A stretch of 64,000 bases of DNA from Lumbricus terrestris. Taxonomy: Eukaryota; Annelida; Clitellata; Crassiclitellata; Lumbricidae. Below the pieces are notes generated by a model. That model saw nothing but the letters and a program-made list of their open reading frames with translations. It was not told the origin of the DNA and did no database searches. Location of the stretch: positions 12,883,294 through 12,947,293 of the forward strand of contig OX457044.1 in the NCBI GenBank assembly GCA_949752735.1, read 5' to 3'. Of this stretch, positions 1-64,000 are shown in pieces. The number at the start of each line of letters is the position of its first letter. The first letter of the stretch is position 1. Made by a program: the position numbers and the translations under genes.

Positions 1-1093
1 TTTGTAAAATATGCAAATGCAATTTCAACGCTATCTACTACACTTTCTCCTCAAAGTCCGACGTGTAGGCTACCTCACTGTGGTTGGGGGGATGTGAAAT
101 ATACAAGTAGGGCTATGCCATCAGTGGAGAAGGGTTTGACTGAAGTAGGCCTATAATGTTATGAGAGATGGACAGGCCCAGGGAGAACCCTGAAAGTTGT
201 GGCAAGCACATGCGGTGAAGACTGCGGGGGCTAGCGCATCATCGACAAGCACTGGTATACCACGCAGTCGATCCAGTCGTGTGCTACGATCTGCCGATCG
301 ACTTCGTCGTCTCGTCAACCTCTATGACGGTGACCTCTACGACTGATCGACTTGGCTCGGCCGACGATCGACTCGATCGAGTTCATCGTCTTGGACAAAA
401 TTGGCCCAAATTAGGCTACAGACGACTGATGCTTTCTTTTATCCCATTATCTAAGTTAGGCCTATTAGTTAATTTCACAGACATGCAGCTGCTTAGTGTT
501 AGGGCTACCTTGCGTCCGGTTTCCCCGAACAGTTCTCTTTTCAGGTCCTTGTCCGGGCGGCTTTCCAGAAATATGCATCTTATTCCCGTCCGTCCCCGAT
601 CGATCGATCTTACTTTTCCGTGTTATAGAAGACTTACTATTCCGTTCCGTAAACTAAACGCGCTCCAGCATTTAGCTCAACGGTATGTTTGCCATTGGAC
701 TTCCGGTTCCTGAAGCGGTTTTTTTGTACACTAAACGCACGACTATAACGCGAGTTAGGCCTACATAATGATAAATGTAAATAAAATGATTAATTTGTCA
801 ATTTAACGACAAAAATTTACATAAAAAAGCCGAAACGTAAGTTTTTATATACAGACTCACTGAAATTCCGATAGGCCTACACAGCCTTTGGTGCAGGTCG
901 TTATGACTGGGAAGCTGACTGTTTGGCATACGGCAGCGGAGCTCATATCTCAGTTGCCATTTAGGCCTAAAGACGCACGTCGAAACGCCGAAGCATGTTA
1001 AGAGTGTTTGGGGAACTTCATATAGGCTACCAAAGTAGAAAAAAATTCGTAACACCGGGTTCGAAAAGCGGCGAATCTGTAGGCTAATAGGGC
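1..1093. other. No gene recognised
   Basis: Intergenic or intronic DNA. The open frames here (for example 279-713) have no recognisable domain and sit in CGATCGA-rich low-complexity sequence. TAGGCCTA-like words are frequent. Confidence 0.5.
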
Positions 1094-1101
1094 CTAATAA
1101 T

Positions 1102-3214
1102 GGTGCGCGGACGATTGATCACCGGACGGTTGATCACCGGACGGTTGATCACCGGACGTTTGATCACCGGACGATTGATCACCGGTCCAATGGTCATTGC
1201 AATTTATTAACTAAGGATGAAAGAGAAATGTCGTAATTACTGCTAGTAAGGACAAACATTTATATAAAACAATATGACACAAGACTCAATCTACCACATA
1301 ATGTATTAAATTTGTAATGAAATTATAAGAAGTGAAATATGAAAATATACTGAAATGGTAAGCGTTAAACCTATTAAACTGGTAACTAATCAGATAAATC
1401 TGCAACTACACGCAAGTAGGCTAAGTAAGAGCATTTGTTTATCCTTTTTTTACCAAACCCTTTTTATACAACAACAAGAACCGTAAAACGGGGTGACTTT
1501 GGCCCGCGGGGTGACTTTGGCCCAAATTGAAAAATTAGTTTGCACACCTACGGGCTTCCGTAGTTATCACGTGATTTTGAATTGCTTTACAGCTGATGAT
1601 ATGTCATTATATCGCGAATATTTAAAACAAATTTGATTGATTTCATTGTAATATTTGTTGGAATTTTCCAGATTTGTTTGTAAGCCTTAAAAATGTGAAA
1701 ATTTTAAGATGTGCAAAATTATATTTCTGTAAAATATACCGTTTATAATACCGTGGGTAATCATTAAGCTTTTCAATGTACATTATGATGGCATGTGTAT
1801 GGCGCACCGTTTGTTCCGCGATGACGCTAGTAAGTAAGTTAAAAATGCAAGAACATTTTTTGGGGTGACTTTGGCCCAAATTTGGGGTGACTTTGGCCCA
1901 TATTCTAAATTACTGTTGACGATGTATATATTATGTTTCTGTCAAAATTAATAAATGCATTTGCTTAAACTTCACTTTCTATGATATTTTGACTGGTTTT
2001 TGGTTGAGCATACCGTACCAATTTTTTGAAAGGTGACTTTGTATAGGGCCAAGTCACATGTACGAAGATGAACAATTCCCTGGTATGGTCAAAGCACTAA
2101 ATAAACGAAGAACTCAAATCAGCTGTTAAGCTAGAAGTGATATGAACTGGAACTGACCTGCAGATGTGGATAAGATATTCTACCATACAGCAGCAGTTTT
2201 GAAAATTCCACAGCCAAAGAAAACATCTGCACGAGAATTGCTCAAAGTCCATTCATTGGAAAGTAAATGGAATTTGTGGACATTTCATTAGTCAGTTGAC
2301 TTTTCTTCAATCTTTTACAAGTCTTTTATAAGTACCAGTAACATTACCATAGATCATTTTTGTGTTAGTTTGAAGTGTGGGGGTATTGTTCAAAGTGATT
2401 CACTGAGATTGAGAAGCAAATGGAGTTCACGAACATTTAAATTGTTGTATGACTTCGCAGTAGTCCTTTACACGTCTTTTACAAGTACCAGTACCAGTAC
2501 CTGTGTCATTTTTGTGTTAATTATAAGTTATATATCTTTTAAAACACATTCCTTGGGCCAAAGTCACCCCAGCAATAGGTCCACTTTGTCCAATAACGGC
2601 AAAACCACTGTGGGCCAAAGTCACCCCACCTGATGGGGTGACTTTGGCCCACCCCAAAAGTCAAAAAATAAAGGTTCAACTTTTTTCAAACAATTTTTTA
2701 TTGTACACTTCTACTCTCTAACCCTATGCACTGCTAATGAAATTGCTAGATCAGCCATATTCAGTCACATTATTGTTTTATTATAAAAACAAGTTGAAAA
2801 TGGGCCAAAGTGACCCCGTTTTACGGAACTGAGGGTTTTGTGTTAAGTATAAGAGAAGCCAATCAAGCCTAATTTGACGTAGCACTTTGATGGACTACGA
2901 TAGATAGGCCTTTAATCATAAAGAACAAAAGACGATTATTTGGATGCGTAATTAATATTCTGATGTGCTATTTGCTGTGTGTATATTTAAGAATTAACAG
3001 AAGCCGAACGATGTTTATTTTTACTAACGGTAATTACGACATTTCTCTTTCATCCTTAGTTAATAAATTGCAGTGACCACTAGACCGGTGATCAATCGTC
3101 CGGTGATCAATCGTCCGGTGATCAATCGGTCGATGATCAAACGTCCGCAGTGATCAATCGTCCGGTGATCAACCGTCCGGTGATCAACCGCCGTTGATCA
3201 ATCGTCCTAGAACC
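1102..3214. mobile_element. Non-autonomous DNA transposon, 2.1 kb, 8-bp TSD
   Basis: The ends are inverted: 1102-1238 matches the reverse complement of 3030-3214. Each end begins GGT(4 nt)GGACGATTGATCA and carries about five to seven tandem copies of a 15-16-bp unit containing GATTGATCACCG, followed by a shared inner segment around TGCAATTTATTAACTAA. The flanks carry the direct repeat CTAATAAT (1094-1101 and 3215-3222), an 8-bp target duplication. No transposase frame is visible, so mobilisation would be in trans. An 8-bp duplication fits hAT or Merlin-like transposases; the superfamily is not settled. A second element is nested inside. Confidence 0.75.
1481..2826. mobile_element. Nested palindromic element with GGCCAAAGTCACCCC repeats
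   Basis: This segment starts CCGTAAAACGGGGTGACTTT and ends with its inverted counterpart (AAGTGACCCCGTTTTACGG). The 15-mer GGGTGACTTTGGCCC or its complement recurs at about 1490, 1506, 1861, 1883, 2551, 2611, 2634 and 2801, often back to back. It lies inside the 1102-3214 transposon and has no coding capacity that I can see. Confidence 0.6.
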
Positions 3215-3249
3215 CTAATAATAATAATATTCGTTCTTTAATTTAGCGC

Positions 3250-3605
3250 CTGCAAAACACACTGCGCTTTACTATACTATATTATTTTTTGGATTTACAA
3301 AACGCCTCTCACAGTACAACCTAATCAGAGGCGCTCCCATTGCGAAAATCCCCTTGGAAAAAGAAAAGAAACGCACAGAAGCAGCAGTGCTTCCAGATAA
3401 GATCTGAGGGAGGCCATTCCAAAGCAGAGGGCCGACAGAAGCAAAGGCACGATGCTGGGCTGTAGCAGTCCGAGATCGTGGTACAAGAACGCCATGACGG
3501 TCTAAAGAGCGGAGAGGACGTCCAGTGGTAGTTGACTCAGTTGAGACAGGTCGCCTAATAAGATCGCAGAGGTAGTGAGGAGCTGTAGCCTACCCAGGAA
3601 CATCT
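3250..3605 (-). pseudogene. Non-LTR retrotransposon RT C-terminal fragment (3' part)
   Basis: Read on the minus strand, the translation carries the C-terminal signature of L2/CR1-like reverse transcriptases, including a VGPLLWNGLPQ stretch after a segment rich in Arg and Ser. It is the 3' half of one fragment whose 5' half lies at 4196-4724; the fold-back element at 3607-4195 separates the two. It is 5'-truncated, with stops. Confidence 0.55.
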
Positions 3606-3606
3606 A

Positions 3607-4195
3607 CAGGGTGCGCCAAAAAAAAAGACCCCCCTAGGTTTTTTGCCAATATTTTTACCAAAAGCAAAAATTTTCAAATGAAATTTTTACAGGCTGATAG
3701 ACAATTCATATTTACACATGATGACTGAAATTTCATCAAAATATTTAAAACAGAACAAAAGTTATATCACTTTTAGTGAGACCACCCACCTTTTTTGACG
3801 TTTTTTGAATCATCCAAAAAACCGAGGGTGGTCTTACTAAAGGTGATATAACTTTTGTTCTGTTTTAAATATTTTGATGAAATTTCAGTCATCATGTGTA
3901 AATATGAATTGTCTATCAGCCTGTAAAAATTTCATTTTGAAATTCTTACTTTTGGCCAAAATATTGGCAAAAACCTACTTTTTGTTGCGTTACGTTTTTG
4001 AATCGTCAAAAAATGGTGGGTGGCCTCCCTAAAAGTGACGTAACTTTTGTTCCGTTTGAAATATTTTGATGAAATCTGGTCATAATGTGTAAATATGAAT
4101 TGTCTATAAGCCTGTAAAATTTCATTTTGAAATTCTTACTTTTGGTAAAAATATTGGCAAAAAACCTAGGGGGGGTCTTTTTTTGGCGCACCCTG
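3607..4195. mobile_element. Fold-back MITE, 589 bp
   Basis: The element is almost entirely palindromic. It begins CAGGGTGCGCCAAAAAAAA and ends with the reverse complement. The interior repeats one segment (around TATGAATTGTCTATCAGCC) three times, once inverted relative to the others. It interrupts a minus-strand non-LTR fragment. The termini recall Tc1/mariner MITEs, but a clean TA duplication is not evident. Confidence 0.7.
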
Positions 4196-4724
4196 TTTAA
4201 TAGGTAAGAAATAGAATTTTATATTGAATCCGCGCAGTTAATGGAAGCCAATGAATGTGTTCAGTCATAAAAGTTTAAATGTGAGAGAAAGGGGGGCGGG
4301 CAATCAAGCGAGCAGATGCATTGAGCACCGATTGGAGTGGTGCGAGGCGAAGTTTTGGTAGGCCAATGAGTAATGAATTGCAGTAGTCACCGGTCTAGTG
4401 GTCACTGCAATTTATTAACTAATGAAGGCATTAACCATAGAAGAAAAAATCGACAAGGGGACAGATCGTCGAATGGCACGTAAACGTCGCAGATGATAGA
4501 AGCTGAACCGAGAAAGATTAGATATATTATATGTGCAGATAAGGAAAGAGTACTGTCTAGAGTAACACCCAGATTACGAACATTTGTGAAGAAAGTAGGC
4601 TAAATTGAGGAAACCGTTCGGCAAGCAAACCGTAATCAATTTTAATGCTAAACTTTATAGCCAAACTTTGTCACATTCAAATAGGTCTAGGTGGCAAATT
4701 TTACCAGAACCATCTAATGTAATA
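4196..4724 (-). pseudogene. Non-LTR retrotransposon RT C-terminal fragment (5' part)
   Basis: The minus-strand translation shows an RNLGVTLDSTLSLSAHI stretch and a degenerate LIGLPKLRLAPLQSVLNASA stretch. Both are typical of the region after the palm of L2/CR1-type reverse transcriptases. It is continuous with 3250-3605 apart from the fold-back insertion. A 40-bp copy of the terminal repeat of the 1102-3214 element interrupts it near 4390. Confidence 0.55.
4388..4424 (+). repeat. Solo fragment of the 1102-3214 transposon end
   Basis: The segment CACCGGTCTAGTGGTCACTG and the following CAATTTATTAACTAA match the inner terminal region of the transposon at 1174-1220. It lies inside the non-LTR fragment. 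Confidence 0.6.
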
Positions 4725-6844
4725 TTTTAGGGTATAACCTATCACGCGGTAGCCTACACATGGCTACAAGAAATAATCAGGTCAGCTTATGAAAACCTGG
4801 TCGTTCATGGCGAATTTTAACTTTGAAAATAGGCTATTTGGAACCAAGATTCAAAGCGAATTCTTGCACCACCATGTCATGCGCCAAAAGTCATTTTTCC
4901 TCCACTAATCATTTTAATTCAACATTTTTAATTGTAAATATTGAAAGTAGACATATTTTAAAATAACAATACACTATAAAACAATTTTCCATATTTTTGA
5001 CCCCTCTCGCCTGTTTTGCCTCTCTATCTAGATCCCGACAATCGACGGGAAACGATGTTTCATCACATATGTTTGGCCCTACTTGTTGAAACCGCCTTCC
5101 TCACAAGCTACGTTCTGAGCTTCTTGACCTTTCTCTTCCCCTGTTCCGTAAACGCCTGAAGACTATACTATTTGTTAGCGGAGCACTAGCTTGGGTCGGG
5201 AGCGCCACTGAATCTGTGAGCGGCGCTATATAAATGTTACAATTACGATTACAATTGGCTGGAGAGATAGTCTCCAAATAATCCGCGTTTTCCTTTAGAA
5301 TTATACCAGCTGGCACATGTTCTGTCACACCTTCTAAACATACCCCCTGGATGCAAGAAGAATGCTAATTCATAATTTATCTGAGTTGTCACAAGGTATA
5401 TAGTTAAACTGTAGTCTACTACACGTTGTGAGTCAGTCGGGCAATATATCACACGGACGGAGGAGATGAAATAATTATAGGAAAGCTTCCTATAACTGTG
5501 AGGGTCGACTGCATCGAGGGTAGAAGAAACTTGATAGCCGTATGAACGGAACAGATAGTCGTTTGTTTTTCGCTCGGCCTGGTGTTCAGTTGTCGGCCAC
5601 TTTAAAGACGAAAAGGGACGAACGTTTCTGTTGCATTCAAACCTGCTTTATTTCGTACTATGATGCATCATCATCATCATTGGTCTCCTCCGTCCGGCCG
5701 CGCCGACGATGAGGCTTTTACATGGCGTCTCCACGCTGCTTTATCCTTGATGGTATCCACGGCATTCCTCATATCCATGTGCCTTTCCTCTAGATCTTCT
5801 ATCTTCTATGATGCATACGCTCTGTTGAAACTGAGCGCTGAACGAAATCTAAATAGCCGTTTAACTTTTGTCGTTTTACTGTTCACGAACGAAACCGATT
5901 CCGCCTTCGACTGGGAAGGTAGGTTTACTCGTATTAGGCCTAGGCCTACTATGATGGAGAGACGTAGAGGAAGGGAATCTTTGCGCAAACTCTTTATTCA
6001 AGTTGGAAGCTGACTATGACTTTTTTCACATGTTAGGATCCGCGCTACAGGAGCGAGATGGCGCAAACACCGAGGAAACGAGCGTCGAAGGTGGAATGAT
6101 CGGTTGCCTTTGTGATGGTGATGGTGGGAGTGGGACAGGTGAGGTCCTCTTGGCGCCGTATGTGGCTATACCTCTATAGAGTCCATCGATCGCTTGTCTC
6201 TGCAGGCGGCAGGCCTATGTGCATTTGTCTTTGTCAAGGCGCCCTAATCTGTGTTATGGCGCCATAGAAATTGTCATTGCTTTGACTGTAGCCTATTTGA
6301 CACCTTGTTTAATTTAAAAGTTTTAGCCCCCCTAAAAAATTCCTGCGCCCATGAGGGTAGGCCTACTTAAACTATAGCCTAGCAGGAACGTAGCTAGCTT
6401 GGGGGCTTAAGCTCCCCAAACGAAGTTGAAACCTCCAAAAATAAATCAAGCCGTTGTACAGCCTCCGGTACCACTATAGACTACAGCACTCGTCATGCTC
6501 AATGCTTAAGCTCCCCCCCCCAAACGAAAAATCCTATTTACGCTTGTAGCCTAGGCTACGCGAATCGCATGTACGTTGCAGCTTCGGTTATCCTTATTAA
6601 ACTGGACAACAAATTTTCATTAAAGTTTTGCCTCTTAGATGAAATTTACAATTTCCTACAGATTTTATGGTGCTGGACACGAACATGACAATGAAATAAA
6701 ATGATTGGCTCCAGTTTCTCTTAAATCATCCAGAGTTTCTATAAATAGAACAATGGTGCGTGTATATGACATTTGTAGCCTACCAGTAAATGTTCGCTTC
6801 TACATCCCACTGTCACTTGCATGTCTGGTGAGCGTTCAAGTATG
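4725..6844. other. No gene recognised; short SINE tail and CAT repeat
   Basis: No supported gene. A degenerate GGCGCTATATAAAT tail with GGGAGCGCC upstream (about 5196-5250) resembles the 3' end of the SINE family seen elsewhere in the window. A short CAT-repeat run lies at 5660-5680. Open frames at 5660-6013 and 5101-5452 have no recognisable domain. Confidence 0.4.
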
Positions 6845-7022
6845 CTACACCGCCCCTTCAATACTCTAGTTCCCAGCGCTCCCGGCTACAGCACGGGCAC
6901 TGAATCGGAGTTTTATGAAGCGCATGAGCAATTGGAAAGTGAAGGACTGCTCAGGGTTCCTACGCCGCTACGCGGTGGCCTGAGGTGGATTAAGACCCAT
7001 AACCTTCCGGCTGCAGGTCACT
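6845..7022 (-). repeat. Degenerate tRNA-derived SINE
   Basis: It shares the body of the copies at 20943, 27822 and 44641: CTCCCGGCTACAGCACGG, then GAAGCGCATGAGCAATT, then a GAAGGACT stretch, all in the same order. The tRNA-like head is diverged. The orientation is minus by comparison with the copy at 27822. Confidence 0.5.
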
Positions 7023-7207
7023 GAACATTGACCACAGTGCGACACATAATAACAATAATAATGACGACAATTTCTATGGCGCCATAACGCAGCCATGCTG
7101 CTACAAGGGCGCCTTGACAACGACAAACACACATTCAGAGACAAGCGATTGACGGACTCTTATAGAGGCAGCCACATGCGGCGCCAAGAGAACCACCACA
7201 TGCGGCG

Positions 7208-7264
7208 CCAAGAGAACCACACCTGTTCCACCACCACCACCACCACCACCACCACCACCACCAC
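7208..7264 (+). repeat. (CCA)n microsatellite
   Basis: An uninterrupted CAC/CCA triplet run, preceded by two tandem copies of a 24-bp unit containing CACATGCGGCGCCAAGAGAA at 7172-7220. Open frames through it are artefacts of the repeat. Confidence 0.9.
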
Positions 7265-7969
7265 ATACATAGGGCCTATACCCAAAACGCGCGTCATCAA
7301 ATGAATTACTGTATATATGTAGGCTACGCATGCATATCCTTGGCACGACGTTTGTCCTGGGCACGACGTTAAACTGCATCCATCCTCCGCCACAGGGAAC
7401 CAACAACGTCCCTGTGCCGGTCCTAAGCCCGGACAAAAGGAGGAAGGTTTGCCAGATGGGTGGCGATACTCTGGCAGTAAAAGACCAAGACGATTGAAAT
7501 CCGCAAAAACCATTGACACAAGTGACATAGCGGCCCAGATGCTCCAAGGTGTCATGATGTGGAGCAGACATGCACAGGTCGGTCAGGACAGACCAGCGGA
7601 GAGAGTCGGAGGAGAGAGCATGGGAAACATACGGGCATTGACCCAGGTTGTCCTTCATGCCTCTCTCCCAATTTTATCTTCAATCAGACAAGGTGATCCA
7701 GCTGCTTCAAGATTTAAATGGTATGGAGCAGACCTGCTGACCGGACCGGTGAGAAGCTGGGTAACATGACGCGAGACAGACTCAGACAGAGAGTGGCGTC
7801 GGACTCCTACGGGCACTGTGCCTATGGATATTGATGATGACGCATGCATATATACGTATGTATACGATGCCAGTTTCTCCTCACTTAGTGCAAAGTCTTG
7901 CTCGACTATCCACATAGAAAACAGCACACATCCAAGCTGCGGACCATATACCTTAAAGTTTCAACATAC

Positions 7970-8137
7970 CTGCTGTATGGAACAGAGTTCAACAGGTGTT
8001 TTATGTTGTCGTAGGTTTCCTTCATAGCGTGTCCAACCGGAATGGATGAAAGCTGGTCTCTAAAATGCAGCAAGTCCGCATTGAGACTCAATTCCTTAGG
8101 TCGCCATTCTTGATTCCGAGGGCATTCATCAGACAAT
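7970..8137 (-). CDS. Possible host-gene internal exon, function unknown
   Basis: On the minus strand a pyrimidine-rich tract ending TTTAG precedes an open 168-nt segment, which ends AGCAG at a GTATGT donor. The encoded 55 residues look protein-like (contains HFRDQLSSIPVGHAMKETYD) and are not low complexity. I do not recognise the family. The frame closes soon after the donor, as expected for an intron. The hAT element begins 54 bp from the acceptor, in what would be the upstream intron. No partner exons were identified, so this is weak. Confidence 0.3.
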
Positions 8138-8190
8138 CTAAATTGGAGCAGAAGACAGGGTCATCTTTCTTGGTGAAAATTTCCTCGAAT

Positions 8191-10327
8191 CAGGGCCGTA
8201 AATCCCGGGGAGGGAAGGGAGGGAATTCCCTCCCCACTTTTAAACCTGGGGAGGGAACGTGAAGGAATTCCCTACTCACTTTTTCTCAGCTGCAGCACAA
8301 ATGTTAGGGTGCCGTAGGCAAGCTGTTGTTTGAAAGCTTGCTCTGTAGGATCAAAAGCCGAGAGATTGGATCTTCTCTTCAACGATATAAAGCGGGATGA
8401 ATTTATTATGTGACACGTCACACGCCCAATATAATCACCCTGCAAGACTGCAGGGAGTTAGCGGCCATTCAGTGAGAACACAGCTAATGACAATAATATA
8501 TATTACCGCCCTATATATATAATTATATATATAGGGCAAACTGGGCAAACTCCTAAATACCTTTGTGACTTGAATCACTTGATGCACAAACCCGTGGACA
8601 AACACCTCTACGCAATCTCTTTTCGCCCTCTCCGGTCTGCTGATCTTCTTTGATCTCCTAGTTCTTCGGACAAGGACTGCCATGACCCAACCTTCAATTG
8701 CCAGTGTAGACACTTCTTTGTGGAACGACTTCCCCTTCCTCTATCCGTAGTAAGATCTTATCGTAGGTGACACCTTCAGGCCGTCGCTGCTTAATGAAGT
8801 CTTTCTTATTTCATCAGGGCTGTGACGCTGATCAAAGCGTCTCTGAATAGCTAGTATAATATACTGTAAGAAGCACTTTATAAATTCTCATATGCAATGC
8901 AACACAATTCATGCATACATAACATGTACATGTATTGTATAGAAGCTTACATAAGTAGGCTACATAGTCTAATCATATTTTGAGCATAGGCGCAACCACA
9001 TCCTAAAAGTTGGGGGACCAAATGGAGATTCTTAGTAGGAGTAATGATAGCGAGCGTGAAACGCGCGAAGCCGCAATTGCCGAAGGCAAGAAGCCCCTAA
9101 CGATTAGGGGGTATGGAGGAGAGTCATAAGCTCTCCCATCGGGGTCTGGGGCGGGGGCTTGGGAGTGAGTGTGGGCTCTCAGATCTGAAAGGAGAAATAT
9201 TGATATCAGTTCATCTCGAGACCACATTAGCCAATACCGCATATTCGACTGCAGGCCTATACGCAGGATTACAAAGAATTGCAAATAATTTTAAAGAAAT
9301 AAAATTCATGAATAAAGTGCTGTGCGTTAAGTTATTTAAAAAGTCTAACTTTTTCGTTTTCCAAATCACTTCAAGCAGGATTGTGTCCAGGTAACTAGGT
9401 AAGTGCGATGAAAATTTTGCAAATGCACACTGCCTTCACTTTAAAAACAGCTTAATTTTCACATGGCCTACATAGGTCTATAAGCAAATTATTAGTCATT
9501 GCCTAAATCTGTGCATCATAAAAGTGACAAACATTATCATAAAAATTATCATTGTGATCACATTCCTGTCATGTTACTTCTCCCACATAAAGAATCTGTT
9601 TGGTCGCAGTTTGCATTTGTAATCGCAATCACAATCTTGATATTTCTTCAGCGCCCCAGATACTAAGTCTTGGGGGTTTCAGTCAAAAGAAATTCCGCCA
9701 TTAACAAAACTGACAAGCAATTCAAGAAAGGCAACAACGACAAAATAATATGAAAAAGTATCGTTGTAGACTATATCCTATAGGCTACCTGTAGGAAGTA
9801 ATGTACAATTATAGTTGGTTTTATCCACCTTAAGCTATATATCTAAGCCTATATGATTTACTGAGGTTTTAGACATGTCTTAAACCATTGTCAACACATT
9901 TTAGAAGAATAAAACCGACTTGTTGTCTGAGTTGATGATTAAACTTTTGAAGCTTGCAACACATAAATTTACAGCAGGCCCTGCAAATTCATGAGTTGCT
10001 ACAGGTCGATACATAAAATTATGGGTCTTCTAATTTAACTACTATTCCATTCCGATGCAGAAAATAAAAATGAAGAAAAACTAAGTGACTAAATAAGCCC
10101 AATGCTTTCAACTGTTTTGGTTTGGTAAGAGACTCTACCGGTAATTGTGTTGTAGACCTAATTCGAACATAAAAGACTATGCGGTAGTGCGAAACAACCA
10201 TTGTAACACTAATTAGTTTAATCTATGAGGTGTCACTGAACACAATGGTGTAGGCCTACTGCGTGAGTGAGGTAAAGGCCTGAGGGAAATTTCCCTCCCC
10301 ACATCCAGAAACAGATTTACGGCCCTG
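8191..10327. mobile_element. hAT-type DNA transposon, non-autonomous, 2.1 kb
   Basis: The left end is CAGGGCCGTAAATC and the right end is its reverse complement, GATTTACGGCCCTG. Both are flanked by the 8-bp direct repeat CCTCGAAT (8183-8190 and 10328-10335). The 8-bp duplication and CAGGG termini are hAT hallmarks. Just inside each end is a GGGAGGGAA / TTCCCTCCC palindromic stretch. No transposase frame is visible, so it is a non-autonomous or internally decayed copy. A short TA-rich palindrome lies at 8511-8535. Confidence 0.8.
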
Positions 10328-10474
10328 CCTCGAATTGCCCATGACGTGTGTTAAACATTGTCACTCGGACATTTTCTTGGAGAAGGTTCCATTCCTTTAA
10401 ATCTTTACCCAAGTAACTCCGCCTTGGCCTTGAATAGATCGTTATCTGTTCAAATACGATAAATCTGTTATTAG

Positions 10475-10700
10475 CCCGCGTTGGCTACATCGGTAAGAGA
10501 GCTGGCGGCCGCGCGTCTGTGGATGAGAGCGTGCAGGCCGCGGTTCGATTCCCGAAGGTGGCTATTTAAGAGATTAAAAATTTCGGGTTTGCACGGTCCG
10601 TCCACGGAGACCTAAATGGCGTGGCGTCCATTAAAACGGGCGAGCGGTGGTGAAGGATCTCACCCTCAGGGTCGAGGCCATAAGACAGCCGCTGTATAGA
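10475..10700 (+). repeat. tRNA-derived SINE, second family
   Basis: An A-box-like TTGGCTACATCGG is followed about 60 bp later by GCGGTTCGATTCCC, a good pol III B box. A non-tRNA body (CACGGTCCGTCCACGG onward) follows. The spacing is longer than in a functional tRNA and there is no cloverleaf closure, so this is a SINE head and not a tRNA gene. Confidence 0.55.
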
Positions 10701-11667
10701 GATCCGATTACATTTAGCCTACATTCAGGGCCTACATTTATCGCGAACATAATCACCTTGGGTGAGAATGTATGGCGCAGATGATGCACCCTGGCACATA
10801 AAGATGATCCCTAAACGTCGAAGGCTGTGGAGAACCCGATTTTACCCGAAGTCGCTTATTCCCTACTCATCGTCTGAATCAATGAAAAATTATTTCGGTG
10901 GACTCGCTTCGCCATGCGGAGCGGGTCAGATTGCATATGGCATGTTCGGGTACGGCGGTACGCTATTGACCACTTCATTTTCCTTGTCATATCTGCAGAA
11001 CAGAGTGTATAAGAAGTAGGTGGAACCATGCAGAAGTATAGTCATTTGCATGATTGCTTGGTTCTCTCCAGACCACCGGAACAGCAATGGTCACCGGCCG
11101 ATTTATCGTCTTTTAACTAGCCTACGTTGGAAATTTTCTTACACACGGGGGGGTTGCATGGCAAGATAATGCTTTACGACACATTATTGTGTTGCAATAT
11201 GTAGTTTGATATACAGCGTTGAGAAAATTAATGGCCATGACCCACATATGTAGGCCGACTCAATGCGTACTGAGACATTTATACGTAACCATCTCTGTCT
11301 CTCCTGAACGAGAGCCAATCGACAAATTTTGCTATCATATTCGTGTTCAGCACCTCAAAAATTAGTTAATATTTGGTATTTTCAACTAAAAGTCATTTTG
11401 TGTATTGTCCAGTGTTTCTAGCCTTAATTTGACACAAATGTTGCCACGATCGGCGGGAATTAGCCTAAGACAACTCATCAGTTCTGTTCTGACATACAGG
11501 CTCTCGAATTTTTAAGATCGTCGGTACTGGCTGGCAGACTGCAGAGGTGAAATTTTCTTAAACTAAGACATTTCTTAATGCATCTTAGGTCTAATAGTTC
11601 CATTTCTTCCATAACTTCAATAGGTAGGCCCCTATGCCTGTTGTGAATTACGTCATTAACCAATATC
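10701..11667. other. No gene recognised
   Basis: The 85-codon frame at 10762-11019 has no recognisable domain and no clear splice context. The rest is AT-rich with scattered TAGGCCTA words. Confidence 0.4.
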
Positions 11668-11810
11668 AGCGTTTCCCAAAATGGGTTCCGCGGAACCCAA
11701 GGGTTCCGTGGGACGGGCGCAGGGTTACACGAAAGGATGGCTAAATACTTTGTTACTATGAATGATGGTAATAATTGGTTACGAAATCATTCAAAGTAGG
11801 CGAAAAACCA
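11668..11810 (+). mobile_element. hAT-like terminus, solo
   Basis: CAGCGTTTCCCAAAATGGG followed by GTTCCGCGGAACCC and GGGTTCCGTGGGA matches the typical 5' end of ZBED/hAT-family elements (CAGYGTTTCCCAA). I found no matching right end within the window, so this is a fragment. Confidence 0.45.
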
Positions 11811-14290
11811 GCTAGCTCTTCAAATGAAGACTGCGAACATCTTACTGACATAAGGCAAATGAAATAGAATTCCAACCAACCTTCGCTGACCGTGTCTGGA
11901 ATGGAATATAAAGTTTAAAAATACTTCCCAGTAACTGCAGATAAGCCTATAATGTTTATTTGTCATGTAAAAATTGTACGAAAATGCATTCTCATATTCT
12001 TGGGAACAGAAGCAAAATATTGATATCGACGAAATGATGCAGCTGCAAATAAGAATAGAGATTTCTAGCAGGGCTGTTTTTAAGGAATATTTAGAACTGC
12101 ACAACCTCTTCCTTCGTTTCCCATCCTCCATGGTAAAGTACTTCGAATCGAAGGACAACGACCTTTTTGCTATAGTTTTAGCTGTACAGACCTGTCGAGA
12201 CCTGGCAAAAGCCGCAAAACTAACGATCGACTCGACTTGCAAGTCGATCGAGTCGACGATTTTCCGATCGACACGTCTTGGCCGAGTTACGAACGAATCG
12301 ATCGATCAACGCGATCAACAGCGAGTATAGAGAGCAGCTGTGGTCACCTTGGTCATTAAGGGCGGCGCCGCTGGTCGTAGACAGAAGACGCCCGTCAGCT
12401 TGCTGCGTTTTTAGCAATGAACCACATGTCACATCTAGTGCCTGTTGGTTGATGTGGCTTAGTGTGAGGAGAGAGTGTGACACGACGGCACAGGCATGTG
12501 CCACTATAATCGCATCATTTTTAAGGACTCAAAAGGACTCAATTTTTATTTTAATCAACATTTCAGGCAGAACACAGCATACATACATAAAATCTTTGTA
12601 AAATTAATTAGGCTATAGCCTAACTAATTTTACAAAGATTTTATGTAGGCTATGAGTTCAGTTTACAAACAACGTAAATAAATATTGTGCTCGGATTAGC
12701 CTGATTGGTGTGAAATTGTTGTAGGGTTTATTAAGTTAAAAATGTTTTTTAACAGTTGTCCTAAACCTATTTTCCGGGCTTAGAGAAGTCACGTTCCAGA
12801 TGATGGAGCTCGTGACCACAGGAAGGGCGAAATGGATAGATCGAATAATCGATAGAGTAGGCCTTCAGCAGCCGCTCAATCCACTCCCGTTCCTCAGCGC
12901 CACCGGGCCGGGAAGGCATAAATTAAATGGGCGATGGTGGTCATTTGCGAGATGTCCTGTAAAAGCATTAGGTGGGAGCCCTTATGGTTTGAAAACAAAT
13001 AGACGATGAGCACGTTGCAATGACACTGGTAACCCGTAAATCTTATTATTACGCCTAAGACGCGCATCGATTTCGTTCTGGTCGCCTCATAAATAATGGG
13101 TGGAAAATCGTATGTCTCTTGCTCCTGCCGAAGACTTTATCTATCGGGTCTTGGTTGTATTGAAACGCAAGTTAGTCTTTCTAGCCCAGCCAAAGATACA
13201 TTCGAATTCCACGGTACTTTACTAGATAGTTGAACTTATATTTGTGGTATTGAACTTATATTTGTGGTGGAGATCGGACTCACCCACCGCGAAGTAAGCC
13301 GGTCCAAGTATTGACGATGCTAGCTGCAATGTACGCGGCATCAGAGACAACCCCCATCGAATAACATGCCCTCTGCTTCTGAAGTAGGCCTAGGTTATTA
13401 GCCATCAGTCGTGTAGAGCATATGGGTCGGCAGTCATGGCCCATATTTACGCTAGGTGTATCTCTAACTCCGGTGTAACCCGAAATAACGATTTAAAGCG
13501 GTAGTCGTGGGTCAGGCTTAAACCCTTATTCTGCGAAAAAGGCTACTCCCATTCTGGGCCAGGTGTAAGTCGCTACTCCCTAAGATGTTTTTGTTTTTTG
13601 TGACTCGAAACTCGCTGCATTCGACCACACTTTACATGTCAAAACGTATTTAAAACGTCTGTAATGAACTCGTCGACGGCGAACATCATATTGGATTTTA
13701 TTTTCGCTGTCACAAAAAATTAAAATTTGTATAAATACTATAGAAAATTGTATTCGAAGCGTCGCGTCATCGTAGGCATACAATATCGTGGGTCGCTTAC
13801 CTAGCGACCGTTTTATCTGTTGTAATTAGTTTGTTCTAGAGACAGCTTGCATATTAAACTCCACAATAAATCAAACACATGCCATGTGAAACTGGACAGT
13901 TCGAGAAACCAACAAAAAATAGCTCCTTTAAGAATTTTAATTCAACGACCGCTAGCTAAAACCGGTCACGGTTTCATCAGATTCTATCCACACATCAAAA
14001 TCTTTTCACTTTCTCGCTATGTAATTTCCTTTGTAAATAGCGTTCACTCACATAATTATTATTTGCTCTTATTAAATCTCGTAATTTTTTTGTTTAGGGC
14101 AGCTAGAGGAAGGCATTTTTCTCCAGAAAATCTAGGTTTTAGTTGCTGCTTCCAATATCGTAATCGTAATCGTAATCTCGAGACTTCTACAGCGCCCACA
14201 AAAGCCAAGTCGCGGGAACCAGCTTATTCACAGGCGCTCAATCAAAACAAAATCGATAAGCAGCGGGTCAAGTCCGGCAGGCAGATAGAT
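11811..14290. other. No gene supported; palindrome at 12585
   Basis: Open frames on both strands at 11820-12330 overlap and show no known domain. A direct duplication of GAACTTATATTTGTGGT occurs at about 13234-13275. The palindrome at 12585-12646 is listed separately. Confidence 0.4.
12585..12646. repeat. 62-bp near-perfect palindrome
   Basis: The 31-bp arm ACATAAAATCTTTGTAAAAT plus its continuation is followed directly by its reverse complement with one mismatch and essentially no loop. It may be a MITE remnant or an inverted duplication. Confidence 0.8.
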
Positions 14291-15010
14291 GGACGACTAA
14301 GGTGGGTGATGTTTAGAATTGAAACGACGAGGGATGTGATGAGAAGAGGAGGAATCAGGATAGGATTTGTGAAAGAGCAATGTTTTCAGTTTTGAGTGAA
14401 AGACCTGTGGGGAGATAGCGAGAGGTGGAGTTTTGGTGAGTTCGTATGAAGGGTCGGAAGTTTGCCGAAGTGCTGGCGGAAGTTTGTTCCAGAGAGGTGG
14501 AACGGCAATGGCTATGGAGCGGTTTGCGAATTTCAGTGATGAAGTGATGGGAGGGCGAAGCAGTGTAATGGATGATGAGGAGCGTGTTGAACGAGGTGGC
14601 TGGATGGTGAACAACTGACGAAGGTAGAACGGCTGGGATGATTGAAGTCTATTGTAAGTGAGTGAGAGGACTTTGTATTCGATGCGTTCAGGTATTTTGA
14701 GCTAGTGAAGTGATTTCAGGACAGGAGTGATGTGGTGACGTTTGGGGGTTTTCGTCACTGCATGGGCGAGGGCATTCTGGATAGCTTGGAGGCGGTTAAT
14801 TTGGGTTATAATATCAATGCTTAGGAAGAGACAGTTGCAGTAATCAAGTTTCGCATGAACTATGGATGTGGCTATAATTGTGGATGCAGTTTTAAAGGCG
14901 AGCATAGGTCGGATTCTGCGGAGATCTCGTATGTGCATGAAACAAGTGCGGGAAAGTTGGGTTGTGTGGTCGGAGAAGCTAAGATGCTGGTCAAAGATTA
15001 CACCTAGGTT
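14291..15010 (-). pseudogene. Non-LTR retrotransposon RT C-terminal fragment
   Basis: Two minus-strand frames cover the C-terminal part of an L2/CR1-type reverse transcriptase. The upstream one (14702-14938, extending to about 15010) contains a FDQHLSFSDHTTQLSR stretch, then LDYCNCLFLSID and INRLQAIQNALAH. The downstream one (14297-14614) contains AVPPLWNKLPPALRQ and ends FHSKLKTLLF. A frame change between them and the loss of everything 5' mark it as a dead 5'-truncated copy. Confidence 0.7.
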
Positions 15011-16230
15011 TCGGTTTCATGTAATATTATATTACATGAACTGTTGTAATTATACCGTGATATTATTTACTATTGTAATCATGATTAAATTTTGTCACTA
15101 TCACTATTAACAACTCCTGCTAATTATGTAGTAAGCAATTCAGGACCGACTCGTGCAACAGGGATAAACTTATTCCAATTGAACAAAATATGTAGATATG
15201 CATGTGACTTGCGCTCCTTAAAGATCTCTGCCACTCAAAAGCGTTCCCAACTATAGAGCGCACATTAGATCGGAATTTCATGCCGAAGCGATGAGCGATT
15301 ACGAGTGAACGACCTTCCATACGGGAGATTAACTAGGAATATTGAAACTTACTTTAGAAGGGAAGGGGCAAAAGAGGGAGAGTTGAAGGACGATCTAATT
15401 ATTCTACACTCCCGTTTGCATTTATACACAGTTGGTCCATCAACAGTAGAACTGAGTTGCTGAACTTGATAGATCAATAATGTATTTGTAATTAAATTTA
15501 TTTAAATCTTGAACCAGCACTGAATTAATCAAATAATTTAGCAAAGACGACATCATAGCATACAGCTAAAATGAATAAGAAATTGTTATTATTTTATGTT
15601 TAGTTATTGAGGTCTTAGTCATTGACATAAATTATGATAACAATTTTATTAAGAAATGTCAACTTTAAATGCTGACATCTCAATGTGTAAATTTGAAGAA
15701 TTTTGCTTGGGGGATGGGGCACATTCCATCCCTACTTCCTCAGTGGGGAAGTGGGGATGGAATTGGGGGTGGGGAAGTGGTCTTTTCCCCTATCGGCGCT
15801 TTTTGACTGCTTCCTTGTAAACTGTCTGGATTAATTAGTCTAAGACTAAGATCACGATTCAGAGTAAGACGATTAAGACCATACATGTTTAAAACGGTTT
15901 TTCCGTTTTTTTAATTGTTTTTAAAAATAACATTTTTCGTTGTTTTTGTTTCGTGTCGTCTTATGCAGCTTTCTTTATTTATTTACCTCTGTCATTATTT
16001 TACTTAATTTTTTGTATATTCCTAACGTTTTCACCGCAATTTCAAGGATTCAGCTAACTGAGATCATTATTTAGGATAGGCTACTTGCTGAACATCATCA
16101 TTGTATAAATGTTGGTCACATCATGAAGGGGAATTTATAAGTTTTTTTTACAGAAACTTCCTATGCCTTCCTACGTATATAATTTATTACACATCCTTAG
16201 GTTTTAGTTTCGTTATGTTGGTTCAAAGAA
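15011..16230. other. No gene; hairpin at 15723-15763
   Basis: No coding signal. The imperfect inverted repeat ATTCCATCCCTACTTCC / GGAAGTGGGGATGGAAT (15723-15763, one mismatch) has a short loop. The rest is AT-rich. Confidence 0.45.
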
Positions 16231-16234
16231 AACA

Positions 16235-16356
16235 AAGGCAATGACAACTGCAACATGGGAAAACTTTGAGGTGGATGGAGAAACGATAGAGGTAGCATCG
16301 AGCTTCACATTCCTGGGATCTATGATAGAGAAGAAGGGAAGAAGTGATATGAAAAT
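16235..16356 (+). pseudogene. Non-LTR retrotransposon RT fragment, segment 1
   Basis: It encodes a TTATWENFEVDGETIE stretch and an FTFLGSMIEKKGRSDM stretch, the region after the palm of RTE-like reverse transcriptases. It continues at 19997 and 20774 after two later insertions. The same family lies antisense at 43401-44220. Confidence 0.75.
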
Positions 16357-16588
16357 TGTAACGGTATCTTATTGGTCAGCACAGGCCACGCCCACAGCAG
16401 TGGCCAAGGAAGGTTTGCTGACCACGATGGAACGTCAGTCTATCGCTGACTAGACTAGACGGACTAGACGGACTAGAGTAATCTACTGAGACCTATTATA
16501 CTATATGTGCTATTGTGTTACACAATACTAGTCGCCATATTAAAGTGATAAACTGTACTGTTATAACCACGGTCACCATCCTGTCACA
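16357..16588 (+). repeat. 5' LTR of decayed Ty3-type element
   Basis: A 232-bp LTR starting TGTAACGG and ending CTGTCACA, matched by a diverged copy at 19787-19996. A primer-site-like TGGCGTCAGAAGCG follows directly at 16589. Confidence 0.75.
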
Positions 16589-16680
16589 TGGCGTCAGAAG
16601 CGTGAACTGAAAAACTTACACACCGGTTTTTTTTGTCGAATAAGTAGAAGTACAAGTAGAACAAGTCGATAGTTAAGAAC

Positions 16681-17198
16681 ATGGCTTCGAATTTTCGTCT
16701 TCCAGAGCCACTGACGGTTACAGGAAGCAATGTCGCTGACAATTGGGAGCGGTTTCGTGAGCAGTGGGCAAATTACGAGCTTGCCGCAGATCTGACGGAA
16801 GCCAACTCGGCGAAGCGAGCAGCGGTTTTTCTCACGTGTCTGGTGGCGAGGCCTACGACGAGTACAGGAGTATGGACATTCCGACAGCTGATAAAAAGAA
16901 CATCGATAAGATATTAGAGACATTCGAGACTTTCTGCTTGGGCGCCGTTAACGTTACCTACGAACGCTATATGTTTTACAAGCGAGTTCAAGAAGCAGGC
17001 GAACGATTCGACGTGTTTCTGGGGGAAGTCCGACGCATGGTAAAAACGTGCAAATTCGAGGGCGTCGAAGAATCGGAACTGCATCGTCGTTGGAGTCAAG
17101 GACGACGCCACTCGTCACAAAATTTTACAGATTCTTTAGCTGACGCTGAGCAAAACCAGATGGCAGAGTACGAATTTGCATTGAACCGAAGCCGTTGA
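16681..17198 (+). pseudogene. gag of decayed Ty3-type element
   Basis: The ATG at 16681 opens a frame starting MASNFRLPEPLTVTGS, typical of gag in K02A2.6-like metazoan elements. The frame shifts near 16850 and continues in another frame with TFCLGAVNVTYERYMF and a GERFDVFLGEVRRM stretch. The C-terminal nucleocapsid knuckle and the protease that should follow are missing before RT sequence begins near 17250. It is a dead copy. Confidence 0.7.
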
Positions 17199-17249
17199 AC
17201 AAAGCCCTTTTACGCGAACAATACTGCATGCCGACGACTGATGGCGTCC

Positions 17250-19617
17250 TATCTCAGTTAGCAGGATCCAGGGTATTCAGTAGGTCGATGCCAAAGACGG
17301 TTTCTGGCATCTCCATCTCGATGATTTTTCAAGCCGTTTAGCAACGTTCGAGACATCTTTTGGTAGGTACCGCTGGCTAGGTCTTCCATTCGGATTGAGA
17401 GTTTCGCCTGAAATATTTCAGAGTCGCATACACGCAGCACTTTCTGGAATGAACGGTATAGCATGCATTGCAGATGACATATTGATCATAGGCGCCGGTG
17501 AATCACGACAGAGAGATGCAGAGAAAAAGGCATTAAGCTTAATCAGAAGAAACTCCGGCTGAATCGGGAATCAACCATCTTCTGTGGACACGAGCTAACA
17601 AGGGACGGCGTTCGTCCTGATCAGAGAAAAGTGGTAGCTATCAAACAGATGCCTCCATCGACAGGGTGTCTTGCGTCTCCTTGGAATGGCGACATATCAA
17701 GCCAAGTTCTGCGCAAACTTCAGCGAGACAACGGCACCCATCCGCGCATTACTTAAAGCAGTAAACGAATTCTGTTGGAGACCAGAATTGCATGGCGTGG
17801 CGCTAGACAAATTGAAAGACATGTTAACGCACGCACCTGTTCTAGCATACTTTGACACAACTAAGCCAATTGTTATTCAGGCTGATGCAAGCCAAGGAGG
17901 TCTAGGCGCGATTTTACTTCAGAATGGAAGGCCTGTCGAATATGCTTTACGCGCAATGACAAGAACGGTGCAAGAATCTTATGGGCAGATCGAGAAGAAG
18001 CAATTGGCCAATGTTTTCGCAATGGAGCGTTTGACACTTACTTCTATGCAAGGATTCGGGAATCAACCATCTTCTGTGGACACGAGCTAACAAGGGACGG
18101 CTCACAGTTCAAAGTGATCATTGCCATAGCAAAGAAGCCCTTATCCTCCGCCCAAAACGGCTTCAGCGTATGCTGCTTCGGTTACAACGTCATACTTACG
18201 ACCTGGCAGCCAGTTGATCCTCGCAGACACCCTCTCGCATACCCGTCACTCACAGCAAGCGACAGCTCGCTGGGAGCTGAATTCCCCGCTGAATTGGCAG
18301 CGTTGATGAACGAACAACAGCTGCAAGAGCTGAGCTAAGTAGCCTCAAAGGGCACTATCAGAAACATTTCAGCTGCCGATGAAAAATACCAACAACTGCT
18401 GTGGCAGATAAAGGCTGGATGGCCAGCCATCCATAGCGAAGTGCGAGCAATTATCAGGCCGTACATGACGTTCGCTGATGAACTAATTACGAGCGGAGGT
18501 CTGGCATTCAAGGGTCAACGCGTCATTATCCCTCGACCAGCAAGAGATGACATCTTGAGGCGACTTCATTCAAGCCGTATCGGTGTTAACGGCTGTATCC
18601 GACGAGCACAAGAATAAGTTTACTTCCCAGGCATTACAGCCGCCATTAAGGACTTGGTATCAAAGGCGACATCTGTTCCCGATATCAGACAGATACTAAG
18701 AAGGAGCCTCTTTTATCCCACCCACCACCACCCCGCCCTTGTGACAAAGTTGGACTTGACATATATTTATGCATCGGGGCCAAGACTATTTGATTTCGGT
18801 CTGCTAACTATCGGGCTATTTCGAAGTCGATCGGCTGCCATCAAAGAAAGCGAGCTTATGCCCTACGCCAGCAATTCGCCCGCACGGAATCTCTTCTGAG
18901 GTGATGTCCGACAATAGCCCTTTTGGTGCAGCGGAATTCCAAGAATTTGCCTCCAAGTGGGAATTTAAAACCACCACGTCATCCCCGTGTTATCCTCAGA
19001 GCAATGGAAAAGCAGAATATGCTGTAAAGACCGCCAAGCGGCTGATGGAGAAAGCTAGCGTCGCTGGAGTCGACCCTTTTCTCGCTCTGCTAGACTGGAT
19101 AAACACCCACTCCGAACAGCTGGGTCTGAACCCCACTGAAGTAATGTTCTCCAGACGGAGTCGTTCTAAATTGCCCACTGCAGCAGCCTCACCTCACCTA
19201 CAGCGACTGATGCCAGCGCTGCCCTTGCGGCTGCAGAACAACGGCAGGCCCACTACTATGACAAAGGGGCCAAACAGATTCGACGATCGTGATTGGCGGA
19301 AGGCCGAAGTTACAGGTGTACCTCCACACAGATCATACCAGCGATTTGAAGACGGTACTACCAGAAGGCGAACATCAAGACATGTGCATTTCTCGTCTGA
19401 ACCTCCCATTACCATCAAGACAGAAAGCGCAGACGATGAAACGAACACACCTGCAATGCCACCGCCTCCCACACCACCTCCCGCGCCGTATCCAACCACC
19501 GTGGCTACGCAGCCGACCGTCCAACCGACACAGCGCCCTCCAGCGACATCTCTCCAGAGAGATGTCAGAACGCGATCTGGCCGATTAATTAGCAAACCAG
19601 CCCGATTCAGAAACTGA
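17250..19617 (+). pseudogene. pol of decayed Ty3-type element (RT-RH-IN)
   Basis: Pieces occur in order. RT: a GFWHLHLDDFSSRLA stretch, then FGRYRWLGLPFGL, then an IADDI catalytic motif near 17475. The RT connection and RNase H follow at 17671-18090 (VIQADASQGGLGAIL). Integrase N-terminal zinc-region remnants lie near 18540-18640, and the integrase core C-terminal half with a proline-rich tail is the long frame 18901-19617. A 20-bp AATCAACCATCTTCTGTGGA stretch occurs at both 17568 and 18061, suggesting an internal rearrangement. At least five frame changes or stops rule out function. Confidence 0.75.
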
Positions 19618-19775
19618 TAGGCCTATATTATATTCTTTTATTGCACGGACAACAGACAGTTCGTAAGAACAAAAAAAGAGTAGTACATCTAATAGCTTTA
19701 GAAGTAGCATGTAGCATTGTAGGGACTTTTGGCATATAGTATTGTAGGAACTTTAGGGGGTGGCAAACTAGCTTT

Positions 19776-19787
19776 GGGAAAAGGGAT
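19776..19787 (+). other. Polypurine tract of decayed Ty3-type element
   Basis: GGGAAAAGGGA lies immediately upstream of the 3' LTR. Confidence 0.45.
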
Positions 19788-19996
19788 CTTATTAGTATCT
19801 ATTAGTGAGCACAGGCCACGCCCACAGTAGTGGCCAAGGAGGGTTTGCTGACCACGAAGGGACTATCGCTGACTATCGGACTAGAGTAATCTACTGAGAC
19901 CTATTATACTATATGTGCTATTCTGCTACACAATACTAGTCGCCATATTAAAGTGCTAAACTGTACTGTTATAACCACGGTCACCATCCTGTCACA
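19787..19996 (+). repeat. 3' LTR of decayed Ty3-type element
   Basis: It matches 16357-16588 with substitutions and small deletions, including loss of the duplicated GACTAGACG stretch, and ends CTGTCACA. The right flank GAAATAAG compared with the left GAAAAT suggests a decayed 5-bp target duplication. Confidence 0.7.
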
Positions 19997-20407
19997 GAAA
20001 TAAGGCGGAGGGTAACAATGGGAAAAACGGCAATGAACGGTCTGGGAAGGATTTGGAAGGATAAATACGTGAGTAGAGAAACAAAGAAAAGACTGGTAAG
20101 AGCACTGATCTTCCCAGTGGTCCTATTTGGTTGCGAGACATGGACAAAGACACGGGATATGGATAGGAAAATCAACGCGTGCGAGATGTGGATTTGGAGA
20201 AAGATGCTAAGGATTTCATGAACGGAGAAGAGAACTAACGAATCGGTGCGCGGGGAGCTCGGAATAGAGAGGGATGAGACACTGCAGCAAACAGCAACTT
20301 GGAGGAAATTGAGCTACTTCGGCCATGTGATGAGATCTAACGGTTTGGAAAAGGAGCTGATGACGGCATGCGGTGAGGGAAGGAGGAGACGCGGAAGACC
20401 AAGGAAG
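19997..20407 (+). pseudogene. Non-LTR retrotransposon RT fragment, segment 2
   Basis: This is the continuation of 16235-16356. It encodes a TMGKTAMNGLGRIWKDKYVS stretch, ALIFPVVLFGCETWTK and WRKLSYFGHVMRSNGLE, the standard C-terminal signatures of RTE-like reverse transcriptases. A stop after the MLRIS stretch breaks the frame near 20221. The hAT MITE interrupts it at 20408. Confidence 0.75.
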
Positions 20408-20773
20408 CAGGGCTGTACACGAGGGTATACGCGGGTATACAGCGTATACTCACCTCCGGCGAAAAACGGCACTGTATACTCACCTCCCGAAAAGTAAGGT
20501 ATACGCGGGAAAAAAGCAGGGTACACCGTACACGCTAGTAAATCAGGCGCACACGGCTGTTTAAGATGGTTTTTGGCCGGATGACTAAAAAAAAAAGATC
20601 ATCTGATTTTTCAGACGGCAAAATGGATGAAATTTCCGACAATTTTGGCTGGACGACTTAAAAAAAAGGTCGTCAGATGTTTGGACGGCAAAAACGGACG
20701 AAATCTTCCCGAGGGGACGGAATTTTCCCGAGATCAGCGTGTACTCACCTCAAAATTTACCAGTACAGCCCTG
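20408..20773. mobile_element. hAT-type MITE, 366 bp, 8-bp TSD
   Basis: The ends are CAGGGCTGTAC and its reverse complement GTACAGCCCTG, flanked by the 8-bp repeat CAAGGAAG (20400-20407 and 20774-20781). The non-LTR reading frame resumes directly after it, which gives a clean empty-site prediction. The interior has repeated GTATACTCACCTC and A-rich runs. Confidence 0.85.
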
Positions 20774-20925
20774 CAAGGAAGAGATGGTTGAATGATGTAC
20801 AGGAAATGTCTGGCATGAGCCTGAAGGAGCTAAGAGAGGCAACAAGAGAGAGGAGACACTGGAGTGGATACATCATGACTGTCGCTAGAGCTCCAAGAGC
20901 TGGCGGCACCAGGTGACCAGGTGAT
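20774..20925 (+). pseudogene. Non-LTR retrotransposon RT fragment, segment 3 (3' end)
   Basis: It encodes a KRWLNDVQEMSGMSLKELRE stretch and ends with a stop in the CCAGGTGACCAGGTGA tail. It matches the 3' end of the antisense copy at 43401. Confidence 0.7.
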
Positions 20926-20942
20926 GTTGGTGAGCATGATAT

Positions 20943-21113
20943 TAGTGGGGCGCGGTGGTGTAGTGGTGGCGTCGTTGCCTTGAACCCGGAAGGTTCGAGG
21001 AAAAGGAGCACCTCAAGTCGCTTGGGCAATTCTGCAGTGTCCGCGCTGTAGTCGGGAGCGCGTCTGAGTAGCGGTTGAGGGCTGGAAGAGGCGCTATAGC
21101 AAGTGCGCATACA
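20943..21113 (+). repeat. tRNA-derived SINE, plus orientation
   Basis: The head GGTGGTGTAGTGGTGGCG resembles an A box and GGTTCGAGG a B box. The tail has GTCGGGAGCGCGTCTGAG and ends GGCGCTATAGCAAGTGCGC. Copies in minus orientation occur at 6845, 23690, 27822 and 44641. Confidence 0.7.
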
Positions 21114-21477
21114 AAATTATGGGGGCTCATGTTTACAATTTGAACATAAAAGGTTTTCAATACCTTTTATTTTTCTCAATTTCTTATTTGACCAAAGCTA
21201 TAAGAATAAAAAAGAATGTTGTGGATTAATGTCACTTACAATTAAGTTTGGCCTGCTAATAGATTAAAGTTGCATTCTTTGCCGATTAAGAAACAATCGC
21301 ATAAACAGGGTTTTTAAGTTTAAAATGCAATTGAAGATGTCCCAAGTCAAATTATTTTCCGTTTCCGTTTTTTGGTCGTTTTCAGTTTTTAGAATAAAAC
21401 AACGTTTTCCCAGTGTTTTTATTTCGATTCCATCGGTTTTTACATCCAAGATTAAGACTACTCTCGGACCACACACA

Positions 21478-21530
21478 CATATATATATATATATTATATA
21501 TTTATATTAATATATATATATATATATATC
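21478..21530. repeat. (TA)n microsatellite
   Basis: Interrupted TA dinucleotide run. Confidence 0.85.
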
Positions 21531-22494
21531 CTATACGTTTCACATTGAATCCGAAACTATTCATTTTGAGGTTCTCTGTGCGTTGTTTCTTCGAAGTTGT
21601 TGGTGTGAATGTTGCTCTTTGTATTCTGCATTCAAATTTCCATAATGTTTGGGAATGGGAATATTTTCGCAGAGTTCTTAATAGAACTATGGGAAAATAG
21701 GGCCTACATAACTTGTAAATGTTAAGCGCTGTGCGTCTTGAATGCGCTTCATTAAATAAAAGATGATTATTGACAGTGTGGCTATTGCGCGGAAACACTG
21801 CATGTGGGATAAGCCTATAGCCCAAATATGCTAGGCCTATTGGTAAGCTCATAAATTCCACGGCGACAACACGTATGGCTGGAAAGGGAATGCCCAGACC
21901 CATTGTTGTAATTTGTTAATAAATTTCTTATTCTATTTTTGCAGAATAAAGAGGCAGCCACATGGAAATGTTTTACAGGCAACGATTCTCAAATAGGCGG
22001 TTTTAGGTTAGGCCTACATCAGAATTGTAGTTGTATTAACAGCGACTTACAGAAGGAAACTTTGAATTTTGCCAGCTTAATAACATTAGAGCGTGAAGGG
22101 ATTTTAGGGGAAAAACTACGTTCGCTGCTTAAATCAATAACGTGGCTGCCGCGACAGTTCCATGCCATCGTGGAAGCAACGCCTTGTAAAGTCACGTGTT
22201 GCGGCCAACGTTGTTTGCATGGCAGTTCTTGGCGAATAATGTGCGTAGGACATTGCTCTCATTATAATAGTAGAATAATATAATCAACGAGCAAAATGGT
22301 CGGGTTAATCGTATTTCAACTGAAATATTAACGAATTGCTGTTTGTCGTTCTTTAAAAAGGCAAGTATTTGATCATGATAAATCATGTTAACTCTTATTG
22401 GAAGCTTAATCGTCGCAAAATGCAATCAAATTTTTAAGAAGCATGTCAAATAGAAATAACAATTGTAGATTGCCGAATATTATCCTCTCATATC

Positions 22495-22532
22495 CGTCAG
22501 TCATATAAGACAATGGTCTTAAATGACTGACG
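22495..22532. repeat. Hairpin
   Basis: CGTCAGTCATATAAGAC faces GTCTTAAATGACTGACG across a 4-nt loop; one mismatch. Confidence 0.7.
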
Positions 22533-22853
22533 TACCCGATCAACAGTTTACTGTAGGCTATTTAAATAAATCTGACAAATGATGTTGCGTTGTTTGACTC
22601 GGGATCTGCTACAAAAAATAAGATCGCCCCCCACTCCTGGCTTGGCCGAATCAGGAGCGTTCCAAAACTTAGGCCATTAGTGTTAAGTATATCGAGCCTG
22701 TTGTAACCGACCTGCGTGTCGTGCGAAGCTTGCCGTATTTCGTATAACTTGTACGTGTAATCGTTCTGCGGTGTGTCAGATTGAATTTGAATAAACGAAT
22801 ATTATTATTATTATTATAAAACTGACAACTGAAAAGTTTACCTACTGGAAAAC

Positions 22854-22990
22854 TCCAAGCGCGGGCACCAGCTGATTCACATACACTGCCTTGAGTCTAA
22901 AGGTTCATCCGCAAGGGTATCCCAAAAGGTCCACCAAGGCCGGTGTCGTCAGAGTCGGGAATTGGAGGGTGGAAGGTCATCGCCACGAGG
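22854..22990 (+). repeat. Dispersed repeat, copy 1
   Basis: It shares GCAAGGGTATCCCAAAAGGTCC, AAGGCCGGTGTCGTC and GAGTCGGGAATTGGA in the same order with 41466-41572. The class is unknown. Confidence 0.55.
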
Positions 22991-23689
22991 ATATCCCACA
23001 TAGTAGCAGATCTTCAACATATAGTAACAGATCTTCAAAAGCGCATGGCCTTCATTTTGTTGCTAATTCTAGCTGCATGATGGTTGAGTATTTCTCACCG
23101 CCAGCGACAGGACAGGACTTGACTTTAGACACCTAACTGCGACCAAAATGTCTTGTTGTTGATGATGCTGATGCTCGTATTACTAGTTACTCCCCTTTAC
23201 CATTGTAAAGTCACGTGTTAGACGCTGTGTTATCAGCGTATTACCATTTGATCTAATTGTGTTGCCAATCAAAGCGTCTTAATACGGAAACTACTAAGAG
23301 GCGTTTCCGACTCCAGCGCACCCAAAAAGAACAGTTTTAAGCTTTGTGATGAAGGATCGTAGTAGAGTTCCTCAGAGTTCCGCACTTTTCAAATGAAGGC
23401 ATTCCGAACCACTGGGCCAGAGGAACCTGAATTTTTCATAGTTGCAGTACGAACTAAGAGGACTGCTTTTGATATCCATATCCATTTACCTTCAAATAGT
23501 GTTTGAAGGTAAAAGGACATAGACAATTTCAGACTTCGAATTGATCAGCTGTGCTCTCTTTCTGTGCATCTACCATGTTGTTTTTCATCAATAAACATGG
23601 CTCAGAAGTCGACCATGCATTGGGCGCACGGTTAAAAAGAGGTAGTTTTATTTCGCGCATTTCTTTGTTCGACGCCTCGTTTTATTTTA
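22991..23689. other. No gene recognised
   Basis: No coding or structural signal beyond a short perfect hairpin at 23486-23512 (TTACCTTCAAA / TTTGAAGGTAA). Confidence 0.4.
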
Positions 23690-23880
23690 TTCACTGAGGC
23701 AGCGCTCCTTCGACAACAGCGCGGACAACGCCTCGTCGTTTCGCGCCGAAGCGCATGAGCAATTGCGACTCGCGAGTGAGATTTATCCAGGATTCCTTGC
23801 GAACACTCCTCCTAGGTGGATTCGAACCCGCACCCTTCCTGCTTCATGACACTCTACACCACCCTACACCCCTGCGTCCA
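23690..23880 (-). repeat. tRNA-derived SINE, diverged
   Basis: It shares CGCCGAAGCGCATGAGCAATTG and GGTGGATTCGAACC (reverse complement of the B box) with the copies at 27822 and 44641. Confidence 0.55.
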
Positions 23881-24289
23881 CAATAAAATGCAACATATTT
23901 ACAGTAATCAGCTTTAACTAGTTCATTTTGCAGATTATTCATGTTGTCCATCTTGACACATAATTATGTCGCTGTTAATCTTTACCCTGTTGTAGCTGAC
24001 AATGGGAAATAACTTATGTGCACCATGGAAGAAGCCTTACATAGAAGACGATCACTGGACGCCACGAAAAGACTCGCATCTGCTTAGGTAACAATTTTTG
24101 TGACCTGCTTACAACATCTGAACACAGGTTATGTAGGCTAAGCTGCAGGAAATGGCCGCCAAATGTTCTAGTGCCTTGATCTGAGTCGGTAAGAGAGTGG
24201 CAGATAATGTCTGAGCACTTTGATACCGTTAGCAAATCGTTGGTCGGTCAATTTCGCATCAATTTGATTTCTGCTTTATTGCGGTTTAT
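23881..24289. other. No gene recognised
   Basis: AT-rich, with no supported coding frame. Confidence 0.4.
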
Positions 24290-24303
24290 AATAAATAGTA
24301 GGG

Positions 24304-25221
24304 GTCAGACAAGGTTGCAACCTCTCACCATGCTTATTTAATATTCTATCGGAGCAGGTGATGCGGATAGCATTGGAAGGCTATGGGGGCGGCCTTAGAA
24401 TCGGAGGGAGAATTATAAACAACCTCAGATATGCTGATGATATTGTTCTGATTGCTACATCTCCGGAAGAACTTCAAGAAATAGTGAACCGAGTAGAGAA
24501 GGCAGCAGAACAGTTCAACCTGAAGATAAATGTAGGGAAGACGAAGGTCATGACAACCACTGATGAGATTTTGACAACAGAAGTAAGCGCAGGACAGCTG
24601 GATCAAGTGGATTCATTTGTTTATTTGGGATGCCGGGTTACAAAGGATGCAAATTGCGCGGGAGAAGTAAAATCAAGACTTGCGATGGGAATGACGAGTC
24701 TGGTAAATATGACGAAGATTTGGAAAAATAAAGCTGTCAGCAACAGAACAAAGACGAGACTACTGAAGGCATTGGTGTTTCCAGTGGCGACATACGGGTG
24801 TGAGGCATGGACCTTAAAGAAAGAGGAGGAGAGACGCATACAAGCATTCGAGAACAAATGTTTTAGAAAAATATTAAGAGTCCCATGGACAAAAAAATTG
24901 ACCAACGAACAGTTGTACTTCATAGCAGGAACAAAGCAAGAACTGTTGACCCACGTAAAAACAAGAAAGTTGCGATACTTCGGACACGTGATGAGACAGA
25001 AAAAGGAAAGCATAGAAAACAACCTGATGACGGGACTGATGGAGGGAGAAAGGGGAAGAGGAAGACCAAGAATGGCATGGATAGACAACATCTTGAAATG
25101 GACTGGACTTTCGGGGAGGAGGTTAATGAACATGGCAGGAGATAGACAACTGTGGAAAATGCTCATCCATTCGTGCAGCCAACCGTCGCAGAGCGACGAT
25201 GGCGGAATGACATGACATGAC
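24304..25221 (+). CDS. 5'-truncated non-LTR retrotransposon, RT C-terminal half
   Basis: The frame opens in the RT palm (GVRQGCNLSPCLFNILSEQ) and runs uninterrupted to a stop at 25215. It has RYADDIVLIA, the catalytic Y-x-D-D, then VDSFVYLGCRVTKDA, ALVFPVATYGCEAWTLK and LRYFGHVMRQK. These are RTE/Jockey-like connection and C-terminal signatures; the N-terminal endonuclease is absent through 5' truncation. The copy ends in a short GACAT repeat and is flanked by the 14-bp direct repeat AATAAATAGTAGGG (24290-24303 and 25222-25235), a target duplication. The frame has no lesion, so the insertion is fairly young. It cannot retrotranspose on its own. Confidence 0.85.
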
Positions 25222-25231
25222 AATAAATAGT

Positions 25232-27451
25232 AGGGTGTCCCAGAAAATATTTGTTCGAAATCTTCTATTCAGTCCTTCTACAAAGTTTCCATATGGTCCC
25301 GGTATAACACCTGAAAATTTGTATGACATTGCAAAACTATTTAGGGGTCCCTCAAGGCCCCCAAATGTTTCCCATATTGGCACAATTTGCGCCTCATGTG
25401 TCCAACTTCTAAACGCCTCTACATCCCAACCCTTTATGCTATTATAACAAATTGAATAAAACTGGAAAGCTCTTAAATGGTAGAATTTACAAATATATAA
25501 CTTTACTGGATGCAATGGATATTTTGAGCATAGTCTTACGCTAAAAAATGCAAAAATCGAGAAATTCAATTGGGCTTTCACAGAAAGTGTACTCACAACT
25601 AATCATTGGGAGTAGCCAGTACAAACTCTTAATAATGTAACAAGTCATGGTTTTTAGCTCCTCCATGCCTTCATCTGCTTCATGACAAGAAATTCTGAGT
25701 GGCTGAGGGGTTCAACCTCTATTTTTTTTCCTAGGACCACACAGTAAAGTCTTAATTGCACCCCCAGCTACACATAAATCAACGTCTGGCCCTTTATTTT
25801 TTCACTATTCTCATACTTATCTGCTAATTCTACATCACTGCACACACCTCAAAATTGTTCTTCAATTTCTACATTCTACATTTATTCATGTCAGCAAGAT
25901 TGTCATGATTGCAGTTAGAAAACATGTGCCTATGTTTTTCTACAACTTGTACGAGAAATTGTCTCTGATCTTCGTTCTTCGTTATTGTTGAACTGAAATC
26001 CTGTATCAGAGCTGCGTCACGTTCAGCACGGTCAGACCAAATTATGAGAAATCACACGTGATCTTATACGATTGGCAATCTCGCCACTCTTACAATGAAA
26101 TATCGAGAAAACTATCATCATCGAACGCAGTATAGTTCGTGAAAAACTTTTAGGAGGAGATAAACCCCGTTATTCTACATTGGACGAGACAATCACTGAA
26201 ACAACAGAGAGAATTGATATCCTTATATCTTAGGTACCAAAAATGATGTTGTATCATTTGCAGACTTATCATCTAGAGCAGCATCGTCAGAATTATGCAG
26301 CTTTGGATTAGTTCAATGAGAGCAGTGACTCTCCATGAAAAAAAGACTGAGTGTTACAGAGGTCAACCACAAATCTGAAAATCGTTGTAATTCACGGTCC
26401 TCAACAGTGTATATGCCATTTGTTTCCATCGTATACTATATTTATAAAGCAAATAAGCAATTAGATCTTCACTTAGCAGGCCTTTATTGCCTAACCCATC
26501 CAACTCGCTCTGTGATTGGCATCAGGCTTGCGAACTGCTACCGAATTGCTCAATCCAACCATGCCAAGAGTTGAGGAAATTCTTGATAGTCATATTTCGA
26601 GGATGGCCATGCTGAAGCTGTTCAGTAATGAATTCATGTGATTTGTTAGATGCAGACTGTAGTAGCATTGGTCGAGGGTTTGGTTGACGGTGAACCAGAT
26701 TCACCTTTAAATGTCTTGAACAGCTTAATTACAGATGGACAAACTTTACCAAGTACAGAAAGAATGCAGCAGGCAACAGGACTTAAAAGATTTCTGTGAT
26801 GTCAACAAGATGTCACAACTGATGGCTGATGCAAGGGTGCAAGCTCTATTTAATTTGCAGCTATTCAAGGGAATCAAGGCCGTTGTGTCAAAACACATGC
26901 CAATAACAAAATAATGCATTACACTGCCACGACATCAAAAGGTCCAAAACGGCTATCGTTGATTCCTGTCCTGATCCAGAAGTCAACTTTGACACACCAA
27001 AATTTTAGTACTTCCACCAACTAGAGAAGAAATCAGGACTGGGAATCAGCTAACTTTATGCATAACCACTCCAGTGATGATTGTCATGTAGAGGTAGCAG
27101 CCTGCAATCCCAGTGCACGACAAATTTACATCATTCGTTTGATCAACCTCATTCACAAACACAATAAGGTTTGTGGGTTATAGTATTTCAGAGCAATATA
27201 ATGGTATTGAGCAATATGTAGGCACGCTAGTTGGAGCTAGTGTGGGCATCCGAAATTTTCTAACTTGGAGACGTCGTACGTAATTTATGACAAATTATAC
27301 GAATTATATGAGCTTTGTGGGACCTCTAAATATTTTTAAAATGTCATAAAATTTTGCAGGTGTTGTTATAGGACCATAAGGAAACTTTTTGGAGGGACTG
27401 CATTTAAAGTTTCAAGAAAATATTTTTTCCTGTGCAATCGTGGGACACCCT
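25232..27451. mobile_element. DNA transposon, 2.2 kb, probable 10-bp TSD
   Basis: Termini are AGGGTGTCCCAGAAAATAT and an inverted GGGACACCCT; inner similarity is short (AAAATATTT...). The 10-bp repeat AATAAATAGT flanks it (25222-25231 and 27452-27461). A TA duplication with GGGTGTCCC termini is the alternative, but it would leave the extra flank match unexplained. The interior has protein-like but broken stretches (for example 26730-26910) and no intact transposase. The non-LTR copy at 24304 inserted across its left edge. Confidence 0.6.
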
Positions 27452-27755
27452 AATAAATAGTCATCAAAGTTTCACGGTTTCTTCCACCAAATTTTTCGCA
27501 TTTGCTAGTAGTAGTAATACATTAAGCGTTAAATCAGTCACTTGTTTTTTCTCCAGCTTTGGCTCGAATTATTTTCTGAGTATGGGATTTTAGTTTTGTT
27601 TGGACTGAATTGCGGTTATATTCATGTCGCATTCACTGCTCGTTCGAGTTTAATCGTCGACTTAACAACGAACTATTAGATCGACTTTATATCGTTATAC
27701 GTTCTGGTTAGCTGTTTTTACTCATTTCCTCAATTTTCTTATTTTACACATATAA
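27452..27755. other. No gene recognised
   Basis: AT-rich flank without a supported feature. Confidence 0.4.
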
Positions 27756-27815
27756 ATGAAAGTATATGTATGCATGTATGTAATATGCAAGCATGTATGT
27801 ATGTATGTGTGTTTG
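27756..27815 (+). repeat. (ATGT)n microsatellite, left block
   Basis: Imperfect ATGT/GTAT tetranucleotide repeats directly left of a SINE. Confidence 0.8.
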
Positions 27816-27821
27816 TTTGTA

Positions 27822-28017
27822 TGCGCACTTGTTATAGCGCCTCTTCCAACCCTCAACCGCTACTCAGAGGCACTCCCGACTACAGCGCGGACACTGCATC
27901 GAGTTTCACGCCGAAGCGCCGAGCAATTGCGAGTGAGGGACTTGCCCAAGGTCCCTACTCGTCGAGGTGGATTCGAACCTCAAGGCGACATCGCCACCAC
28001 TGCACTACCGTCCCACC
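27822..28017 (-). repeat. tRNA-derived SINE, minus orientation
   Basis: The best-preserved copy. On the minus strand the head has GTAGTGCAGTGGTGGCG (A box) and GAGGTTCGAATCC (B box). The body has CTTGGGCAAGTCCCTCACTC and CAGTGTCCGCGCTGTAGTC, and the 3' end is GGCGCTATAACAAGTGCGC. It splits an ATGT microsatellite. Confidence 0.75.
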
Positions 28018-28125
28018 ATACATGTATGTATGTATGTATGTATGTGTGTATGTGTGTATGTATGTATGTATGTATGCATGTATGTATGTATGTATGTATT
28101 CATGTATGTATGTATGTATGCATAC
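28018..28125 (+). repeat. (ATGT)n microsatellite, right block
   Basis: GTAT repeats continue right of the SINE. Confidence 0.85.
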
Positions 28126-28240
28126 GTTGCTTCTGAATATTTCACACACGTACACGCGCACACCACACACACGTGATCACTGTGATCACTGTTCAGCTGT
28201 CAGTTCTTTTTTCATTTTCAGACCAAATGTTGTATGTATT

Positions 28241-30144
28241 TGTGGCGGACAGGCCACAAGACAAGTACACGTAAAATATAACTTGTTGGGTAAATAGCGG
28301 GAGTATCCCTGACTCTCGTTAGGTAGCCATTTGGCTTAGTAGAAAAGAAACTGAAACCGGTTTCGTTAAAATTTAGGTTTCGGTCATTGTATACGGAAGA
28401 CCGATGTCCACGTTTAAGCCAAAGCATAGCGTGTTGCCGGTGGAATAAAGCCTGCCACACGGTGCGTTGCTTATAACGTGGAGTAGTTGCCGACTACTCC
28501 ATACGTACTGTGTTCGTGAATTCGTTCATAGTTAAATCGGTTGTGTTCGACTGTCTCTACAGGATTGGCATTGGCCATTCGAACATGATTAGGCGATCCT
28601 GATATACGCAGTTGTGAGAGCTCAGGTGGACGATCTGTCGGGGTTCGTTACTCTGTCATCGATCTCTAGGGGTTCAATCTTCTGTTTCAGGGGTACGGGT
28701 TACTGGCCGGAGACGCCGCAGCTCCGTTGGTCTGCGGAAGTGTTACATTGTATAGGGTGAAATCCCCTGGTGAAGTATCCGGTTACTGTTTGGCTACACG
28801 TGTTGGTGATTCTGCAGGACTTGGGTTGGGCTCCTTCCTGCCAGGGAATCTACGTGTTGCATTCACGATCCTGCTGTCTTAGCGATCGTTGAGAGTCTTT
28901 TGAGCGTAACGCGAAGGTTACGGGTCTTCTGGAGTGGAGAGTGGTGACTCCACGGGGCGCATGAAGCCGACGCCTCGGTGATATACGCTCGAATTAGTAA
29001 AGCAGGGGCACCAAATTCTTCGGGTTATATATTGGTACAGTAGAGAGTTATCGCTCCCCTCGGGTAGAGGAGCAAGGGAAGCAGAGTAAATTCTGAGAGT
29101 AAAGACCAAGTGTTATTGAAGGGTTTTTACCTGAGGTCCGTAACTGCTGAGTTAGGGCGAACGGCGCCAGTAGAATATAGCGACAATAAATAAGTCTCTT
29201 CGGAGACGGGGCTACCCGATACCTGTTCCCCCAAGACCGCCAGGTCTTTTATTTTTACCTCCGTTTTCGCACAACAGACCAGCAACCACCACGACGCTCT
29301 TCCGAGCGTCCGAGAAGGCAGGTCTCGGTAAAGGCGGCTGTTGCCGTTGGCTGGTGGACGAGTGAGGCGAGCACTCGGGAAGCGCGCCGCGTAACTTGGT
29401 CACGGTAGCGGCGCGTGTTCAGTTGACAGGCTAAGTGTCAAAGTCGGGAGTTCGGCCGCTGCCGGTCTCGATTGCTGCCGGGCTTCAGCTCGACTCTGCC
29501 CGGTAGCGTGTGAGCAGCGTGAGCCGTCTCTCCGTGAAAGTCATGGTTACCGAAATGGGAAAGCGGTCGTGGCGCATCCTCGGCCTCGGGCCGCTGGAAT
29601 GGTCATGGTTTCAGTCACTGTGGGCGACGGGACAGGGCATGCGCTCAGTAGTCCCCGTTCGTGGCGAGGGCTCAGTGGCCGCCAAGTGCAGCATGGTGCG
29701 CAAGAGTAAAGACGAACAGGGCAAGAAGACAAAGACCGAAGGCGCGACGGGTGGCGCACGGCGAGGCCGCTCTGCCGGTGGGACAACGGACCCTGTGTTG
29801 GGAGTCGGCCATCCTCCATCTCAGGACGTCGCCTACTCGGCGACCGCGGGCTCGGCAGAGAGCGGGTCCGACGATACGGCGCTGCACACCCGGTCGCAGG
29901 CGTCGGTGTCAGGGGCTTCTTCGACCGTCAGTGAAAGCGACAACGGCGCGCACGGCGCAGACAGCGACTCAAGAGATCCAGGCAATCCTGGTAAGAGCGC
30001 GGGTCTCTCGGGTCTTGGGCTGTCAGAGACTCTTGATGGTGCAGGGGCCACCGAGGAAGACCGACCCGGTCAGGCAGAGGCGTTTGCGGCCGACAGTAAG
30101 AGGGAAGCGGCGCAGGCGTTGTCTGCTGAAGGTCGGACGCCACA
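28241..30144 (+). repeat. 5' LTR, 1,904 bp
   Basis: It begins TGTGGCGGACAGG and ends GGACGCCACA, a 7-bp terminal inverted repeat. It is unusually long. Its last about 635 bp are GC-rich and open in the gag frame. Confidence 0.95.
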
Positions 30145-31585
30145 AAGTGGTACCAGAAGTGGGGTAAAAACTTCTGAGGTACGCACTGTCCCTTTTCAGC
30201 CTTTGAATGTTGACTTTTCAACCGGGAATCTTTCCATGGATGTTTCTCGACCTGATCGTGAGTACTTTGGCGCTCGTCCAAAAATTTGTTGGCCTGATTT
30301 GAACGTAGCTGGTGGATTTGCTCAATTCGATGTGGCTGCGCCGGTTGATTTTGTTACGGTTGACCCAGTGGGACGTACTGATCAAGAAGCTGAATTGGTT
30401 CGCGACCGTTTTAAGACTTCTTCTTCTGTAGCTGGTGTTGAAAATTGGCTGCGTTCTGTTCCACGAGTTTCAGAAGCTGTTCGGGACAGCAGACCCATGT
30501 TTTCTGAACGTGTAGTCCCATCTTGTCCTGACAAGGACGTGTATCGGTTACCTGAGCGATGTGTGGAGGTACTCTCTGTGCGAGAACGGTCGAGTAGAAG
30601 TGCTGGTGCATCTCGCAGGCATGTTCCTCGACTTGAGACGATTGAGAGCGTCTCGGGAAATGATGTAGCTGTCGATGTAAAGAATGAATTGTCAATTCTC
30701 CGACAATGTGTGGTTCTGCTCACTCAGAGGGTGGAAGCCTTGTCAGTTCCTGGTGAACGGAGGCAGGAGTCATCGCCAAAGCAGATGGTGAGACGTCCGG
30801 ATAAAGCACACAGAAAAAAGGTCAGTAAAGAAACGGTACGACAGAGTGATTTACCGGAGCAACGAGAGGCACAATCACGGCATTGTGATTCTCCGAAAGT
30901 CAGACGACTGGTACAGCAGGATGTCAGGGTGAAAGGAAAAGTGGTGTCATCTGACGATGCATCCACACAGACTGATCCGGATGAGCAGAGAACAAAGACG
31001 AATGATGGAAGTCATCGTCGTCGGGCAAAACGAAAAGTGAAAATCACGGTGCCGACACAGCGTACTGACCCGTCGTCAAGTCGATCTATTCTAAAGAAGA
31101 AAGATCAAGGACAACGACGTGTGGCAGTGGTGACAGACGACGATAGCAGTTCGTCGGGTGAAAGTATCGGGTCTCCCGTAAAGGCAAGAGGACACAGGGA
31201 CAGAGGAGTTGCCAGAGAACAGGGTAACACTCGTGTGAAGCAACGAGTCGGATCAAGGATCGGGGAAGAGGACGAATCGAGCGATCGTAGCGATTCACCT
31301 CGACGGAGTTCCGCTGATGACAGAACACGTCATCGTTCTGCCAGTCAGACGAGAACCAGAGTTCCAGTGGACCGTGGGATCCGGATCAAACTTGAAAAGT
31401 ATGACGGGAAGACAGCGATCGCTGCTTTTCTGGCCAAGTTTGAAGTGTGCGCCAGATGCAACAATTGGAGTGACCGGGAAAAATCGGATCAGCTCATGTG
31501 TGCTCTCACAGGGCCGGCGTCACAATTGCTGTGGGACATGGTGCCCAGAAGAAAGTGTCTTGGCAGGGACTGGTGTAAAAGTTAA
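29510..31585 (+). pseudogene. gag of young Ty3-type element, broken in capsid
   Basis: A 691-codon frame starts inside the 5' LTR, crosses the LTR end and primer site without a stop, and runs into the capsid region (LEKYDGKTAIAAFLAKFEVC). It then leaves frame near 31539 and ends at 31585. The ATG at 29693 has a good context (A at -3, G at +4) and is a likelier start than 29510. Residues before the capsid are Ser/Asp/Arg-rich and low complexity. The rest of capsid and nucleocapsid continue in another frame from about 31581. A 1-nt shift near 31539 and a TAA at 31578-31580 in the downstream frame separate the halves. I see no canonical slippery heptamer, and the overlap is too small for programmed frameshifting. 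Confidence 0.8.
30148..30164 (+). promoter_or_regulatory. Primer-binding site
   Basis: TGGTACCAGAAGTGGGG lies 3 bp after the 5' LTR. It begins TGG as expected for pairing with a tRNA 3' CCA. A tRNA-Leu-type primer is possible, but the identity was not checked. Confidence 0.7.
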
Positions 31586-34500
31586 AGGCGAGGTATGGTT
31601 CAGAGAATCAAACGAATCTCTTCCGAACCAAGCTACGGACATATCGACAGGGTCAGTCTGAGACGCTGAGCAATGTTGTGCAGGAGATCAGGCGATTGAT
31701 GGTCCTAGCAAATCCTGGACCGACAAATGACGTTGTCGAGTCGATCGCTTGTGATGCCTTCATCGACGCTTTGACGAATCAAGACTTGGCTCAGAAAGTA
31801 CGCGAAAGAGAACCGGTTGATCTTGAGACCGCGCACAAACATGCTGTCCGATTGGAAGCATACGGTCGTCAGTCAACGTCTGGTGGTAACGTGGAGCAGA
31901 GACATGGTAGAGTGAAAGCTACCAGGTCGGATTGTACGACTCCGACAGTTGGGGATCCACAAGATCAGCGAATGGTCGCCCTGGAACGTCAACTTGAGAC
32001 TCTGACCAAGGAACTCGGTCAGCTCAAGCCGAAGTCAGAGTCGGGGTTTGTCGCAAATAAACCCTACGAGCGATGGAATCGTTCGGACCGGACAAACAAT
32101 GGACCGTTCCAGAGGCAAGGATTTCAACCAGGTGGTTGGTGGACCGACAAACGCGAATGTTTCCTGTGCCACAAAAGAGGACATATCCGCAGGAATTGTC
32201 CGCAGCTGAGAACAGAAGCTGCTGAAGATCCAGTGAGCACTGAACCTTTCCCGGAACCGTCACAAAACCGACTGGTGAAAGGAAGCAGTATGGCGTACAT
32301 CGTCACACGCTTGAATGGAGTAAGACGTCAATGTCTTCTTGACTCAGGCAGCGAGATGTCGCTGGTGCCGAAATGCTTCGTGCCAGGGAGTAAAGTGGTA
32401 CCGTCAGAGCAACGACTGCTAGCCGCGAACGGGAGCGAGATCCGAGTGGAGGGTGAAGCCATGTTGACCATTCACATTGGCAGGAAATCCTTTCCGCTGC
32501 CTTGTCTGGTGACGGACCAAGTGACGGAAGTCATCTTGGGGCTGTCGTGGCTCGAAGCCAATCAGGCGAGCTGGAACTTCGCTGGTCATTGTGTTCGCCT
32601 GGGTGAACTGAACGTACCGCTGAAAACTACATCTGCAGAACTCAGGTGCAGGAAAATTATGATCCGACACGACACAGTAATACCGGCCAGATGTGAAATG
32701 GATGTACTGGTTTCGGTGGTGTATCCGCATCTGCGAGTCGATACAGAGGACTGGGTCACTACCCCTAAGGAATTATCCAAAGGATTGGTAGTTGGGCGAA
32801 CCCTGATCCTTGGAAAAGAGTCGATGGTCTGGGTCAGGATGGTGAACGTGGGAAACGAGGACACCACGGTGAGGCAAAGTACTGAATGCCTGTTGGAACG
32901 AGTGACAGTATTACAAGTCATTAAGAATCTGATGACACAAAAGTCCGAGTATGGTCGACAGATCCCGTCAAGGATAGGAACGACACGTCAACCCACGGTA
33001 CTGCCAGAGGAAATGGTGCTACGGAGATTGTGGGAGGAGGTACCGGCAACGGTCTCTCCAGCTGAAAAAGATCGGTTACAGAAGCTGATATTGACTTATC
33101 GCGCGACATTTTCGCTGAATGAAAAAGACTTGGGTTTCACTGAGGTCATTCGACACGAGATTGATACTCAGCAGGAAAGACCTGTGCGACAGCCACTGCG
33201 ACGGCAACCGCTAACGATGTTGCCAGAAATCGATCGACAAGTCGAAGAAATGTTGACGCAAGGAGTAATTGAACCCTCCATGTCGGAGTGGGCGTCAAAT
33301 GTGGTGATGGTAAAGAAAAAGGATGGGAGCATGCGATTCTGCATTGACTATCGTCAACTAAACCTAAAGACACGGAAAGATGCCCATCCGTTGCCGTTGA
33401 TCCGTGAGAGTTTGGACACCCTTGGAGGTGCTCGATGGTATAGTACCTTCGACCTGAGGTCAGGCTATCACCAGATGGCCTTGCACCCCCGCGATAAGCA
33501 CAAAACTGGTTTTATAACCAGAAGGGGCAGTTTTCAATTCAAGGTCCTACCCTTTGGGTTGTGCAACAGTCCAGCCTCATTCAGCCGACTTATGAATCTG
33601 GTTCTAACGGGACTCAATTACGACATTTGTCTGGTATATCTCGATGATATAATTGTGTTTTCCCGGGATGTTGAGACACATCTGAAACGATTGGAATTGG
33701 TGTTTAAGCGACTGCAGGAATACAACTTGAAGTTGAAACCTTCCAAGTGTCATTTGATGCAGGAAGAGGTGCTGTTCCTGGGCCACGTACTGAGTGCAGA
33801 GGGTGTGGCGACTGATCCGAGCAAGATCAAAGCTGTGCAGGATTGGAGTGCTCCTCGGAATCTCCGAGAGGTACGGTCCTTCATTGGACTCTGCTCGTAT
33901 TATCGCCGGTTCATACACGACTTTGCGGTAGTGGCTCAACCGTTGCATTTCCTGACTAGGAAAAATGTTCCGTTTCGATGGACCGAAGAATGTCAGACGG
34001 CGTTTGATGAACTCAAGCGACGATTGGTGTCATCGCCGATATTGGCATTGCCGGCGGATGAGGGTCAATATCTACTCGATACGGATGCCTCTGCCTATGC
34101 AATTGGGGCAGTCTTGTCGCAGATACAAGATGGAGAGGAACGCGTCATCTGTTACGCAAGTCGGTTGTTGTCGACCGCAGAGAGAAATTATAATGTTACC
34201 AGACGGGAGTTGCTAGCCGTCATCTATTTCCTCAAGGAGTTCCGACAGTATCTGTTGGGAAGAAGGTTTACCCTTCGGACAGACCACTCTGCACTCCAGT
34301 GGTTACGTCGGACACCAGAACCAATTGGACAGCAGGCTCGGTGGTTGGAAACTATCGAAGAATTCGATTTCGAGATAGTCCATCGAGCTGGAACAAAACA
34401 CGGGAACGCGGATGCCATGTCGCGTGGTCCGTCAGAAGAAACTGGTTCGGGTGAAACCAGGGACGAGTGTGGTGGCGACACCGCCTGGGTACGTCCGGTT

Positions 34501-36051
34501 ACAGAAGTAAGACCCGCAGGAGCACGGAATGAGAACGTCAACCCAGAGGACAACTGGACCAAAGAGACACTTCGTCAGAAGCAACAAGCTGATGACAAGA
34601 TTGGTCCTGTTCTGGAATGGGTTGAGGCTAGTCATCGACCCACGGATACAGAGATTATGCCAAAAAGTGACGAGACAAAAGTCTTGGTAAGTCAATGGGA
34701 CGTGCTAGAGGTACGTCAGGGCGTCTTGTACAGACGGTGGATAAAGGGTAGCACAGGTGAAACGGAATATTACCAGCTGGTTGTGCCCCTTTCATTACGA
34801 AAAGAAATATTCGGGTTAACTCATGCGAGCTTCGCTGGTGGACATGTTGGAATCAGAAAGAGCTTGGAAAAGCTGCAGCGTCGCGCATACTGGCCAAGTT
34901 GGAAGGATGACGTACGTCGCATGTGCCAGCATTGCGATGCCTGTGCTCGATACCGACGAGAGAAACCGCCGAGACAAGGTCCCATGCAATGTCCTATTGT
35001 CGGGGAACCTATGGAGCGGTTGGGAATCGACATTACGGGACCTCATCCTGTGTCTAACGACGGTAACAAGTATATCCTCACCGCTATCGATTACTTCTCA
35101 AGATGGGCCGAGGCTCTGCCCATCAGAAACCAAGAGGCGGTCACCGTGGCTGAAACGTTAATGATCCATGTGTTCTCACGGTTTGGCATGCCGCGTCAGA
35201 TCTTGACAGACCAGGGCCCATGTTTCGAAGCAGAATTGTTCCAGGAGTTGTGTCAGCGTATGGAAATTGACAAGGTACGCACCACTCCTTATCGACCATC
35301 TGGAAATGGAATGATTGAGAGGTTCCACAGAACGTTGAACTCTCTGATCGGGAAAGTGGTATCGGAACGTCAGAAAGATTGGGATGTCCATCTACCATCT
35401 GTGATGGCAGCTTACCGGTCAACGGAGCATGAAGCCACACAGCGGACTCCTAACTTCTTGTTCCTGGGACGTGAAAGTCATGCGCCGTTAGACTTGATTC
35501 TGTCGCAGCTGATGGATTGTGAACGACCATCTTACGCCAGTACCCAGGAGTACGTTGATAAGCAGTCAGAGATGATGGAGACGGCTTATCGGTTGGTTCG
35601 GACTCGGTTGCAGAGAGTGGCCGAACGAAGGAAGAAGTCATATGACTTACGTGTGAAACCACAGAAGTTCGCACAAGGCGACTGGGTGTATTATTATTAC
35701 CCCAGGCTTCGGAGTGGAAGAAAGATAAAGTGGACCAAGGTATATACCGGTCCTTTCCTGGTTATCCAAGTGGTCAGTCCGGTATTGTACCGCATACAGA
35801 GGAGTTCTCGAACTACACCGATGGTAGTACACGTGGATAAGCTTAAAGCTTTCCATGGTGACCATCCGGACAGTTGGCTAAAGGAAGAGGAGGATGACAG
35901 TGACTCCTCACTCGACCTCGACCTGGAAAGAGTGTGTCGGAGGTTTCCTGCTATAAGGGAACACCTCGGAGGTTTACCTACGTCCATGAGGGACAATACC
36001 GTCGAAAGTCCCAGTCGACGAAGTGGTAGTCAGTCTCCAATGGATGACTAG
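31581..36051 (+). CDS. Gag C-terminus and pol polyprotein (NC-PR-RT-RH-IN)
   Basis: One 1,457-codon frame from 31678, open from 31581. In order: the capsid C-terminal end (QEIRRLMVLANPGP); a CCHC knuckle, CFLCHKRGHIRRNCP, near 32160; an aspartic protease, LLDSGSEMSL, near 32335; RT with LPFGLCNSPASFSRLM and the catalytic YLDDIIVFS near 33640; RNase H with LDTDASAYAIGAVL near 34075; an integrase HHCC region (near 34820-34960) and DDE core (GIDITGPH at 35025, TDQGPCF at 35205, GNGMIERFHR at 35300); and a C-terminal barrel ending VVHVDKLKAFHGD. All catalytic residues seen are intact. The order RT-RH-IN marks Ty3/gypsy (Metaviridae). It appears enzymatically intact, while gag upstream is broken. 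Confidence 0.95.
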
Positions 36052-37704
36052 CCAAAGTCATCGCGTAATGGCGATGTGTTTCTGGATGGGGTCGAGAAAG
36101 ATTTCTGTTTACATTTGCTGGTTTCCTTTTGTTGAACGCCACAGTGGTACTTGTGGGTTGCGAGACTTGAACTGGGTCTCGACACCGCTTCAATGTGGTG
36201 GGTTTTATATATTGCCAGTGGACTTTGTGCTTGATGTCCTTTTGATGTAGCCTTTTTCAGTTACGGGTTAAAGTGGTACCTGATCGTATTGAGAACGCGC
36301 CCTGCGTTTTTTTGTACTCGCGTGATGGCGATTGTTCCTTGATACTGGTCAAGTTCCTTTGAATTTTGTTTGATTTGCTGACCACTTCATTGTGGTGGGA
36401 CTGTCCACGCAATTCGCGAATAACTCTTGTTGAGTAGAATCACTATCAGACGGTGATGGTGGGAACAACGGATATTCCCAGGACAGGGACCGAGTTGGTA
36501 ACCTTTCTCTCCTTAAGGTCCCTCAGCTTCGGTTGAGTGGAGCTCGGGTAAGAGACAGAGTGCGTATGAGGTTGGTGGTCTTGCACGGTGACAGGATACC
36601 AGTAGAGTGGTGGTAGGAATTACTCGCACCTGGCAGGCTGACGTTGTAGGTAACGTTCGGGCGGGGTGTCGTAAGTCGGGTCTCCTCGAGGACGTTAGTC
36701 GCACCTGGACTAGCTATCGCTACCAGTTAGCGTATGGGCGGGGTTCCTCAAGTCGAAGTCCTGTTTCTGGTCAAATGACCGTGTGTCGGGGATGTACTCG
36801 CACCTGTTCGAGCTATCGCTACGAGTTAGCGTATGGGCGGGGTGGTAAGCCGAGGTTCCTGAGGACGCTAGTCGCACCTGTTCTAGCTATCACTACGAGT
36901 TAGTGATGGGCGGGGTTCCTTTAAGTCGAAGTCCTGGTTTAAAGACAGTGGGAGGACGCTATTCGCACCTGGACTAGCTATCGCTACAAGTTAGCGCATG
37001 GGCGGGGTTCTTCAAGTCGAAGTCCTGGTTGTAAATTGACTGTCTGGATCGCTCTATAACCGTGGTGGTTTCCGGTTCCTTGCACTCTAATCGAGCTCGG
37101 GTTGGAGATGTTCCTGTTACGTTTATGTTTCCCTGATCTTGCAGCCGATGTTTACATCGATGAACGGCACGTGAAGTATATGTTGGGATAAGGAAAGACT
37201 GTTCGTGAATCTGCGGCGGATTCTTGGATTTTTGCCGGAGCGCAAACTTCCGATTTTTGGTTATTACGATAATATGTCTGTTCTATTCTGTCGTTACTAG
37301 CACCAGCTAGTTGCGGAGGTTCGATTTGCTGTCGTAGGGTCGATCCTTGACTGCAAAGTCTACTCCGATGTGCCTATGTATTTGTGTTAGTTGTTATTTT
37401 CAGAGTTGGTTGGAAGCTGGCCAACAAACGACGCTGCTGGACGTCGTGTTCGTGACAACGAGATTCAGACAGAGAATCTTCGACACTGTGATGATGGTGG
37501 TTGAGTATGACTGGTGCGAATGGAATAATAAAGAGTATATCTGGTGTGTGAATGGGTTATGAGTGACACTCATTTTTGTGATCGGGAGACAGAGGGGGTA
37601 GTGCTGTCTCCCAAGAACCTAAGTAGGTAGGTTAGAGGACGGGCCCATAAAAATGGGAGGGTCCTGATAAATACTGTCCATGTTTCCTAACGATGCTCCG
37701 CATC
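36052..37704 (+). other. Non-coding 3' region of the LTR element, no env
   Basis: This 1.65-kb stretch between the pol stop and the polypurine tract has only short unrelated frames. It contains the hairpin repeat array at 36600-37040. Confidence 0.7.
36600..37040 (+). repeat. Tandem array with covarying hairpins
   Basis: About five imperfect repeats of about 75-100 bp share CGCACCTG, a small hairpin, then GGGCGGGG and AGTCGAAGTCCTG. Stem arms: ACGTT/AACGT (36641-36656), CGCTA/TAGCG (36718-36732), CGCTA/TAGCG (36817-36831), CACTA/TAGTG (36891-36905) and CGCTA/TAGCG (36982-36996). The loops are 5-6 nt. The stems stay complementary while the bases change. Confidence 0.75.
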
Positions 37705-37722
37705 AAAGAAAGGTGGGGAGAG
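37705..37722 (+). other. Polypurine tract
   Basis: AAAGAAAGGTGGGGAGAG directly abuts the 3' LTR; it would prime plus-strand synthesis. Confidence 0.85.
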
Positions 37723-39626
37723 TGTGGCGGACAGGCCACAAGACAAGTACACGTAAAATATAACTTGTTGGGTAAATAGCGGGAGTATCCCTGACTCTCG
37801 TTAGGTAGCCATTTGGCTTAGTAGAAAAGAAACTGAAACCGGTTTCGTTAAAATTTAGGTTTCGGTCATTGTATACGGAAGACCGATGTCCACGTTTAAG
37901 CCAAAGCATAGCGTGTTGCCGGTGGAATAAAGCCTGCCACACGGTGCGTTGCTTATAACGTGGAGTAGTTGCCGACTACTCCATACGTACTGTGTTCGTG
38001 AATTCGTTCATAGTTAAATCGGTTGTGTTCGACTGTCTCTACAGGATTGGCATTGGCCATTCGAACATGATTAGGCGATCCTGATATACGCAGTTGTGAG
38101 AGCTCAGGTGGACGATCTGTCGGGGTTCGTTACTCTGTCATCGATCTCTAGGGGTTCAATCTTCTGTTTCAGGGGTACGGGTTACTGGCCGGAGACGCCG
38201 CAGCTCCGTTGGTCTGCGGAAGTGTTACATTGTATAGGGTGAAATCCCCTGGTGAAGTATCCGGTTACTGTTTGGCTACACGTGTTGGTGATTCTGCAGG
38301 ACTTGGGTTGGGCTCCTTCCTGCCAGGGAATCTACGTGTTGCATTCACGATCCTGCTGTCTTAGCGATCGTTGAGAGTCTTTTGAGCGTAACGTGAAGGT
38401 TACGGGTCTTCTGGAGTGGAGAGTGGTGACTCCACGGGGCGCATGAAGCCGACGCCTCGGTGATATACGCTCGAATTAGTAAAGCAGGGGCACCAAGTTC
38501 TTCGGGTTATATATTGGTACAGTAGAGAGTTATCGCTCCCCTCGGGTAGAGGAGCAAGGGAAGCAGAGTAAATTCTGAGAGTAAAGACCAAGTGTTATTG
38601 AAGGGTTTTTACCTGAGGTCCGTAACTGCTGAGTTAGGGCGAACGGCGCCAGTAGAATATAGCGACAATAAATAAGTCTCTTCGGAGACGGGGCTACCCG
38701 ATACCTGTTCCCCCAAGACCGCCAGGTCTTTTATTTTTACCTCCGTTTTCGCACAACAGACCAGCAACCACCACGACGCTCTTCCGAGCGTCCGAGAAGG
38801 CAGGTCTCGGTAAAGGCGGCTGTTGCCGTTGGCTGGTGGACGAGTGAGGCGAGCACTCGGGAAGCGCGCCGCGTAACTTGGTCACGGTAGCGGCGCGTGT
38901 TCAGTTGACAGGCTAAGTGTCAAAGTCGGGAGTTCGGCCGCTGCCGGTCTCGATTGCTGCCGGGCTTCAGCTCGACTCTGCCCGGTAGCGTGTGAGCAGC
39001 GTGAGCCGTCTCTCCGTGAAAGTCATGGTTACCGAAATGGGAAAGCGGTCGTGGCGCATCCTCGGCCTCGGGCCGCTGGAATGGTCATGGTTTCAGTCAC
39101 TGTGGGCGACGGGACAGGGCATGCGCTCAGTAGTCCCCGTTCGTGGCGAGGGCTCAGTGGCCGCCAAGTGCAGCATGGTGCGCAAGAGTAAAGACGAACA
39201 GGGCAAGAAGACAAAGACCGAAGGCGCGACGGGTGGCGCACGGCGAGGCCGCTCTGCCGGTGGGACAACGGACCCTGTGTTGGGAGTCGGCCATCCTCCA
39301 TCTCAGGACGTCGCCTACTCGGCGACCGCGGGCTCGGCAGAGAGCGGGTCCGACGATACGGCGCTGCACACCCGGTCGCAGGCGTCGGTGTCAGGGGCTT
39401 CTTCGACCGTCAGTGAAAGCGACAACGGCGCGCACGGCGCAGACAGCGACTCAAGAGATCCAGGCAATCCTGGTAAGAGCGCGGGTCTCTCGGGTCTTGG
39501 GCTGTCAGAGACTCTTGATGGTGCAGGGGCCACCGAGGAAGACCGACCCGGTCAGGCAGAGGCGTTTGCGGCCGACAGTAAGAGGGAAGCGGCGCAGGCG
39601 TTGTCTGCTGAAGGTCGGACGCCACA
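37723..39626 (+). repeat. 3' LTR, 1,904 bp
   Basis: Same length as the 5' LTR with two differences noted. The gag-frame segment repeated here (38992 onward) is LTR sequence and not a second gag. Confidence 0.95.
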
Positions 39627-39725
39627 TATTACCTTATTTGTAGATTTTTACAGATTATATACAATGCTCACGATGGTTTTGACATTAAGGATTTTACTGA
39701 CAATTGCTGCTATATATTTGCGCAG

Positions 39726-39907
39726 GTTGTGGGCAGAAATATTTGAAGTTCAGGAGGCTAATGGAGACATATGCTGGTCAAGGGTGTCCGATGATGTCGT
39801 TCCAGTGAATATAACTTGCATCCAAAATCATCCTAATACAGTATTTCATATAACAGCATACAATCGGCATGTTGAAAAGATATTTGATGTACGACTCGTT
39901 CAGCCAG
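39726..39907 (+). CDS. Host gene exon: EVH1/WH1-like domain, first half
   Basis: Acceptor TATTTGCGCAG and donor CCAG|GTAAAA bound a 182-nt open exon (1 + 60 codons + 1). The product starts LWAEIFEVQEANGDICWSRV, continues VPVNITCIQ and FHITAYNRHVEKIFDV and ends RLVQPG. With the next exon it has the EVH1/WH1 order: an early strand, a Trp-containing turn, and a late strand before an AxECFxxWKD element. EVH1 domains bind proline-rich ligands in actin and signalling adaptors (Ena/VASP, Homer, SPRED, WASP). I cannot name the family member. The young LTR element ends 99 bp upstream in the preceding intron and a Helitron starts 11 bp downstream. Confidence 0.7.
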
Positions 39908-39918
39908 GTAAAATATAA

Positions 39919-41410
39919 TCTATATAAATAAAGAGAAGATTCTGTGTCTGTTTGACCGGGATGCATTCCACAGTTTTTGAGCTTTTCACTCCAAACCTTC
40001 ACTACTGTGTAGGCCTCGGTATGAGACACCCCAACGAGAGATTGGCGATTCTTTACCACCATGGGGGCCAGGGTGGGGTAAACCCCAATTTTGTTCATTT
40101 TTTTTAGCAATTACTCTGAAACTTTGTACCTAGACAGAGGGCCATCAGAGCCACCCGGTGGAGTGGCTGGCGAATCTCCAACACCATGGGGTGTTAGAGA
40201 TTATGGTTTTCGCAATCCCCACCTTGGCGGTGGGGATTGCGAAAATCATAATTTTCACCATAAATTTCCATTTCCTTGCCATAGTTTCACAGTTAGACAG
40301 ATTTTTACGCGGACCACCTCGCCTCTACTCAGCCCACACCTCGGCCCGCAGAGGCCGGGTGGGGCATGGCTGGGGTTGGAGTGGCGTGGGGGCGGTGGGG
40401 GAGAAAATTTTCCCATAAGCCGAAATTTTGCGGGTGGCGTACCGGTCGAGGTTGGAGTGTGGTGTGGTGGGTAGGGTGAGATGGGTGGGGTGGGGGTGGG
40501 GGATGGTGGTGGGGGAAATTTTCCGAATACACAAATTTCACGGGTGGCGTACCTGTGGAGGTCGGAGTGTAGTGTGGTGTGGTGGGGTCGGGGGTGGCGG
40601 GTGGGGGTGGGTGGGGGTTGGGTGGGGGTGGGGGTAGGTGGGGAGTGGGGTGGGGTGATGTGGTGGGGTGGGGGGATGAGGTGAGGGTGTGTGGAAGTGT
40701 GGTGGGAAGGGGTGGGGTGATGGGCGTGGTGGGTGGAAATGGAGTGGGCGTGTGAGGGTGGAATGGGGTGGGGAGGGAGAGCGGTTGGGTGGGTGGGGAG
40801 TGGAAGTGAGTGGGGTTGGGGTTGGGAGAGAAGGTTGGGAGGGATGTGAGCATGGGAGATTGAGGTGGGGGGAATTTTTCCGAAAACCCAAATTTCACGG
40901 GTGGCGTACCGGTGGAGGTCGGAGTGTGTTGTGGGGTGGGGGTTGCGGGTGGGTTGGGGGTGGGTGGAGTGGGGTTAGGTGGGATGAGGAGGTTGGGGAG
41001 TGGAGGTGGGGGGAAGGGGTGGGGTGAGAGATGGAGTGAGGGTGTGGGGGAGTGAGGTGGAAAAGGGTGGGGTGGTGGATGGGGTGGGAACGGGAGGTTG
41101 GTAATAAGAGTGTGGAGGAGTGGGGGTGAGGTGAGGAGGGAGAGGGGTTGGGTGGATGAGGAGTGGGGGTGAGTGGGGTGGGGTTGGGATCGGGGAAGAA
41201 GGTGGGGAGGGGTGTGGGGTATGGATGATTAGGGTGGGGGTGGAGGTAATTTTTCAGAAATCCCAAATTTCACAGGTGGCGCACCGGTGGTGGTCGGAGT
41301 GTGGTGGGATGTTGTGGGGTGGGGGTGTGATGCGGTGGAGTGTGGTGTGGTTGTGGCCGGGAGCGGGTCGTATCCTAAATTTCCCGGGCCACGCCGGGTA
41401 CCCCAGCTAG
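39919..41410 (+). mobile_element. Helitron, non-autonomous, 1.5 kb
   Basis: The 5' end is TCTATATAAATAAAGAGAA and the 3' end is CCCAGCTAG. A CCCGG/CCGGG hairpin (41383-41398) lies 12 nt before the terminus. It is inserted between A (39918) and T (41411) with no target duplication. All of these are Helitron hallmarks. No Rep/helicase frame is present. The interior is strongly G-rich on the plus strand with four copies of an about 60-bp module (near 40405, 40515, 40870 and 41250). Proline-rich open frames on the minus strand are composition artefacts. Confidence 0.85.
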
Positions 41411-41465
41411 TACTAAAATATAAGACGAATTTACAAGTATGTAAGTATATGAAATAAACATGTTC

Positions 41466-41572
41466 TATCCATTCGCAAGGGTATTCCAAAAAGGTCCAAG
41501 TCCGGTTGCGCTAAGGCCGGTGTCGTCTGAGTCGAGAATTGGAAGGTGGGTGATCATCGCCACAGATAATCC
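41466..41572 (+). repeat. Dispersed repeat, copy 2
   Basis: Matches 22854-22990 over GCAAGGGTATTCCAAAAAGG, AAGGCCGGTGTCGTC and GAGAATTGGAAGG. Confidence 0.55.
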
Positions 41573-41756
41573 CTATACTAACTAACTAAATGATTAACTA
41601 CGATTAAAGCAAAGCAATTTGACTGCAAGTAATTGAATCGAGGTAGCAAAAATGCAACTCAATACAGAGAAAGAAAGAAAAACCGAATAGTTTGGATTAC
41701 AGTTGAGAACGAAATCAAGTTGATTACTGCCCTGCTTGAACAATGGTATGTTTTAG

Positions 41757-41878
41757 GTACAAGAATCACACAAGCATCCGAATGCTTTGCACACTGGAAA
41801 GATTCGAAATGTGATCATGAATGGGGATTAAATTTTACTACTCCTCTAGACGCCAGACGATTTCACGACTGCTGCATG
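41757..41878 (+). CDS. Host gene exon: EVH1/WH1-like domain, second half
   Basis: Acceptor TATGTTTTAG and donor CATG|GTGCGC bound a 122-nt exon whose first two bases complete the split glycine codon from 39907. It encodes TRITQASECFAHWKDSK, then HEWGLNFTTPLDARRFHDCC. W-G-L-N-F followed by an alpha-helical start (DARRF) is the classic C-terminal strand and helix of EVH1 domains. The join to the 39726-39907 exon keeps the frame across the Helitron-bearing intron, which supports both exons. Confidence 0.75.
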
Positions 41879-42412
41879 GTGCGCAGCTTCTTTATTTTTC
41901 CCAAACCTAACATGCTATAAAATTCTCTGCATGTTTTAGCAATATCTGTTTAACCCATGTGATGATTGAACTTGCAATGATATTGTTTTAAGCACAAAAA
42001 ATAGCACCTAATTGAATATTCGAACTATCGCCAATAACCTTTCCTTGATATGTTCTATTGACGCGCGCTTCACCAACTATATATTTACGCATACAATGAC
42101 TGTCAAGCGGAGGTGTGCAGTAATCATGATTAGAGAGTATTTCAGATATGATGTGAATATAACTAAGTTTTTGGCAACCATCGAAAACCCTGATTTTGTG
42201 TTGACGAAGTTGTGTTGACTGGAGCAAAACAGGACACACTCAAGACAAACAACCGGTATTAAATGCTCCCACATCACGATTTTGACTAATTTTACCTAAT
42301 TATTAAGACAACCAGATTTTTATTGCAAAATATCGGTTAATTTGCTGCAATAATTCAGAGTATTTGCAGAAATATTAACATTTTTCATTTTTTTTATTTT
42401 TAATATATCCAG

Positions 42413-42478
42413 GGTTCATCAAAACAGAATTGGCGCAAAGCTGCATCTTCCGCTTCTCTTGGATTAAGTCCACCTCAG
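42413..42478 (+). CDS. Host gene exon following the EVH1-like domain
   Basis: A T-rich tract ending ATATATCCAG precedes a 66-nt (22-codon) exon ending CACCTCAG|GTTAAT, phase 0, which matches the phase-0 end of the previous exon. It encodes a SSKQNWRKAASSASLGLSPP stretch, basic then Ser/Pro-rich, as expected for a linker after an EVH1 domain. Later exons were not found in the window. Confidence 0.55.
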
Positions 42479-42556
42479 GTTAATAAAATAAAAGTGAATG
42501 CAAAATATGGCAGTCACGTTTGTTTCTATTCGAATTGTTGTCTCAATTGTTGTTCT

Positions 42557-42697
<141 letters not shown>

Positions 42698-42699
42698 AG

Positions 42700-43330
42700 A
42701 CGATGGTGCTACGCACAGCCTCTAATTTGCATGCACTGTGAAAGGAGCTATGTAAATTATATACAGATAAAATACATTGCAATATAATGGATTCTAAAAG
42801 ATTTTAAAGTTTCTTCTTTCGACGTGTAAACTGCGAATTAACGTATAGGTCTCAATTGAAAACGCTGGCTCAGTGCCTTTTTGCTCTTGATCAAGCAATT
42901 TGAGTGCAAAGCTACTGATTTTTCTAAGACACATAAATCAAAATTGATAAAGATATACATTAGGGTGTCACAGAAAATTGAGATTTGCACTTGCTATGTC
43001 CCACCCTCTGAATTTGCTACATTGGCTACTGATAGCAATTTTGGTTTCAATAAAAGAAATTAGATACTGATGGCTCAATGTGGTTAAAGTTTTTAGCATT
43101 GGACAATGTTAATTGACATGCTGTTTCAATTGGTAAGATACAAAGGGTAAAGGGTATTCATTATTGCTAGGTTTGTGATGAACAAATGAGCAGAGCACAA
43201 CTGGTGAGCAACTCCTTAGTAACCAGAATTGTCTCTCAGCAACTTATAACAAAAACGGTTTTAGTTTTCATGGTGACTGAGGACACCGTTGAATGAATCA
43301 GCAGTCTTGTTGACCACCTTCAGACTCTTG
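42700..43330. other. No gene recognised
   Basis: No coding signal. TAGGGTGTCACAGAAAATTG near 42962 resembles the end of the DNA transposon at 25232 and may be a remnant. Confidence 0.4.
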
Positions 43331-43400
43331 GCTCATATTTGAGCACTAGCATACACAGAATTGCTCTTTCAAGTGCTAGTGTGAAGGACTTAAGAACCAG
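43331..43400 (+). repeat. Long inverted repeat, left arm part 1
   Basis: GCTCATATTTGAGCACTAGC and following sequence through AAGAACCAG match the reverse complement of 44960-45032. The arm is interrupted by the antisense non-LTR copy and resumes at 44220. Confidence 0.65.
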
Positions 43401-44220
43401 GTCACCTGGTCACCTGTTGCCGTCAGCTCTTGGAACTCTGGCGACAGGTTTGATGTATCCTCTCCAGTGTCTCCTCTCTCTTGTTGCCTCTCTTAGCTGC
43501 TCCAGGCTCATGCCAGACTTTTCCTGTACCTCATCCAACCATCTCTTCCTTGGTCTTCCGCGTCTCCTCCTTCCCTCACCGCATGCCATCATCAGCTCCT
43601 TTTCCAAACCATTAGATCTCATCACATGGCCGAAGTAGCTCAATTTCCTCCAAATTGCTGTTTGCTGCAGTGTCTCCTCCCTCTCTATTCCGAGCTCCCC
43701 GCGCACCGATTCGTTAGTTCTCTTCTCCGTTCATGAAATCCTTAGCATCTTTCTCCAAATCCACATCTCGCACGCGTTGATTTTCCTTTCCGTATCCTGA
43801 GTCTTTGTCCATGTTTCGCATCCATATAGGACCACTGGGAAGATCAGTGCTCTTACCAGTCTTTTCTTTGTTTCTCTACTCACGTATTTATCCTTCCAAA
43901 TCCTTCCCAGACCGTTCATTGCCGTTTTCCCCATTGTTACCCTCCGTCTTATTTCCATATCACTTCTTCCCTCTTTCTCTATCATAGACCCAGGAATATC
44001 GTTTCTCCATCCACCTCAAAGTTTTCCCATGTTGCAGTTATCATAACCTTTGTTTTCTTTACATCGCTTTCCTTCCTGACTCTTCTTATTAACTCGGCCA
44101 GGTCGTTCCTCTTCCCCGCCAATAATGTCGTATCATCGGCGTACCTCAAATTATTCAGTATTTCCCCCGCTGTCTTTACCCCCTCTGTTGCTTCCTCCAA
44201 TCCAGCCTCCTCATAATTCC
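43401..44220 (-). pseudogene. Non-LTR retrotransposon, antisense copy
   Basis: Same family as 16235/19997/20774. From 44220 downwards: a RYADDTTLLAGKRNDLAELI palm stretch with the YxDD motif, VKKTKVMITATWENFEV, IRRRVTMGKTAMNGLGRIWK, ALIFPVVLYGCETWT, WRKLSYFGHVMRS, and a C-terminus ending in the CCAGGTGACCAGG tail. A short deletion near 43985-44000 and a stop near 43735 break the frame. It is 5'-truncated and inserted into an inverted-repeat arm. Confidence 0.8.
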
Positions 44221-44315
44221 TGTGATATCCCAATTGTTACAAAAAATGCTAAGTATGTTGTGACACAAAATCGACATCGCTGCATTGGTTGCAACATTGC
44301 CATACCCATGGAGAA
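44220..44315 (+). repeat. Long inverted repeat, left arm part 2
   Basis: TGCTAAGTATGTTGTGACAC and neighbouring sequence match the reverse complement of 44866-44958, including CGCTGCATTGGTTGC. Confidence 0.7.
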
Positions 44316-44640
44316 CAACGTGCCAAGGAGTTTGTTCATGTGTTTCTTTACTCATGGCTGCTTCCTTTATATCCAGATAAAATAAGACCGTTTAGGCTTT
44401 CACCTAGATACTACAAATGGCTACAGAAGGACTTGATTGCTGAATCGGCAACAGTTTGGTTGCTTGTCTGTATGCATTAAACTCATGCTGAAGTTTCCAG
44501 TGTGCTAGGATCAGGCGTGGCACATGCATTTGTGTGTGCAACTTGACAATTTCCTTGAACTCTTGGAGAGCTGACAACTCAGCTTTGGTGATATTTATTG
44601 AGAGTGAAATGAGTATCTTTTTAACATTTGTATTGTTTGT

Positions 44641-44823
44641 ATGTGCACTTGTTATAGCGCCCCTTCAAGGTCTCGCTACTCAGAGGCGCTCCCGAATGCA
44701 GAGCGGACTCTGCCGTTTCACGCCGAAGCGCTGAGCAATTGTGAGTGAAGGACTTGCCCAAGGCCCTTACGCGGCGAGGTGGATTCCGGCTTCAAGGCAA
44801 CGACGCCACCACTGCACCACCGC
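44641..44823 (-). repeat. tRNA-derived SINE, minus orientation
   Basis: It shares CACTTGTTATAGCGCC, CGCCGAAGCGCTGAGCAATTG and a degenerate B-box region GGTGGATTCCGGC with the copy at 27822. It lies in the spacer of the inverted repeat. Confidence 0.7.
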
Positions 44824-44865
44824 GTATGTTACCTTACCATCCATATAGTTATAGGATAAACTCCA

Positions 44866-45032
44866 GGGCATGGCAATGTGGCAACCAATGCAGCGATTTG
44901 GATTTTGTGTCACAACATACTTAGCATTTTTGTGGCAATTAGAATATCACAGGATATCCTGGTTCTTGATACCTTCACCCTTGAGAGACTTGAGAGAGCA
45001 AATCTAAAGTATGCTAGTGCTCAAATATGAGC
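44866..45032 (-). repeat. Long inverted repeat, right arm
   Basis: Reverse complement of 43331-43400 joined to 44220-44315. It contains GTCACAACATACTTAGCA and GTATGCTAGTGCTCAAATAT. Confidence 0.7.
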
Positions 45033-45639
45033 GGAGATGCACCTCACTAAGAACAGCTGTGCCAGGTGAAAGTGCTCATAATGGTCCTATTAGTCTCGTG
45101 GCTGAGTTTCATTGAGCTGGATGATCTCAATAAACTCATTTTGCATTGGTTACAAACCAGTGCAGTTGCCGTCATCTTTATGCCATTTTCATACCGGTCT
45201 GCTTCAAATGTGTATACATGATTCTCTAAATCTTCTAAATATCTTGATGTTACGCCACTGGAGGTCCCGTCTGGTGTTGAACACTTTGGCAACGACTAAT
45301 TATATGATTTTGGTCTACAGTAGTGCTTCTTTACGTCTCTGTTCAAACAAGACACAGGCACCATCATGATGGCCTGTATTGTTGGAAGTTTTATGAAATG
45401 ACATAGACAGTCTTTATAGTCATTCTTTTATTTATCATATTATAGCAACAACCAACAATTGTGAAATATAAAAAATTACAAGAAACATTAATATTCTTAC
45501 TCAGTATGAACATTGAGTCACAGCACTGCCTGTTCTTTGTACATCCAAGCTATTTCCAATACGCGATTTCGAATAAATTAGGTTATATGCTTTTGTAAAA
45601 TATTCATGCGTTGAGCTACCTCTATATACATATTCTATA
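45033..45639. other. No gene recognised
   Basis: No supported coding frame or repeat beyond possible diverged outer parts of the inverted repeat. Confidence 0.4.
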
Positions 45640-46620
45640 CATATTCCTGGAACTAATCATGGCTATGGCACTGGGTGGAACGGAGGAATGAGCGGTGATA
45701 AGACGGACAGACGATACTGGATGGAACGGAGGAATGAGCGGTGATAAGCTGACAGACGATAAATGACCTGAGATTTGCGGATGATATCGGCTTTCTGGCG
45801 AAGCAAGCAAATGTACTACATGAGTCGCTAACTAAAGTGGTCCAAGTGAGTCGGGAAATGTGAATGAGTATAAATGTACTAAAAACGAAAAGCCAGTTCT
45901 TCGGAAGGAGCAGATGGACACCAACCAGAACAGACGGAAAGCTTCGAGTATCGGTGGGGAACCATTAGAACAGATGGAGAATCTGAAAAAGACGTGGACA
46001 GAAGAATCGGGCTGGGCTGGCCAGAGGAATACTACAGGTGCTGGGAAGGTTTGGAGCTCGAAGGGTTAATGGATCCGATTTGACCAGGGTCTATGACAGC
46101 ACAGGTCGTTACCCTGGACAGAAAATTGCGCGGCATGTTACAGCACTTGAGAGCTTCATTAAGAAATAGGAAAAGCAACAAAAAGTTCAGATGTATGAGA
46201 AATTGGTGCCGAGTGCATTGCTGTACAATTCGGAAACTTGGACGCTGAGGAAAGCACATAAGCAGCGGCTGAGGGTTTTGAAATGGATTGCCTACGGCAG
46301 ATAGATGGTGTCACGAGAAGGGATAGGATAAGGAATACCGAGATATACAACAGACTGAATATGCAGCATTGATATAATACACAAAATTCAGAGCAAACGG
46401 TTACGCTACTTTGGCCACGTAACCAGAATGCTGGACGTATGTAACACTTTGAGGAGTTGGGCACAGAGCAATCAGAAGAAAGATAGAATTATTTAGAGAA
46501 AAAATGAACAGAAATCTGAATAAAGTCACTGGTACTGGTTATGGAGTGTGGTGCTGCATGGTTCAGAAACCTGGACCATGAGGGAAGACTGTGGACATCT
46601 ATTTCAAATGTCTACGGTCT
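45640..46620 (+). pseudogene. Decayed non-LTR retrotransposon RT
   Basis: Broken frames on the plus strand give DLRFADDIGFLAKQANVLHE (the catalytic F-A-D-D), then LLYNSETWTLRKAHKQRLRV near 46200, then RLRYFGHVTRMLDV near 46400, in the standard order of an RTE-like RT C-terminal half. Many stops and frameshifts are present. Tandem GGATGGAACGGAGGAATGAG units precede it (45675-45740). It ends against the (AAT)n array. Confidence 0.65.
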
Positions 46621-46625
46621 TTCTA

Positions 46626-46843
<218 letters not shown>

Positions 46844-47823
46844 GTCTCGGCGTGAGACGGGTCACGATGCTGGCTTCTTCAGCTTTTTTAGCGTCAGCTG
46901 CATCGACCAAGACTCTCAGGATGGCCATCCTTGACCGCGAAGAACTGATGGATGTCTACGAGAATGAAATCTACGAGGCTCGCAGTTCAACGTTGCCTGG
47001 AGATGAGGGGTCAGCATGGAATAAACAGAAGACATGGGACAGACCCTTGATCGACCAAGACAGGGCGATGGTGTGGTCCGCGAACAGCGACCCGCTCAAC
47101 CGAGCCAGACTGGGAGCGATCTCAGCGCCTCACGCCGGAGACTGGCTATCCACCGTACCAGTTGCTTCGTGCGGTCTAGGCCTTAGCAACGAGGCAATGC
47201 GGGTGGCGATCGGCCTACGCCTGGGTCTCAACCTGTGTGCCCCACATCAGTGCCAATGTGGCGAGTCGGCGGACCCCGGGGGCCACCATGGGCTGGTGTG
47301 CAAGAGATCGGAAGGCCGATCAAGCCGACACTTTGCTATGAACGACATCGTATGGAGATCACTCAAAAGAGCGGACATCCCAAGCTCAAAAGAACCCCCA
47401 GGGCTCCTTCGCACCGACGGTAAGAGGCCAGATGGGGCGACGCTCATTCCGTGGGCTGGAGGAAAATACATGACCTGGGACGCAACCAGCATACATACTT
47501 GCGCCGTATCATACATAAATAAGTCAGCGACAACACCTGGGAGTGCCGCTGAACTGGCCGCCTCGCGCAAAATAGCAAAGTATGCAGAGCTCCCCGCAAC
47601 ACACAACTTCGTGCCAATAGCTTTAGAGACATTAGGTCCAATAAATTTGTCAGGTCGTGAGTTCCTTTTGGAATTAGGTCGTCGGCTGACTGAAGCCACG
47701 GGCGACCCTCAGGAGACCAAATATCTGTTTCAGCGCCTGTCCATCTGTACGCAGCGCTACAACGCAATAGCGTTTAGAGGGACCTTTATGCATGACATCG
47801 GGGACGAGGTCCTAGATTCCTAG
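46844..47823 (+). CDS. RLE-type non-LTR retrotransposon copy A, C-terminal ORF
   Basis: 326 uninterrupted codons from the junction with (AAT)n to a stop at 47823. In order: post-RT region (GLGVRRVTMLASSAFLAS), CCHC knuckle CQCGESADPGGHHGLVC near 47251, then the restriction-like endonuclease core with KRPDGATLIPW (RPD at 47425-47433) and a second Asp in MTWDATSIHT, then a conserved C-terminal region (ETLGPINLSGREFLLELGRR). CCHC followed by RPD-(about 15)-D is the signature of R2/R4/Hero-type non-LTR elements, whose endonuclease nicks specific targets. The RT is lost by 5' truncation. A short 3' UTR with AATAAA and an (AAT)n tail follow. Confidence 0.85.
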
Positions 47824-47891
47824 TTGCATTTAGTACTCTTCGGAGTAGATGTTAGAATAGGAAATTATCTGTTTTACAATAAAGGAAGTTG

Positions 47892-47892
<1 letters not shown>

Positions 47893-47969
<77 letters not shown>

Positions 47970-47983
47970 TATAATAATTATTA
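47893..47983 (+). repeat. (AAT)n microsatellite between copies A and B
   Basis: It is the 3' tail of copy A passing into an imperfect ATT/AAT junction at the 3' end of antisense copy B. Confidence 0.9.
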
Positions 47984-49463
47984 TAACAATCATTTATTAA
48001 ACGAAACATTTTTTACAAGAAAAAGCATAAAAAGTTCTTTGTTCATGAGTTAGCGACCTTCATCACAGGACAACTGTGGGAACGTGCCTCGAAATGCCAC
48101 TGCATTAAATCGTTGCGTACAAATTGAGAGGCGTTGGAAAAGGTACGTGGTTTCGAGAGGGTTACCAGTTGCCACTGACAAACGCCGTCCAAGTTCAGTT
48201 AAAAATTCAATGCCTGATCTGTTTATGGGGCCAAGTGTTTCAAAGGCAATGGGGACGAAGTCATGTGTTGCGGGGAGGTTAGCATACTTTACATTTTTTC
48301 GTGTTGCTGCTACTTCGGCCGCACCCCCGGTGTAGTCGATGTCACGTGGATGTATGAGGTGGCGCAAGTGTGGATGCTAGTGGCATCCCAGGCAACGTAT
48401 TTGCCTCGCGACCATGGTATCAGGTCGTTTGCCATCGGTTCGGAAAAGCCCAGGCGGTTCTTTTGTGCTTGGAGTATCCGCTCTCTGAAGGGCCCTCCAA
48501 ACAATGTCATTAAGCGCGAAGTGTCTGCTGGCTCGCCCCACAGGTTGTTTACAGACCAGACCGTGGTGACCTCCTTGATCCACCAAATCTCCACAATGGC
48601 ACTGGTGTGGCGCGTTGAGGTTTAGACCCAAGCGTAAACCAATAGCCACCCTGACGGCCTCATTGCTAAGACCTAGCCCACATGATATTAAGGGCACAGT
48701 AGCCATCCAGTCCCCGGCGTGTGGAGATGCCACCGCTCCAAGTCGGGCCCTGTTGAAGGGGTCGTTGAGTGATGTCCAAACATCAGATTTGTCTATGTCA
48801 ATCAATGGTCTGTCCCAGACCTTCTGCTTAGACAACGCAGCCTCATCTCCACTCGGATGTGAATTGACGCGGGACTGTAAGATTTCATTTCTCAGGTCAT
48901 CCGTCCAATCATCGCTGCCGAGAATTGCAGTCCCGAGATCTCTGGTTGATGCAGCTGACGCTAAGTACGCAGAAGATGCCAGCATCGTAACCCTTCTAAT
49001 CCCAAGACCACCGTCTCTGATTGGGAGCGTAGCCTGTTTCCACTGGACGTCATTAAGCTTGATGTTGATGATTGCTTCCAGCCCGATCCTCATCAGATCA
49101 TCCAATGACTCCAAGAGGGGGTGACCCCAGCATGGTGCAGTCCTCAATAAATAAGACACCTTCACTGACCCGAAGCATGACCGTAGCAGCATCACCGCCC
49201 CTTGTACAGGCAAACTAAGCAAATCCTTTACTGCCTTGTCTAATTTCTCTTTGGTTTTGCAGTGCGTCATCCAGTGCCTTTCATTTGAAGAGCGGAGCCC
49301 CAAGAAATATCATAGACTCTCGGTTAATCTGCTTGAAATTGACGAAGCATTCTTCAGATAATATAATTCATTCATCGCCAAGATTTCACATTTCTCTCGA
49401 TTCAATCGGATACCTAATCGGATACCTAATCGGATACCTAATCGGATACCTAATACCTATCAT
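47984..49463 (-). pseudogene. RLE-type retrotransposon copy B (antisense)
   Basis: Closely related to the copy at 60547-62552. From 49463 downwards: RT C-terminal palm and thumb (a REKCEILAMNELSEECFVNF stretch), RRVTMLASSAYLASAAS, CCHC (CHCGDLVDQGGHHGLVC), endonuclease region and the conserved C-terminus to a stop near 48053. Lesions: a TGA and small indel near 49240-49303, and a deletion with frameshift across the RPD...D motif near 48410-48430, which destroys the endonuclease site. It is 5'-truncated, with a 12-bp tandem repeat at its 5' junction. Confidence 0.85.
49405..49456 (-). repeat. 12-bp x4 tandem duplication at the 5' junction of copy B
   Basis: CGGATACCTAAT is repeated four times (plus-strand reading) exactly where the retrotransposon begins. 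The related copy at 60547 has one unit in that position. It therefore arose at insertion or by later slippage. Confidence 0.85.
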
Positions 49464-49475
49464 TATAATAATAAT

Positions 49476-49534
<59 letters not shown>

Positions 49535-49536
49535 TA
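49464..49536 (+). repeat. (AAT)n microsatellite between copies B and C
   Basis: AAT triplets, interrupted near the left end. Confidence 0.9.
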
Positions 49537-49938
49537 ATAAGGCCGGACGGTGTGACGCTTATTCCCTGGTCATGTGGGAGTTGTCTCACTTGGGATGTGA
49601 CAGTGTCAGACATTTTTGCGGCATCGCATCTGGCAGCAACATCAGCAGGAGCGGGCGAGGCCGCAAACCAGGCAGCCGTCGCCAAAAGAACAAAGTACGC
49701 CGCAGTCACTCGGACACATGCCTTCGTGGCGGTGGCATTAGAGTCCGGTGGTTCTTGGAGCTCGGAGGGACTGGACTTTGTTTTAGACCTGGGACGAAGG
49801 TTGACCGAGGCGACTCAGGACAGACTCGAGACGAGTTACCTTCTTCAAAGAATCTCGGTGGCAGTCCAGCGGGGGAACGCTATCTGTTTCTCATCCACAT
49901 TGCATTTGTAACAGTGATATAAGCTAGATAACTGTGAG

Positions 49939-49945
<7 letters not shown>
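49537..49945 (+). pseudogene. RLE-type retrotransposon copy C, 3' end only
   Basis: The copy begins inside the endonuclease motif (RPDGVTLIPWSCGSCLTWD) and runs 124 codons to a stop near 49911, including LDFVLDLGRRLTEATQDR and SVAVQRGNAICFSSTLHL. The sequence differs clearly from copies A, B, D and F, so it is a separate subfamily. The frame is intact, but only the last tenth of the element is present. It ends in an (AAT)n tail. Confidence 0.75.
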
Positions 49946-49975
<30 letters not shown>

Positions 49976-49983
49976 TATTATTA

Positions 49984-50064
<81 letters not shown>

Positions 50065-50071
50065 TTTCAAC
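49942..50071. repeat. Convergent (AAT)n-(ATT)n junction
   Basis: AAT repeats switch to ATT repeats near 49975. It is the tail of copy C meeting the tail of antisense copy D. Confidence 0.9.
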
Positions 50072-50444
50072 CTTTATTGAAACATCACTCAAGCTTAAAA
50101 CAAAAATCAAAAAACAGAAATGTGTTCAAGCGTAGAGTGCATTGTTCTCGTCTCCGGGGTGTGGTGCAAATGTACCTCTAAAGGCAACGCCGTCGAATCG
50201 CTGTGTGCAAATTGATATCCTCTGGAAGAGGTAGACAATCTCCCTTGGATCGCCGGAAACAGTGGCACAACGGCGGCCTAACTCAAGCAAAAACTCTCGA
50301 CCAGCGCGATTGATGGGGCCCAACGATTCAACAGCAATGGGCACAAACTCATGGAAGACAGGAAGAGTGGAATATTTTTTGCATTTCCGGTCCGCCGCAT
50401 GTTCCGCAGCTCCTCCAGTTGATGAAAGATGTATGTAGGACACT
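50072..50444 (-). pseudogene. RLE-type retrotransposon copy D, 3' part
   Basis: The minus-strand frame (50126-50443) starts SYIHLSSTGGAAEHAAD, includes ESLGPINRAGREFLLELGRR and ends at a normal stop, then a 3' UTR. It is the C-terminal end of the copy whose 5' part is at 58732-60241. The reading frame joins exactly across the inserted Polinton-like element once one copy of GACACT is removed. Confidence 0.85.
50439..50444. repeat. Target site duplication, left (GACACT)
   Basis: Identical to 58732-58737. 6 bp is the Polinton/Maverick duplication length. Confidence 0.9.
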
Positions 50445-50950
50445 AGTAGAGGGGTACCAATCGTTTGACACCCAATTCTAGGAACGGCGACTTCTAGGAA
50501 AGGCGCTTCTAGGCTTCTAGGCCACGCCTACCTAGGCTATAGGCTTCTAGGCTTCTAGGCCACACCTACCTAGGCTTCTAGACTACCCATACCTAGGCTA
50601 ATAGTGCTTCTAGGCTACACCTAATTAGCATACAGGCTACCAGCGCACTTCCAGGAACGCCCTACCTAGGCTAATAGCGCTTCTAGGCTACACCTAATAA
50701 GCTTCCATGAATTCTAGGCTAGACCTAATTAGCATACGAGCGACCAGGGCTTCTAGGGAACTTCTAGCTAATAGCGCTTCTAGGGCTAATAGCTCGCTTA
50801 TACTAGGGCCTCCCTACTCGGCTTGCAGCGCTCCCAGGAACTCAATTCGCTAATTTATTATGATAATTATTATGTGCACGCGGATTTCCGGGACATACCG
50901 CGATTTTCGGCGCCATACCAGGAACCATTTCCCAAGCGGAGCGAGAATTC
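50445..50950 (+). repeat. Left terminal inverted repeat, about 506 bp
   Basis: It matches the reverse complement of 58214-58731 with about ten differences, including one missing TCTAGGCT unit near 50510 and a rearranged stretch near 50757-50790. Most of it is reiterated TTCTAGGC / CCTAGGCTAATAG words. Confidence 0.9.
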
Positions 50951-51225
50951 CTAAGAGAACCCAATCAGCGTGCGAGAATTCCTAAGAGAGCCCAAACAGG
51001 AAGCGAAACCCACAACAGCCCAGGAAGCGGCAGCCATTCAGGAAGCGAGAATTCTATAGAGTGCCCAATCAGAATGCGAGATTCACAATAGCCCAGGAAG
51101 CTTCGCCCAAGCAGCATGCGAATTCCATTCTAGCCCAAACCCCATGCGCAATTAGAAGGTGAGAATCTTGCTAGTAGGAAATTTCTAAGTATGAATGAAC
51201 AAACACGATATTTTTCATAGCAATT
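50951..51225. repeat. Subterminal GAATTCCTAAGAGA repeats
   Basis: Imperfect units containing GCGAGAATTCCTAAGAGA and CCCAGGAAGCG recur every 30-60 bp between the left repeat and the polymerase 3' end. Confidence 0.6.
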
Positions 51226-51229
51226 CTTT

Positions 51230-51600
51230 ATTATACAGGCATTAAACAATCTTTATGTTAATATGGTTGTGCAATACCTTGCGCGATGGTGCAATATCTT
51301 CATTTATTTACAATGTTCGCCGCATAGTTCAAATATCTACAGAGTTCATCAATTTTTTCGCACAGTCTTCATTTCTTTACAATGTTCGTATACTGCGATT
51401 GCGCAATACCTTGCGCGATGGTGCAATGGCATCATTTATTTACAACGTTCGTCACATAGTTCAAATATCTATAGAGTTCGACGAGCATACGAGGTTTATC
51501 TACAATCTTCGCCACATAGTTAAATTCCACTATCTACAGAGGTCTTGATTTTCGCAGAGTCCATTATTTACAACGTTCGAAGACTTTTTCACATTTCAAC
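51230..51600. repeat. Tandem repeat downstream of PolB
   Basis: About four imperfect units of about 60-75 bp containing TTTATTTACAATGTTCG, CATAGTTCAAATATCTA and CAGAGTTC. They would lie in the 3' UTR of the polymerase transcript. Confidence 0.6.
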
Positions 51601-51603
51601 TAA

Positions 51604-54600
51604 CTACAAAGTATGTACAATATTTACATTTGGAATATTCACATGGCCGTAAGCTAAGGATTCTGACGAATTTAAAAGATATCGTTTGTCGTCGTACGGG
51701 GAGAGAGCCGCCTTTCGCACTTCTACCGTATGCAGCTCATGCTTCTTACTTTGGATAACGCAGAATTTGGAGCTAGTGGGCTTCTCTTCCAGGATACATG
51801 CTCGATATTCCGAATGTCTAATACATTTCTTTACAAATCCCCGTTTTATCCCCTTGGCGGTCTTCTTTTCCTTCTCCCCGGCCAACAACAAACTATACAT
51901 TTTTGAGCGAAGCCCACAAAATTCAACTACGGCATCACCATTGCATTCGTCCTTGAACTTCCCAATTACTTTTGCATTGGAGCGGCTGTGTAAAAAGTGC
52001 TCACAGGGATAATCGGAAGTGTCGTACTCGTCTAAGTTGTGCTGCATGTCAAGATAGACGTCTTTTGTAAAGATATGGTAACACAGACTGTCAGTGTCTG
52101 TGAAAAGGAGTTTGCAGGCAGATCCATAAATGGGGATTATATGCTGGTAATGAAATTCGTACATTTTCAATTTTGAAATATCCAAAATGCACATGCCGGC
52201 GTAAAGGGGTTTGTTGAGGAAAACGTTGGAATTTGTTAATTTTATCACAGTCAAATCGTCATTTATTATATTGTAGGATTCAAAATTGGGTCGGGCCACG
52301 AAACGTTTGGCTCGTTTCGCGTTGGTGACAAGCTTCACGGCAAGGTGCTACCTATTATTTTGCATTGTTTTTCCATAAATTGAGTTGCTCATTAATTTAA
52401 AGAGGTCTTTTTCAAAGGAAGATTTTGCAACCTGCCGTTTGGAAGTGTTAAAGTCGATATATGGCTTCAGCCATCGACTTTGGCGAAACTCGAGGATGTT
52501 ATGAATTTTGGTCAAACGCATGCCCATTTTCAGATAGAATTGTAAATTTCTGTAATGAACAACGTACCGGGTCTTTGCCATGAGATTGGGCACCAATTTT
52601 GTGACCCCGGTACCGATTTTAGCCGAAATTTTCTGCTAAACGGACTTTGCGTATGGGGATATCATGTCCGGTCGTATGTGAAGCGTCTCTGGAGCAAGGG
52701 GATAGTCATTATGATCGTCGTGAAGATGAGAAGGATAGTCCAAGTCAACGTCCAAAATATAACCCAAATCGTCGTCTGTCGATTTAGTGTTCAAGTCAAA
52801 GTCTGAAATCTCGTCGTCGTCCAAAAATCGGAATTTACCCGTCGGGAGCGGTTCGGACATGGCGTAGCCGTAGAGGTTGTTACAATCCAAATACATGATG
52901 TAACTGTTTGGACTGTTCGGGTCGTATCCTTGGGCGAGATACGGATTGTTGGCCTTTGCGTACCGATTAGAAATCATGGATACGCCGCCTCTCATGCCCC
53001 GCTCCACAAACAGGTAAATGTCCGGGTCGGTAATCAAGTCCAAATTTACGTTCGTCATGCGCAAGCACGCGTCAAAGCTAAGTCCGGGGCTGCTGTAATA
53101 GTGAAGCGGGTCCAATTTATAAAAGTCCAAGGACATGGCACGAAAAGATTCGAAAACATCAGCCAGTAAAATGACGTCTGTCTGCAAATACAGATTGTGA
53201 TAGTCCTGCATTGTTGTCATATTAAAAGTCTGCCAAATTTTCTGGGCATAGTCGTAGTCGTCCTGCGAAATGTCCTCGTCGGTCAATTTGCAGAAGAAAC
53301 AGCCTTTGAGAGGCAGAGTCCTTTCGGTCATTCTGCAGGCCGAAGTCATGTATTCGTAGGGAAATACTCCCTTACGCAAAAGCAATTTGTACTCGGCCGG
53401 AAAAATTCGCCGCAAATGTTTGAATTTCGAATCATCCTCTTTCGATAAATTTTTGACCAACACGTCCAAACCGCAGTTTAGAAATTGGAGGGAATCCAAA
53501 AATCGAATATTATTCACTTCGAACGAAAGATATTTTCCCATGTTGGTTGCAATGACATTTATTTCTTGCTCTGCAAACTCCCTTGTCATGTTTTTAAGAA
53601 TAAGATGAGAATCGTACCCTTTAAGGTTATGAAAGATGACGGGAAGAAGATAGTTTGCAGATTTGCCTTTCTTAGATTTGGTGGGTTTGCGAAACTTGAG
53701 TTTTAGATTGCAAGGAGAGCAAAGAGCAGAAACAAAGTTACCAGTCATGTGACAGTGGTGTCGAACTTTGTTGGAGCCAGAAAAAGCGATAGAGCAAGAA
53801 GGACATGCAACACAACTTTCAAATTCTATCCGCTGCGCTGGGTCATTGGAATCATTGGCTTGTTAGTGGCCAAAATTTTGTTAATGCGCGTTTGTTCGGA
53901 CTTTACATGCGAAAAGAAATGGGACATTACGTCAGGTCCCGAGTACGTATATGGCTTGTTGTCATTCAAGTGTGGAAAAGACGACACCGTCAAGCAGCAG
54001 AAGCCGCTGGGCGTATGAGTATCGAGAATTTTTGTTGCGGCGCCGCCGGCAGCCGCAGTGTCGTTTGGCGAGAGATAGCTCTCGAAATCCGAATATATTA
54101 CATAAGGCACAGGCATCTCATGCTGTGTGTTTGTAAATGCCAGATTTGAATTTTCAGGGGTCGGATATCGCACGGACTGCAAGCCGTGCTTGCCGCAGTC
54201 ATTCATATGCGCATGCTTCCCAGCAGCAGCGGCGAAACAGTGTAGACAGTAAGGGCAAGGGAAAATTCTGTTAGTACCAGAATTTCTTCTCCTTAGAAGA
54301 GCAGCAAGATTGCGAATGGTAATATAGTGACGTTTCTCCCCATCATCAAGAAGCAAAAGATTTACAATATGTTTCCTCCCCTGTGAGCACTTGCGTATAG
54401 GGGCGTAAAGGTTTTGTCGTCGGGGTTTGAGTATATGACATTGATTGAATACTCAGGGTTGAGAGATTCAAAGAGAGGAATTTGGTCGATGATCATTGGA
54501 AACTTTAAGTCGTCGGTATGAAGCTCTTTCAGATATCGCCTGTAGATGCTTATTCGCTCTGCATGTTTAGCTTGATAATGACTGACAGCCAGCGTTGCAT

Positions 54601-54930
54601 AGAGAAAGCAGAATTCGTCATCGTTGTGAAGGTTCAGAGTTGCATGCTTATTTGCAATATATTGCGGGGTGGGAATGTATGTGGACGCACCTATTGGCAT
54701 TACAAAGTTTGAAATCAGCCACGCCATTTACCAACCATCCAGAACTCTGGCTCGTGAAGACGTCTACCAATTCGTCTATGCGATGTACGGCGTCTTGCAG
54801 CTGGTCGGCGATCTGCGACGGATGCAGCAGTGTTGCCGGCACGGACTTGAAATATCCGACCGTCTGTGCATCTCCGTCTGGCGTGGATCGTTTGAAGTCC
54901 ACGTCGACCGCCACGTACCATTTCACCGGC
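51604..54930 (-). pseudogene. Protein-primed family B DNA polymerase, main exon, broken
   Basis: Acceptor TTTCTATAG at 54931 opens the exon in phase with the upstream exons. In order: N-terminal domain with an SSGW motif (about 54730) and NDDEFCFLYATLAVSHY (about 54600); a C-C-H-C finger (54257-54195); Exo I YSDFESYL (Asp at 54089); a C-x2-C...HCH zinc site near 53800; Exo II FHNLKGYDSHL (53613); Exo III YLQTD (53178); motif A YLDCNNLYG (Asp 52887); motif B NSIYGK (about 52365); motif C DTDS (52098); thumb KKTAKG. All catalytic residues remain. Lesions: frameshifts near 54695, 54358 and 53835, and in-frame TAG at 52636-52638 and 52348-52350. DNA_pol_B_2 type, as in Polintons, adintoviruses and linear plasmids. 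Confidence 0.9.
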
Positions 54931-55261
54931 CTATAGAAATATTGATATTTTTCTAAATACGAATCGACTAAGTCCTACTATTGCATTGAATAATTTCTAA
55001 GTTCAATAACTTGAGAACTTGGGCTGCTCTAACAGAAAAGTTCTAAGTCCAAACGATAGAGAATTGTAATTGCAAACAATCTTGTAGAGTAAAATTTTTC
55101 TAAGTCCAAGAAATAAAGACACAAAAATTGTCTAAGTCCAGCATTTTAGAGCGAAAATTTTTCTAAGTTGCATGCTTTAGAGCAAAATTTTTTTTTTCTA
55201 AGTATAAGAAATAGAGAGACAAATTTTCTAAGTCCAAATTGTCTGTGTAAGACAAACTCAC

Positions 55262-55568
55262 CCTTCGTCGCTGAATGTGGCTTCCAGAGCGTCCGTCATG
55301 CGCGCCGCTTCTCCCAGCAGCATCCCGTGAACATCTGTTGTTTGCGGAATGGGAAACGCCACATCCATAAAGGCATTCTGAGTCGATGTGCGAAGCCCTG
55401 GAGTGCGGGCTTTCTTCTGGCAGGTGACACACACATCTTGACCGGCTCGGAAGAAGCGAGGCGGTCTTCGGCACTTGCACTGCGAGCACTCTTTCCGCTG
55501 CAGATACGTTTCACAAAGCCCGTTCACCAAGTTGGTCACCTTGTAGCTTCGACAAGATGCGCACCAAC
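55262..55568 (-). CDS. PolB gene exon 6: cysteine-rich (zinc-binding) segment
   Basis: Acceptor ATATCTTTAG and donor GAAGG|GTGAGT bound 307 nt. The product has WCASCRSY, then ECSQCKCRRPPRFF and DVCVTCQKK: CxxC-type pairs consistent with one or two zinc ribbons. A Met/Ala-rich region follows. It ends in phase 2, and the next exon (54930 downwards) starts with the one base needed to complete a glycine codon and enter the polymerase frame. The cluster resembles none I can name. It may bind DNA or a partner protein. Confidence 0.7.
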
Positions 55569-55689
55569 CTAAAGATATATCACAAATTGTAAGAATATAA
55601 CATTCTAAAGAGTGAAATGTATGAAGAGTTTGATTGATGATAATGCGACAGATCTACATGTAAAAAGAGAAGTGTGGGCGTGTGCGTGT

Positions 55690-55703
55690 GTGTGTGTGTG
55701 TGT
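55690..55703. repeat. (GT)n tracts in intron 5
   Basis: Two short GT runs, 55686-55703 and 55771-55792, each followed by a ...CACACAGGAAGA(G/A)TGTAAAAGATA copy: an intronic direct duplication. Confidence 0.6.
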
Positions 55704-55847
55704 GTAACACACACAGGAAGAGTGTAAAAGATAGGCTATTCAAAGCGAAATATCTACAAACAAAGAATTCAATGTGTGTGTGTGTGTGTGTGTTGCACAC
55801 AGGAAGAATGTAAAAGATATTCTGTTTAAAATGTTAAAGCTCCTTAC

Positions 55848-56081
55848 TTGATGTGTTGGGCTCTGCTGGAGATGCCGACCTCGCATCCCTGTCGCTGGAG
55901 TTGGCCGCCGCAGCCGCTGCCGGGGTCGCACCCGCCACCGAGCCGCCGGATCCGAAGCTGGTCGCCGCTCTCCTCATGCTCAAGTCCAAGGCTGTCGAGT
56001 TGACGTTTTCGGTGTCTGGCGCCGGCGTCGATCTCCTCATGCTCAAATCCAATGCCACTAGGCCGTCGTTTCCCGGCAGAT
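55848..56081 (-). CDS. PolB gene exon 5: two ALDLSMRR motifs
   Basis: Acceptor CTATATGATGCAG and donor ACATCAA|GTAAGG bound 234 nt (phase 1 in, phase 1 out). The product contains ALDLSMRR twice, 20 residues apart, in a low-complexity Ala/Ser/Gly-rich context. P/A-x-D-L-S-x-R/K is the docking motif for the CtBP corepressor, used by many transcriptional repressors and by some DNA-virus early proteins. Here the position that is usually Pro is Ala. Duplicated short linear motifs in a disordered region suggest a real interaction site, but this is inference. Confidence 0.7.
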
Positions 56082-56244
56082 CTGCATCATATAGAAATAT
56101 CAAATACAAATTTCTTTACAAACTGTCGTATTTGAAAGTATTGATTACAAAAATATAAAATTCTGTGTTCGTGATGTATAAGTCTGTTGAAATTGCTCAA
56201 TGTGTTGGATAAGTTTAAAACATTTTTCGAAAACATATACTTAC

Positions 56245-56292
56245 GGGTTCGCTTTGGTGCACGGCCAGTGTTCGAATCTGCCTTTCTTTTAG
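56245..56292 (-). CDS. PolB gene exon 4: basic, NLS-like
   Basis: 48 nt between TTTTGTATTGTAGAG and CCC|GTAAGT. In the phase set by exon 3 it encodes KRKADSNTGRAPKRT, which has the spacing of a bipartite nuclear localisation signal. The alternative upstream AG would put exon 5 out of frame with an immediate stop, so this acceptor is preferred. Confidence 0.65.
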
Positions 56293-56443
56293 CTCTACAA
56301 TACAAAATTATTCGCCATGTATAAAATCTTACAAAATATTTTAAATAACGCAAGTATTTCACTTTAAATACCAAATTTTTAAAATAATATATTTTGATCA
56401 ATATAATTTTTATCAGTTTACAAATGAAAGTATTAAAACTTAC

Positions 56444-56500
56444 CCATTTCTCGAATCCTCTCTTTCAGTTGAGCTTCAATTTTCGCACGTATGCTGCTGG
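56444..56500 (-). CDS. PolB gene exon 3: short helical segment
   Basis: 57 nt between TTTTCTTTAG and ATGG|GTAAGT, phase 1 in and out. It encodes SSIRAKIEAQLKERIREM, a charged amphipathic helix candidate. Confidence 0.65.
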
Positions 56501-56931
56501 CTAAAGAAAAATAAATATTTGAGAATCTGTGTGTGAGTCCTAAGGCACATAAAGTTTAAGAATATATTCTACCAGATTCCTTGTGCGTCAAATACGCGTA
56601 ATTCGGAAAAAGTTTGCTATGCGCCAGAATATCCCAACTTCGGCTACTTAATTTTTCTCTCAGACCGGTACGAATCGCACTACTTTTACAAAAATGCTAA
56701 ATTTCAAAGCAAAAGATTTCAAGTCAAGATCTGCTGGATTCTGAAGCTGCTGTGTGACAGCAATCGTCTGGCGGCCAAATTTATATCGTCGGGACTACTT
56801 TCTTGATGTATTTCTACGCGAAATAGTTCCAAGCGCTCGGAAGGATATGCCGCGGTGGTGATGCGGTCGAGCGCATGTGTGTGTGTTGCACACACATAGG
56901 AAGATTGCAAAAGGCCGCAAAGACAACTTAC

Positions 56932-56985
56932 TTGGCTCTCCAGAGTCCGATGAGGGGCCTGCCTGCAATTCGCCGTTGCTGAGAT
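56932..56985 (-). CDS. PolB gene exon 2
   Basis: 54 nt between TATCTCTTACAG and CCAA|GTAAGT. It encodes LSNGELQAGPSSDSGEP, acidic and Ser-rich. The phase fits exons 1 and 3. Confidence 0.6.
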
Positions 56986-57079
56986 CTGTAAGAGATAATA
57001 GTATAGGGCATAAAGCGCGAAACTTTAAAGTGTGAGATTCTTATAAGTGTAATAATAATACTTATGAGCCGGCAATATC

Positions 57080-57320
57080 TGCCTAAGTTAGCGTGTTTCT
57101 GTTGGAATCTTTCGCTAATACATTGAAATATGTTTTACCATATGGTTTATCATATGGTAAAGAAATGCCCTATATGGCATGTTAATATGTGTAGTATGTA
57201 TAAAGCCTAACATATCACGCTGCTGTTGGCGTCTTTCGCTGATAGAATAAAGAGCATATTATCATTTGGTAAAGAAATGCACTATATGCTTTATCATATG
57301 GTAAAGAAATGCACTATATG
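57080..57320. repeat. Repeats in intron 1
   Basis: Three copies of TATCATATGGTAAAGAAATG followed by CNCTATATG at about 57149, 57260 and 57291, with CATATG palindromes. Possibly regulatory; no function is evident. Confidence 0.55.
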
Positions 57321-57726
57321 AGTCGATAATCTATGTGGAGCCCCTATCGTGTTCGCTTCACAGTGTGAGGCTGGTCTGTTTCATTATCACCACGCAGTCT
57401 TTCCGTAATATGCTTCTAAGAGCCGCTATAAAGATTTAAAATAAAATAAGAATTTAGTAGAGTCGTAATAATAATAATATTATTTTCTATTCATTTCAAA
57501 AATGCAAGGAATTTTCCTTTCATTCGTCATTTTGATCCCTGGAAAAACGCTCGGCAAAGGATTTCACTAGCACACTACCACCTTTCAGATCTATAGACCT
57601 ATTATACAGCAAGCGTCTGCAAAATATCAGCACAAAGAAAATATTTATTACGTTCTATTCGAATATCCAGCGAATTTACTGCAAAGCCTTAACTTAGAAA
57701 ATTTATTTTAAAATAATTATACTCAC

Positions 57727-57742
57727 GAGAATTTGAATCCAT
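57727..57742 (-). CDS. PolB gene exon 1: start codon and donor
   Basis: AGCAGCAATGG gives an ATG at 57742 with A at -3 (GCAATGG: G at +4). The coding part is 16 nt (MDSNS plus one base) and ends at a consensus donor TCTC|GTGAGT. The chosen start is the first ATG that opens the frame carried through all seven exons. Length and splice strength are right, but a 16-nt coding exon alone is weak evidence. Confidence 0.55.
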
Positions 57743-57904
57743 TGCTGCTGTAACGATTCGAGTCTGAAGGAGTCTGCCGTTCGTAGAAGCTATCTATAGA
57801 TCTGGAAATCGCCTCTTGTCAGCACCTCGCTGTGTTGAAGAATCGTCAGTTGTAGATCTTACGCGGCTGACCTTCTGAAAATCGTCTTGAGTAAAGGTCC
57901 CTCT

Positions 57905-58060
57905 GAATCATACAACCACGGTGTTTTACGCGTATAGTCATAATTCATAACCTCAGCAGTTGCAACCATCGGACTTTACGTCTATACCTATGAATCATAG
58001 CCGCTGCATCAGCAAGCGCGGGTTTTACGCGTATACCCATGATTCATACCCACCGCTTTT
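57905..58060. promoter_or_regulatory. Repeated motif upstream of the PolB gene
   Basis: Three copies spaced about 50 bp apart (57923, 57973 and 58022) of TTTTACGCGTATACCCATGATTCAT-like sequence, each with a TGATTCA/TGAATCA AP-1-like core. They lie 160-320 bp upstream of the start codon between it and the right terminal repeat, where a promoter or replication origin element would be expected. Confidence 0.5.
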
Positions 58061-58213
58061 ATGCCGGTTATACGATGAGTAACAGCTGATGAGATCAGCA
58101 AAGGGTTGGGCATTGTTGAATCATAGTGTGTTGAGTCAGCTTCAGCATGCATTAACAAGGGAGAAATGGAAAGAGATGGTTGTGAGTTCCTGGGATCGAA
58201 GAGTTGTTGGTTC

Positions 58214-58731
58214 GAATTCTCGCCCCGCTTGGGAAATGGTTCCTGGTATGGCGCCGAAAATCGCGGTATGTCCCGGAAAGCCTCATCCGCACAATAATTA
58301 TTATAATAAATTAGCGATTTGAGTTCCTGGGAGCGCTGCAAGCCGAGTAGGGAGACCCTAGTATAAGCGAGCTATTAGCCCTAGAAGCGCTAGTAGCCTA
58401 TAGCCCGGTCCCTAGAAGCCCTGGTCGCTCGTATGCTAATTAGGTCTAGCCTAGAATTCCTGGAAGCTTATTAGGTGTAGCCTAGAAGCGCTATTAGCCT
58501 AGTTAGGGCGTTCCTGGAAGTGCGCTGGTAGCCTGTATGCTAATTAGGTGTAGCCTAGAAGCACTATTAGCCTAGGTATGGGTAGCCTAGAAGCCTAGGT
58601 AGGTGTGGCCTAGAAGCCTAGAAGCCTATAGCCTAGGTAGGCGTGGCCTAGAAGCCTAGAAGCCTAGAAGCGCCTTTCCTAGAAGTCGCCGTTCCTAGAA
58701 TTGGGTGTCAAACGATTGGTACCCCTCTACT
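58214..58731 (-). repeat. Right terminal inverted repeat, about 518 bp
   Basis: Reverse complement of 50445-50950 with about 95% identity by eye. It ends GGTACCCCTCTACT. Confidence 0.9.
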
Positions 58732-58737
58732 GACACT
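58732..58737. repeat. Target site duplication, right (GACACT)
   Basis: Identical to 50439-50444. Confidence 0.9.
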
Positions 58738-60241
58738 GCACAAGTGTGGATGGCTGTAAAGTCCCAGGCGATATATTTTCCTCTGACCCATGGAACGAGG
58801 GTGGCCCCATCAGGTCTTTTGCCGTCAGTTCTGATCAGGCCTGGGGGCTCCTTCGAACTGGGTATATCCGCCTTCGCGAGCGCCCTCCACACCAGGTCGT
58901 TGATTGCGAAGTGCCGCGCTGTTCTTCCGGACCAACCCATGGTGTCCTCTTAAGTCGGCGGTATCTCCGCACTGACACTGGTGAGGTGTACATAAATCCA
59001 AGCCCAGACGCAGTCCAACGGCCACCCGGATTGCCTCATTGCTTAGGTCCAAGCCACAGGCGGTCACAGGAATAGTTGATAGCTAGTCCCCCGCATGAGG
59101 GGAGGTCACCGCAAATAGCCTGGCCATGTTGACCGGATCGCTGTAGGCGGCCCATACCGCTGTCCTGTCTACCTCAATCAGAGATCTATCCCACACGCTC
59201 TGTCTGCTCCAAAGGGGCTCTGCACTGCTAGGCTGGGTGTTCTTGCGGACCTCGAGCAGATCGTCGATGTGGACATCATCCCACTCCTCCTTGCAGAGAA
59301 TCATACTCACGAGTGATTTTGTCGATGCGGCTGATGCCAAGTAAGCTGAAGATGCCAGCATCGAGACACGTCTAACTCCGAGTCCTCCATCTCTAATTGG
59401 GAGTGTGGCTTGTAGCCATTGGATGTTGTTGAGGCTGATGTTGATGATGTTCTCTAGCCCTATTTACGCATTTGATCATCCATTTTCTCGAGCAGTGGAT
59501 GACCATGGCATGGGGCAGTTCTCAGCAAATAGGTAAGTTTTGCTGCCCCAAAACTTGCCCGCAGCAGGATCAACGCTGCCTGGGCTCGAAGGCAGGCCAG
59601 GTCTGTCACTGCCCGTTCCAATAACTCGCTGTGCCTCAGCAGCGTCCCGTCCAAAGCCCCACTTCGGAACAATGGGGCCCCCAGTAGGAGGAGCGACCCC
59701 ATGTCCATCCGTTCGAATCCTTCGAAATCTGGCTCCGTGTGTTCCGTCTTTGAATAGAGTTCACAGTTCTTACTATTCAAGCAGATACCAAGCGATATCT
59801 CCAAGTCCTTAATCGATGCCACATCCTGTCGTACGTCCTCCTTCTTTCCTCCCAGAGAGATGTCGTCCAGATAGCCAAGCCTGAAACTTGAGCGCATTGC
59901 ACGCAAGACTGGCTGCAGAGGCAGGCAGAACAGTAGAGGCCCCAAGGGATCTCCCTGCTGCGGTCCCATCTTAGAACGAACCACGAAGGAGCCAAACTGC
60001 AGCTGAGAATCTGCTGAGTACGACTGATGTGTGAAGGCGTAGATCTCCGGTATAATGTCGTAAACCGTCTGCAGCATGACGTCTCTTCGCAACGTGTTGA
60101 ATGCGTTTGTGAAGTCAAGTTTCACGAAGATCTCGTCCTCTGTCATGTTTGTGACGAAGCTCCTTGCCGCATGTACTGCCGCTTCACCGCCTCCTGGGAC
60201 CCCCACTCCAACTTGCAATGGGGCGAAGAAAGATTCTAGCC
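58732..60241 (-). pseudogene. RLE-type retrotransposon copy D, 5' part
   Basis: From 60241 downwards: RT with FVKLDFTNAFNTLRRDVML, MGPQQGDPLGPLLFCLPLQP and the catalytic LGYLDDISLGG, then thumb sequence to about 59460, RRVSMLASSAYLASAAS (59360), CCHC (CQCGDTADLRGHHGLV, final Cys replaced by Arg) near 58970, and the endonuclease KRPDGATLVPWVRGKYIAWD near 58790. Lesions: a frameshift at about 59460, a TAG near 59085 and a deletion near 58940. It continues at 50444 after the Polinton-like insertion. Its 5' end abuts (ATT)n. Confidence 0.85.
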
Positions 60242-62482
<2,241 letters not shown>

Positions 62483-62552
62483 CTCATGAACAAAGAACTT
62501 TTTATGCTTTTTCTTGTAAAACTTGTTTCGTTTAATAAATGATTGTTATATA
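62483..62552 (+). other. 3' UTR of copy F
   Basis: About 70 bp with TTTAATAAATGATTG (polyadenylation-like AATAAA) ending in a short AT tail; the same UTR ends copy B at 47984. Confidence 0.75.
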
Positions 62553-62663
62553 ATAATCTGTGGGAATACAATTAGCACATTTTGCTAGTGTCTAGCCTAG
62601 TGCTCACCGTTAATCAGTTCCAGCCAGTTGATGTTGCTCTGTTGGTTTTGAAAATAAATGATG
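62553..62663 (+). mobile_element. Ultra-short 3'-end fragment of another element
   Basis: It starts and ends at AAT repeats and contains AAAATAAATGATGG just before its (AAT)n tail. There is no coding sequence; probably a 5'-truncated 3' UTR. Confidence 0.55.
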
Positions 62664-62671
62664 GTTTTTTC

Positions 62672-62742
<71 letters not shown>
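62664..62742 (+). repeat. (AAT)n microsatellite
   Basis: AAT triplet run between two 3'-end fragments. Confidence 0.95.
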
Positions 62743-62744
<2 letters not shown>

Positions 62745-62834
62745 TAAAGTCCCTGTGGGAATGAAGTACCTCAGGGCAAAAAAAAATATAAATAAATAAA
62801 TAATAATAATAATAAAAATAATAGTAATAAAGCA
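62743..62834 (+). repeat. Second GTACCTCAGGGC fragment and AAATA/AAT repeats
   Basis: GAAGTACCTCAGGGCAAAAAA followed by AAATA and AAT units; partner of 60305-60350. Confidence 0.7.
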
Positions 62835-64000
62835 ATGCCAACAGGGTCCATCTTGGTAAAGCTGGACTTTAAGAATGCTTTCAATAGCCTCTTCAGAGAC
62901 AGGATGCTCTCTTCGATTGACGATGTCCTTCCGGAACTGGCTCCATTCTGTCACCTGGCATACGCAGAACCTTCACAGCTTCTGTTCGGTCACTATAACA
63001 TCTTATCACAAGTCGGACCCCAACAAGGAGACCCGCTCGGTTCTTTGCTCTTTTGCCTTCCGCTACAGCCGATTCTGCAGGATTTGTCATCACCGCTGGT
63101 CCTGGGATACATGGACGATGTATCTCTAGGAGGAGAGGCAGCCATTGTGGCGGAAGACGTGAAACTACTGAAGCAGCGATGCGAGCAACTTGGACTGCAA
63201 CTCAATCAAGAAAAGTGTGAAATCGTCTACCACAATGACTTGCAGTACTCCGACAGTGTCTTCCATAATTTTACCGTCACGACACCAGAGAGAGTCTGTT
63301 TGCTAGGTGCACCATTGTCCACCAGTGATGCATTGACGAAATGTCTGGAGGACAGATGCACGGAGCTGGAGTTGGCAATAAGCAGATTAGAGTCTATCGC
63401 CAAACATGATGCTTTGACCCTCCTCAGATTCTCCCTCAGCTCTCAGAGACTGGTGTACACATTGAGATGCAGCCCGTGTACAGGACACGTTTTGCTGGAC
63501 AGATTCGACGCTACTCTTAGAAACGGTTTAAGTATAGTCTTCAACATCGACCTATCGAACGATCAATGGCTACAGGCCTCTTTGCCCGTGAAGATGGGTG
63601 GACTGGGAATTCGTCGGGTGGCCTCGCTTGCACTCCCTGCCTTTCTGGCTTCTGCTGCAGGCACCCGTGACCTCCAATCCTCCATGCTTGGATTCAATAA
63701 CACTGTCATCGACGTATGTGTGGAAGAGATGACGCGACGTTGGTGCGACGAGAGTCACATCACACCACCAGACGAGAGTGTAGCCCACAAACAGTCACAC
63801 TGGGACAGACCGCTTGTCATCAAGGTGATAGATTCACTGGACACCACCCACACTGACGCTTACCATCAAGCACGCCTTAAAGCAGTCGCTGCGCCTCACA
63901 GCGGCGACTGGCTGTTTGCACTTCCAATATCGTCATGTGGATTGCGGCTGGACGATGAAGCGGTAAGAATAGCGGTTAGCCTCCGCCTTGGTGCGGGCAT
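62835..64000 (+). CDS. RLE-type retrotransposon copy G, RT, open at window edge
   Basis: A continuous frame from 62835 to the last base with no stop. RT motifs in order: LVKLDFKNAFNSLFRD, VGPQQGDPLGSLLFCLPLQP, catalytic LGYMDDVSLGG near 63110, LNQEKCEIVY, LLGAPLSTSDAL, thumb RCSPCTGHVLL, GGLGIRRVASLALPAFLASA, then HWDRPLVIK and AAPHSGDWLFALPISSCGL leading towards the CCHC knuckle beyond the edge. It differs substantially from copies A-F, so it is a further subfamily. It is 5'-truncated at an AAT-rich junction. The lack of lesions over 388 codons suggests a young copy. Confidence 0.85.
   Translation, partial: MPTGSILVKLDFKNAFNSLFRDRMLSSIDDVLPELAPFCHLAYAEPSQLLFGHYNILSQVGPQQGDPLGSLLFCLPLQPILQDLSSPLVLGYMDDVSLGGEAAIVAEDVKLLKQRCEQLGLQLNQEKCEIVYHNDLQYSDSVFHNFTVTTPERVCLLGAPLSTSDALTKCLEDRCTELELAISRLESIAKHDALTLLRFSLSSQRLVYTLRCSPCTGHVLLDRFDATLRNGLSIVFNIDLSNDQWLQASLPVKMGGLGIRRVASLALPAFLASAAGTRDLQSSMLGFNNTVIDVCVEEMTRRWCDESHITPPDESVAHKQSHWDRPLVIKVIDSLDTTHTDAYHQARLKAVAAPHSGDWLFALPISSCGLRLDDEAVRIAVSLRLGAG

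Follow-up and report, generated by a model that had tools for sequence, protein, structure and literature searches.

Polintons, or Mavericks, are 15-25 kb long in the available part of PMC6431247, and vertebrate Mavericks, in the available text of PMC8097293, have AGT...ACT ends and a 6-bp target-site duplication (TSD), the intact ones with intronless ORFs. Adintoviruses combine an integrase bearing a chromodomain with virion genes (PMC11071296, in part). Linear plasmids with a pPolB, which are cytoplasmic or mitochondrial, are capsidless and centred on a TP-bearing PolB (PMC11071308, in part), and Foldback/Galileo-type elements with long terminal inverted repeats (TIRs) have long inverted arms (PMC3573991 and PMC4168063, in part).

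We analysed an element of Lumbricus terrestris (GCA_949752735.1, contig OX457044.1) that occupies positions 50445 to 58731 of a 64,000-nt stretch, hereafter the window. Within what these sources describe, it resembles Polintons in its TIRs, AGT...ACT tips, 6-bp TSD and Polinton-type protein-primed PolB (the priming part being putative), but is shorter (8.06-8.64 kb in 10 of the 11 copies whose two ends were both read), has introns in its PolB unlike the vertebrate Mavericks, and yielded neither the rve integrase, capsid and ATPase genes of Polintons nor the chromodomain integrase and hexon-type MCP of adintoviruses. Like the linear plasmids it is capsidless and centred on its polymerase; in contrast to them it is chromosomal, with TSDs and introns, and its PolB is nearest to the animal Polinton type in a tree without plasmid PolBs. 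We consider it likely that the window element is a degraded copy of a Polinton-derived lineage carrying PolB only, autonomous in replication and not in integration.

Structure and gene content of the window copy

The ends of the element proved to be as the earlier note had described them, with TIRs of ~510 bp each, AGT...ACT ends and a perfect GACACT duplication of 6 bp (Table 1). The two TIRs were 94.4% identical across 518 alignment columns, and the termini read AGTAGAGGGG...CCCCTCTACT, with tips AGTAG/CTACT. Joining the flanks with one copy of the TSD restored an open LINE frame of 176 aa, and a further pair of LINE copies within the window aligns over the junction with 75% aa identity.

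Table 1. Features of the window copy, in positions of the 64,000-nt window
Feature	Position	Strand	Basis
Host LINE ORF split by the insertion, left flank; resumes 58738-59337	49844..50444	-	translation, joined flanks
Left TSD, GACACT	50439..50444	.	read at element edge
Left TIR, tip AGTAG, CTAG-rich subrepeats	50445..50950	+	inverted-repeat alignment
PolB exon 2, frame-broken; acceptor ..CTATAG|GCCGGTG at ~54930	51604..54930	-	translation, Pfam, copy comparison
PolB exon 1, CxxC-rich; acceptor TTTAG|, donor GAAGG|GTGAGT or GTAAG	55262..55568	-	copy comparison
Probable upstream exon, two ALDLSMRR motifs, Ala/Gly/Ser-rich tail; acceptor GCAG|ATCTG, donor A|GTAAG	55848..56081	-	copy comparison
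Half yielding no conserved reading frame	56100..58213	.	copy comparison, codon-phase test
Right TIR, tip CTACT	58214..58731	-	inverted-repeat alignment
Right TSD, GACACT	58732..58737	.	read at element edge

The PolB gene lies on the minus strand, and Pfam DNA_pol_B_2 matched two of the nine pieces scanned (3.5e-16 and 9.3e-6). The translations, read by eye, contain all of the motifs that we take to be Exo I-III and Pol A-C, as previously claimed; the earlier account is corrected in that the window copy is a pseudogene, resolving into four blocks against an intact relative with five internal stops within three of them, and that the gene is spliced. Exon 2 holds the end of the priming region, an OTU-like region, a zinc-binding stretch and the exonuclease and polymerase motifs, the priming and OTU-like parts being putative assignments from the literature and the sequence. 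The splice sites that flank exons 1 and 2 are present in all 14 PolB copies compared, while the motif of the upstream exon was identified in 9 of the 14 and its donor in 8 of those 9. The start codon must lie in yet another exon, further upstream, which was not located.

PolB is maintained by long purifying selection, with dN/dS of 0.057-0.159 over 55 pairwise values (dS 0.145-1.056), calculated from in-frame tblastn blocks with stop codons omitted and broken copies included without mending. Among the matches listed, 82 of the 111 PolB matches scored have a frame open for at least 1,100 codons with no stop in the match. A strong codon-phase bias was restricted to exons 1 and 2 among the blocks tested, each of which matched one copy over 150 bases or more, with part of the other half outside them; the exon-1 block includes some bases before the acceptor, and of its 35 gaps 23% are triplets.

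In a quick tree built without linear-plasmid polymerases and midpoint-rooted for drawing, the PolB of the element groups among animal-type PolBs, which lends no support to the intermediate place that the earlier note had suggested, between Polintons and linear plasmids. For a 65%-identical homologue, the predicted structure has high confidence (mean pLDDT 88.7). Queried with a single PolB, the viral contigs yielded no relative; queried with a PolB alignment, they yielded two, L037 and L038. Full-length PolB gave no match to Pfam DNA_pol_B_2 although the window fragment did, which we take as a quirk of the search. A PDB sequence search returned two weak ankyrin matches (best E 2.4e-4).

We found no integrase, capsid or ATPase gene inside the element by codon phase, by Pfam on nine window ORFs (only DNA_pol_B_2 at E<0.001) or by distance counts, in agreement with the earlier view of PolB as the only gene. 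Blocks in the other half are ~72-79% alike between distant copies, and a hidden second large gene there was rejected, the tested blocks having neither a conserved frame nor strong codon periodicity. That no other conserved frame emerged bears on the cysteine protease gene of Polintons as well. A listed integrase lies within 12 kb of 1 and within 20 kb of 2 of the 111 PolB matches, and a listed capsid-position ORF (MCP) within 20 kb of none; in contrast, 49 of 97 MCPs have an integrase within 12 kb. These counts took in listed matches only, of 111 PolBs, 97 capsid-position ORFs and 133 integrases, plus 17 chosen from the search that gave the 324-331-aa frames of a possible second integrase family, with one place entered twice and ATPase positions left out, and the absence of integrase and capsid genes near PolB, resting on a listing of best candidates, is short of complete proof.

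Copies across the genome

The PolB signature gave 165 matches genome-wide, against 0 for a reversed control. Searching with the window TIR, as the earlier note had proposed, identified at least 17 inverted pairs (best 40 of 151 candidates scored), of which 14 span 7.7-8.8 kb and the others 2.7, 10.4 and 13.9 kb; by the loci fetched, nine of the 14 carry PolB and five are palindromes. Thus, the window element is not a lone short copy among elements of 15-20 kb, no pair exceeding 13.9 kb. Among 14 PolB copies read, 11 have both AGTAG/CTACT tips and a TSD (the window copy W, L011-L016, L018, L019, L2526 and L035), and the remaining three have one end missing, unrecognisable or not fetched whole. 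The TSDs of the 11 are all different, ten perfect and one matching at 5 of 6 positions. L017, at 2.7 kb, derives from the PolB element by deletion. A full Polinton beginning at L028 was considered and rejected: the TIR there is unpaired, and no match to the elements appeared in the 28 kb that follow.

All these genome searches scored best candidates only, and the matches listed for PolB, integrase, capsid, ATPase and TIR are lower bounds. For the TIR queries the best 40 of 151 (window TIR), of 551 and of 783 (TIR of the full-length elements) were scored, and manual merging of the matching stretches, which numbered 60, 67 and 55, left 40 ends per query; the markers used in pairing (PolB, centre, integrase, capsid) were chosen subsets, in which a zero is not a negative. 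The many copies of ~8 kb with TSDs, the dN/dS of 0.06-0.16 and the open PolB frames indicate that the element belongs to an old, recently active PolB-only lineage, which supports the suggestion of a separate minimal lineage, with many copies, one gene under purifying selection and distinct 6-bp TSDs.

Resident full-length elements and gene-less palindromes

We identified a resident Polinton/adintovirus-like element of 17.45 kb, containing an rve integrase with a chromodomain, PLA2, an A32 ATPase, a capsid-position ORF and PolB. It has the integrase and chromodomain of adintoviruses, its MCP being assigned by size and position only. It ends in AGTAG/CTACT, like the 8-kb element, and its 6-bp TSD, the only one read for a full-length element, is TATATA, in AT-rich sequence. 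Relatives of its genes, mostly open, number at least 133 integrases, 97 capsid-position ORFs and 146 ATPases; a Pfam search with Pox_A32 gave only 4 matches against the at least 146 from direct query with the ATPase, and this model is insensitive here. Its PolB is related to that of the 8-kb element (46% identity over 692 aligned columns, in the C-terminal part only) and lies apart from it in the tree. Among the best 40 of 783 candidates, all 16 pairs of the full-length TIR family span 15.3-19.2 kb and none was found on 8-kb elements; only the AGTAG tip and the 6-bp TSD length are common to both.

The earlier note had also offered a deletion derivative served by an integrase in trans. Supply in trans is compatible with the presence of integrase-bearing elements with the same tip. 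That the 8-kb elements are recent internal-deletion derivatives of resident full-length Polintons, moved wholly in trans, is highly improbable: although terminal motif and TSD length are common to both, and L017 proves that such deletions happen, the divergent PolB, the TIR families not seen in common and the purifying selection over dS ~1, in copies of one gene-poor architecture, largely refute this reading for the full-length family read.

Self-integration, in which the cutting and joining would be done by PolB itself, by its zinc-binding stretch (Endonuclease VII-like) or by some exon that escaped recognition, appears quite improbable. An Endonuclease_7 match, weak and below cut-off (E 5.5e-4 to 1.4e-3), was found in PolB of all four copies scanned, and the signature is repeated 165 times with no encoded integrase found. 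However, the Cys and His of this stretch are invariant across 31 aligned PolB homologues, so that they are not special to the 8-kb element, and a dedicated rve integrase accompanies PolB in the full-length resident. TSD length and AGT/ACT ends moreover match those of Mavericks (PMC8097293, in its available text), elements whose insertion PMC6431247, in part, attributes to the rve integrase.

The genome also contains a second family, with 177 signature matches, whose members measure 6-9 kb, lack genes and form one palindrome over their entire length around a conserved centre. They resemble Foldback/Galileo-type elements in their long inverted arms, but differ from those described in the available parts of PMC3573991 and PMC4168063 in that the entire element is one palindrome with Polinton-type ends. 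Palindrome ORFs (283 aa and similar) were rejected as genes, with weak or low-complexity Pfam matches and, in the four arms tested, inconsistent codon phase and few triplet gaps. In the five of nine palindromes compared, arms are 99.4-99.6% alike within copies and 90.6-95.2% between copies, except L020 and L021, which are 99.2-99.8% alike. This exception, and the lower arm identity within L031 (95-96%) and L033 (98.7%), speak against uniform homogenisation of arms.

Two distinct TIR families each occur on both PolB elements and palindromes, as if one machinery copied both. An unrelated foldback transposon that acquired the same ends would account for the lack of any match of at least 150 nt beyond the terminal repeat between the PolB element L014 and five palindromes, yet it would have had to do so for both TIR families, with tip and TSD length identical in the two groups, and we regard this origin as distinctly unlikely.

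Linear plasmids with a pPolB have palindromic or hairpin forms, hairpins occurring in yeast and fungal plasmids, and a Neurospora hairpin plasmid is reportedly the subject of a published paper. The single-gene TP-type polymerase, the long TIRs and the giant palindromes, which are like snap-back forms of protein-primed linear replicons, would suit a nuclear linear plasmid, chiefly extrachromosomal and occasionally captured by a Polinton integrase. In contrast, the introns, the 165 chromosomal signature matches and the TSDs in 11 of 11 two-ended copies suggest that integration is a normal state, making the plasmid reading rather unlikely.

A proposed route of replication and integration

For the PolB-only lineage that we favour, the host would transcribe and splice the PolB gene, and the N-terminal part of PolB would act as protein primer, copying beginning at the TIR tips and proceeding by strand displacement. 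The linear product would be inserted by the rve integrase of resident Polinton/adintovirus-like elements, which would recognise the common AGTAG/CTACT tip and cut with a 6-bp stagger. The 15-19-kb integrase-bearing elements of the same genome are probably the suppliers in trans. Set against this supply are the full-length TIR family not seen on 8-kb elements, the PolB divergence and a second integrase candidate: the possible second family, with frames of 324-331 aa, could be the real partner of the 8-kb elements.

The palindromes would most simply be satellites copied by the same polymerase, since they have the same TIR families. Displaced strands may fold back, with one palindrome arm templating the other, and arms mostly more alike within than between copies are expected if so. 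Tentatively, and with somewhat more doubt than confidence, we suggest a parasitic chain of three tiers, in which full-length elements would give integrase, and perhaps capsids, the PolB-only element would use that integrase, and the palindrome would use both polymerase and integrase. If true, the homogenised palindrome arms would be the fossil trace, in animals, of snap-back replication with a protein primer.

Polintons are usually described as carrying both integrase and capsid genes; in contrast, the elements described here indicate that a mobile lineage encoding neither integrase nor capsid can persist by means of a Polinton-type polymerase. With likely integrase donors, polymerase-only elements and palindromes in one genome, the roles played in trans are directly testable, as is the protein-primed strand-displacement replication of animal Polintons.

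Insertion and genome-wide copies of the 8-kb element

The terminal inverted repeats (TIRs) of the 8.3-kb window copy are 94.4% identical over 518 alignment columns, and their AGTAG and CTACT tips bear out the earlier note, which had described repeats of about 510 bp with AGT...ACT ends. The perfect 6-bp duplication GACACT that it had also reported was found as a direct repeat immediately outside both TIRs. Joined with one GACACT, the flanks give an open LINE frame of 176 aa that aligns, junction included, with two further LINE copies of the window (75% amino-acid identity), indicating that the insertion was precise. This LINE family has several copies in both orientations (window 46.9-50.4 kb, 58.7-60.2 kb and 61.6-62.8 kb). 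Window positions 40001-42000 show a strong GC skew (0.479). The PolB of the window copy, on the minus strand, falls into four blocks, contains five internal stops, and matched Pfam DNA_pol_B_2 in two of nine pieces scanned.

Coordinates of features in the window copy and of the resident full-length element
Feature	Position	Strand	Characteristics	Basis
Left TIR	window 50445-50950		tip AGTAG	inverted-repeat comparison
Right TIR	window 58214-58731		tip CTACT	inverted-repeat comparison
Probable upstream exon	window 55848-56081	(-)	two ALDLSMRR motifs	
Resident full-length element	C7:53939297-53956748 (L039 2798 to L042 1249)		17.45 kb	

The window copy belongs to a lineage of such elements. In the genome (1.056 Gb, 331 contigs), the best 40 of 151 candidates for the window-type TIR (60 matching stretches, merged to 40 ends) formed 17 inverted pairs. 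Had only the window copy been short, as the earlier note allowed, the others should have been 15-20 kb long; instead, 14 of the 17 pairs span 7.7-8.8 kb, nine with PolB and five as palindromes, the other spans being 2.7, 10.4 and 13.9 kb. We examined 14 PolB-bearing copies (window, L011-L016, L018, L019, L009/L010, L025/L026, L027, L035 and L036), and identified both tips and a 6-bp target-site duplication (TSD) in 11, all different, ten perfect and one matching at 5/6. Ten of these copies measure 8061-8642 bp, in agreement with the expectation of several 8-9-kb copies with distinct duplications; the other, of 13,938 bp, has its PolB interrupted by inserted DNA. L009/L010 is without recognisable tips or TSD, L027 has one end missing, and L036 was left out of this count because the sequence retrieved stopped before its end.

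A 30-base PolB signature had 165 genome matches at up to 2 mismatches (reversed control, 0). With a 370-aa piece of PolB as query, the best 111 of 1223 first-look candidates were all 94-100% identical to it, and 82 of the 111 lay in an open frame 1100 codons or more in length, the matching part being free of stops. Within a PolB copy, the two TIRs are between 94.4% (window) and 99.8% identical, exceeding 99.5% in three of those examined, which points to recent activity of the element.

A single spliced polymerase gene

In a codon-phase test of one PolB copy against 13 others, covering the blocks that align well enough (some stretches of the PolB-free half do not), strong phasing of mismatches was confined to exon 1 (0.31/0.17/0.10) and exon 2 (e.g. 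0.40/0.10/0.06). The other tested blocks were flat or nearly so (strongest 0.26/0.17/0.21), and their gaps were mostly non-triplet, except in one block with 4 gaps, half of them triplets, and in another, overlapping a probable extra upstream exon, where 51% of 81 gaps are triplets. Splice sites surround exons 1 and 2 in 14/14 copies. Nine of the 14 were found to contain the upstream exon, which has a conserved acceptor and two ALDLS motifs, and eight of the nine show an A|GTAAG donor; the start codon was not located. The motifs of this exon resemble the PxDLS motif of proteins binding the co-repressor CtBP, a lead only.

Among 11 copies (55 pairs), PolB has a pairwise dN/dS of 0.057-0.159, and dS reaches 1.06. 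The gene-poor layout is common to copies at dS of about 1, whose non-coding blocks are still 72-79% alike, indicating that the one-gene layout predates this divergence. For the full-length PolBs of L014, L018, L019 and L009, DNA_pol_B_2 was not among the Pfam matches up to E = 1; a 370-aa fragment of the window-copy PolB matched it at 3.5e-16.

Whole-element palindromes

In nine loci (L020-L024, L031-L034), nearly the entire element is one palindrome. Both tips and a perfect TSD were identified in eight, of 6.2-8.8 kb; L034 is without its left end. Among five palindromes compared, the two arms of a copy have an identity of 99.4-99.6%; between copies, arm identity is 90.6-95.2%, except that L020 and L021, at different sites with different TSDs, are 99.2-99.8% alike. 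Within-copy values for others are 99.5% (L032), 98.7% (L033) and 95-96% (L031). An 81-base centre, of which some 60 bases pair poorly on inspection, is 92.6-98.8% conserved in 8/9 loci, and its signature has 177 genome-wide matches (control, 0). Four arms tested for coding signal showed no consistent codon-phase bias and few triplet gaps.

The two kinds have TIR families in common. PolB elements carry the window-type TIR, and palindromes carry its outer 250 bases. The L035-type TIR occurs on PolB pairs at C14, C6, C1 and others, and on a pair at C9:3286860-3294785 that is probably a palindrome, to judge from the centre signature at C9:3290612.

Resident full-length elements and a proposed mechanism

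In the resident full-length element, the TIRs are about 383 bp long (99.0% identical) with AGTAG/CTACT tips, and TATATA flanks the element at either end. Encoded in it are PolB, an rve integrase bearing a chromodomain, a phospholipase A2-like protein and an A32-type ATPase, together with a 437-aa ORF at the major capsid protein position, assigned from size, position and copy pattern and not from a Pfam match. Scored matches to the integrase (133 of 4044 candidates), capsid-position ORF (97 of 908) and ATPase (146 of 878) were all at least 86% identical to its genes, with stops in 3/133, 2/97 and 4/146, respectively. Integrase-bearing Polinton/adintovirus-like elements form a large and apparently young expansion in this genome, with genes mostly open. 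The best 40 of 783 candidates for the full-length TIR gave 16 pairs, all of 15.3-19.2 kb; eight contain both a listed integrase and capsid-position ORF, seven one of them and one neither, these marker lists being subsets of matches, so that missing markers are not negatives. A search with the integrase of L037, an IMG/VR contig relative, found some 324-331-aa frames outside the L039-integrase list (e.g. C18:3369987, C12:46081116, C2:70617142), which may be a second integrase family.

The resident PolB (666 aa retrieved) is 46% identical to that of the 8-kb element over 692 aligned columns. In a quick tree of 124 proteins it was placed apart from the 8-kb PolBs, which form one clade adjoining database proteins P0003-P0005; among 120 homologues listed, the organisms named are four molluscs and a spider. 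A listed integrase lies within 12 kb of 49/97 capsid-position matches but only 1/111 PolB matches (2/111 within 20 kb), and no listed capsid-position ORF lies within 20 kb of the 111. The 8-kb and full-length elements have the tip in common, and TSD length too in the full-length copy examined; no TIR family was common to them among the candidates scored.

Polintons are described in one account as typically 15-25 kb, with PolB, integrase, protease, ATPase and capsid genes (PMC6431247); for vertebrate Mavericks, another reports AGT/ACT tips, TSDs of 6 bp and genes without introns (PMC8097293). The 8-kb element resembles these in ends, TSD and PolB but differs in its length and in having no recognised integrase or capsid gene, and is therefore a Polinton relative, not a Polinton. 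Neither a PolB-only Polinton lineage nor Polinton-ended palindromes were described in the literature searched; subscription journals and Repbase reports may hold such a description.

In Polinton PolBs, a terminal-protein domain and OTU-type protease are described as preceding the polymerase (PMC11071308), and regions of the 8-kb element PolB appear, by inspection, to correspond to both parts; the structure model of a homologue is confident, the domain assignment staying at sequence level. The ends, duplications, gene content, selection, common TIR families and resident integrase genes are established; protein priming by the N-terminal part of this PolB is proposed. Protein-primed linear plasmids have hairpin and inverted-dimer forms. 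We propose that the resident integrase would insert the 8-kb element in trans, and that the PolB of this element may also copy the palindromes, whose displaced strands would snap back and so homogenise the arms.
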